A stretch of DNA of 49,993 bases from Pseudomonadota bacterium (GCA_023954855.1 JAGSGY010000038.1:1-49993); one strand, 5' to 3'; counted from the stretch's first letter, positions 1 through 49,993 are shown. Translations and numbers: made by a program. Notes: a model not told the origin generated them from the sequence alone.

Positions 1-1
1 C

Positions 2-1627
2 GCCGTCGAGACCTTGGCCCGCGGACCATGGGAAGACAGCGACTCGAGCGTGGACCACGCCCGCTGCACCGCACTCGCACGCATCAACGACTGGGACCGC
101 ACCGCTGCTGCGGCTTCGGGCCTCGGCGCCGACGGAGAGGGCTTCGAGCTCCTCACGGCGATGATCGATGCCCACAAGAGCGGCGACGGCAGCGAACTGC
201 TCGAGCGCATGGAGTCTGGCGACGACGACGTCAAGCGCGCCATCGGTCACTTCTTCATCGGACATCCCGCGATGTCGGCCAACCACGCCGCCTCGCTCGG
301 TGAGGTGATGGGCAGCATCGACGACACCGACGCGATGATCCCCGTGGCCTACGCCCTCGGCGCCGCCGGCGAAGACGCCGTCGAGGCCATCTCCGAGCTC
401 TTCGACTCAGGGGACTGGCGCGTGCGACAGGGCGCCTGCATGGCGGCCTGCAAGACGGGTGCGGCCGGAAGTGCTCTCAAGGACAAGCTGATCGCCACGC
501 TGTCTGACGACGACGGCGACGTGCAGCGCGATGCCGCCCTGGCGTGCACCATCCTCGGCATTCAGGTCGAGCGCACGGCCCCGAAGTGGCAGAACGACAT
601 GAGCACGTCCTACCAGTTCGCCTACCGCGCTGCACAGCTCTCGAAGACCGAGCCTGGTGCCGCCCTCGCCGGACAGGTGATGGGCCTGGTTCCTCCGACT
701 CGCGCGCTGTTCGCCGCGCTCGGATCGGGCTCGGGCGGCAACGCCGACACCCGTGGTTACGCCGCGGTCTACCTGTCCCTGCTCGAGCCCGCGCTGATGG
801 GACCCGCCATGGACGCCATGGCACGCGACGACTCCCGCGATGTTCCAATGGGCTTGCGCCGCTGGGCCGCTGCGGGCCTGCTGCTCACCGGCGGCACGCC
901 GAAGCGCCTCGGCGCGGTGCACCGCATCCTGCTCGCCCACGAGGGCGAAGTCTCGAGCATGCCCAAGGGCTCGCTCACCAACCTCCGCGGAAAGGCCGGT
1001 GAGCTCGCCAGCCTGGCCGGTAAGGACGGTGACTGGCCGGTCCGTATCGACGCGCTGCGCCTTCTTCAGCTGCTCGGCTCCGAGGCCGACCCATACCGCG
1101 ACCTCATCCACCACATCAGCGTGCACGACAGCGACTCGGACTGCCGCAACCAGGCCGCCGATATGCTCGAGCGCCCGTGGACCGCACCCAGCGTGGCCGA
1201 CTTCCTCGCTGGCGTGGTCGCCGGGCCCAAGGGCGGTGGTACTGAAGCCAAGGCCGCGGCTCTGCGTCGCCTGGCCGAGTCCGACCCCGACCTCGGCGTG
1301 CTGATGGCCCGCCGCTTCGCCGCCGGCGACGACCGCGATCTGGCCCGCGCGGGCAGCACCATCCTGGGCGGAGCGCTCACCCCTGCAAACGCCGGTCCCG
1401 AGATCGAGGCCGCCATGGCACGCCTCGAGGACGACGGCTGGATTCCTCGCGAAGCCGCCTGCGACCTGCTCGGTGCCGTGAACCCAGCGGTCGTCGACGA
1501 AGGCCTGTTCGAAGAGTTCTGCGAGGCCCTGAACGTGCGTGCCGAGGAAGACGACGACTCCGACGTGCAGAACGCCGCCAAGGCCGCGCTCGCGCGTCTC
1601 GGCCGTCCCTACTCCGAGGAGGACTGA
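2..1627 (+). CDS. HEAT-repeat protein, 5' end cut by the window
   Basis: The reading frame is open to the first base of the window, so the true start lies upstream and only the C-terminal 541 or so residues are seen. The protein is almost wholly made of degenerate 30-40 residue Ala/Leu/Asp-rich helical pairs, for example around the motifs DWRVRQGACMAACKTG and DGWIPREAACDLLGAVNP, which is the look of HEAT/armadillo-type alpha solenoids. No signal peptide or membrane segment is visible in this part. HEAT solenoids usually act as protein-binding scaffolds. The stop codon is followed after one base by the ATG of the BRCT-AAA ATPase, so the two are almost certainly co-translated and may form one complex. 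Function beyond scaffold is unknown. Confidence 0.85.
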   Translation, partial: AVETLARGPWEDSDSSVDHARCTALARINDWDRTAAAASGLGADGEGFELLTAMIDAHKSGDGSELLERMESGDDDVKRAIGHFFIGHPAMSANHAASLGEVMGSIDDTDAMIPVAYALGAAGEDAVEAISELFDSGDWRVRQGACMAACKTGAAGSALKDKLIATLSDDDGDVQRDAALACTILGIQVERTAPKWQNDMSTSYQFAYRAAQLSKTEPGAALAGQVMGLVPPTRALFAALGSGSGGNADTRGYAAVYLSLLEPALMGPAMDAMARDDSRDVPMGLRRWAAAGLLLTGGTPKRLGAVHRILLAHEGEVSSMPKGSLTNLRGKAGELASLAGKDGDWPVRIDALRLLQLLGSEADPYRDLIHHISVHDSDSDCRNQAADMLERPWTAPSVADFLAGVVAGPKGGGTEAKAAALRRLAESDPDLGVLMARRFAAGDDRDLARAGSTILGGALTPANAGPEIEAAMARLEDDGWIPREAACDLLGAVNPAVVDEGLFEEFCEALNVRAEEDDDSDVQNAAKAALARLGRPYSEED

Positions 1628-1628
1628 G

Positions 1629-3218
1629 ATGAGCGTCTCCGGAAAAACCGTCGGCCTGACCGGCACGCTCGATGGCGTGTCGCGGGCTGAGTTTCGGCGC
1701 ATGGTCGCCGATGCCGGTGCGACCTATTCGGCGACCCTCGACGACTCTGTCGATCTGCTGGTCATCGGTGAGCGCCCGCTCGGCTCCCGCGTGGACCAGG
1801 CCAAGTCGCTCGACATTGACGTGATCGACCAAGAGACGTTTCAGGCCATGCTCAGCGGCAGCTCTGCTGCTGCGTCAGGTCACGAGCCCTCAGCCGATGA
1901 CGACGTCGTGCCACTGGCGGTCGAGAGCATCGAAGATGCGGCACCCAGCATCGCGATCCTCGACGAGCACACCCTGCGCGTGCTCGACATCCCGCTCGAC
2001 CGACGGCCTCCGGGGCCGCTCACTCCCTCTCTCGACTTCTTCGCGCACTACACCCTCGACGCGCCGACCCTGCGCACCCTGCGCTTCCTCGCACGGGCGG
2101 TGAAGCTGAAGATGCCGTGCCTTCTCGAGGGCGAGACCGCGACGTCGAAGACCTCGTCGATCAGCTTTCTGGCCGCATTGACCGGCCATCAGCTCGTGCG
2201 GATCAACCTCAACGGACAGACCGACACCTCCGAGCTCGTCGGCCGCTACATCCCGAACGAAGAGCAGGTGCGCCTGCCCGTCGACGAGATGATGAACCAC
2301 CTCGAGCTGCTCGAGGATGAGTCCCGGATGATTCTCGAGCGCGCACAGCAGACCCATCGCGGTCTCACCGGCGTCGAGAAGCAGCAGATCGCCGCGAACG
2401 AGGGCATCCAGCCCCCGCAGTGGCGCTTCCAAGAGGGCCTGATCCCCCAAGCCATGCGCAATGGCTGGTGGGTGATCCTCGACGAGGTGAACCTGGCGGA
2501 ACCCCAGGTGCTCGAGCGGCTGAACTCAGTGCTCGAGCGCAACCCGACCCTGGTGCTCACCGAGGGTCCTGGTACGCGCTTTGGGCCGAACGGCGACTGC
2601 CCCGTCGACCCGAACTTCCGCATCTTCGCGACGATGAACCCTGCCGAATACCAAGGCCGATCCGTGCTCTCGCCGGCCTACAAAGACCGCTGGACCGCCA
2701 CCTGGCAGGCCCAGTCACCCGGCGAGGTCGAGTACCGGCAGATGCTGCAGCGTCTGATCTTCGGCAACCAGCCGAATGTCGAGATCGACGGCAGTCCCTG
2801 GCGTGGCGGTCCCTCGTTCGGAACGCCCTATGCCTCGCTGTCGACGGTGCCTGGCATGGGCGAGTTCCTATCGCGCCTGGCCGCCCTGCACGCGGGTCTC
2901 GTGCGCATGGCGATGCCCGCTGACGGCAAGCCCCCGAGTCTCGGCGTGTCGCGTCGCGAGCGCTACGTCTTCTCGCGGCGTGGACTGCTCGCGGTGCTCG
3001 ATGGACTCGGCGCCCTCGAGGTCATGGACCCGAAGAGCCAGCGCCGCCTGACCTTCACGGAAGCTCCCGAGACCATTGCGATGGACACGCTCGAGAGTGT
3101 GTACGTGGACCGGATCCGCGGTGACGAAGACCGTAGCCGCGTGATTCAGCTTCTGCGAAGCCTCGGCCTGCACCGACAGAACTGGATGCACCGCTTCGAG
3201 GACAAGCCCGCGAGCTAG
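1629..3218 (+). CDS. BRCT domain fused to MoxR/midasin-like AAA ATPase
   Basis: This is a 529-residue cytoplasmic protein. I chose the ATG one base after the upstream stop; an in-frame extension further upstream lies inside the HEAT gene and is unlikely. Residues 1-75 resemble a BRCT domain of the NAD-ligase type (GKTVGLTGTLDGVSRAEFR, then DLLVIGERPLGSRVDQAK). Residues from about 140 to 420 form an AAA ATPase of the MoxR/dynein-related group: Walker A GETATSKT (168-175), Walker B ILDEVN with Asp285-Glu286, and a sensor-like FATMNPAEYQGR stretch. The P-loop has Ser where Gly usually precedes the Lys. MoxR ATPases are remodelling chaperones that often work with VWA proteins; no VWA gene is visible here, though it could lie upstream of the window. 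A BRCT fusion is unusual and suggests a phosphoprotein- or DNA-linked task. Substrate unknown. Confidence 0.85.
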   Translation: MSVSGKTVGLTGTLDGVSRAEFRRMVADAGATYSATLDDSVDLLVIGERPLGSRVDQAKSLDIDVIDQETFQAMLSGSSAAASGHEPSADDDVVPLAVESIEDAAPSIAILDEHTLRVLDIPLDRRPPGPLTPSLDFFAHYTLDAPTLRTLRFLARAVKLKMPCLLEGETATSKTSSISFLAALTGHQLVRINLNGQTDTSELVGRYIPNEEQVRLPVDEMMNHLELLEDESRMILERAQQTHRGLTGVEKQQIAANEGIQPPQWRFQEGLIPQAMRNGWWVILDEVNLAEPQVLERLNSVLERNPTLVLTEGPGTRFGPNGDCPVDPNFRIFATMNPAEYQGRSVLSPAYKDRWTATWQAQSPGEVEYRQMLQRLIFGNQPNVEIDGSPWRGGPSFGTPYASLSTVPGMGEFLSRLAALHAGLVRMAMPADGKPPSLGVSRRERYVFSRRGLLAVLDGLGALEVMDPKSQRRLTFTEAPETIAMDTLESVYVDRIRGDEDRSRVIQLLRSLGLHRQNWMHRFEDKPAS

Positions 3219-3225
3219 TGCGCAT

Positions 3226-3245
3226 CGGGCGCTCACGAGCGTCCG
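3226..3245 (+). terminator. possible stem-loop terminator after the ATPase gene
   Basis: An 8-bp stem (CGGGCGCT and AGCGTCCG, one G-U pair) encloses the loop CACG, beginning 8 bases after the stop codon. There is no T-tract, so it may be only a partial or factor-assisted terminator. Confidence 0.35.
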
Positions 3246-3273
3246 CGCCGGTCTCGGAGAGTAGACTGTCGGC

Positions 3274-4854
3274 ATGCGCATCTTGCTGGCCACTGCTGTC
3301 ACTGTTCTTGCCGCCTCCTCCAGCTGCTGCTGCTTCGGCGGCGGCAGCGCGCCATCGGTCACCGTCGTGTCGACCGACTGTGGTGAGGTGGAGCTAGACA
3401 TTCGCGTGAGTGCCGGTCCGGCCCGAGACATCGAGGTCAACGACGGTCAGGCCAGGTTGCTCAAGACCGAGTCCGTCGGATGGTTCGAGGACACGCTCGT
3501 CGTCGCGGTGCCGATGCGCGAAGCCGGGTCCCTCATCATCGCCGACGGGGACCAGTACACCGACGTGGACATCACCGAGGTGAGCGCGATTGCACTTGGG
3601 GTCTCGGTGGACGGAGCCGCCGTGGAAGGCGAGCCCACCGCACTTCGCATCAGCGCGACCAGCGGCCCGACCTGCGACTTTCACGGCACTCGCCTCGTCG
3701 TACAGGCAACGCCCGAGGGCGGCGGAGCCACCAGAAGCGCGTCGGGCGAGGCCGCAGTCGACGGCTTCGCGGTGCGCTTCGAGAGCTTGAGCCAGGGCGA
3801 CTACGACTTGAGCCTGTCGATGCTCAACAGCCACGATGTCCTGCTCGCCGAACACACCGCGGCGCTCGAGGTCACGCCCCCCTGCGTGGATGAGGACGGA
3901 GACGGCTCACTCGCGTGCAGTGGGGACTGCAACGACCAGGACCCCAGCGTGCATCCCGGCGCCAAGGATGTCCGCGGTGACGGTATCGACAGCGACTGCG
4001 ATGGCGCCAATGGCCACGACCGCGATCGAGATGGCTTCGAGGACGCCCGGGCGGGCGGCGACGACTGCGACGACCTCGACGCGGCCATCCACCCAGGAGC
4101 GATGGTGGTCGACGGCGACGGCGATGGCTTTTTGCCTGGGCCCCTCGGCGCGGACCTCAACTGCGACGGGAAGCCAGACGTGCAAGCCGGAAGCAGCGGC
4201 GACTGCGACGACCACAACGCCAGCGTGCATCCCCAAGACGAAGAGCCGCCGACGGGCAATGGCCGCGATGACGACTGCGACGGTACGGTCGATGAGGGCA
4301 CCAACCTCTTCGACGACGACGGTGACGGCCAGACCGAGGAGCAGGGTGACTGCGATGATGCCGATGCCAGGCGGCACAGCGATGCGGTCGAGACCTACGA
4401 CTGCGTGGACAACGACTGTGACCAGACCGTGGACGAGGGCGTGGACGTCCTCCGAACCGACGATCGCTACGAGCCCAACGACAGCACCGATGTTCGCCTG
4501 AGCGCCGCGAAGAAGGTGTTCCTCGGCTGGCGCGGCACCGACGATGTCGTGTCGATCATCAGCCGGGATTCTTCCGACATCGAGACCTTCTCGATCGTGG
4601 CGCACGACGGGCTGCTCGACCACTTCAACGTCACCATCGAGCTGCTCGAGCGGGGGCAAGGCGTGCAGTACGAGGCCGTCATCAAGGGACCGCACGGCAC
4701 CGTCCGAACCGGCACCCTGGCGGCCGCAGGTGCAGAGCTCGCGTTCGGTGGGACCGCCGACCACAGCGACACCGGAACCTACATTCTCTCGGTCAAGCCG
4801 GTGAACAGCGCGCTGGAATACTGCCCCGCCCGCTTCCGCATTCGCTCGCACTGA
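3274..4854 (+). CDS. MopE-like Asp-rich exported protein, probable lipoprotein
   Basis: This is a 526-residue exported protein. The N-terminus is a signal peptide ending in a Ser/Cys cluster (AASSSCCCFGGG), so lipid modification at one of the cysteines is likely although the lipobox is not classical. Residues 24-200 show no recognisable family. Residues about 205-395 hold at least four repeats of the pattern DxDGDG..x..GDCDDxDxxxHPGA..DGxDxDCDG, the motif of MopE-type metal-binding proteins common in Myxococcota. Asp clusters of this kind bind calcium, and MopE itself binds copper; which metal applies here cannot be read from sequence. The last 130 residues look beta-rich, like the pre-peptidase C-terminal domain (YEPNDS then DVVSIIS). 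It stands alone, 55 bases after the ATPase operon, with its own start. Confidence 0.8.
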   Translation: MRILLATAVTVLAASSSCCCFGGGSAPSVTVVSTDCGEVELDIRVSAGPARDIEVNDGQARLLKTESVGWFEDTLVVAVPMREAGSLIIADGDQYTDVDITEVSAIALGVSVDGAAVEGEPTALRISATSGPTCDFHGTRLVVQATPEGGGATRSASGEAAVDGFAVRFESLSQGDYDLSLSMLNSHDVLLAEHTAALEVTPPCVDEDGDGSLACSGDCNDQDPSVHPGAKDVRGDGIDSDCDGANGHDRDRDGFEDARAGGDDCDDLDAAIHPGAMVVDGDGDGFLPGPLGADLNCDGKPDVQAGSSGDCDDHNASVHPQDEEPPTGNGRDDDCDGTVDEGTNLFDDDGDGQTEEQGDCDDADARRHSDAVETYDCVDNDCDQTVDEGVDVLRTDDRYEPNDSTDVRLSAAKKVFLGWRGTDDVVSIISRDSSDIETFSIVAHDGLLDHFNVTIELLERGQGVQYEAVIKGPHGTVRTGTLAAAGAELAFGGTADHSDTGTYILSVKPVNSALEYCPARFRIRSH

Positions 4855-4956
4855 GCGGGCGAAAAGCTTGTCGTAGACTCGACGAGATCAACCGGCTGCC
4901 GCGGCATATGGACCCCAGCGACTAGGCCATGCCGGCTTGGCGAGCACTGGACCGAC

Positions 4957-6957
<2,001 letters not shown>

Positions 6958-6961
6958 CCAG

Positions 6962-6995
6962 CGCGTTCGGACGTCTCACAAGGTAGAACGCGTTT
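6962..6995 (+). terminator. weak candidate terminator after the hybrid kinase
   Basis: The arms CGCGTTC (6962-6968) and GAACGCG (6986-6992) are perfect inverted copies followed by TTT. The 17-base loop is long, so the call is weak. Confidence 0.25.
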
Positions 6996-7011
6996 CACCC
7001 CTGGAGATGCC

Positions 7012-7662
7012 ATGTGGCTGGCCCTTCTTCTCGCTTCGGCATCCGCCGCCGACTTCGACACCCTCTTCGCCGAGTCCGGCTGGTCCGACCTCGGTGAGGA
7101 CACGAAGAAAGAGACCGGCACCATGCAGCTCAAGCTCAAGGAAGTGGGCGGCACCCAGTGCCTGCTCGCCATCGCCGATGTCGATGTCAGCGCCGACGTG
7201 ATCTACGAGGTCATCACCGACGTGCCCGCGGCCAAAGAGTTCTCGAGCGAGACCCTGATCGCGAGCAAGGTCCTCGGCAGCGACGGTCCAGCGGTGCACT
7301 ACTACCAGCACCTCGACGTGCCCGGCTGGACCATGGCCTCGGACCGGTTCTGGGTGCTCTCGGGCACCGACTTCTCGAGCGGCGACACCAAGGCTTTCAA
7401 GTGGGACCGCTTCGACTGGCGCACCGCCTACCCGGCGCTGGCCACCGACATCGACACGAACCACTCCGGTGCCGTCGAGCCGGTCACCAACTACGGCGCC
7501 TGGGTGTTTAGCCCCAGCGCTACAGGCACTCAGGCCAAGTACTACATCTGCTCGGATCCGGGCGGCTCGCTGCCTGAGTGGCTGAAGAAGACGGCTGCGA
7601 CCAAGACGCTTCCGAACACCGTCGCCGACGTGATGCGCGAGGCCCGCAAGCGCTCACAGTAG
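7012..7662 (+). CDS. exported START-like (SRPBCC) domain protein
   Basis: This is a 216-residue protein with a short signal peptide (MWLALLLASASAA). The body has the layout of a START/polyketide-cyclase-like lipid-binding fold: a beta strand with KLKEVGG, the typical ADVIYEVITDVPAAKEF segment in which a helix follows a strand, a central beta sheet including FKWDRFDW and VTNYGAWVF, and a long C-terminal amphipathic helix (LPNTVADVMREARKRSQ). Such domains bind hydrophobic ligands, often lipids or sterols; the ligand is not predictable. The upstream GGAG lies eight bases before the ATG. A periplasmic lipid carrier is a reasonable guess. It is convergent with the elaA-like gene, with only 3 bases between their stop codons. 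Confidence 0.7.
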   Translation: MWLALLLASASAADFDTLFAESGWSDLGEDTKKETGTMQLKLKEVGGTQCLLAIADVDVSADVIYEVITDVPAAKEFSSETLIASKVLGSDGPAVHYYQHLDVPGWTMASDRFWVLSGTDFSSGDTKAFKWDRFDWRTAYPALATDIDTNHSGAVEPVTNYGAWVFSPSATGTQAKYYICSDPGGSLPEWLKKTAATKTLPNTVADVMREARKRSQ

Positions 7663-7665
7663 CGA

Positions 7666-8109
7666 TCAGCCAGCGCGCATCGGCAGATGCGGAATGCCAT
7701 CTTCGAGGTAGCCCTCGCCGCAGACGCGAAAGCCGAGCGAGCTGTAGTACGGCTCGAGGTGAGCTTGTGCCGAGAGCTTGACCGGCACGCTTCCCCAGAG
7801 TCGCGCGACCTCACCCATCGCCTGGCGCATCAACGGACGGCCGAGGCCCTTTCCGCGGATCTTCGCCGAGGTCACCACCCGTCCAATGCAGGCTTCGGTG
7901 TAGGTAAAGCCGGGCTCGAACAAGCGGCAATACGCGACCAGCTCGCCGTCGTCGTCATGCCCAAGAAGGTGCATGGCTGACTGATCGAAGCCGTCGGCGT
8001 CGAGGTACGGGCAGTCCTGCTCGACCACGAAGACCTCTTGGCGGAGAGCGAGCAGGTCGTAGAGCGTCCGCACGTCGAGCTCGTCGAACGACAGGCAGGA
8101 CCACTTCAC
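7666..8109 (-). CDS. elaA: ElaA-type GNAT acetyltransferase
   Basis: This is a 147-residue cytoplasmic protein close in length to E. coli ElaA (about 153). The family signature is clear: [24 protein letters not shown] near the N-terminus, Y-x-D-x-D-G-x-D around residue 40, the acetyl-CoA loop [10 protein letters not shown], and the C-terminal [15 protein letters not shown]. Members transfer acetyl from acetyl-CoA to an amine; the substrate is uncertain. It starts at GTG and overlaps the upstream GH18 gene by four bases (GTGA), so the two are translationally coupled although no functional link is evident. Confidence 0.9.
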
Positions 8110-9539
8110 GGAACCATCCGGTCAAAGAGCAGGCTGTACTGCCAGTCGGTGGTCTGGGAGGCGGTGGACGAGCAGGTCAGCTGGACCGTCGTCTCAGTCG
8201 GACACGGGTGGTCCCGGTTGAGTGACCACAGGCTGATGCGCCCGGCCTGCTTGTCGTCGACGAAGGTCAGCGTCTGCTCGGCGTCGGTCATGTCGAAGGT
8301 CTCGGAGAGCACATCGTTGAGGCCAATCATCGGCGTGGTGCCAATCTTCGCCCAGAGCTCGGCTTCGGTGAGGCTCACTCCCGCACCCCGGTACAGCGTG
8401 TCGAGCTGGCCATGGAGTGCGGTGATGGCATCGATGCCGTACTCGCCCATCTGCTCGCGGGGGTTGGGCGCCGCGCCGTCACCGTAGTCCATGGTCATGA
8501 CGTTGACGCCGGCGAGGTCCACGCCTGCCGCGAGTGCTGCGCGCACCGCCGACACGCCCTCCCCCGTCAGCCCGCTGGGCAGCACGGGTAAAGTGAGCCA
8601 CACCTTCAGCTCGCCTCCGTTCGTCCGGTAGGTCGACTGTAGGCTGGCGATCGCTGCGTTTCGCTTGGTCTCGGCGGAACTGTCCGAGAGCCACGACCCC
8701 TCGACGTCGAAGTCCACCACCACAGTGCGGGCAGAGCCATGCACCGAAGTGATCGCCTGCTGGTAGGCGACCTCCGTGGCCGCTGCATTTCGACACGCCG
8801 AAGCAAGCGGGGTGCTGGCCGCGCCCCCGAAGCTGATGACGACCTCGCCACCATTCGCACGCACGCGGTCGACCTCGTCGTAGAGGAAGTACTGCTGACC
8901 GCGATCCCAGGCGTCGGGGCCAACCTCGATGCCGTAGTAGGTGCCCCAAGTCGGGGTGCAGCTCCGCGAATCCTGGGCGACCACGAAGCCAAGCACAAAG
9001 TGGTCCACGCCGGTGTCCTGCTGGATCTGCGCGAGACGAAGCGCGGGGTAGAGCGAGGCATCGACGTAGGGCGCGAAGAATCGGTCCGGAAACCCGAGGA
9101 CAACGTCGGTGTCGGTGTCGGTGTCCGCATCTGCGTCGGTGTCCGCATCTGCGTCGGTGTCCGCATCCGCGTCGGTATCGGCATCTGCGTCGGTGTCGGC
9201 ATCCGCATCGGTGTCGGCATCCGCATCGGTGTCCGCATCCGCATCGGTGTCCGCATCCGCGTCGGTATCGGCATCCGCGTCGGTGTCGGCATCTGCGTCG
9301 GTGTCGGCATCTGCGTCGGTGTCCGCATCTGCGTCGGTATCGGAGTCTGCATCGGTGTCGGTGTCGGTGTCGGCGTCGTCGGGCTCGCCCACACACACCG
9401 GCGCGCCAAAACAGTCGGCGTCGAGGCAGTCGAAGTCGCCGTCGCCGTCATTGTCGGCACCGTCACTGCACTCGCCGGGCTCGCGCCCTTCCCAGGTTCC
9501 ACAGCCGGACAAAAGTGCGAGCAATAGCACGGATCGCAT
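8106..9539 (-). CDS. lipoprotein with Asp/Ala/Thr linker and GH18 chitinase-like domain
   Basis: I place the start at the ATG at 9539, which gives a proper lipoprotein signal ([13 protein letters not shown], lipid Cys13); longer in-frame starts lack one. The 477-residue protein has an Asp-rich Cys motif of the CSDGxDNDGDGxxDC type (about 22-45), then about 80 residues of DADADT repeats, then a GH18-like barrel from about 130 to the end. The barrel begins [12 protein letters not shown], as in PF-ChiA-type chitinases, and keeps the catalytic DxDxE as Asp276, Asp278 and Glu280. GH18 enzymes cut beta-1,4 GlcNAc chains with Glu as acid. The linker would hold the enzyme off the cell surface. A chitinase or peptidoglycan-glycan role in predation or scavenging is inference. 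There is no separate chitin-binding domain. The downstream elaA-like gene overlaps by four bases. Confidence 0.85.
9106..9384 (-). repeat. 18-bp minisatellite encoding DADADT repeats
   Basis: Roughly a dozen tandem 18-bp units encode Asp-Ala-Asp-Ala-Asp-Thr within the GH18 lipoprotein. Units differ mainly at synonymous third positions. Changes in copy number would keep the frame and change only linker length. A similar array on the same strand sits at 42005-42235. Confidence 0.9.
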
Positions 9540-9558
9540 CGCGCCCTCCCCGGCCACT

Positions 9559-10080
9559 CTACCCATGGGTCCACTCCATGTACCAGTCGTCCACGACACG
9601 GCCGTCGCGACGGCGGACAAACGCCTTGCGCAGGTAGGCGCGCACGAAGCCGACGCTCTCGTACAGCGCCAGAGCGCGGTGGTTGTCGGCCAGGCAATAC
9701 AGCTCGAGTCGGCCGATCTCATGGTCGATGGACCACTCGAGGCCCGCATCCACCAAGGCCCGACCAAGACCCAGCCCCTGGTGCGTGGGGGTCACCCCCA
9801 TCGACAACTCGGCGTTGTGGTACAGCGAGTCCACGGGAATTCGCTCGATATCCAGGCTCCCGACGACGACACCGTCCACCTCCGCGACCAGCAACAGGTC
9901 ACCCGGATGCAGAAAGCGAGCGATGTGGGCCCGCCAATGGTCGGTGGGCCGAATCTCGGACACCTCCATCACCACGCCACGGTCGGCCCGCACAATCGCG
10001 GCATTGACCGCCTGAAGCTGGCGAGCGTCCGACAACTCGGCCGGCCGGATCACCGCGACACGTCCATCGCGAAGCTGCAT
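9559..10080 (-). CDS. GNAT family N-acetyltransferase
   Basis: This is a 173-residue cytoplasmic GNAT protein of the RimI/PhnO-like type. Visible features are the N-terminal strand [15 protein letters not shown], the central [17 protein letters not shown], the acetyl-CoA-binding [18 protein letters not shown] (Q/R-x-x-G-x-G/A motif), and the C-terminal [13 protein letters not shown] that closes the acceptor site. Substrate is not recognisable. It starts at ATG and is divergent from alkD with only 43 bases between the start codons, so the two share a compact promoter region. Its stop is 19 bases from the start of the GH18 gene, so it may be co-transcribed with that gene and the elaA-like gene. 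Confidence 0.88.
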
Positions 10081-10123
10081 TGGTCCCCCACCCCGGCGGA
10101 CTAACGCGTGCTAGACCGAGACC

Positions 10124-10798
10124 ATGATCGACGACCTCATTGCCTGGGTCCGGGCCGAGCTCACAGCGCGGGCTGACCCCGAAGCGGCTCCCGCGATGGC
10201 CGCCTACCTCAAGACCGACATGCCCTTCTACGGCGTGAAGCGACCGGCGCTCAAGGCGGTCACGCGAGGGGCCAAGGCGTTCAAGCCCAGCTCGCGTGAG
10301 GTCTATGAGCAAGCGGTTCGGGCTCTGTGGGCGCAGCCGCACCGCGAAGAGAAGTACATCGCCATTCAGTACGCGCGTGCCTTCCGTCGCTACGTCACCA
10401 TCGACTCGCTGCCGCTCTACCTGTTCATGGTCCGCGACGGCGCCTGGTGGGACCTGGTCGATGAGATTGCGTCCCACCTCGTGGGCAAGGTCTGGATGGA
10501 CGAGCGCGACGTCGTTGGCACCCTCGCCGATCAATGGGTTCTGGACGAGAGCCTGTGGATTCGTCGCACCGCGCTGATCGGTCAGCTGCGCCACAAGGCG
10601 GACACCGACAGCGCGCGCCTATTTCGCTACTCCGCAGACCTTGCGCACGAGCGCGAGTTCTTCATTCGCAAGGCCATCGGCTGGTCGCTTCGACAGTATG
10701 GACGCACCGATCCCGACGCCGTCCGCGACTTTGTCGAGGCACAGGGCGACCGGCTCTCAGGCCTGTCCAGGCGCGAGGCCCTCAAGCACCTATCCTAG
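10124..10798 (+). CDS. alkD: AlkD-type DNA glycosylase
   Basis: This is a 224-residue HEAT-like DNA alkylation repair protein. AlkD removes 3-methyl- and 7-methyl-purines from DNA without flipping the base. The residues known to be important in Bacillus cereus AlkD are in place and even at the same numbers: Trp109 and Asp113 in WWDLVDEIA, and Trp187 in [15 protein letters not shown]. Length matches the family. It is convergent with recQ, and the two stop codons overlap in the tetranucleotide CTAG, so their 3' ends interlock. A repair theme with the neighbouring helicase is possible, but the genes are on opposite strands and not co-transcribed. Confidence 0.93.
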
Positions 10799-12612
10799 GT
10801 CTCGGCGAGCACCCCGAGGATGCCCTCACCGAACCGACGGATGCGCTTGGGACCCATGCCCTTCACGCTCTCGAGCTCGACTAGGCTGGAGGGGCGGCCA
10901 TCGGCAATCAGGCCCATCGTCTCGTTGGTGAACACCTGGTACGGCTTCCATCGCAGCCGCCGAGCCTCGCGGGTTCGAAAGCGCTTCAGAGCGGCCACGA
11001 GCGGCGGATCACTCGATGCACGGCGAACCCTCGGAGTCGTGCGCACCGGCCGAACCCTCTTCTCTGGGATCCACACGGTCGGGTACTTGCGACCACGTTT
11101 GGCGAGCTTTCCCTCCGAGAGCATCCGGGAAATCTCCCGGACGAGGCTGCGTTCTGGAATCGCCTTCAGCGCACCATGGTGGGGATTACGCGCGACCCCC
11201 TTTCGGGTGACCGCCTTGGCCCGCGAGCCGCGCAGCCCCTTGGCCACCGTCGTGACGCCGAGTGGCTTCTTGAGTGCTTCCACGAAGTCCAGGACGAGCT
11301 GTTCTTGCTCGGCGGTGAGGGACACCGCGTCCTCTTCTTGGCGGCGCTCGCGGGTCTCGGTTCGCTTCTCACGCACGGCCTTGCGGGCGGCCTGAACCTG
11401 GTCCACGACCTGGTCCCCTGACGCACACGCATCGCAGCGTCCACAAGGGGGCGCCTGCTCGCCAAAGTGGGCGGCGAGCCGGGACTCGCGGCAGTCGGTC
11501 GCGTAAATGTAGTCGGCAAGCGCCTTCCAGCCCTGGACCTGACCCGGCGTCGGTCGTGAGCCGCGAATGCGCTCATGCGTACGCTTGTCGCCGGCGGAGT
11601 AGAGCAACACACATCGCGCTGGCTGCCCATCTCGACCGGCTCTGCCCGCCTGCTGGGCGTAGGCCTCGAGGGTGCCGGGTGACTGAACGTGCAAGACCAA
11701 CCGCACGTCGGGCTGATCGATGCCCATGCCGAATGCGGTGGTCGCGACAATTACCCGGGCCTTGCCGGACTCGAAGTCCGCCTGCGCCTTGGCGCGCGCC
11801 CCGTCCGTCCGACCCGCGTGGTAGTGCGCGACCCGTCGACTGCGCGTCTTGAGGTCCTTCGCGAGCGCGGTCACCCGCTTGCGCGTCGCGGCGTAGATCA
11901 CCGCCCGTCCCTCACCGATACCCTCGAGCAGCTGCTTGGCGCGCTCTGTCCGGGCCTTGTCGCCCTTGTGAAGCTCGACCGAGAGGGTCAGGTTGGGCCG
12001 CAGAAAGCTGCCCTGCACGTGCACGGGGTCATCGAGGTCGAGGCTGGTACGGATGTCGTCGAGCACCTCGGGAGTCGCGGTGGCCGTGAGTGCCACGACG
12101 GGAAGGCCGAGCTCATGCTTGAGCACCGCCAGCTGCCGGTACGGCTTGCGAAAATCGTGGCCCCATTCGGACACGCAGTGCGCATCGTCGACGGCGGCTC
12201 TGGCGAGGCGGTGCCGCGACAAGAAGCTCCGAAAGCGCTTCACCGCGAGTCGCTCCGGCGAGACATAGAGCAACGCCAGCTCGTCGGCACCTGAGAGCAC
12301 CGCACGCTGCTCGTCCCAGCTCATCGACGAGTGCAGTGCCGCTGCCGGAATGCCCCGCTCGCGGAGCGCGCTGACCTGGTCTTCCATCAAGGCGATGAGC
12401 GGACTCACGACCAGCGTCAGCCCCTGCCCGGCCCGAAACAGGGCGACGGCAGGAACTTGAAAACAGGCGGACTTGCCCCCACCCGTGGGCAGCAGCACGG
12501 TGGCGTCGCGTCCATCGAGCACCGCCTGAACCGCGGCCTCTTGCCCACGCCGAAACTCCGAGTGTCCGAAGGCCTCAGCCAGTACGTCTCGTGCGTCGTC
12601 GAGTGAGACCAC
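10795..12612 (-). CDS. recQ: RecQ-type DNA helicase with DDAH motif II
   Basis: This is a 605-residue ATP-dependent 3'-5' DNA helicase. Domains in order are helicase core 1 (motif I PTGGGKS at about 42-48), helicase core 2 with [10 protein letters not shown], RecQ zinc-binding motif (Cys in [13 protein letters not shown] then PPCGRCDAC), a winged-helix region, and a C-terminal HRDC-like segment ([15 protein letters not shown], then [13 protein letters not shown]). Motif II reads V-D-D-A-H (Asp142-Asp143) where RecQ proteins almost always have DEAH; the catalytic Glu is replaced by Asp. The base calls support it (codons GAC GAT). It may slow ATP hydrolysis or be compensated. The start is GTG and overlaps the stop of the upstream lipoprotein gene by one base (TAGTG). 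Confidence 0.93.
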
Positions 12613-13211
12613 TAAGGCACCTGTACCGTGTGCGTGGCCGTGCTCTCGAGGCCCAGGCCATCGGTACAGTGAATCGCCAGCTCCCAGCTCCCCGAGATCG
12701 CATCCCAGGCCGATGCGAAGCTGTCGTCCTCGACCTCACCCGTGCGCACTACCGAGCCCCCCACGGACCAGGTGCAGGTCAGCGGTGGCTCGGTGCGGTC
12801 TTCGATGGTCGCCCCGAGGGTCACGAGGGTATCGACGGCGATGTTCGTCTCGGTGGGCGAGGTGATGGTCAGCACCGGGGCGGTGTTTGGCACCGCTGTG
12901 AGCGCAATTTCGTCCTCGAGAAACTCCATGCCGTAGAAGGCCTTCACCCCGAGCGTGTACGCCTCGGCTGGAGCCGCATAGGTCCACGTCTCGCGTTCAG
13001 TGCCGCTCACCGGCCCCCAGTCGACGCGCTCACCGTCGAGCGACCACTCCACGCGATCCGCCGCGCCATCGATGAAGATCACATCCACATCCACCAGCTC
13101 ACCCACCTCGGGGGTCGTGCCCGGAGAGGTCAGGGTGATGCTCGAGACCAAGCCCGAGTCCTCGGTGGGGCCAGAGCAGGCGATGAGCGGGATCAGAAGC
13201 AGGAGGCGCAT
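12612..13211 (-). CDS. small lipoprotein with Ig/PKD-like domains
   Basis: The ATG at 13211 gives a lipoprotein signal ([14 protein letters not shown], Cys12); the frame upstream of it has no signal. The 199-residue mature part seems to be two beta-sandwich domains of the Ig/PKD type: [20 protein letters not shown] with [11 protein letters not shown], then [21 protein letters not shown] with CTWSVGGS and ending ATHTVQV. The Cys pair in LTCTW and AIHCTDG could form a disulfide. Function unknown; exposed binding or structural role inferred. The stop overlaps the recQ GTG by one base, and the gene lies 37 bases after another lipoprotein gene. Confidence 0.75.
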
Positions 13212-13232
13212 GCTTCTCAATACCTCAGAAGC
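13212..13232 (-). promoter_or_regulatory. hairpin with Shine-Dalgarno in its loop before the lipoprotein start
   Basis: Just before the ATG at 13211, read on the minus strand, GCTTCT and AGAAGC form a 6-bp stem with the loop GAGGTATTG. The loop holds the only Shine-Dalgarno-like GAGG. It may present or hide the ribosome site. Function is inferred. Confidence 0.35.
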
Positions 13233-13248
13233 GCGCCCTGCAACACCG

Positions 13249-13731
13249 CTAGTCCATGTCCTCGACAAGCTCGCCGACCACGCTCTGCTCGACGCTCATT
13301 CCGTCCTTGTCGGTCACCCGCATCGACAGCTCCGCCACGCGTCCACCGAGCTGGTCGAGGTTCCAACCAAAGAAGCGAAAGTGCACGTCTGTCGCCAGCC
13401 AATTGCCGGCCGAATCACCAACGTTCGCACAGACCAAGCGCGTCTCGTAGGACAGCGAGCCCAGGTCCTCACCGCTCTCGACATCCTCGCCCCAGAGCTC
13501 GAGGGTGACGCCGTCGACCAGATCGAGGCCATCGACCCGGCCGGTCAGCGCCGCGTATGGCGCGCCGCCTTGGGGTGGAGGCCCGAAGACGATGTCATCG
13601 CCCGACGTGAACTCACCAAAGCTTCGATCGGACGGCGTCAGCTCGAGCTCTGCGTCCCCACGGACCTGACAAGGCGCCCGTTCCACCGGTTCACAGGCCG
13701 CGAGACAGATCAGCGGAAGCAGCCACCTCAT
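13249..13731 (-). CDS. small lipoprotein coupled to DUF2330 gene
   Basis: This is a 160-residue predicted lipoprotein (MRWLLPLICLAACEP, lipid Cys13). It starts with an ATG that overlaps the stop of the upstream DUF2330 gene as ATGA, so translation is coupled. The mature part is acidic and beta-rich with no family I can name; it contains two more Cys residues (CQVRGD and RLVCANVG) that could pair. The coupling suggests a partner or anchor for the DUF2330 protein, but that is inference. Confidence 0.75.
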   Translation of the reverse strand: MRWLLPLICLAACEPVERAPCQVRGDAELELTPSDRSFGEFTSGDDIVFGPPPQGGAPYAALTGRVDGLDLVDGVTLELWGEDVESGEDLGSLSYETRLVCANVGDSAGNWLATDVHFRFFGWNLDQLGGRVAELSMRVTDKDGMSVEQSVVGELVEDMD

Positions 13732-15383
13732 CTGTCTTCGCGACGCCGGAGTGCGAGGGGCAACAAGCCCAGCAGCAGGCCCACAGTCCCGACCGGCGAG
13801 GTCGTTGCACAGCCACAGGCACCCGTACCCTCGGCACGGAAGTCTTCGGCCTCGGCAGCGGCGCTGTCCCGATAGTCGAACATCATCTCGCCATCGCCGT
13901 CCGAGCCCAGGTCTTCGATGACCACGGCTGCGGGGGAGGTCAGGGGCTCCATGACGTCGAACTCGCTGGTCTCGTGCTCCCAGATCCACTGCTGCGACGG
14001 CAGGCTGATCTCGCGACCGTCCGAGAGAATCAAGGTGCGGTCGGCCTCTTCCCAGGTCTCGCCGCTGAGACAGTCGAACTGCAGGGTCGCGGTGTGCACG
14101 TTGCTGGCGTCCTGGTCCATGTCGCCGTTGAACACGAAGATGGGGTCGACGGTCATCTCGTCGGCGTCGAGGGAGCTGGTCATGCGCGAGATGTGCGGGT
14201 GGGCCGCAAGAATGCGCTCCGCTTCGCGCAAGCCGTCGATCAGACCGGTGTTGAGGGCCTCGGTCGCCGCGGCTGCATCCCAGCTGCTCGAGTCCACATG
14301 CTCGCTGTAGCAGGAGAGACAGTCGTAGAAGTTGCTCGCGCTCACGCCCTCATCGGCGAGGGTCTGCGGGTACGGAATGGCGTCCTGCAGGGCTGCGAGC
14401 AGTGCGGCGCTCGGCGGCAAACCCATGCCCATCAGGCGGTCAATCCACTCGAACGGCGTCGTGGCCGAGAGGAGCTGGCCCTCGTTGTAGGAGGACTCGT
14501 TGAAGATCGAGCCGGGACGAGTCGCGCCCGAGAAGTCCGTCGCGAAGGCATGTCCGCCCGCCTCATCCGCCGCTCGCGAGATCACGTCGGCGTAGTTGTC
14601 GCCGCCCGTGAACCAGTTGATGGCGGCCTCGTTGATGCGCACGTGCAGGTAGTTGTCGGGCACCGAGCGCGCCTCGCCGAGAACGTAGACGGTCAGCGGC
14701 ATATCGGGGGTCGCGGCGACCGAAGTCAGCTGAATCGGAACACTCGCGGTGCGGCCTTCGTAGCGCATGCCGAGCGGAACCAGGTCACCCGTCTCGGAGC
14801 CCGCCGAGAGCTTGAGCGCGACGAAGTACTGATCAGAGGCCACGTAGGGCTCGAGCACCGACGAGAGGTCGGTCGGCAGGTCGTACCCGGCGTTGTTGAG
14901 CCAGGAGAGCAGGAGATCTGCGGTCTCGGCCTGGAGTGTGACCGAGTCGTACGGTCCGACGCGCTCCTCATTGACCACGGTGACGCCATTGCCGCCGGTC
15001 GTCGGGCTCGGCGGTCCGCCGTCGGCATCGGCTTCGGCATCGTCGTAGAGCATGTCCCAGGCGCACTCACCGCTGTAGTCCCACTGCAAGTAGAACTGCG
15101 GCTTGGTCTGGGTGCGAAGGCCCGTAAACAGTGCATCCGAAGACGGGAACAGCTCGGGGACATTCGCCACGGGCACAATCCAAGCGAAGTCCTCACTCGC
15201 GCCCTGGTAGGCGATGGAGACGTGCGCATCGACGGTTCCCGCGTCTTCGTCCACGCCGAAGATCACCTCTTCACCGGCCTGGTCGATCGGGAAGTCACGG
15301 TTGCAGAAGAAGCCACCACAGGCGAGCGCCTCGGCAGTGGGGATCATGGACAGAAGGGCAACGAGGGGGAGTGCAGCGCGCAT
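13728..15383 (-). CDS. DUF2330 protein with MYXO-CTERM tag (copy 1)
   Basis: This is a 551-residue exported protein. The ATG at 15383 has GGAG eight bases upstream and begins a signal peptide (MRAALPLVALLSMIPTAEA); an in-frame GTG at 15401 is less likely. The DUF2330 hallmark follows directly: ACGGFFCNRDFPIDQAGE, then SEDFAWIVPVANVPELF and PLTVYVLGEARSVPDNYLHV. The C-terminus (ACGCATTSPVG, a Leu-rich helix, LRRREDR) is a MYXO-CTERM-like sorting tag, known to be processed by myxosortase-type proteases in Myxococcota, so the protein is likely surface-anchored. Molecular function of DUF2330 is unknown. It is the downstream member of a tandem pair and is coupled to the small lipoprotein that follows. 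Confidence 0.9.
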   Translation of the reverse strand: MRAALPLVALLSMIPTAEALACGGFFCNRDFPIDQAGEEVIFGVDEDAGTVDAHVSIAYQGASEDFAWIVPVANVPELFPSSDALFTGLRTQTKPQFYLQWDYSGECAWDMLYDDAEADADGGPPSPTTGGNGVTVVNEERVGPYDSVTLQAETADLLLSWLNNAGYDLPTDLSSVLEPYVASDQYFVALKLSAGSETGDLVPLGMRYEGRTASVPIQLTSVAATPDMPLTVYVLGEARSVPDNYLHVRINEAAINWFTGGDNYADVISRAADEAGGHAFATDFSGATRPGSIFNESSYNEGQLLSATTPFEWIDRLMGMGLPPSAALLAALQDAIPYPQTLADEGVSASNFYDCLSCYSEHVDSSSWDAAAATEALNTGLIDGLREAERILAAHPHISRMTSSLDADEMTVDPIFVFNGDMDQDASNVHTATLQFDCLSGETWEEADRTLILSDGREISLPSQQWIWEHETSEFDVMEPLTSPAAVVIEDLGSDGDGEMMFDYRDSAAAEAEDFRAEGTGACGCATTSPVGTVGLLLGLLPLALRRREDR

Positions 15384-15431
15384 CGTTTCTCCAGTGGTCA
15401 CGAAGATAGCCGTCGAAGCTGGCGATCGCGC

Positions 15432-17084
15432 CTAGTTCCGGCGACGAAATCCGAGGGGAAGTAGAAGCAAGCCCACACCCAGAGCCGACATCGGCGACGT
15501 GGTCGAGCACCCACAGCCGGCGCGGTTGAAGCGTCGGGCCGCCGTGGCCGCCTCTTCACGGTAGTCGAGCATCACCTCGCCATCGCCTGCATCGCCGTAG
15601 TCCTCGACCAAGATGCCGGCGGGCTCGGTGAGCTCGGACATCAGCTCGAACTCGGTGGTGTCGTGGTTCTCGACCCACTGCTGCGAAGGCAGCGGAATCT
15701 CGCGCCCATCAGCGAGGATCAGCACGCGCTCGGCGTTGTCCCATCCCTCGCCGATGCCACAGTTGATCTGCAGGGTGGCCTCGCGAATGTGACTCATGGT
15801 CTGCGGAAGGTCCCCGTTGAAGACAAACTGCGGGTCGACGGTCATCTCGACGGCATCGAGGGAGCTCGTCATGCGGGTCATGTGACCGTGCGATGCGAGC
15901 ATCAACTCCGCTTCGCGCAGGCCGTCAATCAGCCGCGTTTCCAAGATGTCGGTCGCCGCATTCGCGTCGAAGGCGCTCGAGTCGACATACTCCGAGTAGC
16001 ACTCGAGGCAGTCGTAGAAGTTCGCCGCCGAGATGTCCTGCTTGGCGAGCTCTGCGGGGTACGGAATCACAGCCTTGAAGGTCTCGAGCAAGGCCGCGCT
16101 CGGGGGAAGTCCCATGCCGAGCAGCTGGTCGAGCCACTGGAAGGGCGTGGTCGAGGCACGAAGGGCGTCGGCATCGTAGTACTGCTCGTTGAACACCGAG
16201 CCGCGCATGTCGGCCGTGGCGCCGGAGAAGTCGGTGGCGAAGGCGTGTCCACCCGCCTCATCGGCGGCGATCGAGATGACGTCACTGTAGTTCGAGCCAC
16301 TGTCGAACCAGTTCACCGCCGCGTCGTTGATGGTGACGTGCAGGTAGTTGTCGGGCACCGCGCGGTCCTCGCCAAGCACGTAGACGGTGAGCGGCATATC
16401 GGGCGTGGCCGCGACGCTGGTCAGCTGAATCGGGATGCTCGCGCCATTGCCGGCGTAGCGCATGCCCAGCGGCACCAGGTCTCCGGTCTCGCGACCCGCC
16501 GAGAGCTTCAGGGCCACGAAGAACTGCCGATCAGCAAGGTACGGCGTCAGCACACTATCGAGCGTGTTCGGAAGGTCGTAGCCCGCGTCGTTGAGCCAGG
16601 TCAGCAGCGCGGTCGAGTCGGTGGCCTGCAGTACGACGGTGTCGTACGGACCCACCTGCTCTTGGGCCACGACCGTGACGCTCTCGCCGCCATCGCTCTC
16701 GGGGGAGGCGAAGGCACCGGTGTCCCCTCCCCCGGCAAGAGCGGCATCATTCTGGAAGCCCCAGTCACAGACGCCGTTCGTCTCCCAGTTCAGCCAGAAC
16801 TGCGGCTTGGTACGCGCACTCAGCGCCGAGAACAGCGCATCGGAGGACGTGAACAGCTCGGGCTCTTTGGGGACGGGAACAATCCACGCGAAGTCTTCGC
16901 TCGCGCCCTCGTAGGCGATCGAGACATGACTCGTCACGACGCCCTGGTCCTCGTCCACGCCGAACACGATGGACTCGCCGGCCTGGTCGATCGGGAAGTC
17001 CCGATTGCAGAAGAAGCCGCCGCACGCAAGGGCGTCAGCGGTCGGCCAGAGGGCCAGAACCGAAAGAAGAGCAAGTTGCCGCAT
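15432..17084 (-). CDS. DUF2330 protein with MYXO-CTERM tag (copy 2)
   Basis: This is a 550-residue paralogue of the neighbouring DUF2330 protein, with long identical stretches such as ACGGFFCNRDFPIDQAGE and IQLTSVAATPDMPLTVYVLG and the same overall layout. The start ATG at 17084 has GGAG nine bases upstream and a signal peptide (MRQLALLSVLALWPTADA). The tag GCGCSTTSPMSALG, a hydrophobic helix and GFRRRN end the protein. The two copies differ most in an inserted acidic/Gly-rich segment near residues 125-145, where this copy has GGGDTGAFASPESDGG. The 48-base gap to the other copy suggests co-transcription. Function unknown; surface location inferred from the tag. Confidence 0.9.
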   Translation of the reverse strand: MRQLALLSVLALWPTADALACGGFFCNRDFPIDQAGESIVFGVDEDQGVVTSHVSIAYEGASEDFAWIVPVPKEPELFTSSDALFSALSARTKPQFWLNWETNGVCDWGFQNDAALAGGGDTGAFASPESDGGESVTVVAQEQVGPYDTVVLQATDSTALLTWLNDAGYDLPNTLDSVLTPYLADRQFFVALKLSAGRETGDLVPLGMRYAGNGASIPIQLTSVAATPDMPLTVYVLGEDRAVPDNYLHVTINDAAVNWFDSGSNYSDVISIAADEAGGHAFATDFSGATADMRGSVFNEQYYDADALRASTTPFQWLDQLLGMGLPPSAALLETFKAVIPYPAELAKQDISAANFYDCLECYSEYVDSSAFDANAATDILETRLIDGLREAELMLASHGHMTRMTSSLDAVEMTVDPQFVFNGDLPQTMSHIREATLQINCGIGEGWDNAERVLILADGREIPLPSQQWVENHDTTEFELMSELTEPAGILVEDYGDAGDGEVMLDYREEAATAARRFNRAGCGCSTTSPMSALGVGLLLLPLGFRRRN

Positions 17085-17177
17085 GATGATCTCCAGAATC
17101 CCCCTCCATCATAGCAATCGTCATGCCATGCGTGCTGAGGGCGAAGGGATGGGGATCATCACGATGCAAGCACCGGA

Positions 17178-17203
17178 AGCGACGCCGAAACCACGACGTC
17201 GCT
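17178..17203 (-). terminator. stem-loop downstream of the OmpA-like gene
   Basis: The arms AGCGACG and CGTCGCT are perfect inverted copies around a 12-base loop, just after the stop codon of the OmpA-like gene. No T-tract follows, so intrinsic termination is uncertain. Confidence 0.3.
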
Positions 17204-17209
17204 GTCCGA

Positions 17210-19147
17210 CTACTGCGGCTGCTCGACGGTGCGCTCGATGGTGATGGCCTCGGCGCGACGGGCAGGCACACCCTCGTGGCAAGGAACGCCGCCCTCGGGA
17301 GCGGGATCGAGGATGATGAACTGCACGCGACGGTTGGTCGCGCGGCCCTCTTCGGTCTTGTTGTCACCAAGGGCGCAGGTCTCGCCGTAGCCGACCGATG
17401 TCAGGCGAGCGGCATCGACACCGGCGTTGGTCAGGAACTCCATGACCGCATCGACGCGACGCTGCGACAGGTCGAGGTTGTAGCTGTTCTTGCCCTGCGA
17501 GTCGGTGTGACCCTGCAGCTCGACCTTGACGATCTCGGGGCTGACGAGGAGGTTGTTCGCCACCTCGTTGAGCAGCGCCTGCGACTCCTGCTTGATCACG
17601 GCCTCGTCGACGTCGAACTGAACCTGCTCGAGGATGACGACCTCTTCGGTGGTCAGCTGCACGACGGCGGGCTCGAGGATGACCTCGACCACGACGAGCG
17701 ACAGCTGGTTGGCCTTGATCGTCAGCTCCTTGCGCTCGGTGCCGAAGCTGTCGGCCGAGATGAGCAGACGCCAGTCTCCGGGGGAGAGCACGAAGATCTC
17801 CTCGCCATCGTCGCCGAGTCCCTCGGGCTCACGGTGACGCGGTCCCTGGAAAGACACGGTGGCATCGATGATGTCGCCTTCGCTGGACTTGGTGATGACG
17901 CGCACGGCACCCGGCAGCCAGACCAGGTCGACGGCCACGCTGTTGTCGCCCTCTTCGAGGACCAAGTTGTTGTCGACGTGACCGGCGACGCCCGTCTTCT
18001 CGGACGGCTCGAGGCCAAACTCGACGGCGGTGCCAGGCATCATGTCCTTGAGCACCAGCACACCGTTCTCGTCGGTGCGTCCGAGGATTTCATCGCCAAT
18101 CCGCACGGGAACGCCGGCCATCGGCCCGCCCTCGGGATGGGTCACGACCAGGCGCACGTCGGAGAGCTGATCGGGGCAGCCATCGTCGTCCTTGTAGTCG
18201 TTCTTGTCTTCGGCCTCTTCGGGACAGGCGTCCTCGGAGTCGATCATGCCGTCGCCATCAGCATCTTCGATCTTGCCGATGGCGTAGTTCACACCCGCGA
18301 AGATGCGGTAGGACGCCGCCGAGGCACCCTTGGTGATCGCGGTCGAAGCGCCACCGGTCCACGACAAGCCGGAGTCACCGACCAGGCCGCGGGCCGAGAA
18401 GAGGAGCTCACCAGGGCTGTTCGAAACGGGAACTTCGTTGGATGAGAGGCTCGGGCGGAAGTTGACTTCCCCGCGAAGACCGAAGTTGTCGCTCACCGCA
18501 AACGAGCCACCGAGGCCGGTGAGCAGCTGGGTTCCACCGAGCAGGTTGTGGAAGTCGGGCTTCGGGTTCGCCTCGATGCCGAGGTTGTAGCTGACATCGA
18601 CCGGACCGCCGCCGTAGCTCGCCGCCACGATGGCACCGCCACCGAAGCCGCCGTCGCCCTGAAAGCGGTCCGACGCTCCGATGGGCAGGTTCGCAAACGG
18701 AATCGCCGAGAGACCAAAGCCGCCATCGGCGTCGCCGGCCACCACGATGCCCACGGGCACCGAGAGGCGGAAGTCACCGCCCGAGGGGCCCTGACCCCCG
18801 TCGAGGCCTGTGCTCGTGAAGTAGATCGGACCCGAGAGCGCCACCGCAATGCGCTCGTGCAGACCGGCCTGGATGCCCAGGTTCAGCGCGAGCATGTTGT
18901 CGAGCAACGGCTCGCGAACCGGGTCGCCACTGCCCGTAGACCGGAACTGCACGAAAGGCGACTCTGCGTACTCGAAGAGACCCGAGAAGCCAATCGCGCC
19001 TTGCACCTGCCGCTCTGCGCGCCAAGTCGTGAGCAGATCAGCGAGGTCGCCATCGTCGCCGGCCATGTGAAAGCCGTGGGCGTCGTAGCTCTGCGCAAAG
19101 GCAGGCGAGGCAGAGAGAACAGCGAGGCTACAGAGAAGACTGCGCAT
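17210..19147 (-). CDS. OmpA-family outer-membrane protein with Asp-rich linker
   Basis: This is a 645-residue protein. The ATG at 19147 has GGAG nine bases upstream and a clean signal peptide (MRSLLCSLAVLSASPAFA). Residues about 20-285 look like an outer-membrane beta barrel (alternating Gly/aromatic strands, many FGL and GGG turns). A thrombospondin-type-3-like Asp motif follows (EDADGDGMIDSEDACPEEAEDK), then two carboxypeptidase-regulatory-like beta domains (PMAGVPVRIGDEILGRTDENG). Residues about 500-625 are an OmpA C-terminal domain that binds peptidoglycan, with VELQGHTDSQGKNSYNLDLS and QRRVDAVMEFL. It should tie the outer membrane to the cell wall. It lies 59 bases after the giant repeat gene, with a stem-loop between them. 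Confidence 0.9.
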   Translation of the reverse strand: MRSLLCSLAVLSASPAFAQSYDAHGFHMAGDDGDLADLLTTWRAERQVQGAIGFSGLFEYAESPFVQFRSTGSGDPVREPLLDNMLALNLGIQAGLHERIAVALSGPIYFTSTGLDGGQGPSGGDFRLSVPVGIVVAGDADGGFGLSAIPFANLPIGASDRFQGDGGFGGGAIVAASYGGGPVDVSYNLGIEANPKPDFHNLLGGTQLLTGLGGSFAVSDNFGLRGEVNFRPSLSSNEVPVSNSPGELLFSARGLVGDSGLSWTGGASTAITKGASAASYRIFAGVNYAIGKIEDADGDGMIDSEDACPEEAEDKNDYKDDDGCPDQLSDVRLVVTHPEGGPMAGVPVRIGDEILGRTDENGVLVLKDMMPGTAVEFGLEPSEKTGVAGHVDNNLVLEEGDNSVAVDLVWLPGAVRVITKSSEGDIIDATVSFQGPRHREPEGLGDDGEEIFVLSPGDWRLLISADSFGTERKELTIKANQLSLVVVEVILEPAVVQLTTEEVVILEQVQFDVDEAVIKQESQALLNEVANNLLVSPEIVKVELQGHTDSQGKNSYNLDLSQRRVDAVMEFLTNAGVDAARLTSVGYGETCALGDNKTEEGRATNRRVQFIILDPAPEGGVPCHEGVPARRAEAITIERTVEQPQ

Positions 19148-19174
19148 CCGAAACTCCAAGTTCCGAAAGAAGTG

Positions 19175-19194
19175 AGGGGCCCGTGAAGGCCCCT
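19175..19194 (-). terminator. stem-loop terminator between giant repeat gene and ompA-like gene
   Basis: A perfect 7-bp stem (AGGGGCC and GGCCCCT) with the loop CGTGAA lies 13 bases after the stop codon of the giant gene. On the minus strand it is followed by a T-rich CACTTCTTTC. It probably limits read-through into the OmpA-like gene. Confidence 0.5.
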
Positions 19195-19206
19195 GCGAAG
19201 GGGGTC

Positions 19207-22200
19207 TTAGGCGACGCGGCGCCGGCGAAGCAGCGGCAGGGCGAGCAAGCCGAGCATCCAGGGCATCGAGCCACCGGTGGACGAGGTCGAGCAGTCACAG
19301 CCGCCCTGCACCCAGATGTCCTCGCCGGTGTCGCCGTCGCCGGTGTCGCCACCGTCGTCGTCGAAGTTGGTGACCTCGACATCGGTCGCATCGACGCCCG
19401 CGTAGGCGGTGTCGGCACTGGTGGCTGCGGCGAGCTCGACCATGAAGACGATGTCGCCATCGACGAGGTCATCGTCGACACCGGTCACATCCACGGTCTG
19501 CGGCGTGTCCCAGTTGGCGGTGGTGAAGGTCAGCGAAGCGACGCTGACCTCACCCTCGTCCGTGTTCGCGCTGGCCACCGGAATGGTGACGTCCGCGCTC
19601 GGGGCGGTGCCGAGTACGACGGTGAAGCTGTCGGACAGGCCGGTCTCGTCGGTCTCGAGACCGTCGATCGGCGTCACGATGATCGAGGCGCTGTCGTCGT
19701 CGAGGTTCTCGACGTCGACGGTGCCGATGGCGCCGGTGAAGGCGGCATCCGAGCTCGTCGCGGTGAGCGTGATCGTGTAGGTGATGTCGCCGTCGACGAT
19801 GGCGTCATCGACACCGGTGACGGTCACGTTCTGCGTCGTGTTCCAGTTCGCTGCGGTGAAGCTGACGGTCGCCGTGGACACGGTGCCCTCGGTCGCATCC
19901 GCCACCGCAATAGCCACGTCGACGTCCGCGGTGGGCTCTGCGGCGAGCTCGACCGTGAAGGTGTCGGTGCCACCGGCTTCGGTGGTCTGCAGCGGCGTGG
20001 TCGCGCCACCGTTGATCACCACGCTGCCAGAGTCGTCATCCTCGTTGATGAGGTCGACATCGTCCGCGGCAAAGCCGTCGTAGGCGGAGTCGCTGGAGGT
20101 CACAGTCGTCGTCACCTGGTAGGCGATGTCGCCGTCGACCAGGCTGTCGTCCTGACCGGTCACCGTCACCGTCTGTGCGGTGGACCAGTTGGCCGAGGTG
20201 AACACGAGCGAAGCGGTGGAAGCCGTTCCCTCGGAGGCGTCGGTGGAGGCGATGGCCACGGTGACGTCGGCGGTCGGAGCCGAGGTCAGCACCACGGTGA
20301 AGTCCTGGGTTCCGCCAGCCTCGGTGGTCGTTCCAGACGTCGGAGCCACGGTCACGCCGACGGTGTCGTCATCGATGTTGATGGCGTCGATGTCGTCGAG
20401 GTCGAGGTTGTCGTAGGCCGGGTCGTTCGAGGTCATCGCATCAATCTGCACGACGTACGCGACGTCGCCATCCTGAAGCGCATCGTCGACACCGGTGACG
20501 GTGACGGTCTGCGCCTGATCCCAGTCGGTGGTCGTGAAGACCAGCGAGGCCGGGACCGAGCCTTCGGTGGCATCCGAAGAGCTGAGCGGCACGGTGACGC
20601 TGTCGAGCGGCTGGCTGGACAGGGCGACGGTGAAGCTGTCGGTTCCGCCAGCCTCGGTCGTGGTCAGCGTCGTTCCGGGAGTGATGTCGAAGACCAAGCC
20701 CACCACGTCGTCATCGGCGTTGTCCCACGGGATGTCCGTGAGGTCGATGCCGGCGTAGTTGGTGTCGTTCGAGACGACCGCATCGACGACGAGGTCGAAG
20801 CCGATCGTGCCGTCGACGACGTCATCATCGACGCCGGTGACCGTCAGCGTCTGCACCTGGTCCCAGTTCGTCGCGTCGAAGACCAGCGAGGCCGCCGAGA
20901 CGGTGCCCTCGGCCGTGTTCGAAGACGAGAAGCCGATGGTCACGGTGTCGGTGGGCTGGGTGTTGAGCACGAAGTCGACCGTGTCGGTCGTTCCGGTCTC
21001 GTTGGTGAACAGTGCCGCTTCGCCACCAACGCCCGCGTCGGTCGTGATGGTGAAGCCGGCAGAGTCGTTGTCGGCGTTGGTGACGTCGACATCATCGACT
21101 GCGAAGTCGTTGAACGCGAGGTCGGAGCTCTGCGCCGGTCCCAGGTTCAGGGTGTAGGTCACAGGTCCGTCGATCACCGCGTCATCGACGCCGGTCACGG
21201 TCACGGTCTGCGGACGGTCCCAGTTGGTGCCGTCGAAGGTCAGCGAAGTCGTCGAGAGCGAGCCCTCGGTCGTGTTCAGGCCCGCAATGTCGATGGTCAC
21301 ATCGGCGGAGGGCTGTGCCGACAGCACCACCGTGAAGTCGTCACTGGTTCCGCTCTCGGAGGTCGAGAGGACCAGCGGGTCGACGACGATACCGGCGCGG
21401 TCGTTGTCTGCGTTGTTCCAGAGGATCTCGACTTCGGCGAGGTCGTTGAAGGCCGTGTCGGCACTTGCCGTCGGGCCGCGCACGAGGGCGAGGGTGATGT
21501 TGCCGTCGACGAGGTCGTCGTTGACGCCCTGGACACCCACCTTGACGCCGCTGTCCCAGTTGGACCGGGTCAGGGTCACCGTGCTCGGGCTCGTGACAAT
21601 GCCTTCGCCGAGGTCGTTGGAGCTGACCTCGAAGCGGACATCGGCCGAGGGCTGGCGCGAGAGCGTGAACAGCACCGTGTCGCTGGTGAGGTCCTCGGAG
21701 GTGGTGATCTCGCGGCTGCTGAGCGTCGAGATGACTGCGGGCTCGGTGGCGTCGATGAAGCTCAACAGCGGGATGTTGTCCGTCGGACAGACACTGGCGT
21801 TTCCGCCGCCCTGGCTGCAGTCGGTGCCGACCCAGCCCGGGTTGTCGTCTTCATCACCGAAGGTGACGATGTTCTCGGTAAACGTGATGTCGACGCTCGC
21901 CCAGACCATGTCGCCGGGCTCGAGCACGCCGGGAAGACGGCTCGTCACACAGAGATCACCCTGCTTGTTCGAATCCGCACCTGCCGTCTCGAGGCCCCAC
22001 ACCACATCGCGACCGGCGAGCACGCTCGTCGTGCCACCAATCGTCGCGTAGTAGGTCTCGTTTGCGTAGCTCACACCGTTCGGAATCGGCAGGCAGATCC
22101 GGTAGTTTCCGGCCAAGGTCGCCGCACTGCGCAAGTCGTTGTTGTTGAACATGCCGTACACGAGCTTCTTGGTCGTGCCCTGTGCGTAGGCGTTCTCGAC

Positions 22201-24477
22201 CTGTGGAGCGGGACTGTGCGTACAGCGCGGCGGAATCGGTGTGTCGCCGGTGTCGTAGAACTCGAAGCCGCAGCCATCGACCTGGGCGGTGTACTGCTTC
22301 ACCGTGACGGTGAGGTCGGGAAGGGTGTCAGCTGGGCAAGCGAGGGCATTGCCGAGTCCATCTGAGCAGTCGGAGCCCACCCAGCCAGGCTGGCTGTTCG
22401 TGTCGACGAAGTTCGCGTCGAACAGGTCGAACGTAAAGTCGGCGGTCACCCACATCACGTCGCCGGGCTCGAGCACGAGCGAGCGACTGCTCAGCGTCGC
22501 GCACAGGCTGCCACTGCTGTCGTCGAAGATGGCCGATGGCTGCACCGTGGTGCCACTGCGGTTCGTGACCGACAGCGAGGCGTTCGCGTGGGTCACATTC
22601 GGCGGCAGCGGCAGACAGACCGAGAACATGCCGCCGAGGGTGGCGGTGTCTGGGTCGGTGGGCACGCGGGCACCGTAGGTGAGGTTGTGCGTGCTGTAGG
22701 GCTCCACCGGACCGAGGGTCTGCGGCGAGGCCATCTCGCAGGTGAGCGAGGTGAGCGGACCGGGGTTGTCCATCACGAAGCCGCAGTCGTCGATGCGTGC
22801 GACGTATTCGCGCACGTCGACGGTGAGGTCAGGGAGCGTGTCGGAGGGGCAGGCCTGCGCGTTGCCGAGCATGTCACTGCAGTCGGTACCGACCCAGCCT
22901 GGCTGTCCGTTTGTGTCGACAAAACGCGCGTCAGTCGTTCCGAAGGTGAAGTCCGCGGTGACCCACATCACGTCGCCGGGCACGAGCACGAGCGAGCGGC
23001 TGCTCAAGGTCGCGCACAGGCTTCCGGAGCTGTCGTCAAAGATGGCGGGCTGCACCGTCGTGCCGCTACGGTCGGTAACTGAGAGCGACTGGTTGGCGTA
23101 GGTCACGCCGGACGGGAGCGGCAGGCAGACCGAGAACATGCCACCGAGAGTCGCCGTATCGGCATCGGTGGGCACGCGAGCGCCGTAGGTCAGGTTGTGC
23201 GTTGTGTTGGGGTCGATGGGACCGAGTGTCTGGGGCGAGGCCATCTCGCAGGTGAGCGATGTGAGCGGTCCAGAGTTGTCCATCACAAAGCCACAGTCGT
23301 CGATGCGAGCGACGTACTGCTTGACCGGGACGGTGAGAGCTTGGAGGTTGTCGAAGGGACAGACCGAGCCGTTGCTGACGAGGTTGCCGCCCCGGTCACG
23401 CTGAGAACAGTCGGTGCCGACCATGCCCTCCGCGCCCGTGGCGTTGACGAAGGTGACATCCGAAGTTCCGAAGGTGACGTCGAGGAGAACGGTCAGCTGG
23501 TCACCGGGAACCAGCGCTGCGGTTCCACCGTTGTACGTCGCCTCGTAGTGGCCCTGAATGTTGGCATCGGCACCGACCGCGTTGAGCCCAAAGGTGGTGT
23601 CGATTGCCGAGAGCGCCACGCCATTGAGGTAGAGACGCGGGTTCGCGGTACCCAGCCCGTTCGGTAGCGGCAGGCGAATCATGTAGGTGCCGCCGAGGTC
23701 AGCGTTCTCGGCGACCTGCATGCCGTAGGCGAGCTGATGGGTCGAGTTGGGCTCGATCGCCGCCGCGGTGGCGGGCTGCGGGTTGTCGGTGCAGCGAGGC
23801 TCGGAGAAGGTTGCGCCGACCGCACGCACGTCGATGCCGCAGCCGTCGACATTGGCATTGTAGACGGCGATCGGCTGAACAAAGGGCCGCAGCGCTGTGA
23901 ACTCGCAGGTCTGATCAACCGGGTCACAGTAGTTCGCCACGCCGGTGCTTCCGCTCTCGCTGAAGTACCTCGCCTCGCCCGTCAGCGAGACGCCATAGGT
24001 CACGTCCACCGTCGCGTAGAGGCTTTGGCCCGAAGCGAGCGACGCAGGACGCAGTCCCGCGGAATAGAACGAGCTGCAATAGTCGCCCTGGATGTTTGCA
24101 TCAGCGGTAGCGGTATTGAGGCTCCACGTCACGCCCTCGAGGGGAACATCAGAGGTCGAGAGGTACATGTTTGGGCTTGACGGAGTAGCCCCCACCGGAA
24201 GCGGCACGCACAGCCTGAAGGGGTCGGTCATGTTCGCGCCGGCCGCCGTACCGTTGAGTACACCGAACTTGATCTGATGGGAGCTATTCGGCTCGATCAC
24301 CACGCCCGTCTGCAGAGTCGTCGCCCCGCAACCCCGGGCAGCAAACGGCGCAGGTGCGGTGCCCACTGGGTTGACCCTGAACCCGCAAGGCTGGGGGTCA
24401 ATGACACCTCCGGCAAAGGCGGGCATCGACAGTAGAAGGCCCGAAACCGAGACGGCGGCAAGCTTGAGAATGTCCAT
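19207..24477 (-). CDS. 1756-residue modular surface protein with Calx-beta-like repeats and MYXO-CTERM tag
   Basis: I prefer the ATG at 24477, with AGG ten bases upstream and a signal peptide (MDILKLAAVSVSGLLLSMPAFAGG); an ATG at 24498 is in frame but has a weak ribosome site. Residues about 25-920 hold five units of about 170 residues, each starting with a D-x-CG[FI] motif and containing a stretch like HNLTYGARVPTD and a conserved CLPLP; units 3 and 4 are nearly identical. Residues about 920-1690 hold seven units of about 110 residues with the pattern TEAGGTDSFTV, ANWxxxQTVTVTGVDD and DGDI, resembling Calx-beta or cadherin-like repeats that often bind calcium. The C-terminus (GGCDCSTSSTGGS, hydrophobic helix, LRRRRVA) is a MYXO-CTERM-like tag. 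A surface adhesin or sheath role is inferred. Confidence 0.88.
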   Translation of the reverse strand: MDILKLAAVSVSGLLLSMPAFAGGVIDPQPCGFRVNPVGTAPAPFAARGCGATTLQTGVVIEPNSSHQIKFGVLNGTAAGANMTDPFRLCVPLPVGATPSSPNMYLSTSDVPLEGVTWSLNTATADANIQGDYCSSFYSAGLRPASLASGQSLYATVDVTYGVSLTGEARYFSESGSTGVANYCDPVDQTCEFTALRPFVQPIAVYNANVDGCGIDVRAVGATFSEPRCTDNPQPATAAAIEPNSTHQLAYGMQVAENADLGGTYMIRLPLPNGLGTANPRLYLNGVALSAIDTTFGLNAVGADANIQGHYEATYNGGTAALVPGDQLTVLLDVTFGTSDVTFVNATGAEGMVGTDCSQRDRGGNLVSNGSVCPFDNLQALTVPVKQYVARIDDCGFVMDNSGPLTSLTCEMASPQTLGPIDPNTTHNLTYGARVPTDADTATLGGMFSVCLPLPSGVTYANQSLSVTDRSGTTVQPAIFDDSSGSLCATLSSRSLVLVPGDVMWVTADFTFGTTDARFVDTNGQPGWVGTDCSDMLGNAQACPSDTLPDLTVDVREYVARIDDCGFVMDNPGPLTSLTCEMASPQTLGPVEPYSTHNLTYGARVPTDPDTATLGGMFSVCLPLPPNVTHANASLSVTNRSGTTVQPSAIFDDSSGSLCATLSSRSLVLEPGDVMWVTADFTFDLFDANFVDTNSQPGWVGSDCSDGLGNALACPADTLPDLTVTVKQYTAQVDGCGFEFYDTGDTPIPPRCTHSPAPQVENAYAQGTTKKLVYGMFNNNDLRSAATLAGNYRICLPIPNGVSYANETYYATIGGTTSVLAGRDVVWGLETAGADSNKQGDLCVTSRLPGVLEPGDMVWASVDITFTENIVTFGDEDDNPGWVGTDCSQGGGNASVCPTDNIPLLSFIDATEPAVISTLSSREITTSEDLTSDTVLFTLSRQPSADVRFEVSSNDLGEGIVTSPSTVTLTRSNWDSGVKVGVQGVNDDLVDGNITLALVRGPTASADTAFNDLAEVEILWNNADNDRAGIVVDPLVLSTSESGTSDDFTVVLSAQPSADVTIDIAGLNTTEGSLSTTSLTFDGTNWDRPQTVTVTGVDDAVIDGPVTYTLNLGPAQSSDLAFNDFAVDDVDVTNADNDSAGFTITTDAGVGGEAALFTNETGTTDTVDFVLNTQPTDTVTIGFSSSNTAEGTVSAASLVFDATNWDQVQTLTVTGVDDDVVDGTIGFDLVVDAVVSNDTNYAGIDLTDIPWDNADDDVVGLVFDITPGTTLTTTEAGGTDSFTVALSSQPLDSVTVPLSSSDATEGSVPASLVFTTTDWDQAQTVTVTGVDDALQDGDVAYVVQIDAMTSNDPAYDNLDLDDIDAINIDDDTVGVTVAPTSGTTTEAGGTQDFTVVLTSAPTADVTVAIASTDASEGTASTASLVFTSANWSTAQTVTVTGQDDSLVDGDIAYQVTTTVTSSDSAYDGFAADDVDLINEDDDSGSVVINGGATTPLQTTEAGGTDTFTVELAAEPTADVDVAIAVADATEGTVSTATVSFTAANWNTTQNVTVTGVDDAIVDGDITYTITLTATSSDAAFTGAIGTVDVENLDDDSASIIVTPIDGLETDETGLSDSFTVVLGTAPSADVTIPVASANTDEGEVSVASLTFTTANWDTPQTVDVTGVDDDLVDGDIVFMVELAAATSADTAYAGVDATDVEVTNFDDDGGDTGDGDTGEDIWVQGGCDCSTSSTGGSMPWMLGLLALPLLRRRRVA
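19330..21740 (-). repeat. seven tandem Calx-beta-like coding repeats
   Basis: Units of about 330 bp encode the C-terminal beta-sandwich repeats of the giant protein. Each has a Thr-Glu-x-Gly-x-x-Asp start, a conserved N-W-x-x-x-Q-T-V core, and ends at an Asp-Asp-Asp-like turn. Confidence 0.8.
22270..23320 (-). repeat. two near-identical 510-bp coding units
   Basis: Units 3 and 4 of the N-terminal series encode almost the same protein; the segment with CGFVMDNSGPLTSLTCEMAS recurs 510 bp away with Ser replaced by Pro. This indicates a recent in-frame tandem duplication. Boundaries are approximate. Confidence 0.75.
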
Positions 24478-24553
24478 TTGAAGGACCTCGAAGAGCATTG
24501 GGTCGGCGGGTCACGAGGAACATCCCAGCCAGAGCCCATGGTGATGGGGGCGC

Positions 24554-24582
24554 ACAATAGAGGGAAAACAGGCCGAAAGCAA
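24554..24582 (-). promoter_or_regulatory. candidate sigma-70-like promoter of the giant repeat gene
   Basis: Read on the minus strand, TTGCTT (24582-24577) and TATTGT (24559-24554) are separated by exactly 17 bases. The -10 is about 75 bases before the ATG. Matches to consensus are partial. Confidence 0.35.
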
Positions 24583-24605
24583 CGACGAATACGTCGTCAT
24601 CGGCC
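24571..24605. promoter_or_regulatory. nested inverted repeat next to the -35 box
   Basis: An inner perfect dyad ACGACG-AATA-CGTCGT (24582-24597) is flanked by GGCCGA and TCGGCC, also inverted. It abuts the candidate -35 of the giant repeat gene, the place expected for an operator. The binding protein is unknown. Confidence 0.4.
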
Positions 24606-24795
24606 GATTGAATGAGCGCGCTCGGCGACCCGATTCAGAGCAGAGCTCCGAGGCCGAAGAACGCGGGGCAGGCGCACGGAGGAGTTCCCGCGCCTAGACG
24701 CGAGGCCCCGTACCCTCTTCTCGAGGAGCCGTCCGACGCGCCCAGGTGCGCACACAACGCCATTCACCCCATCCATCCAGGTGAATCGCGCCACC

Positions 24796-24811
24796 TGTGA
24801 CCGAAGTCACA
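24796..24811. promoter_or_regulatory. CRP/FNR-like palindrome TGTGA-N6-TCACA
   Basis: The sequence TGTGACCGAAGTCACA is a perfect match to the classical CRP half-sites with the six-base spacer, 71 bases before the GTG of the DUF1993 gene. A CRP-like regulator is likely to bind. I do not see strong -35/-10 boxes beside it. Confidence 0.55.
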
Positions 24812-24881
24812 ATCGACAGGCCCCGCCGCCTTCCCTCTCGGCCCCTGGTGTCTAGCCATCGCCATCCCCGAGGAGTGTCCC

Positions 24882-25400
24882 GTGAACTTGTTCGACGAAT
24901 CCGTGCCCGCCTTCATCCGCATGCTCAAGAACCTCGAGCGCTGGCTCGATGAGGCCGAGACCTACGCCACTGAGCGCGGCTTCGACGTCGAGGACCTGCT
25001 CACCGCACGCCTCCACATCGACCAGTACCCCCTCACTCGGCAGATCCAGGCCGCCTGCGACTCTGCAAAGCTCGCCACCGCACGCCTTGCCGAGGCCAAG
25101 GCCCCGGTCCACGACGACGTCGAGACCACCCTCGCCGAGCTTCGCACACGCATTGGCGAGACCCTCGCGTTCATCGAGGGATTCTCAGCCGAGGACTTCG
25201 AGGGCAAGGCCGACGCGAAGCTCTACCTTCCCTTCCTGCAAGGCGGCTACGTCGTGGCGAACGACTACCTGCACCAGTTCGCCCTCGCGAACTTCTACTT
25301 CCACATCACCAATGCCTACGCGATCTTGCGGCACAACGGTGTGAAGCTCGGCAAACGCACCTTCATCGGACACATGAACGTGCAGATGCCCGAGGCCTAG
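24882..25400 (+). CDS. DUF1993 family protein (DinB-like fold)
   Basis: This is a 172-residue protein starting at GTG with a strong GAGGAG site seven bases upstream. It matches the DUF1993 family: FDESVPAFIRMLKNLERWLDEAE at the start, the RLHIDQYPLTRQIQAACD segment, and the C-terminal LHQFALANFYFHITNAYAILRHNGVKLGKRTFIG. The family is a four-helix bundle related to DinB; members seen in the database context are of unknown function, and the His-x-x-x-Ala/Tyr pattern near the C-terminus might bind a metal. It is a single-gene unit downstream of the CRP-like palindrome, so control by a cAMP- or redox-type regulator is possible. Confidence 0.88.
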   Translation: MNLFDESVPAFIRMLKNLERWLDEAETYATERGFDVEDLLTARLHIDQYPLTRQIQAACDSAKLATARLAEAKAPVHDDVETTLAELRTRIGETLAFIEGFSAEDFEGKADAKLYLPFLQGGYVVANDYLHQFALANFYFHITNAYAILRHNGVKLGKRTFIGHMNVQMPEA

Positions 25401-25410
25401 GCAGTATCGC

Positions 25411-26073
25411 CTAGAGCTTTCGAATCACCGCGCATTCGGTTCGGCGCAGGCCGTCGACCGCCTGGTAAACAGGGCCTACCCACACCACGCCCGTGGGGTA
25501 GTCGGCGGCCGGCGCGCGGTACGTCGCCGCGGCGTAGTCCACGCAAATGGGGTCAAGCCGGAGCGGCGCGTGCGCCCATCCGCCGTAGGCCATCCCCGTG
25601 TAGAGCACCTCCCATCCAGCCGGCGCGCTTTGCGTGTCCCACACCGTCGCGGTGACCCGTTCGGAGTAGAGGGTGGCGCCCGCGAGGTACGGGGGCCTGT
25701 CTTGCCCATCGGGATTCTCGGGCCGACTGCCGAGTTCGTAGATGCCAGCCATCAGCACCACCGGCGACAAGTGTCGACCTTGGGTACCCAGGAAGGCATC
25801 GGGGTCCTGATTCGGGATCAGCATCATCTCGCCCACGCCGGCTTCATCCGCATTCACGCCAGACGCAAAGCCGTGGCCTGTCGTGACGACCGTGGTGTCA
25901 GGGAGCGCCTCGGCGCTTCCCCAGCGCGTGAACACGTGACCCGCCGTCGGCATCGCGGCCCACAGCGCATCGACTTCGGCCCGCAGCTCAGCGAACTCGG
26001 CGTCCTGGGACGCACTTGGAGGCTTGGCTTCGGCAACTCCAGCGCACATCGTCAAGATGATCGTCAACCACAT
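25411..26073 (-). CDS. secreted protein of unknown function
   Basis: This is a 220-residue protein. The ATG at 26073 has GAGGGG about six bases upstream and a signal peptide (MWLTIILTMCAGVAEA); a nearby in-frame ATG at 26091 is possible. After a helical stretch (AEFAELRAEVDALWAAM) the rest is beta-rich, with ATVWDTQSAPAGWEVLYTGMAYGG and a Cys pair (PICVDYA, TECAVIR) near the end. I recognise no family. It is convergent with DUF1993 (10-base gap) and divergent from the small membrane protein gene at 26236. Confidence 0.65.
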   Translation of the reverse strand: MWLTIILTMCAGVAEAKPPSASQDAEFAELRAEVDALWAAMPTAGHVFTRWGSAEALPDTTVVTTGHGFASGVNADEAGVGEMMLIPNQDPDAFLGTQGRHLSPVVLMAGIYELGSRPENPDGQDRPPYLAGATLYSERVTATVWDTQSAPAGWEVLYTGMAYGGWAHAPLRLDPICVDYAAATYRAPAADYPTGVVWVGPVYQAVDGLRRTECAVIRKL

Positions 26074-26113
26074 CGCATACCCCTCATTCATTAGGAACCC
26101 TGTTCTAGGCCGA

Positions 26114-26127
26114 CATGCGCTCGCATG
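26114..26127. promoter_or_regulatory. 14-base palindrome in a divergent promoter region
   Basis: CATGCG-CT-CGCATG is a perfect inverted repeat in the AT-richer gap between the secreted-protein gene and the small membrane protein gene. It may be an operator. No regulator can be named. Confidence 0.35.
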
Positions 26128-26235
26128 CCACAAAAAGAATGCGTTTATTACATCAATTGGGCGATATGTGGTCTTTGTGCGCTTGGCTCCGCAAACGAAG
26201 GCTTCGCCTCGATCTCGCGCTACCCTGCCCTCGAC

Positions 26236-26688
26236 GTGACCGAATCCCGCCCCATCCCCAAGCTGCGCCTGCTGACGATCCTGGCCGTCGGCGTGTATCT
26301 GCAGGTCGGTCCGGTCACGCACCAAGCCCTGGGCATGCAGAAGATGCCGGGCTTCAAGACCTGGCGCATGTACCGAGGCTTTGGCCAGGACATTTGCCGC
26401 GTGCGCTTCTACGAACAGCGCCCCGACGGCACTCGCGCTGACATCGACCGCTTCGAGGTCCTGCGCACGACCCGCACAGAGGCCCCGCGCTACATCACGT
26501 TCATCCCCAGTGAGGCCCAGGTCGCGCGAACGGGGGAGACACTGTGTCGCAAGCTTCGCCGCCCCGCAGACCTGCGGGTCGATGGCGACTGCGGGTCGAT
26601 GCATACTTGGCGGTCGATGGACCGACTCGAGGGCGTGAATCTGTGCACGCTGGATGAGCCTCGATTCCGCGCGCTGGAGCGCCGATGA
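26236..26688 (+). CDS. small single-pass membrane protein paired with HTTM protein
   Basis: I suggest GTG at 26236, giving 150 residues with a near-N-terminal membrane helix (LRLLTILAVGVYLQVGPV); an upstream ATG at 26125 is in frame but its extra 37 residues look non-coding. The rest is a soluble, extracytoplasmic-looking domain with KTWRMYRGFGQDICRVRFYEQ and further Cys residues at LCRKL, DCGSM and NLCTL. It overlaps the HTTM gene as ATGA. The arrangement, a single-pass small protein followed by an HTTM protein, resembles SdpA-SdpB of Bacillus, but I see no clear SdpA sequence match. Function unknown. Confidence 0.65.
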   Translation: MTESRPIPKLRLLTILAVGVYLQVGPVTHQALGMQKMPGFKTWRMYRGFGQDICRVRFYEQRPDGTRADIDRFEVLRTTRTEAPRYITFIPSEAQVARTGETLCRKLRRPADLRVDGDCGSMHTWRSMDRLEGVNLCTLDEPRFRALERR

Positions 26689-27494
26689 TCTGGCGATGGT
26701 TTAGCGATCGGGTGCTGTTCTACGAGGGCTCCACCCGTGGCGCCGCCATCCTGCGCATCCTGCTGGCACTGCTGCTGTGGACCCGATGGGGTACCGATGT
26801 CGCCCCGTTCGTCGACGCCTCCCCTGCCCGGCTCGCGCTCGCCGCATCGTTCTATCTCTCGACGACGGGGATGCTGCTCGGGGTGTACAGCCGCATCTCG
26901 ACCGCGTGGGCAGCCGCGACTGTGCTCGCGATGGTGTTCTGGTTTGGGCCGAATGGCGTCGAGCCATGGACGCACCACCACACGGCGATCCTCGCTCTCT
27001 CCACGGCCCTGTGCGCCCTCACCCCGTGCGGCCACTCGTACTCCTGGGACCGCTGGCGAGCGCTGAAGCGTGGCACCGCCCCCGTCGAGCGTGCACCGCT
27101 GTGGGGCATGCGACTCGTCGGCTTGCACGTCAGTACCGTCTACTTCTGGACGGCGTGGGACAAGAGCTTCTGGGGCAATATCTCCGGCGATCGGCTCGAG
27201 ATGGCGATGCACACGCTGTACCTCGGCAGCGATGCGTCCACGATTCCGGGCTTTCACACCGCCATGATGCTCGCGTCGGTCGCCGTCATCGCGCTGGAGT
27301 ACTTCTTCGTCGTGGGTCTGTGGGTTCGACGTTGGCAGTGGTGGACCTTTCCGCTCGGCTTCGCGATGCATGCGGCCTTCTTCATCCTGCTTCCAGTGGG
27401 CACCTTCACTGCCACGATGTTCGCGCTGTACATCGCGTTCGTCGACGCCGATGCGCTCCACGACTGGCTCGACCGCATGGGTGGCGACACGTAG
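26685..27494 (+). CDS. HTTM-domain multipass membrane protein
   Basis: This is a 269-residue membrane protein with about seven hydrophobic helices, for example ILRILLALLLW, ASFYLSTTGMLLGVY and FAMHAAFFILLPVGTFTATMFALYI. The pattern, with conserved Trp/His near helix ends (EPWTHHHTAILAL, YFWTAWDKSFWG, FPLGFAMHAAFF), is that of the HTTM domain related to vitamin K-dependent gamma-carboxylase and to SdpB. Members often sit next to a small secreted or membrane partner, as here (ATGA overlap with the upstream gene). Neither substrate nor a carboxylase activity can be deduced. No SdpC-like toxin gene is recognisable. Confidence 0.82.
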   Translation: MIWRWFSDRVLFYEGSTRGAAILRILLALLLWTRWGTDVAPFVDASPARLALAASFYLSTTGMLLGVYSRISTAWAAATVLAMVFWFGPNGVEPWTHHHTAILALSTALCALTPCGHSYSWDRWRALKRGTAPVERAPLWGMRLVGLHVSTVYFWTAWDKSFWGNISGDRLEMAMHTLYLGSDASTIPGFHTAMMLASVAVIALEYFFVVGLWVRRWQWWTFPLGFAMHAAFFILLPVGTFTATMFALYIAFVDADALHDWLDRMGGDT

Positions 27495-27508
27495 CGAGGC
27501 CTGGAACA

Positions 27509-27529
27509 GGTCTGAAACATTTGCAGACC
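27509..27529 (+). terminator. stem-loop after the HTTM gene
   Basis: A perfect 6-bp stem GGTCTG / CAGACC with the loop AAACATTTG lies 14 bases after the HTTM stop. It lacks a T-tract; it may be a weak terminator or an operator for the next gene. Confidence 0.35.
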
Positions 27530-27590
27530 CGGGTGGATCCTACCTTTTCGACAAGGCCGGTCCACACGTCGTGGGCCCCTTGGGGTCACC

Positions 27591-28487
27591 ATGCTTGCAC
27601 TGAGTTTCGAAGCCGTTGTTGTGGTGTTGTTTGTCGCTGCTTTCGCGCTCGCTCTACGCAGTGGGGACAGGCCTCGGGCCCTGCGTCTGCCCTTGGCCGC
27701 GGCCTTCGGTTGGCTCGTGGAGATGGGCTTTCTCGCGCTGCCGTCCTCCGCCTACCACTACGAGGGCTTCTCGATGTACCTGCCCGGCGGCGTCCCCGTC
27801 GGCGTCCTGCTCGGATGGAGTGTGATTCTCTACGTGAGCGAAGAGGTCGCAGCGCGCCGCAGTACGTCGATGGCTTCGACCACCGCACTCACCGCACTCG
27901 TCGCCCTGTCCTTTGACCTCGGACTCGAGCCCATCGCCAGGGCAGGCGGTCTGTGGCACTGGAACACCGAGACGCCGTACCACTCGGCCTACCTGCTCGG
28001 CATTCCGGTCGACAACTTCGTCGGCTGGGCGGTGATCTCAGGCAGCTGGGTCGCGCTTCGAAGCCGCGGCACCACCTCGGTCAAGCCCATTCTCCGACGG
28101 CTGCTGTTGTCGGTGGTAGCGGTCTTCGTGACCTACGCGGTCCTCATCACACCCATCTACTTGCTGCTCGGTCAGATCTGGGGAACGGCTGTGATCTTCG
28201 CGGCGACCCTCGCGCTGTTCGGAACCGCCGCAACCCCGCCCCGTGCGACAACGACCCGCTTCGATGCCATCGCGATGGTCTCGATGTACGCGTGGATCGC
28301 CCTCGCCGGCATCGGCAGTGGTGCCTCTGCAGACCCAGCGTTCTGGGGCGTCGCGCTGGTGCCCATGACCTGGGGCCTGCTCGCCGCAAGCCCGCTCTCC
28401 CTGCGACAGGCGAGCGAGCCTGCCCTCGTCACCGCAGAAGGCAGCGTGGTTCCCGCAGAGCCCCGGCCAGGAGGTCCCACGTGCTAG
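27591..28487 (+). CDS. CruF-like carotenoid biosynthesis membrane protein
   Basis: This is a 298-residue protein with about eight membrane helices. It resembles the Carot_biosynth family (PF04240), which includes CruF, the carotenoid 1',2'-hydratase, and bisanhydrobacterioruberin hydratase. The conserved central stretch is visible as LEPIARAGGLWHW, followed by YLLGIPVDNFVGWAVISG, and an earlier H-Y-E motif in SAYHYEGFSMYL. The reaction would be addition of water at the psi end of a carotenoid, but no phytoene synthase or desaturase gene is in the window, so the substrate is uncertain. Its stop overlaps the GMC oxidoreductase start by seven bases, which suggests they act together. Confidence 0.75.
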   Translation: MLALSFEAVVVVLFVAAFALALRSGDRPRALRLPLAAAFGWLVEMGFLALPSSAYHYEGFSMYLPGGVPVGVLLGWSVILYVSEEVAARRSTSMASTTALTALVALSFDLGLEPIARAGGLWHWNTETPYHSAYLLGIPVDNFVGWAVISGSWVALRSRGTTSVKPILRRLLLSVVAVFVTYAVLITPIYLLLGQIWGTAVIFAATLALFGTAATPPRATTTRFDAIAMVSMYAWIALAGIGSGASADPAFWGVALVPMTWGLLAASPLSLRQASEPALVTAEGSVVPAEPRPGGPTC

Positions 28488-29998
28488 TCCCCAACCGTGG
28501 AGGGCGAGTGCACACCGTGATCATTGGAGCTGGCGCCGCTGGCGCAGTCATCGCCGCGCGGCTGACCGAGCGAAGCAACTTCGATGTGCTGCTGCTCGAG
28601 GCGGGTCCGGACTACGGTCAGGACATTCCAGACGACCTTGCGAACGGCCGACAGAACTCACTCACCGAGCACGACTGGGGCTTCAGCCACCGCCCCTCCT
28701 CCCGCATGCCGACGCTGCCCATGCCCAGAGGCCGCGTGGTCGGCGGAAGCTCCGCGGTCAACACCTGCATCGCCCTGCGCGGCCAGCCCGAGGACTATGA
28801 CGAGTGGGCCGCCATGGGCCTGGATGGCTGGTCTTGGGACGAGTGCCTGCCCGCCTTCAAGCGCCTCGAGAGCGACCTCGACTTCGGTGACCAAGCGCAC
28901 CACGGTTCGGACGGCCCGCTCAAGGTCCGCCGCCACCCCCCATCCGAGCTGATCCCGTGGCAGGCCGCGTTCCTCGAGGGCTGCGCCGAGCTGGGCATGC
29001 CTTCCTGCGAGGACACCAACGCGCCTGGCGCTACCGGTGCGGGTGTCCACGCCATGAACAAGATCGATGGACGGCGCCTGTCTGCCGCAGAGGCCTGGCT
29101 CACGCCTGAGGTTCGCGCCCGACCCAACCTCACCCTCCAGGACCGCAGCACCGTGCACCGCGTCATCGTGCGGGACGGCCGCGTGCAGGGCGTCGAAGTC
29201 GAGCGGGACGGCGAGGTTCGCACCATCGCCTGCCATCGCGTCGTCTTGTGCGCCGGAGCCTTTGGCACGCCGGGCATCCTGATTCGCTCGGGCATCGGCC
29301 CCAAGCTGCAGCTCGAACGCCTCGGCGTCGAGGTGGTCAAGGACGTGCCCGCGGTCGGGTCTCGCCTGCTCGATCACCCGGGCAGCGCCCTGTTCTTCCG
29401 CCCAAGCGACGAAGCGGGCTGGCAGCCCGACAATCCCCTGATTCAGGCGGTGGCGCTGCTCGAGCCCGATGCCGAGTACAAGAACACCCTGCAGCTGCAG
29501 GCCGGCTCCTGCGTTCCGACCAAGTGGGGTTCGCCGCGGGCCGTGTCGCTGATGATGACGCTGTGCAAGCCGAAGAGCGTCGGCAGCCTGCGCTTCGACA
29601 GCGCCGATCCACACGCGCTGCCAGTCATCCACTCGAAGCTCTACGACCACCCCGATGACGTGGCACTCGCCGCAAAGGGCCTGCGCATGTTGGGCCGGCT
29701 CGCCGACACCGAGGCGATGCGCGATCTCGCTTGGTGCTTCTACCCGACGAAGTTCGTCGCCCGTCGCGAGAACCTGCTGCGCCGCTGGGCCCCGTACGCC
29801 TGCGACAGCGGCTACCATCCGTGCGGGACGGTACCCATGGGCGAGGCCACCGACGCGCGCGGCCGCATCGAGGGCGTTGCCGGGCTTCGGGTCGCGGATG
29901 CCAGCCTATTCCCAACCATTCCGGCCAGCAACATCCACGTGCCCACCCTGATGGTCGGAGAGCGCTTCGGCGAGTGGCTCGCGGGCGACCTGGAATAG
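28481..29998 (+). CDS. GMC-family FAD oxidoreductase
   Basis: I place the start at GTG 28481 because a GGAGG lies six bases upstream; it overlaps the previous gene by seven bases. The 505-residue protein is of the glucose-methanol-choline oxidoreductase family: N-terminal FAD motif GAGAAG (16-21) and LLLEAG, the second signature RGRVVGGSSAVNTCIALRG, and C-terminal FAD segment VADASLFPTIPASNIHVPT. Candidate catalytic residues are His446 in GYHPCGTVPMG and His486 (or Asn484). Such enzymes oxidise alcohols to aldehydes or ketones with FAD. It lacks a signal peptide. Coupling to the CruF-like gene suggests it oxidises a hydroxylated carotenoid or lipid, which is inference. Confidence 0.93.
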   Translation: MLVPNRGGRVHTVIIGAGAAGAVIAARLTERSNFDVLLLEAGPDYGQDIPDDLANGRQNSLTEHDWGFSHRPSSRMPTLPMPRGRVVGGSSAVNTCIALRGQPEDYDEWAAMGLDGWSWDECLPAFKRLESDLDFGDQAHHGSDGPLKVRRHPPSELIPWQAAFLEGCAELGMPSCEDTNAPGATGAGVHAMNKIDGRRLSAAEAWLTPEVRARPNLTLQDRSTVHRVIVRDGRVQGVEVERDGEVRTIACHRVVLCAGAFGTPGILIRSGIGPKLQLERLGVEVVKDVPAVGSRLLDHPGSALFFRPSDEAGWQPDNPLIQAVALLEPDAEYKNTLQLQAGSCVPTKWGSPRAVSLMMTLCKPKSVGSLRFDSADPHALPVIHSKLYDHPDDVALAAKGLRMLGRLADTEAMRDLAWCFYPTKFVARRENLLRRWAPYACDSGYHPCGTVPMGEATDARGRIEGVAGLRVADASLFPTIPASNIHVPTLMVGERFGEWLAGDLE

Positions 29999-30033
29999 CG
30001 CTGGCACCGCCGTCGATGCGGTAAGCTTGCGGC

Positions 30034-32691
30034 GTGATCACGCTTCAGACCGGATCCGTTGACGTCTCGCGGCAGATGTTCTGTACCGCAAGCGGTGAGG
30101 TGCGACTGACGGCACGCGAGGTCGAGCTGCTGCAGTACCTGGCCGCTCGGCCCGGGCACAGCGCCACGCGTGAGCAGCTGCTCGTCGACGTGTGGGGATA
30201 CGCGCCGACCGTGAAGAGCCGCACCGTCGACCTGACCGTGCACCGCCTACGTCGCAAGGTCGAGATCGAGCCGTCGACACCCCGCGTGCTCACGGCACTG
30301 TACGGGCAGGGCTACCACCTCGTTCTCAAGCCTGTGGCTCCGGACTTCAAGACCTCGGCAGGCTTCTTCGGACGCGTCGACGAGCTCGAGGCTCTGGCCT
30401 TGTGGTGGCAGAGCGACGACCGCACGCTGACGCTGCTCGGACCGGGTGGAGCCGGCAAAACCACCCTCCTTCGCGAGTTCCTGGGCAGCCTGAGCCAGCC
30501 CATACAATTCGTGGATCTCACCGCCTGTACCGATGCGACAGAGGTGGCGGTGACCCTCGCCGCGAGCCTTGGCCTGCCGACCACCGATGCCCGGAAGCGC
30601 CTGGTTCACGCCCTGCGCTCACGCGATGGACTGGTGCTCGCCCTCGACAACCTCGAGCAGCTCCAACCCGACGCGCTCGCGCTGATCGCGACGTGCATCG
30701 ACGCGATGCCGCAGAGCCGTTGGCTGTTCACGAGCCGCATCGACTTCGACATGGGCCGCACGCTGGAGCTTGGGGGCCTGGACGGTCCAGACGCCGCCGC
30801 CCTGTTCATCGATCGAGCGAAGCGGGCCTACCCGTCTTTCTCGACCACGCCCTCCGACATGTCCGAGATCGAGGCCGTCGCCGCGAAGCTGGAGGGCGTA
30901 CCGCTTGCACTCGAGCTCGCCGCGTCGCGCATGCGCTTGCTGAGTCCGGCGGCGCTGCTGGAACGGCTCGAGAACCCGCTCGACTTGCTCAGCGACGAAC
31001 AGAGCAGCCATCGCCACGGGGGCCTGGCACAGGTGATGGCCCACTCGTGGATGCTCCTCACCGAGCCCGAACAACACGCGCTCATGCAGCTCTCGTGGTT
31101 TCGCGGCCCCATCACCCCGACCGCAGCCGAGGCGCTACTCGGTCCCGAGGCCCTCAGTCGGGTCGACGCCCTGCTGCGCGCCAGTCTTCTCCGAGTCACC
31201 GATCTTGGCGGACACCGCGTCTACGGCTTCTGGGCCGCCGTCCGCGAGTTCTCGAGACAACAGGCCGACGCGCACAGTGATGCCGACGCACTGCGGCAGC
31301 GCTGGGTCAGTGCCCAGGTCGACCTCGCCAAGCGCATCGCGGACCAGGCCGACGAGCTCGAGTACAGCGCCGTGGTCCTTCAACAAGCACCGGATCTCGC
31401 GAGAGCCGCCGAGTGGGCCCCCGCCTGGCACGGTGAGGGCATCGCCCACCTCGCTCGCGCGTTGATCTTGCTGGCCCGCAACCGCGACATCTCGGGCTCC
31501 ATCGAGACGCTGATCACCCGTGCGATTCGGGGATGCGAGAAACAGGGACTCGCCGCCCTAGAGGGCGAACTCCGACTCGAGCGCGTGCGCGCCCAGCGCG
31601 CCCGGGGAACCCGCGAGAACGCCGCGGCAGATCTGGGGCGCGCCATCGAAGTCGGCAAGCTGTACGGACTTCCCAGGCTCACCGGGCGAGCCCTACAGTC
31701 GCTGGGCAACCTCCAGCTCGACGAAGGGCACGTCGATGACGCCGTCGACAGCTTCGAGGCCGCCCACAAGGTAATGCTGCGTGGCTACCGCCGCGGTCTA
31801 GGACGCTTAGGCTGCGACCGGGCGATGATGGAGCGCCGCCGTGGCGACCTGGAGCAGGCGAGGCAACGCCTGGTGACCGCGGTCGCCCATGAACAGCAGT
31901 ACGGCACCCCCCGCCAACGCATCGTGGCCTTGGGCAACCTCGCCTCGGTCCTTCGCAGCATGAAGCGCTACGACGAAGCCCTCACGACAAGCGCCGCAGC
32001 CATCGACGACGCACGGCAACTGAACGAGCGGGTGACCCTCGCGGGAATGCTCACGAACCGAGGCGCCCTTCTCGTGCAGATGAATCGCTGTGACGAGGCC
32101 ATCGCCCTGTACGACGAGTCGGCCACGCTGAACCGCAATCTCGGCAGTCCCCGAGGCGAGGCCTACGCGCTGGGAGCCAAGGGAAGCACACTGTACGACC
32201 TCGGAGACACCGTCGGTGCCGAGGTCGCGATGATCGAGAGCATGGAGCTGCACCAGATCACGCAAGATCCGCGTGCGACCGGCGTGGCCTGGCTCCAGCT
32301 CGGCAACCTGCGTCATCTCACCGCGGGTGCCGAAGCAGCGCTGCCCGCCTACCACAAGGCTCTCGAACTGCTCTCAGTCGCAAACGCGCCGCCATTGCTG
32401 CAGTACCTCCAGGGGTATCGAGCGATCGCGCTTGGACAATCTGGACAGCTCGAACTCGCCGCGAAGGCGCTCGCTGAGGCCCCGGCCACCGGCCAAACGA
32501 CCCAGGCCGCGAAGTGGTTGCTGGGTTGGGCAGATCCAAAGACGAAGGCGGCCACCGAAGCGGAGCTAATCGCGCACTTCGGGGTCGGCACACTCGCCGA
32601 GGTCCGTGTCCGCTTGGACGCCGGGGCAGAGGGCGAGCCGGGGAAGTTGCTCTCGGGCTTTCTTGCGAAGAGAGGCCTTCAGCCGGCCTGA
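30034..32691 (+). CDS. STAND-type regulator: OmpR-like winged helix, NTPase, TPR
   Basis: This is an 885-residue regulator starting at GTG. Residues about 1-100 are an OmpR/PhoB-type winged helix (LTAREVELLQYLAARPG, REQLLVDVWGY, RTVDLTVHRLRRKVE, GQGYHL). Residues about 110-430 are a STAND/NB-ARC-like NTPase with Walker A GPGGAGKT (136-143), Walker B LVLALDNLEQL, and the GVPLALELAASRMR motif. The C-terminal half is a series of tetratricopeptide-like repeats for binding partner or ligand. The layout is like AfsR without its SARP activation domain. Such proteins switch oligomeric state on a signal to control transcription. It begins 35 bases after the GMC gene on the same strand, so it could be co-transcribed with that operon or regulate it. 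Signal unknown. Confidence 0.9.
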   Translation: MITLQTGSVDVSRQMFCTASGEVRLTAREVELLQYLAARPGHSATREQLLVDVWGYAPTVKSRTVDLTVHRLRRKVEIEPSTPRVLTALYGQGYHLVLKPVAPDFKTSAGFFGRVDELEALALWWQSDDRTLTLLGPGGAGKTTLLREFLGSLSQPIQFVDLTACTDATEVAVTLAASLGLPTTDARKRLVHALRSRDGLVLALDNLEQLQPDALALIATCIDAMPQSRWLFTSRIDFDMGRTLELGGLDGPDAAALFIDRAKRAYPSFSTTPSDMSEIEAVAAKLEGVPLALELAASRMRLLSPAALLERLENPLDLLSDEQSSHRHGGLAQVMAHSWMLLTEPEQHALMQLSWFRGPITPTAAEALLGPEALSRVDALLRASLLRVTDLGGHRVYGFWAAVREFSRQQADAHSDADALRQRWVSAQVDLAKRIADQADELEYSAVVLQQAPDLARAAEWAPAWHGEGIAHLARALILLARNRDISGSIETLITRAIRGCEKQGLAALEGELRLERVRAQRARGTRENAAADLGRAIEVGKLYGLPRLTGRALQSLGNLQLDEGHVDDAVDSFEAAHKVMLRGYRRGLGRLGCDRAMMERRRGDLEQARQRLVTAVAHEQQYGTPRQRIVALGNLASVLRSMKRYDEALTTSAAAIDDARQLNERVTLAGMLTNRGALLVQMNRCDEAIALYDESATLNRNLGSPRGEAYALGAKGSTLYDLGDTVGAEVAMIESMELHQITQDPRATGVAWLQLGNLRHLTAGAEAALPAYHKALELLSVANAPPLLQYLQGYRAIALGQSGQLELAAKALAEAPATGQTTQAAKWLLGWADPKTKAATEAELIAHFGVGTLAEVRVRLDAGAEGEPGKLLSGFLAKRGLQPA

Positions 32692-32765
32692 TCACGCTGC
32701 ACACCTTCAGGTTCGAGAACTGAGAAGGCCATCTCGATGTGGCCATGCCGCCCCCGACGGAGTAT

Positions 32766-32781
32766 CTACGACAAATCGTAG
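32766..32781. promoter_or_regulatory. candidate BlaI-family operator upstream of the repressor gene
   Basis: A perfect inverted repeat CTACGA-CAAA-TCGTAG lies 11 bases before the repressor ATG and overlaps a TATCTA hexamer that could be a -10. The half-sites resemble the TAC-rich dyads of BlaI/MecI/CopY repressors. Autoregulation is inferred. Confidence 0.55.
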
Positions 32782-32792
32782 TAGGAGACTTC

Positions 32793-33158
32793 ATGGCCCG
32801 TGACGCAGCCCTCGAACGCCGAGTTCTCGATGTGCTCTGGCAGGGCGGTGAGTGGTCGGTCCGGCAGGTGCTCGCGGAAGTCGACGAGCCGCTGGCCTAC
32901 ACGACGATTGCGACTGTTCTCGACCGGCTGCACGAGAAAGGCCAGGTGCAGCGGGTCAAGCAAGGCGTGTCCTGGCAATACTGGGCTGCCCGCAGCAAAG
33001 ACGAGGCCCTCGCGGCAGAAGTCGGGCGCTTGATGGCTCGGGCAGAAGCGGCGCCGGAGCCGATGTTGGTCGCCTTCCTCGACCAGGTGGAACGCGTGGA
33101 CCCCGACGCACTCGATCGCCTCGAGGCCCTGCTCGAAGCCCGCCGGCAGCGCAAATGA
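32793..33158 (+). CDS. BlaI/MecI/CopY-family winged-helix repressor
   Basis: This is a 121-residue protein. I chose the ATG at 32793 because GGAG sits six bases upstream; a further in-frame ATG at 32739 would put the operator inside the coding region. The fold matches the BlaI/MecI family: LERRVLDVLWQGGEWSVRQVL, AYTTIATVLDRLHEKG (recognition helix), and a C-terminal dimerisation helix pair. In the family the dimer binds a dyad and is inactivated when a partner protease cleaves it, or when copper binds in CopY. A CopY-type Cys-x-Cys tail is absent, so direct metal binding is unlikely. It overlaps the M56 protease gene as ATGA, the usual BlaI-BlaR1 arrangement. Confidence 0.93.
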   Translation: MARDAALERRVLDVLWQGGEWSVRQVLAEVDEPLAYTTIATVLDRLHEKGQVQRVKQGVSWQYWAARSKDEALAAEVGRLMARAEAAPEPMLVAFLDQVERVDPDALDRLEALLEARRQRK

Positions 33159-34084
33159 GTGCCCTCGTCCTACCCGTGCTGGTGATCGCGCTCGTCCTCT
33201 CAGCGAGCTGGCTCGCTGCGGCGCTGATCTACCCGATGTGGACCGCGATTGGCTGGGACCGCCCCCGCTGGAGTCGGGCAGCTCCGCTCATCGCCGCCCT
33301 TCCGTGGATTGTCGGGCTGGCGGTGCTCGTCGCCGCGGTTCTGCCCGGAGATCCCCACCACGGCCCGCAGCTTCTCGCCTGCCACTGCAGCACGTCGCAG
33401 CCCGGCTGGGTGCATCTGTGTCCGCACCATCCCGAGCAGGCCATTGGGATGCTCCCACTTGCGCTGCTGGTCATCGCGCTGCTGCTACCCGGCCGCCTGC
33501 GCGCTTGGCAGCGCCTGATCTCCGAGCCGCTCGGAACCGGGACCGGTGCCGTGCCAACGCTGCTCTCCCTCCCCTCCCCCGGAGCGGTGTTGGTGGGCTG
33601 GTGGCGACCTTCCCTGGTCATCGACGCTGGCTTGTGGAGCGCCCTGTCCAGCGACGACCGACACGCACTGGTGGCCCACGAGCGCGCCCATCTCGCCCGG
33701 CGAGACCCCCTGGTGTTGATGGCGATGCGCCTCCTCGTGAGCCTGGGACCGAAGGCCTCTGGCCACGCCCTCACCCGACTCTGGCTCGACGACGCGGAGC
33801 GCTCTGCGGATGCACGCGCCGCCGATGAGGTGGGAGCGACGAACCTGGCCAGCGCCCTGGTTCGCTGCGCACGCCTGGGTCTTGCACCCGCACACGCCCT
33901 CGGATGGACCGGCGGCCAGCTGGAGCGGCGGGTCACCGCCCTGCTCGACGAGAGCCCGCGCGCAGGAACCCCCGCCGTCGGTGCAGCCGACTTCCTGGTG
34001 ATCGGTGGAGCCGTCCTCCTCGCGCTCGCCTCGACGCCTTGGCTGCACCACCAACTCGAGCACCTGCTCAACGCCTCACTCTAG
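33155..34084 (+). CDS. BlaR1-like M56 membrane metalloprotease lacking the sensor domain
   Basis: This is a 309-residue protein coupled to the repressor gene by ATGA. Four membrane helices are visible at about 4-28, 43-65, 96-113 and near the C-terminus. The zinc protease motif HERAH (175-179) sits between helices 3 and 4, with a downstream Glu/Asp-rich stretch (DAERSADARAADE), as in the M56 domain of BlaR1. The protein ends just after helix 4, so the extracellular penicillin-binding sensor domain is missing. The loop between helices 2 and 3, the L2 position that faces the periplasm in BlaR1, is rich in Cys and His: His68, His69, Cys76, His77, Cys78, His87, Cys89, His91, His92. This could bind metal and trigger repressor cleavage. 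The next gene is a metal efflux channel. Confidence 0.9.
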   Translation: MSALVLPVLVIALVLSASWLAAALIYPMWTAIGWDRPRWSRAAPLIAALPWIVGLAVLVAAVLPGDPHHGPQLLACHCSTSQPGWVHLCPHHPEQAIGMLPLALLVIALLLPGRLRAWQRLISEPLGTGTGAVPTLLSLPSPGAVLVGWWRPSLVIDAGLWSALSSDDRHALVAHERAHLARRDPLVLMAMRLLVSLGPKASGHALTRLWLDDAERSADARAADEVGATNLASALVRCARLGLAPAHALGWTGGQLERRVTALLDESPRAGTPAVGAADFLVIGGAVLLALASTPWLHHQLEHLLNASL

Positions 34085-34091
34085 GTGCATC

Positions 34092-35360
34092 GTGCCCACG
34101 CCTGACCTCGCTCGCACCCGCCTTCGACCTACGACATTGCGTCGTAGCTTTGTCTGGGTCTGCGCCATCAGCTCCCCTGCCCTGGCCGCTGGCCCCACGA
34201 CCGAAGTCGAGCTGCTGCAGGCCTATGCCGAGAGTGACCTCGCTCGGTCCGATCTCGACGCGGCTCGCGCGCAGTCCCGCTCAAACCGCACAGTGCCCAC
34301 GCTGTTCGAGAATCCCGCGCTCACTGTGGCCCACGAAGAGGCACGCGGGCCCGCAGGCGCCACCACCGACGTGATTGGCGGCGAGGTCACCGTGGACCTC
34401 GGCCTGTCCGGACTCGCGTACCGAGGGGCGGGACGTGCTGCGAAGCTGAGCGGTGAGCAGCGCGTGGCCCTCACCTGGCTTGACGGAGCCTGCGAGCTAC
34501 GTCGCCGTGCAGTCTCAGCATGGGCGACCGAGACGCTGGCCGATGCTCATCGCCGCACCGCAGACCGGGTCCGCACCCTGTCCGAGAACCTCGCATCCCG
34601 CGCCGACGCTGGCGATGCCTCCGGCTACGCGCGGGATCGCCTGGCCCTCGAGGCCGCCGCCATCTGGCTCGACGCCGATACGGCGACGGGCGACGCCGAC
34701 GCCGAGCGGGCACGACTCGAGGCCTGGATCGGGCGTCCGGTGGAGCAGGTGGCGTTGTCCCCGCTCCCCCCGTTGCCGGCGCTCGAAGATCTCCGTGTCG
34801 AGCTCGACGCCCACCCCGAGCAGATTGCACTTCGCCACGAAGTCGACGCCGCCAAAGGCACACTCGGTGCGGCACAGCGAGCGGCCTTGCCGGACCTGAC
34901 CCTCTCGGCCGCATCACGATGGGATGCACTACCGGACAGTACTGTGGCCAGCCAGGGCTTCGAAGTCGGCGGCGCCCTCGAGCTCCCCCTCTTCGACTGG
35001 TCGCGCAGCTCCGTCCGTGCTGCACAGGCGGGACACGCCACTGCCGAGGCCGACCTTCGTCGCCGTCAGGCCGATCAGCTCGCCGAGGTCCAAGGGGCCT
35101 GGCACCGTGTCGCCGCGCTGAGCAGCGACCTGGCCATGCCCTCACCGGAAGCCGTCTGGCAAGGCGCGCTGCAGCGCTTCGACGCCGGCGAGACCTCGCT
35201 CGAAGCACTTCTTCAGACCGCGGCGGGCGTGCAGTCCGGTGAGGTCGCCCGTATCGAGCGAGAGCGCCGTCTCCGCCTCGCCCATCTCGACCTGTCCTGT
35301 TCGGTGGGGAGTTTCGCGGTCCCCGAGCTGCAGACCGTCCTCGAGGAGTCCCGTCCATGA
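34092..35360 (+). CDS. TolC-family outer-membrane efflux channel (CzcC/CusC-like)
   Basis: This is a 422-residue protein of the tripartite efflux channel family. The GTG at 34092 follows an AGGTG; a TTG at 34137 gives a cleaner 17-residue signal peptide (RRSFVWVCAISSPALA) and is an alternative. The body has the long coiled-coil helices and two repeated halves of TolC proteins: ELLQAYAESDLARSDLDAAR, RADAGDASGYARDRLALEAA and ADQLAEVQGAWHRVAALSSDL. It would carry ions across the outer membrane in a complex with the adaptor and RND pump encoded next. The start region contains an inverted repeat shared with the repressor operator. The stop overlaps the adaptor ATG as ATGA. Confidence 0.88.
   Translation: MPTPDLARTRLRPTTLRRSFVWVCAISSPALAAGPTTEVELLQAYAESDLARSDLDAARAQSRSNRTVPTLFENPALTVAHEEARGPAGATTDVIGGEVTVDLGLSGLAYRGAGRAAKLSGEQRVALTWLDGACELRRRAVSAWATETLADAHRRTADRVRTLSENLASRADAGDASGYARDRLALEAAAIWLDADTATGDADAERARLEAWIGRPVEQVALSPLPPLPALEDLRVELDAHPEQIALRHEVDAAKGTLGAAQRAALPDLTLSAASRWDALPDSTVASQGFEVGGALELPLFDWSRSSVRAAQAGHATAEADLRRRQADQLAEVQGAWHRVAALSSDLAMPSPEAVWQGALQRFDAGETSLEALLQTAAGVQSGEVARIERERRLRLAHLDLSCSVGSFAVPELQTVLEESRP
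34129..34147. promoter_or_regulatory. second CTACGAC inverted repeat at the channel-gene start
   Basis: CTACGAC-ATTGC-GTCGTAG is a perfect 7-bp inverted repeat. Its half-site matches that upstream of the repressor, but the spacer is one base longer and the arms are extended by one. It lies within or just before the channel gene start and could be a second operator or roadblock. Confidence 0.45.
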
Positions 35361-36886
35361 GTCGCCTACCCCTGTTGCTTGCCCTTATGCTCGGCGCATG
35401 CGGCGAAACCGAAGTCGGTCACGGCCATGCCCACGGCCCCGACGGTTCGCATGCCGACCCCAGCGAGGACGATGGGACGACCCTGGCCGTGACCCGCTGG
35501 GCAGACGGCCACGAGTTCTTCGCCGAGTTCGATGGCCCCGTCGCAGGTCACGCCGTCGGCTACGCAGCACACGTCACCCAGCTGACCGGCTTCGCGGCCG
35601 CTACCACCGGCTCTCTGCAGCTCCGCTTCGAGCAGGATGGCTTCGCCGTTGAGTCGCACACCGACCCCAAGGTCGCGCGCCCCGGCGTGTTCATCGGCGA
35701 GCTCACCGGTCCGGCGAAGCCCGGCAAGTACGCGCTCATCGCGAGCTACACCGATGGGGAGACCCGCGCCGAGTGGCGAATCGACGACGTGGTGGTCGGG
35801 CAGGGACGCGCACCCCAAGTCGAGGCCGAGCCGGAGGGTGAGGTCGGGTTCCTGAAGGAGTCGCAGTGGCAGGTGCCCTTCGCTGTACAGGCCGCCAGCG
35901 TGCAGCCGCTGTCCCCGGTGCTCGCCGTCGCGGCGACGGTCCGATCCGCCCCTTCCTCCACCGCAGTGGTCGCTGCACCCGCCGATGGCCTCGTTGCCTG
36001 GGCCGGCGACCTTCCGGTTCCTGGCCGCCGAGTGAAGCGAGGTGAACGACTTGCGACCTGGCTTCCCGTTGGGGAGTCGGCTGACTACGCCAAGCGCCAA
36101 GCCGACCTGGCCTCAGCCCAAGTGGCCCTCGACCTCGCCGAGAAGGAGCTCAGCCGTATCGAAGAGCTCCACGGCAATGACCTCGTCTCGGAGCGACGAC
36201 TCGAAGAAGCGCGCGGAGCCGAACAGTCGGCACGCGCCGGGCTCGTCTCTGGAGAGCGACGCCTGCGCGCTTTGACCACATCGGGATCGGGTGCAGTACC
36301 GGTCGTCTCGCCGGCGGATGGCCTCATCGTGCACGTCGGCCCGGCCCATGGGGAGGCGGTTTCCGCCGGTGACAGCCTCGTCCGTGTGGCCTCTGGCAGC
36401 GCGGTACTTCTCGAAGGCCACGTGCATGAACGAACGGCGGGAGAGCTCGGGAACGTCGCCTCGCTCTCGGTCCACCGCGGTGACTGGGACGAGCCTCGGG
36501 ACCTGCTCTCCGCGGGTGGACGCCTGCTCACCGACGTGCTGGTCTTTGATGAGCACACGCTCTCCGCACCGGTGGCCGTGCTCGTCGAGAACGACGTCGG
36601 TCTAGGTACCGGAGACCTCGTCGAGTTGCAGATCGGCGTGGGCGAGCCCACCCCGCGACTCACCATTCCCCGCTCTGCCGTCGTCGAGATCAACGGACAG
36701 GACATCGTCTTCGTGCAGAAGACCGGCGAGTCCTTCGCGCGCCGCCGGGTCACGCTCGGCGAAGCCGACCCCACGTTGGTCGAGGTGCTCACGGGCATCG
36801 AGGCCGGCGAGAAGGTCGTCACCACCGGCGGCTACGACATTCACGTCGCCGCACTTTCAGGGACTCTCGAGTCCCACGCGCACTGA
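35357..36886 (+). CDS. RND efflux adaptor (CzcB/CusB-like) lipoprotein with His-rich N-terminus
   Basis: This is a 509-residue periplasmic membrane-fusion protein. The N-terminus is a lipoprotein signal (MSRLPLLLALMLGACG, lipid Cys15) followed by a His/Asp-rich stretch (HGHAHGPDGSHAD) suitable for metal binding. An extra beta domain fills about 40-170. Then come the barrel-sandwich lipoyl half-motifs (APADGLVAWAGDLPVPG and SPADGLIVHVGPAHGEAV), separated by a hairpin of coiled helices (ADLASAQVALDLAEKELSRIEEL), and a C-terminal beta barrel ending SHAH. Adaptors join the RND pump to the channel and may load metal onto it. The metal is not predictable from sequence; Cu/Ag, Zn, Co or Ni are possible. 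It overlaps the channel gene and lies seven bases before the pump gene. Confidence 0.93.
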   Translation: MSRLPLLLALMLGACGETEVGHGHAHGPDGSHADPSEDDGTTLAVTRWADGHEFFAEFDGPVAGHAVGYAAHVTQLTGFAAATTGSLQLRFEQDGFAVESHTDPKVARPGVFIGELTGPAKPGKYALIASYTDGETRAEWRIDDVVVGQGRAPQVEAEPEGEVGFLKESQWQVPFAVQAASVQPLSPVLAVAATVRSAPSSTAVVAAPADGLVAWAGDLPVPGRRVKRGERLATWLPVGESADYAKRQADLASAQVALDLAEKELSRIEELHGNDLVSERRLEEARGAEQSARAGLVSGERRLRALTTSGSGAVPVVSPADGLIVHVGPAHGEAVSAGDSLVRVASGSAVLLEGHVHERTAGELGNVASLSVHRGDWDEPRDLLSAGGRLLTDVLVFDEHTLSAPVAVLVENDVGLGTGDLVELQIGVGEPTPRLTIPRSAVVEINGQDIVFVQKTGESFARRRVTLGEADPTLVEVLTGIEAGEKVVTTGGYDIHVAALSGTLESHAH

Positions 36887-36893
36887 GGCAGGC

Positions 36894-39800
36894 ATGTGGA
36901 ATGCCCTGATTCGCTGGTCGCTGGACCACCGCCCCGCCGTGCTCGCCATGGCCGCGTTCTTGCTCGCTTGGGGAAGCTGGACCACCACGTCGCTGCCCGT
37001 CGACGTGCTTCCCGACGTGAACGCACCGACCGTCACCGTGCTCACCGAGACGCACGGCATGGCACCCGACGAGGTGGAGACGCTGGTCACCGTGCCCCTC
37101 GAGACGGCACTGAACGGCACGCCGGGCCTCCGCCGTCTGCGCTCTTCTTCCGGCATCGGCATCAGTGTGGTCTGGGCCGAGTTCGACTGGGACACCGACC
37201 CCTACCGCGCCCGCCAGTCGATCACTGAGCGGCTTCAGGTCGCGCAGCTCCCGCCCGACTTGCCACCTCCGGTCCTTGCCCCCATGTCCTCGATCATGGG
37301 CGAGATCTTGTTTCTCGGACTGACCGGCGACGCCGACACCGACCCGATGGACGTGCGTGATTTCGCAGACTGGGAGCTTCGGCGACGCCTGCTCGGCATT
37401 CCCGGCGTGGCTCAGGTCACCCCCATCGGCGGAGAGCTCCGTCAGGTACAAGTCGAGCTCGACCCCGGCGCCATGGAGCGCGTCGGCCTCGGTCATCGCC
37501 AGGTCCTCGAGGCCCTCGACGGCGCCAGCGAGAACGCACCCGGCGGCTTCATCACGAGCGGCCACAGCGAGTACCTGGTTCGCGCGATTGGACGCGCAGA
37601 GACCCTCGAGGACCTCGGTCACATCGTCGTGGGACGGGTCGAGGATGTCCCGATCTTCCTGCATCAGGTCGCCGAGGTCCGGCAGGGCGCTGCTCTCTCA
37701 CGCGGCACCGCTGCCATCAACGGCATCCCGGGCGTGGCCCTCGCCGTACAAAAGCAGCCAGAGGCCAACACCCTCGCCCTGACCGCAGCCATCGACGACG
37801 CGCTCGACGACCTCGAGGCCTCGGTTCCGGACGGAATGACGCTGCACCGCCAAGGCTTTCGCCAAGCGCGCTTCATCGAGACCGCCATTGGCAACGTCCG
37901 CACGCACTTGATGGAGAGCGCGGTCTTCGTCACCCTGCTGCTGATGATGTTCCTCGCGAACTGGCGCACCACCGTCATCTCGCTGCTCGCGCTCCCGCTG
38001 TCTCTTCTCGCGGGCGTCCTCACCCTGTGGGCCCTCGGCATCGGCTTCAACACCATGACTCTCGGCGGCCTCGCCATCGCGATTGGCGCGCTGGTCGACG
38101 ACGCCATCATCGACGTCGAGAACGTGTACCGGCGCCTGCGCCTGCGCGCCTCGATGCCCGAGCACGAGCGCCCCGAGCTGCTCGACACGGTCTACGAGGC
38201 CTCGGTCGAGATTCGCAGCTCCATCGTCTACGCCACCGCAATCATCGTGGTCGTCTTCTTGCCGCTGTTCTTCTTCAGTGGTCTGGAAGGGCGCCTGCTC
38301 GCCCCCCTCGGAACAGCCTACGTCGCCAGCCTGCTCGCTTCGCTCGTCGTGGCGGTGACGGTCACACCGGTGCTGTGCAGCCTGCTGCTCACCGACGTGC
38401 CGGCCGGAGAGGAGGAAGCCGACTCGCGCGTCGTGCGCTGGCTCAAGCGCGCGTATCGACCCCTGCTGCGCGGTGCCCTGCGGCGACCCCGCCGGGTCAT
38501 GGGCCTCTCAGCCTTGGGCGCGGTCATCGCCTTGGGCATCCTGCTCAGCTTCGGACGCTCCTTTCTCCCGACCTTCAACGAAGGCGCGTTCACGCTGGCA
38601 GCGGCCACCCCTCCCGGCACACCCCTCGAGCAATCCGACGCGACGGTTCGCCGGCTCGAGGAACGGGTCACCGCCTTGCCGATCGTCGAAGCCGTCGTCC
38701 GACGCACAGGCCGAGCCGAGCGCGACGAACACGCCCAGGACGTGCAGTTCTCGGAGCTCGAAGTGACCGTCTCTCCAGAGGTCAGCCGCACCGAAGCTGC
38801 CGCAGCCCTACGCGAGGCTGCGAACGTGCCAGGGCTCGTCGTGAGCGTCGGCCAACCCATCGGCCACCGCATCGAGCACATGCTCTCCGGCGTGAAGACG
38901 TCGCTCGCCATCAAGGTCTTCGGCGACGACCTCGGGGAGCTCCGTCTCGCGGCCCAACAGGTCGAGCAATCGGTCGCGGGCATTGAAGGACTCGTCGATC
39001 TGTCGGTCGAGCAGCAGACCGAGGTGCCACAGGTCACCATTCGCCCGCGCTTCGGCCCGCTCGCCGTCTTGGGCCTCACGCCAGGGGAGCTCGCCGAGTG
39101 GGTCGAGACCGCACTGGTCGGACACCCCGTTGGCCAGTGGTGGCAGGGCGGCCGCTCCTATGACCTAGTCGTGCGCTACCCGGCGAGCTTCCGGAAGGAC
39201 TTGACGGCGTTGCGTGGCGCGCCCATCGACGTCGACGCCGAGCGGGTGACTGCGCTGGACCAAGTCGCTCGCGTCGACCGCACCTTGGGGCCGAACCTGA
39301 TCCAACGCGAGAACGCCAAGCGCCGTATCGTCGTGATGGCCAACGTCTCTGGCCGAGACATCGCCAGCGTGACCCGCGAGATTCGCGCGGCCCTGCCCGA
39401 GCTCGGCGGGGGCATGTACGTCGACATCGGCGGTCAGGCGGCCAGCGAAGAGAAGGCCACCCGGACCATCGCGACCCTCTCGGTGATCGCGATTATCGTG
39501 ATGTTCGGCTTGCTCGTGTCTGCCCTTGGTTCGGTGCGCGATGCCGGCGTGGTGATGGTGAACCTTCCACTCGCGCTCATCGGAGGCGTGCTGGTCGTCG
39601 CGACAAGTGGAGGCGTGCTCTCGGTGGCCTCGTTGGTCGGCTTCATCACCCTGTTCGGCATCGCGACCCGCAACGGCATCTTGCTCGTGACCCACTACCA
39701 CCACCTGATCCGCGCCGAGCACGCGACCCTCGCCGACGCGGTCCTCCGGGGAAGCGAGGAGCGCCTGGTCCCCGTGCTGATGACCGCACTCGGCACCGCG

Positions 39801-39968
39801 CTCGCACTCGTCCCGATTGCCGTCGCCGCGGGCGAGCCGGGCAACGAGATCCAAGCCCCGATGGCGGCCGTTATCCTCGGAGGACTCGCGTCCTCCACGC
39901 TTCTTGTCCTGCTCGTGCTGCCCGTTCTGTACGTTCGCTTCGGCCGACCTCCTGGAGAACCCACATGA
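36894..39968 (+). CDS. HME-type RND efflux pump (CzcA/CusA-like)
   Basis: This is a 1024-residue inner-membrane pump with the twelve-helix duplicated RND layout, two large periplasmic loops, and N-terminus WNALIRWSLDHRPAVLAM. The helix-4 motif is AIGALVDDAIIDVEN, with Asp402 and Asp403 in the proton-relay position, as in heavy-metal RND pumps; other family signs are DVLPDVNAPTVTVLTETHGMAPDEVE and the second-half FGIATRNGILLVTH. It drives metal ion export by proton influx, taking substrate from periplasm or cytoplasm. The copper-specific Met triad of CusA is not obvious to me, so the ion is left open. It is followed by the His-rich lipoprotein gene with an ATGA overlap. Confidence 0.95.
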   Translation: MWNALIRWSLDHRPAVLAMAAFLLAWGSWTTTSLPVDVLPDVNAPTVTVLTETHGMAPDEVETLVTVPLETALNGTPGLRRLRSSSGIGISVVWAEFDWDTDPYRARQSITERLQVAQLPPDLPPPVLAPMSSIMGEILFLGLTGDADTDPMDVRDFADWELRRRLLGIPGVAQVTPIGGELRQVQVELDPGAMERVGLGHRQVLEALDGASENAPGGFITSGHSEYLVRAIGRAETLEDLGHIVVGRVEDVPIFLHQVAEVRQGAALSRGTAAINGIPGVALAVQKQPEANTLALTAAIDDALDDLEASVPDGMTLHRQGFRQARFIETAIGNVRTHLMESAVFVTLLLMMFLANWRTTVISLLALPLSLLAGVLTLWALGIGFNTMTLGGLAIAIGALVDDAIIDVENVYRRLRLRASMPEHERPELLDTVYEASVEIRSSIVYATAIIVVVFLPLFFFSGLEGRLLAPLGTAYVASLLASLVVAVTVTPVLCSLLLTDVPAGEEEADSRVVRWLKRAYRPLLRGALRRPRRVMGLSALGAVIALGILLSFGRSFLPTFNEGAFTLAAATPPGTPLEQSDATVRRLEERVTALPIVEAVVRRTGRAERDEHAQDVQFSELEVTVSPEVSRTEAAAALREAANVPGLVVSVGQPIGHRIEHMLSGVKTSLAIKVFGDDLGELRLAAQQVEQSVAGIEGLVDLSVEQQTEVPQVTIRPRFGPLAVLGLTPGELAEWVETALVGHPVGQWWQGGRSYDLVVRYPASFRKDLTALRGAPIDVDAERVTALDQVARVDRTLGPNLIQRENAKRRIVVMANVSGRDIASVTREIRAALPELGGGMYVDIGGQAASEEKATRTIATLSVIAIIVMFGLLVSALGSVRDAGVVMVNLPLALIGGVLVVATSGGVLSVASLVGFITLFGIATRNGILLVTHYHHLIRAEHATLADAVLRGSEERLVPVLMTALGTALALVPIAVAAGEPGNEIQAPMAAVILGGLASSTLLVLLVLPVLYVRFGRPPGEPT

Positions 39969-40462
39969 CTCTCTTCCTCGCCCTACTGCTCGCCTGCGGA
40001 CCCACAGAAGAAGAACCGCATGGGCACGACCACGACGCCCCGGCGGCGCACGAGCACGAAGCCGACCACGCGCATGGTGACGAAGCCCACCACGACACCC
40101 CCGCAGGTCCTGAGCCTGCCGCCATCGGCGAGCGCTCCATGCGCATCGAGCCGACCGCGACCACGTTGCGCGTCGTGCTCACCGAGGCGGACGGCAAGCC
40201 TGCGACGACCGCCGGCGAGGCCAAGGTCGTGCTCACCGGCACCGGTGAGGAGGAACAGCGCCTCGTGCTCACTCCCGACGGAGAGGCCTGGACGGCACCG
40301 GCCAACGCCGAGGGCGCCAAGGGCTACACCGCCGTCGTCAGCGTCGAGATCGACGGCGTCACCGAGGTCGCTCGCTTCGCCTGGGGTGACGTCCCTGCCC
40401 CGAAGACCCACGACCACGGCGACGGCGGGCACGACCACGGCGACGGGGACCACGCGCACTAG
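39965..40462 (+). CDS. small His-rich lipoprotein of the metal efflux cluster
   Basis: This is a 165-residue predicted lipoprotein (MTLFLALLLACG, lipid Cys11). It has a His/Glu/Asp-rich block at about 18-45 (PHGHDHDAPAAHEHEADHAH), a beta-sandwich-like middle of about 90 residues (MRIEPTATTLRVVLTEADGK), and a second His-rich tail (HDHGDGGHDHGDGDHAH) at the C-terminus. His-rich tracts bind Zn, Ni, Co or Cu. It overlaps the pump gene as ATGA, so it belongs to the cluster and probably acts as a periplasmic metal buffer or chaperone. I know no named family for it. Confidence 0.85.
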   Translation: MTLFLALLLACGPTEEEPHGHDHDAPAAHEHEADHAHGDEAHHDTPAGPEPAAIGERSMRIEPTATTLRVVLTEADGKPATTAGEAKVVLTGTGEEEQRLVLTPDGEAWTAPANAEGAKGYTAVVSVEIDGVTEVARFAWGDVPAPKTHDHGDGGHDHGDGDHAH

Positions 40463-40472
40463 CGGCCCCGCT

Positions 40473-40484
40473 CGCCCTAGGGCG
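40473..40484. terminator. 12-base palindrome between convergent genes
   Basis: CGCCCTAGGGCG is perfectly palindromic and sits in the 98-base gap between the His-rich lipoprotein gene and the convergent FG-GAP lipoprotein gene. It may be part of a bidirectional terminator; no T-tract is present. Confidence 0.3.
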
Positions 40485-40560
40485 CCGCGTAGGTTGGGCT
40501 TGTGCGCTGGGGGCACCGGCAATGCCACGGGGCCGGCTCAACATCCGTGAGGCGTACTAC

Positions 40561-42342
<1,782 letters not shown>

Positions 42343-42387
42343 CCGGGCGCACTCCGAGGATCAAGGTACCACTCAATCAGAAGCCAC

Positions 42388-44844
42388 CTAGAACGCAGCT
42401 GACCATGTATTCGCCTCGACGTTCCAGATGTGCTTCACCGGCAGCGTGTCGCCGATAATCACAGACTGCACGCTCGAAGACCCATCGTGCGCGAGCTTCA
42501 ACTCATGTGTACCAATCGCCACATCCAAGCGTGCAGGCGTTCGGCCAACGTCCTTGCCATCGAGCGAGACAGTCGCCCCCATCGGCACCGAGCCGATCAT
42601 GATCTGGATGGTCCGTGAATCATCCGCGAGGCGCTTCTCGCAGGTCTCCGCCGATCCGGCCGCAGAGATGCACAGGTCGAAGGCCACGCTCTTGTCCCGC
42701 CCCAGCCGCACCAAGTAGTCGGACCACTCGGCCGCGTACTCCACGGTAACTGCTCGTCGCGGGCCAGCGGCCTCCTTGCCATCCGTCTCGAGCACCATCA
42801 TCCACGCTTGGTACGAAGCCCGAGCTCGAATACGGTATGCAGTCTCAACGTTGTTGACGAAAGCGGCTCGCTTCCACACCGTGCGACGCTCGAGTGCTCG
42901 TTCCGCCCATGTGATGGCCTCGTCGAGGTTCGCGACGGTGCCACCCTTCTTGTAGAGGTGGGTGGCGAAGGCCAAGGTCATGTCGGGGTCCGACTGGGTG
43001 ACCTCTGTGAAGAAGTAGCGTTGGTCCCTCTCGTACGCAGCACAACCGCCACCCGCGCTGCACGTCACGCTGCCTTGCACGAGCACAATACGTCCCGCTT
43101 TGTCCTGCAGGGTCTGAGCGACCCCGTCGTTGCGCATCAGCCCATCCAGGCAAGCCACCTGGGCGTGGCTCAGCGTCCCGGTACCGGCCGCAAGCTCCAG
43201 TTCCGCCTGGGCGCCACAATCTTCGAGTGACACAACGTGCTCCGCCGGATTGGGGGGTCCCCCCTCTGCAACAGGAGCCGGTGAGGCGACCGGGGGAGCG
43301 TCATCCACGGTAACCACAGCCGGTTCAGGACCCGCACTGCCCAAGGGCTCAGGGACGTCTGGAACCGCCTCGACTGAAGGCTCTTCGACTGCCGCTGGTT
43401 CTAACGGCACATGCAGCGCCTCGGCGACAGCCGCGTCCTCGGTGGCGTCGTTCGGGCCCGACAGCGACCAGCCCAGCGCGCCTGCGCCAAGCAAGGCCAC
43501 CACGCCCAGCCCGAGAACGACCGCAGCACCCACTGCAAGCATGATTCCGCTACCGCGCCCGGGTGGCGGAGGTGACGCACTCTCGGCCGGCACGGGTGCC
43601 GAATCGGCCGCAACCGGCTGACTTGGCTCACTGGCCCCTCCTCCTCGGGGGCCGGTCGACGACGGTGGACTGTTGCGCTCAAAGTGACTGCGACCCGGCG
43701 CACCGCCCTCGGGAGGCGGGTCATCGATGCCACTCAGCTCATCACTCGAACTCATCACCGTCCAATTGGCTCGAGGCGCGGCGGGAGGAGGGGCAGAAAT
43801 GTCCGGCTCTTCCTCGGCGAGCTCCGCCACATCTGCCTTCGACCGGCTCATTGAGAACGAGCTCTCAGACACGGTCTGCCCGGCGAACGGACCGCCGTGG
43901 TCGTGCGGCTCCGGCCAGTCGTGCGTCCGTGCCCAAGCCCGAAGTGAGCTACCAGGAAGGTGTGGGCCAAGTGCCTCACAGGCCGTCATCAGCTCATGAG
44001 CCCCGATGCGTTCATCGGCCTCGTAGGCGAGCATGTGATGGAGCACGTCAAGCAGGTCGGTGGGCAGCTGTCCGAGCGCATCGAGCCTTGGCATGACCCA
44101 ATCCGCATGCCGGTCTCGCTCAAAGGCCATGGTGTAGAGCGACTTCATTCCCAAGTCACCGAAGAGCCGCTGACCTGTGATGCCCTCGTAGAGGACGCAC
44201 CCCAAGGCGAACACGTCACTCTCCGGCCGGGGATGCGCCTTGTCGTCAAAGCGTTCCGGCGCCATGTAGGGAAAGCTGCCGATGACCGCGTTGGTTTGAG
44301 TCTTTGCCTCTCGGTCCGAGTGCTTGGCTCGAGCGATTCCAAAGTCGAGGAGCTTCACGTCCCCCCGAACGCCAACCCGAATGTTCGCTGGCTTGATGTC
44401 GCGGTGGACCAGGTGCAGCGGTGAGCCGTCCGGTCCGCTCGATGAATAGGCCGCATCGAGAGCGTCGGCGATCTGACCGACAAGGTCAATCAGCGCACGG
44501 GGCGAGATTGGCGGGTCAGAGCGGATGCACTCCTCAAGATCCGCGCCCTCTACATACTCCGCGACGAGTCCCACCCGCCCCTGCAACAGGACGAGATCGT
44601 GCACCTTTGGAATCGTCGGATGACGGAGGGCAGCGAGAAGTCGCGCCTCGTCCCGAAGGCGTTGTACGGCCTGAGAACGCGGATCCACGGAATCGAGAAG
44701 CACCTTGACGGCCACCTGGCTTCGAAGGCCGCCGGGGCTCGTCATGTCCGCGAGATAGACCTCGCCAAACCCACCCCGTCCCAAGCAGAGACGAAAGTGG
44801 AACGTACGACGGTCCATACGAGTGTCGGTGGGGCGCATGGTCAT
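42388..44844 (-). CDS. Ser/Thr protein kinase with membrane segment and PEGA domain
   Basis: I place the start at ATG 44844 (ATG at 44838 is also possible), giving 818 residues. The N-terminal kinase has GRGGFGEVY, catalytic Lys47 in VAVKV, HRDIKPAN with Asp149, DFGIA with Asp167, and MAPER. A Pro/Ser-rich linker leads to one membrane helix (AVVLGLGVVALLGAGALGW, near residue 480), so the kinase is cytoplasmic and the rest periplasmic. The periplasmic part has Cys residues (VSLEDCGA, ACLDGLM, SVTCSAGGGC) and ends in a PEGA domain (IQIMIGSVPMGATVSLDGK). Myxobacterial kinases of this form sense envelope signals. It is in a same-strand run with a PEGA-like membrane protein and an FG-GAP lipoprotein. 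Confidence 0.93.
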   Translation of the reverse strand: MTMRPTDTRMDRRTFHFRLCLGRGGFGEVYLADMTSPGGLRSQVAVKVLLDSVDPRSQAVQRLRDEARLLAALRHPTIPKVHDLVLLQGRVGLVAEYVEGADLEECIRSDPPISPRALIDLVGQIADALDAAYSSSGPDGSPLHLVHRDIKPANIRVGVRGDVKLLDFGIARAKHSDREAKTQTNAVIGSFPYMAPERFDDKAHPRPESDVFALGCVLYEGITGQRLFGDLGMKSLYTMAFERDRHADWVMPRLDALGQLPTDLLDVLHHMLAYEADERIGAHELMTACEALGPHLPGSSLRAWARTHDWPEPHDHGGPFAGQTVSESSFSMSRSKADVAELAEEEPDISAPPPAAPRANWTVMSSSDELSGIDDPPPEGGAPGRSHFERNSPPSSTGPRGGGASEPSQPVAADSAPVPAESASPPPPGRGSGIMLAVGAAVVLGLGVVALLGAGALGWSLSGPNDATEDAAVAEALHVPLEPAAVEEPSVEAVPDVPEPLGSAGPEPAVVTVDDAPPVASPAPVAEGGPPNPAEHVVSLEDCGAQAELELAAGTGTLSHAQVACLDGLMRNDGVAQTLQDKAGRIVLVQGSVTCSAGGGCAAYERDQRYFFTEVTQSDPDMTLAFATHLYKKGGTVANLDEAITWAERALERRTVWKRAAFVNNVETAYRIRARASYQAWMMVLETDGKEAAGPRRAVTVEYAAEWSDYLVRLGRDKSVAFDLCISAAGSAETCEKRLADDSRTIQIMIGSVPMGATVSLDGKDVGRTPARLDVAIGTHELKLAHDGSSSVQSVIIGDTLPVKHIWNVEANTWSAAF

Positions 44845-44903
44845 CACTCTACATCGGGAAAGACATGACCGGGCTCCGCCCCTGGTCAGGCGGCGCCCGG
44901 CCG

Positions 44904-45782
44904 CTACCAGCGTCCCGTGAGCCTCACGCCGGTCGGCCCCATTCCGATCGAGGCCTGCTTCTTGGGCGTGAATCCCAGCGCTACGAGGCCCACGCCCACT
45001 CCAACCACTCCCCAGCCCGCGGTGTTTGCCACGAGCAGAGCCGTCCCCTTGGTCGAGCTGCGCTCCGTTCCGCTGGCCATCGACCACGTGCCCGCGGCCG
45101 CTCCGGCTCCAACAGCCGCAGTGGCGAGCCCTGCGACTAGAAGACCCGTCTTCCTCGGGCGCTTCACGGCGGGCTCCGAGGCCGCTCCAACCGCGACAGG
45201 TTCCGTGACCAGTTCCTCGGTCACCACGGGTACCAAGCTCGCAGGCACGCCGATCTTCACCGCCGATCCGACCTCAACTCCGACAGCCTTCGCCCACCTG
45301 ACTTCTTTCGCGTCCGGGCCAATCTGAAGCAGGTGAGGCCCCGACGGAAGCGGCCCTTCGAGTTCGGAGCGCGCGCCGTCGATCCACACGAGCCAGCCGC
45401 CCGGCAGTGCGGGGATACTAAGCTCTCCCTCGCCGGCAGGCGTCGCCGCAGCCCAGACAGCCTTGAACTCATCGCCAAAGGCCGCCTCGAAGAACGTGCC
45501 ATCGGCACCCCGAGCCGACGCCAAGTAGCGATCGCGCGACACAGAGTCGCCGTCGTATTCAAATCGCGCTGCGCGAATCAGGTGCATGCGCGCAGCCTGG
45601 GCGGGGCTCGCGGGCGTCGTACAACCGAAACCCTTCTCGGCCTCAAGCAAGTAGGTGTCCGCCTCGGCAAAGCCAAACTGCAAAACGGCGTCTCTCGCCC
45701 AGGTGAGGTTGCGGTCGGGATCGGGACACTCGTCCTGGGCGACTGCTACCGTCGCAAGCAATGCCAGAAGGCTAAGGACCAC
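44904..45782 (-). CDS. membrane protein with PEGA-like segment, upstream of the kinase
   Basis: I choose the GTG at 45782 because GAGGAGG lies about five bases upstream; the longer TTG start at 45809 has no such site. The 292-residue protein has a signal peptide (LSLLALLATVAVAQ), a helical TPR-like N-terminal part with two Cys (DECPDP and GFGCTTP), a PEGA-like beta segment at about 125-175 (GGWLVWIDGARSELEG, LPSGPHLLQIG), and two hydrophobic segments near the C-terminus (GLLVAGLATAAVGAGAAAG and GWGVVGVGVGLVALG). It likely spans the inner membrane. It precedes the PEGA kinase by 59 bases on the same strand, so a shared signalling role is likely. No named family. Confidence 0.75.
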   Translation of the reverse strand: MVLSLLALLATVAVAQDECPDPDRNLTWARDAVLQFGFAEADTYLLEAEKGFGCTTPASPAQAARMHLIRAARFEYDGDSVSRDRYLASARGADGTFFEAAFGDEFKAVWAAATPAGEGELSIPALPGGWLVWIDGARSELEGPLPSGPHLLQIGPDAKEVRWAKAVGVEVGSAVKIGVPASLVPVVTEELVTEPVAVGAASEPAVKRPRKTGLLVAGLATAAVGAGAAAGTWSMASGTERSSTKGTALLVANTAGWGVVGVGVGLVALGFTPKKQASIGMGPTGVRLTGRW

Positions 45783-46109
45783 ACGTCCTCCTCGGGAAAC
45801 CTGGCCCAACGGCGTCGAAGGACTCAGCAGACTCGTCCACGAGCCTACCCCATCGGTGCGACGGAAAGGTCACGGACATCGACCGGTTGTTACGGCAGGG
45901 TCGTGCAGCGCCGCCGAGACCTAGCCAACCGTGTGTGCACTCCACGCGCGCGACGAGGGAGCAACGCCCATCACCCAGTTGCCTGACCATCGACACCCGG
46001 GGCGCCGGCGGACGCTCGCCGCATCAGGGACTCGCAGGGGGAACCCCACGCCCCTCCCCGTCTTGCCCCGAGCCCCAGCCGCTTCTTAGACTCTGGCGAG
46101 GAGGAGTCC
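45783..46109. other. 327-base intergenic region between divergent genes
   Basis: This gap lies between the PEGA-like protein gene (minus) and the VOC gene (plus) and must contain both promoters. Besides the GAGGAGG of the minus gene and GGAGGAG of the plus gene I see no clear promoter boxes, RNA gene or significant repeat. Confidence 0.5.
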
Positions 46110-46448
46110 GTGCGTCTTCAAGGAATCATCGTCTTCGCAAAGGACTTCAAGTCCGTGCTCGCCTTCTACCGCGACGGCTTGGGCCTGACCCCGGTCGCCG
46201 AGCAGCCCTTCGACCCGCGCAAGTTCTTCCAGTTCGAGGAGGGCATCTCGATCCACTCCGCGGGAACGCCCACGGGGAGCAAGAACAAGATGGTCTTCGA
46301 GGTCGAGAGCCTGCGCGAAGCCCGAGAGCGGCTGGTCCGCTACGGAAAGCGAGTGAGGAAGATCGAGCCCTTCACCGGCATCGACGTCTTCGACGTGCGT
46401 GACCCCGAGGGCAACCGCGTGCAGGTCATGGGCCCCTACGACCCCTAG
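46110..46448 (+). CDS. VOC (glyoxalase/bleomycin-resistance-like) protein
   Basis: This is a 112-residue single-domain protein starting at GTG after GAGGAG. It has the vicinal-oxygen-chelate pattern: GIIVFAKDFKSVLAFYRDGLGLTPV at the N-terminus and the C-terminal FDVRDPEGNRVQVMGPYDP. Family members are metal-dependent dioxygenases, isomerases or binding proteins. The usual N-terminal metal His is not seen where expected (GIIVF), so a metal site is uncertain and a binding or unknown role is possible. It is convergent with acnA. Confidence 0.85.
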   Translation: MRLQGIIVFAKDFKSVLAFYRDGLGLTPVAEQPFDPRKFFQFEEGISIHSAGTPTGSKNKMVFEVESLREARERLVRYGKRVRKIEPFTGIDVFDVRDPEGNRVQVMGPYDP

Positions 46449-46465
46449 GTCCCGAGACAGAACGA

Positions 46466-46495
46466 GGCCCTGCGCAGGACGTCCTGTGCAGGGCC
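46466..46495. terminator. 30-base palindromic terminator between VOC and acnA genes
   Basis: The arms GGCCCTGC and GCAGGGCC, with CAGGAC and GTCCTG inside, give a nearly perfect 15-bp stem with one G-T mismatch. It sits between two convergent stop codons and probably ends transcription from both sides. There is no T-tract, so Rho or stem stability alone may be needed. Confidence 0.6.
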
Positions 46496-46535
46496 GGTTC
46501 GCGCCCGGCCGAGCCGAGCAGACGCCTCGTGCGCG

Positions 46536-49262
<2,727 letters not shown>

Positions 49263-49306
49263 GAAGGCCTCCTTCGGTGTGATGCAGCAGGAGTATCGGG
49301 GCACCA

Positions 49307-49345
49307 TAGATAGATAAAATGGATTGTCGTAATGAACCTGATTAC
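49307..49345. promoter_or_regulatory. AT-rich acnA/lysR promoter region with candidate dyad
   Basis: The 91-base gap between acnA and the lysR-type gene is AT-rich. On the acnA strand TTCATT and TATCTA are 18 bases apart and could be -35/-10. A dyad GTAAT-N7-ATTAC (49329-49345) lies just before the lysR start and could be an autoregulatory site. Both are weak. Confidence 0.3.
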
Positions 49346-49353
49346 TTTTCGTG

Positions 49354-49993
49354 ATGATGGAACTCGCACCGCTTCGCTCCTTTCTCGCAATCGCTCGCGA
49401 GGGTCACCTGACCCGCGCCGCCCGGGCGCTTCACCTGTCGCAACCCGCGGTGTCCGCGCAGCTCGCGCGACTCGAAGAGGATCTCGGCGCCTCGCTGTTC
49501 CACCGCACGCCAAAGGGCATGCAGCTCACAAAAGCCGGCGAGCTGTTCCGCACCTACGCCGAGCAGGGGCTGCTGTTTCTCGAAGACGGACGCGAGGCCC
49601 TCGACGCCCTGCGTGGGCTCCAGCGCGGAACCCTCTCGGTCGGAGGCGGCGCCACCGCGACCACGTATCTACTGCCGCCGGTGTTGCGGCGCTTTCACGA
49701 AGCCCACTCCGCGATTCAGCTCTACGTTCGGGAGGCAGGGTCCGCGGCCGTTGTCGAGGGCGTGCTCGCCGGTGACCTCGATCTCGGCGTGGTGACCTTG
49801 CCGGTCGACACGCGTGGCGGCGGCCTCGTCGTCACCCCCTGGCAGAAGGACGACCTACGGCTCGTCGTGCCTCCTGGACACCGCCTAAGCAAGCGTCGGC
49901 GCTTTCGCTGGACCGAGCTCGACGGTGAACCTCTGGTGCTCTTCGAGGGCGGGACTGCGGTGCGCCGGGTCATCGATGCGGCGCTTGACGAAG
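49354..49993 (+). CDS. LysR-family regulator, 3' end cut by the window
   Basis: The frame is open to the last base, so only about 213 N-terminal residues are seen. ATG at 49354 is preferred, with a second ATG directly after it and a GTG at 49351 also possible. Residues 1-60 are a LysR winged helix: LRSFLAIAREGHLTRAARAL, HLSQPAVSAQLARLEEDLG, LFHRTPKGMQLTKAG. The following part is the first half of a LysR substrate-binding domain (VGGGATATTYLLPPVLRRF, GVLAGDLDLGVVTLPV). Co-inducer unknown. It is divergent from acnA across a short AT-rich gap, an arrangement typical of LysR proteins controlling a neighbouring gene, so acnA is a possible target. Confidence 0.93.
   Translation, partial: MMELAPLRSFLAIAREGHLTRAARALHLSQPAVSAQLARLEEDLGASLFHRTPKGMQLTKAGELFRTYAEQGLLFLEDGREALDALRGLQRGTLSVGGGATATTYLLPPVLRRFHEAHSAIQLYVREAGSAAVVEGVLAGDLDLGVVTLPVDTRGGGLVVTPWQKDDLRLVVPPGHRLSKRRRFRWTELDGEPLVLFEGGTAVRRVIDAALDE

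Follow-up and report, generated by a model that had tools for sequence, protein, structure and literature searches.

Positions 32793 to 40462 of the window, the whole stretch of 49,993 nucleotides analyzed here (contig 171 of a 6.1-Mb draft genome), carry six plus-strand genes for a BlaI-type repressor, a short M56 protease, a channel, an adaptor, a heavy-metal (HME-RND) pump and a His-rich lipoprotein. We consider it likely that this locus works as a self-contained switch that senses metal across the membrane and controls a tripartite metal-efflux operon. A previous sequence-only reading had proposed that a loop of the protease senses periplasmic metal and triggers cleavage of the repressor, and this interpretation is supported as far as sequence goes. 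The gene content, synteny, residue conservation, predicted fold and predicted operators described below were all read from the sequence.

The operon and its predicted operators

The features of the locus are as follows.

32766-32784, unstranded: putative operator 1, inverted repeat CTACGACAAATCGTAGTAG, −27 to −9 of the blaI start
32793-33158, plus strand: BlaI-type repressor, 121 aa, no Cys, no CopY-like tail; Pfam PF03965, 82.1 bits
33155-34084, plus strand: short M56 (BlaR1-like) membrane protease of 309 aa with four transmembrane helices and without a penicillin-binding domain
33341-33430, plus strand: L2 loop of the protease, residues 63-92, with core ligands H77, C78, H87, C89 and H92 at 33383-33430
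33677-33691, plus strand: catalytic HExxH motif (residues 175-179); E215 and D219 follow later in the chain
34046-34063, plus strand: motif H298 H299 x x E302 H303 in the C-terminal helix, candidate for the other half of the metal site
34092-35360, plus strand: outer-membrane channel (OEP/TolC type); Pfam OEP, 53.9 bits
34129-34147, unstranded: putative operator 2, CTACGACATTGCGTCGTAG, within signal-peptide codons of the channel gene
35357-36886, plus strand: periplasmic adaptor, lipoprotein-like, His-rich N terminus; NCBIfam RND_mfp, 109 bits, over cutoff
36894-39968, plus strand: HME-RND pump; TIGR00914 over cutoff, alignment with CusA
39965-40462, plus strand: His-rich lipoprotein-like protein, 165 aa

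All six genes of the cluster named in the sequence-only reading were recovered, and the channel, adaptor and pump match Pfam OEP, HlyD and ACR_tran, respectively. Adjacent genes are separated by 4-nt overlaps, as between blaI and the M56 protease gene, or by gaps of 7 to 8 nt, and we therefore read the six genes as one operon; the “tight overlaps” noted earlier were nearly right, except that some of the joints are short gaps. The start of the channel gene, chosen by comparison, is likely the GTG at 34092. The His-rich lipoprotein-like protein scored above the cutoff for no Pfam or NCBIfam family, and relatives of it occupy the same position in two other loci (L029 and L030). Upstream, a large regulator (30034-32691) with a winged-helix domain, an AAA/NB-ARC-like ATPase and TPR repeats lies directly before operator 1; its gene ends about 100 nt before the operon and is outside the conserved set. 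Just downstream of the operon, a minus-strand open reading frame (40561-42342) encodes a long DADTDADAD repeat followed by FG-GAP-like repeats.

The repressor belongs to the BlaI/MecI family, scoring 82.1 bits against Pfam Penicillinase_R (cutoff, 22.6), and reached 39.5 bits against the CopY/TcrY model TIGR02698, far below the cutoff of 121.95. It contains no Cys at all and so lacks the Cys metal-binding tail motif of CopY, confirming what had been noted earlier. Among 75 pump-linked BlaI proteins, 61 have no Cys and 14 have one; none has more.

The predicted operators follow the pattern CTACGAC-N5-GTCGTAG and its variants. Inverted repeats at the repressor's own gene and at its target, as in BlaI/MecI systems, were found as two sites per locus in 10/10 close loci: operator 1 holds nearly the same position upstream of blaI, and a copy of operator 2 lies 42 to 59 bp past the M56 stop codon (or matched end), mostly within the signal-peptide codons of the channel gene. 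In L026 and L031, arms of the CTACTACA.. type at one site are matched by the same type at the other despite a changed encoded peptide, as would be expected if the DNA site changes along with its repressor. By chance, 0.02 occurrences of the pattern would be expected in the window, versus three sites found. One operator-like palindrome, TACGACGGTGTCGTA, is located at 16632-16646, inside a minus-strand open reading frame (15432-17084). A stricter pattern gave a single match outside the locus in the whole genome (G000:C155:40929), in a peroxiredoxin gene, which we rejected as a coincidence because it spells peroxiredoxin codons (YDNFVG). With the pattern reversed as a control, the raw count across the whole genome was similar, and thus the case for the operators rests on where they lie and how well they are conserved. 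The repeats of more distant relatives, such as CTACGATTGACAATCGTAG, include the sequence TTGAC, and a −35 box may overlap them; plasmid loci carry similar repeats (AAACCGATTGACGGTCGGTTT). Together, the conserved pair of predicted operators supports a tie between the repressor and the pump operon, and with it the earlier proposal that the repressor controls the efflux cluster.

A BlaR1-like protease with a predicted two-part periplasmic site

The protease scored 26.4 bits against Pfam M56 (PF05569), below the cutoff of 31, and 22.6 bits against the related M48 model, above the cutoff of 20.3. A Pfam scan found no penicillin-binding domain, and the chain ends at residue 309, 17 residues past TM4 and after a short helix, in agreement with the sequence-only reading. 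An AlphaFold2 model built from an alignment of 51 diverged relatives with a mean column identity of 34% (alignment A2) has a pLDDT of 91.3 and a pTM of 0.87. It consists of helices 2-35 and 37-62, the loop 63-92, helix 93-122, the protease domain, helix 277-292 and a tail helix, 294-308. The best matches among solved structures were five BlaR1 cryo-EM entries, with Z scores of 9.6 to 12.4 over residues 11 to 258, which is moderate for a helical protein and under the level of about 13 that the tool advises for helical bundles. These were followed by ZMPSTE24 and Ste24, which match over the protease domain; families missing from the list are not thereby excluded. Foldseek on its own was weak (best E, 0.004). 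We assign the protease a predicted BlaR1-like fold, with a four-helix membrane part and a cytoplasmic HExxH protease, and the HExxH motif and the partner BlaI point the same way. The catalytic residues H175, E176 and H179 are invariant in alignment A2 (51/51 sequences); of the two acidic residues further along, D219 is present in 51/51 and E215 in 50/51. The same genome encodes a second BlaI-linked M56 protein (G000:C135:25536-26414; L001, L206), in an open frame of 610 aa, with neither the loop cluster nor a neighboring pump.

The L2 loop holds nine Cys/His residues (H68, H69, C76, H77, C78, H87, C89, H91 and H92). All nine residues of the set given in the sequence-only reading (68-92) are therefore present, but just five are broadly conserved. 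H77, C78, H87, C89 and H92 are retained in every homologue of alignment A1, which comprises nine close (46 to 54% identity) and ten distant (26 to 30%) sequences from the same taxonomic order. In the 51 relatives of alignment A2, these five core ligands are kept at 84 to 96% (H77 in 43, C78 in 46, H87 in 49, C89 in 47 and H92 in 48), close to the level of the catalytic residues, so that retention of loop Cys/His among orthologues in the same context, on which the earlier proposal hinged, holds for the core. H68, H69 and H91 showed no conservation among the same 51 relatives, and C76 is found mainly in the close clade. At the C terminus, H298 is present in 51/51, H299 in 42/51 and E302 in 50/51 sequences of this alignment. 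This second conserved site, H298/H299/E302, was missed by the sequence-only reading and is part of the feature.

The side of the membrane on which these sites lie was assigned with the positive-inside rule. Lys and Arg make up 1.4% of the L2 loop and 0.8% of the tail, compared with 12% of the protease domain and 25% of the first short loop, and both the loop and the C-terminal tail are therefore probably periplasmic. In BlaR1, L2 and the C terminus are where the sensor makes contact, and the same two elements of the protease model sit at this place.

Pump linkage, spread and candidate metals

The order BlaI-M56-channel-adaptor-pump recurs within the taxonomic order at about 50% M56 identity, as well as in other phyla and on plasmids, and hence is not due to chance. 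In a first sample, a scan of genome contigs seeded with alignment A1 in which a pump within 5 kb downstream of the M56 gene counted as linked, at least four Cys/His in the loop window were present in 36/37 pump-linked M56 proteins versus 3/23 with room but no pump, and a C-terminal HxxxE was present in 36/37 versus 5/23. A second sample, obtained by searching whole genomes across the phylum and applying the same cutoff, gave 32/44 pump-linked versus 3/12 unlinked M56 proteins for the loop; it is partly independent, as at least six loci repeat the first sample, judged by identical loops (L155/L064, L156/L079, L157/L094, L161/L072, L171/L054 and L174/L096). Of the 12 pump-linked misses in this sample, one is a misplaced window (L155), two are divergent (L191 and L214), and the remaining nine have the tail together with a smaller loop of the form C-(x2-3)-H-(x4-9)-C. 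Under a wider loop definition made after these misses, loop and tail are both present in 78/82 pump-linked rows and both absent from 27/35 unlinked rows. We rejected the Fisher P values of the two samples as independent tests, given the overlapping loci and just three independent contrasts on supported tree branches, which are too few for a test; for this reason, we place weight on deep-divergence conservation and not on the contingency tables. At one locus (L112), a pump with a motif unlike the HME ones adjoins an M56 gene that lacks both loop and tail.

By hand count, about 62 of 284 sampled Myxococcota genomes contain a match of at least 138 bits, and the operon is also present in Pseudomonadota and on plasmids of Shewanella sp. 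ANA-3, Pseudomonas aeruginosa, Salmonella enterica, Pseudoalteromonas donghaensis and Glaciecola. The plasmid operons are annotated as a BlaI- or CopY-type regulator, an M56 peptidase, a TolC-type channel, an adaptor and a CusA/CzcA pump, and their proteases carry both loop and tail. In 3/5 (L219, L220 and L221, from Shewanella, Salmonella and Pseudoalteromonas), the operon continues into a gene of the HupE/UreJ family, a hint that the metal is nickel or cobalt; a divergent DUF3147 gene precedes the BlaI-M56-RND operon at the same three loci. At another locus (L078:4489-6696, plus strand), an M56 gene with the loop has no pump beside it; next comes the gene for a TonB-dependent receptor that contains SHAHGQGY(L)DLHF, and a similar frame occupies this position in L158. 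Other metal-related genes of the envelope may be under the control of this sensor as well.

The loop ligands vary with the type of pump. Cys2His3 loops mostly go with A(I/V)G-x3-DDAI-type pump motifs, His-only HWHH..SWH and CxxH..HLCxWH loops go with DFGL(L/I)VDGA(I/V)IIVEN pumps, and Cys-His-Cys loops mostly go with DFGLIIDGAIVVxEN pumps. These pairings bear on an alternative in which a structural metal in loop and tail merely stabilizes the periplasmic face while the real signal, for example envelope stress, is answered by the pump. Conserved Cys and His residues alone cannot separate a sensing from a structural site; however, ligand sets that vary with pump type (Cys2His3, Cys-His-Cys or His-only) fit metal tuning better, and we regard the structural alternative as unlikely.

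The window pump scored 739.7 against NCBIfam TIGR00914 (CusA/CzcA; cutoff, 701.45) and thus belongs to the HME-RND pumps, but its TM4 motif, AIGALVDDAIIDVEN, fits none of the known-metal signatures found. Where CusA has M573, M623 and M672, the pump has A, F and H, and so it lacks the three methionines of HME4. Nor does it carry DFG-DGA-VEN, the TM4 signature of HME1 and HME2 (CzcA, CnrA), which are Zn/Co/Cd and Co/Ni exporters (PMC3637150), whereas several linked pumps elsewhere do. Copper or silver could be sensed instead, as the copper response of PetR/PetP (PMC7896320) and the binding of Cu+ by Cys/His sites would allow, but in an alignment with CusA none of about 80 linked pumps has Met at a triad position, several carry the HME1/HME2 motif, and the window adaptor scores nearer CzcB than CusB (after RND_mfp, the CzcB/NccB model of NCBIfam comes next, below its own cutoff). 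Copper and silver are therefore disfavored, and sensing of either seems quite improbable. A divalent cation (Zn, Cd, Co or Ni) is likelier than Cu+ or Ag+ for the window system, given the linked pumps without the methionine triad, the His-rich character of both adaptor and lipoprotein, and the CzcB-like score of the adaptor.

The two conserved cysteines could also pair in an oxidizing compartment, making the loop a periplasmic thiol/disulfide switch. Against this, the conserved set includes three loop His plus H298 and E302, and one clade, with DFG-type pumps, has the Cys-free HWHH..SWH loop with the same tail and operon; a redox switch is thus very unlikely. That a BlaR1/BlaI β-lactam system lies beside a metal pump by accident has only family history in its favor and can be dismissed, since the sensor domain is absent from both the Pfam scan and the model, the protein ends 17 residues after TM4, and predicted operators and synteny join the protease to the pump.

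Proposed mechanism and known systems

We propose that at rest a BlaI dimer on the two operators, one at blaI itself and one where the channel gene begins, would keep the operon low. The M56 protein would be a membrane zinc protease of the BlaR1 type whose antibiotic-binding domain has been lost and whose periplasmic metal site is formed by the L2 Cys/His cluster (H77, C78, H87, C89 and H92) together with the HHxxE helix after TM4. A toxic divalent cation that accumulates would bridge or order loop and tail and shift the transmembrane helices, and this shift would switch on the cytoplasmic protease, leading to removal of BlaI and derepression of the pump. We favor this mechanism because loop and tail ligands are conserved at a near-catalytic level in segments low in Lys and Arg on a BlaR1-like predicted fold, because two operators in 10/10 close loci, synteny with metal pumps and pump-loop covariation accompany them, and because BlaI lacks a metal-binding Cys tail and PetR/PetP offers a precedent (PMC7896320). 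From this evidence we infer metal binding, the identity of the metal, the loop-tail contact, metal-protease coupling and BlaI cleavage. On balance, we also lean toward the broader view that the locus represents widespread, partly plasmid-borne one-protein sensors, in which a two-part periplasmic metal clamp (L2 loop and TM4 tail) replaces the β-lactam domain, exchangeable ligand sets (Cys2His3, Cys-His-Cys or His-only) match the linked RND pump, and readout is by BlaI proteolysis.

If true, this would add a further route beside two-component regulation, the mode of control described for HME-RND pumps in the literature covered here; the new route would take its reading straight from the periplasm and act through proteolysis. 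The system, which is common in Myxococcota and also occurs in Pseudomonadota and on conjugative plasmids, would also offer a natural experiment on the switching of BlaR1-type proteases, with the large antibiotic-binding domain replaced by a short loop and a tail that can be altered one residue at a time. Open-licence papers yielded no account of HME-RND pumps governed by an M56/BlaI pair; neither the application to HME-RND efflux nor the Cys/His L2 loop, HHxxE tail or paired operators appear to be described there, which is weak evidence of novelty, whereas metal-triggered loss of a BlaI-type repressor is of a kind already known from PetR/PetP.

In Synechocystis, the BlaR1-family protease PetP determines how much of the BlaI-family regulator PetR is present when copper is available (PMC7896320, PMC12292863). 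The window system would share with it a metal-responsive BlaI-type regulator under a BlaR1-type protease, but PetR/PetP responds to copper and targets the plastocyanin and cytochrome c6 genes, not efflux. Two cyanobacterial (Xenococcaceae) loci (L061:3994-5273 and L067) encode a BlaI/M56 pair, with a 281-aa protease without loop Cys/His, that is possibly PetR/PetP. In Cupriavidus metallidurans, HME-RND pumps are under two-component control, and there too a metal-efflux operon is induced by way of a membrane protein (PMC10127602); that control uses a histidine kinase and a response regulator, not repressor proteolysis as proposed here. The copper repressors CopY/TcrY come from the same repressor family and likewise target metal export, but the window BlaI has no Cys metal-binding tail, and we place sensing in the partner protease. 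With BlaR1/BlaI and MecR1/MecI of staphylococci, the locus shares a BlaI-type repressor, inverted-repeat operators, an M56 HExxH protease and a BlaR1-like predicted fold; it differs in that its protease has a Cys/His loop and an HHxxE tail in place of a penicillin-binding domain, and in that its target is an HME-RND operon.
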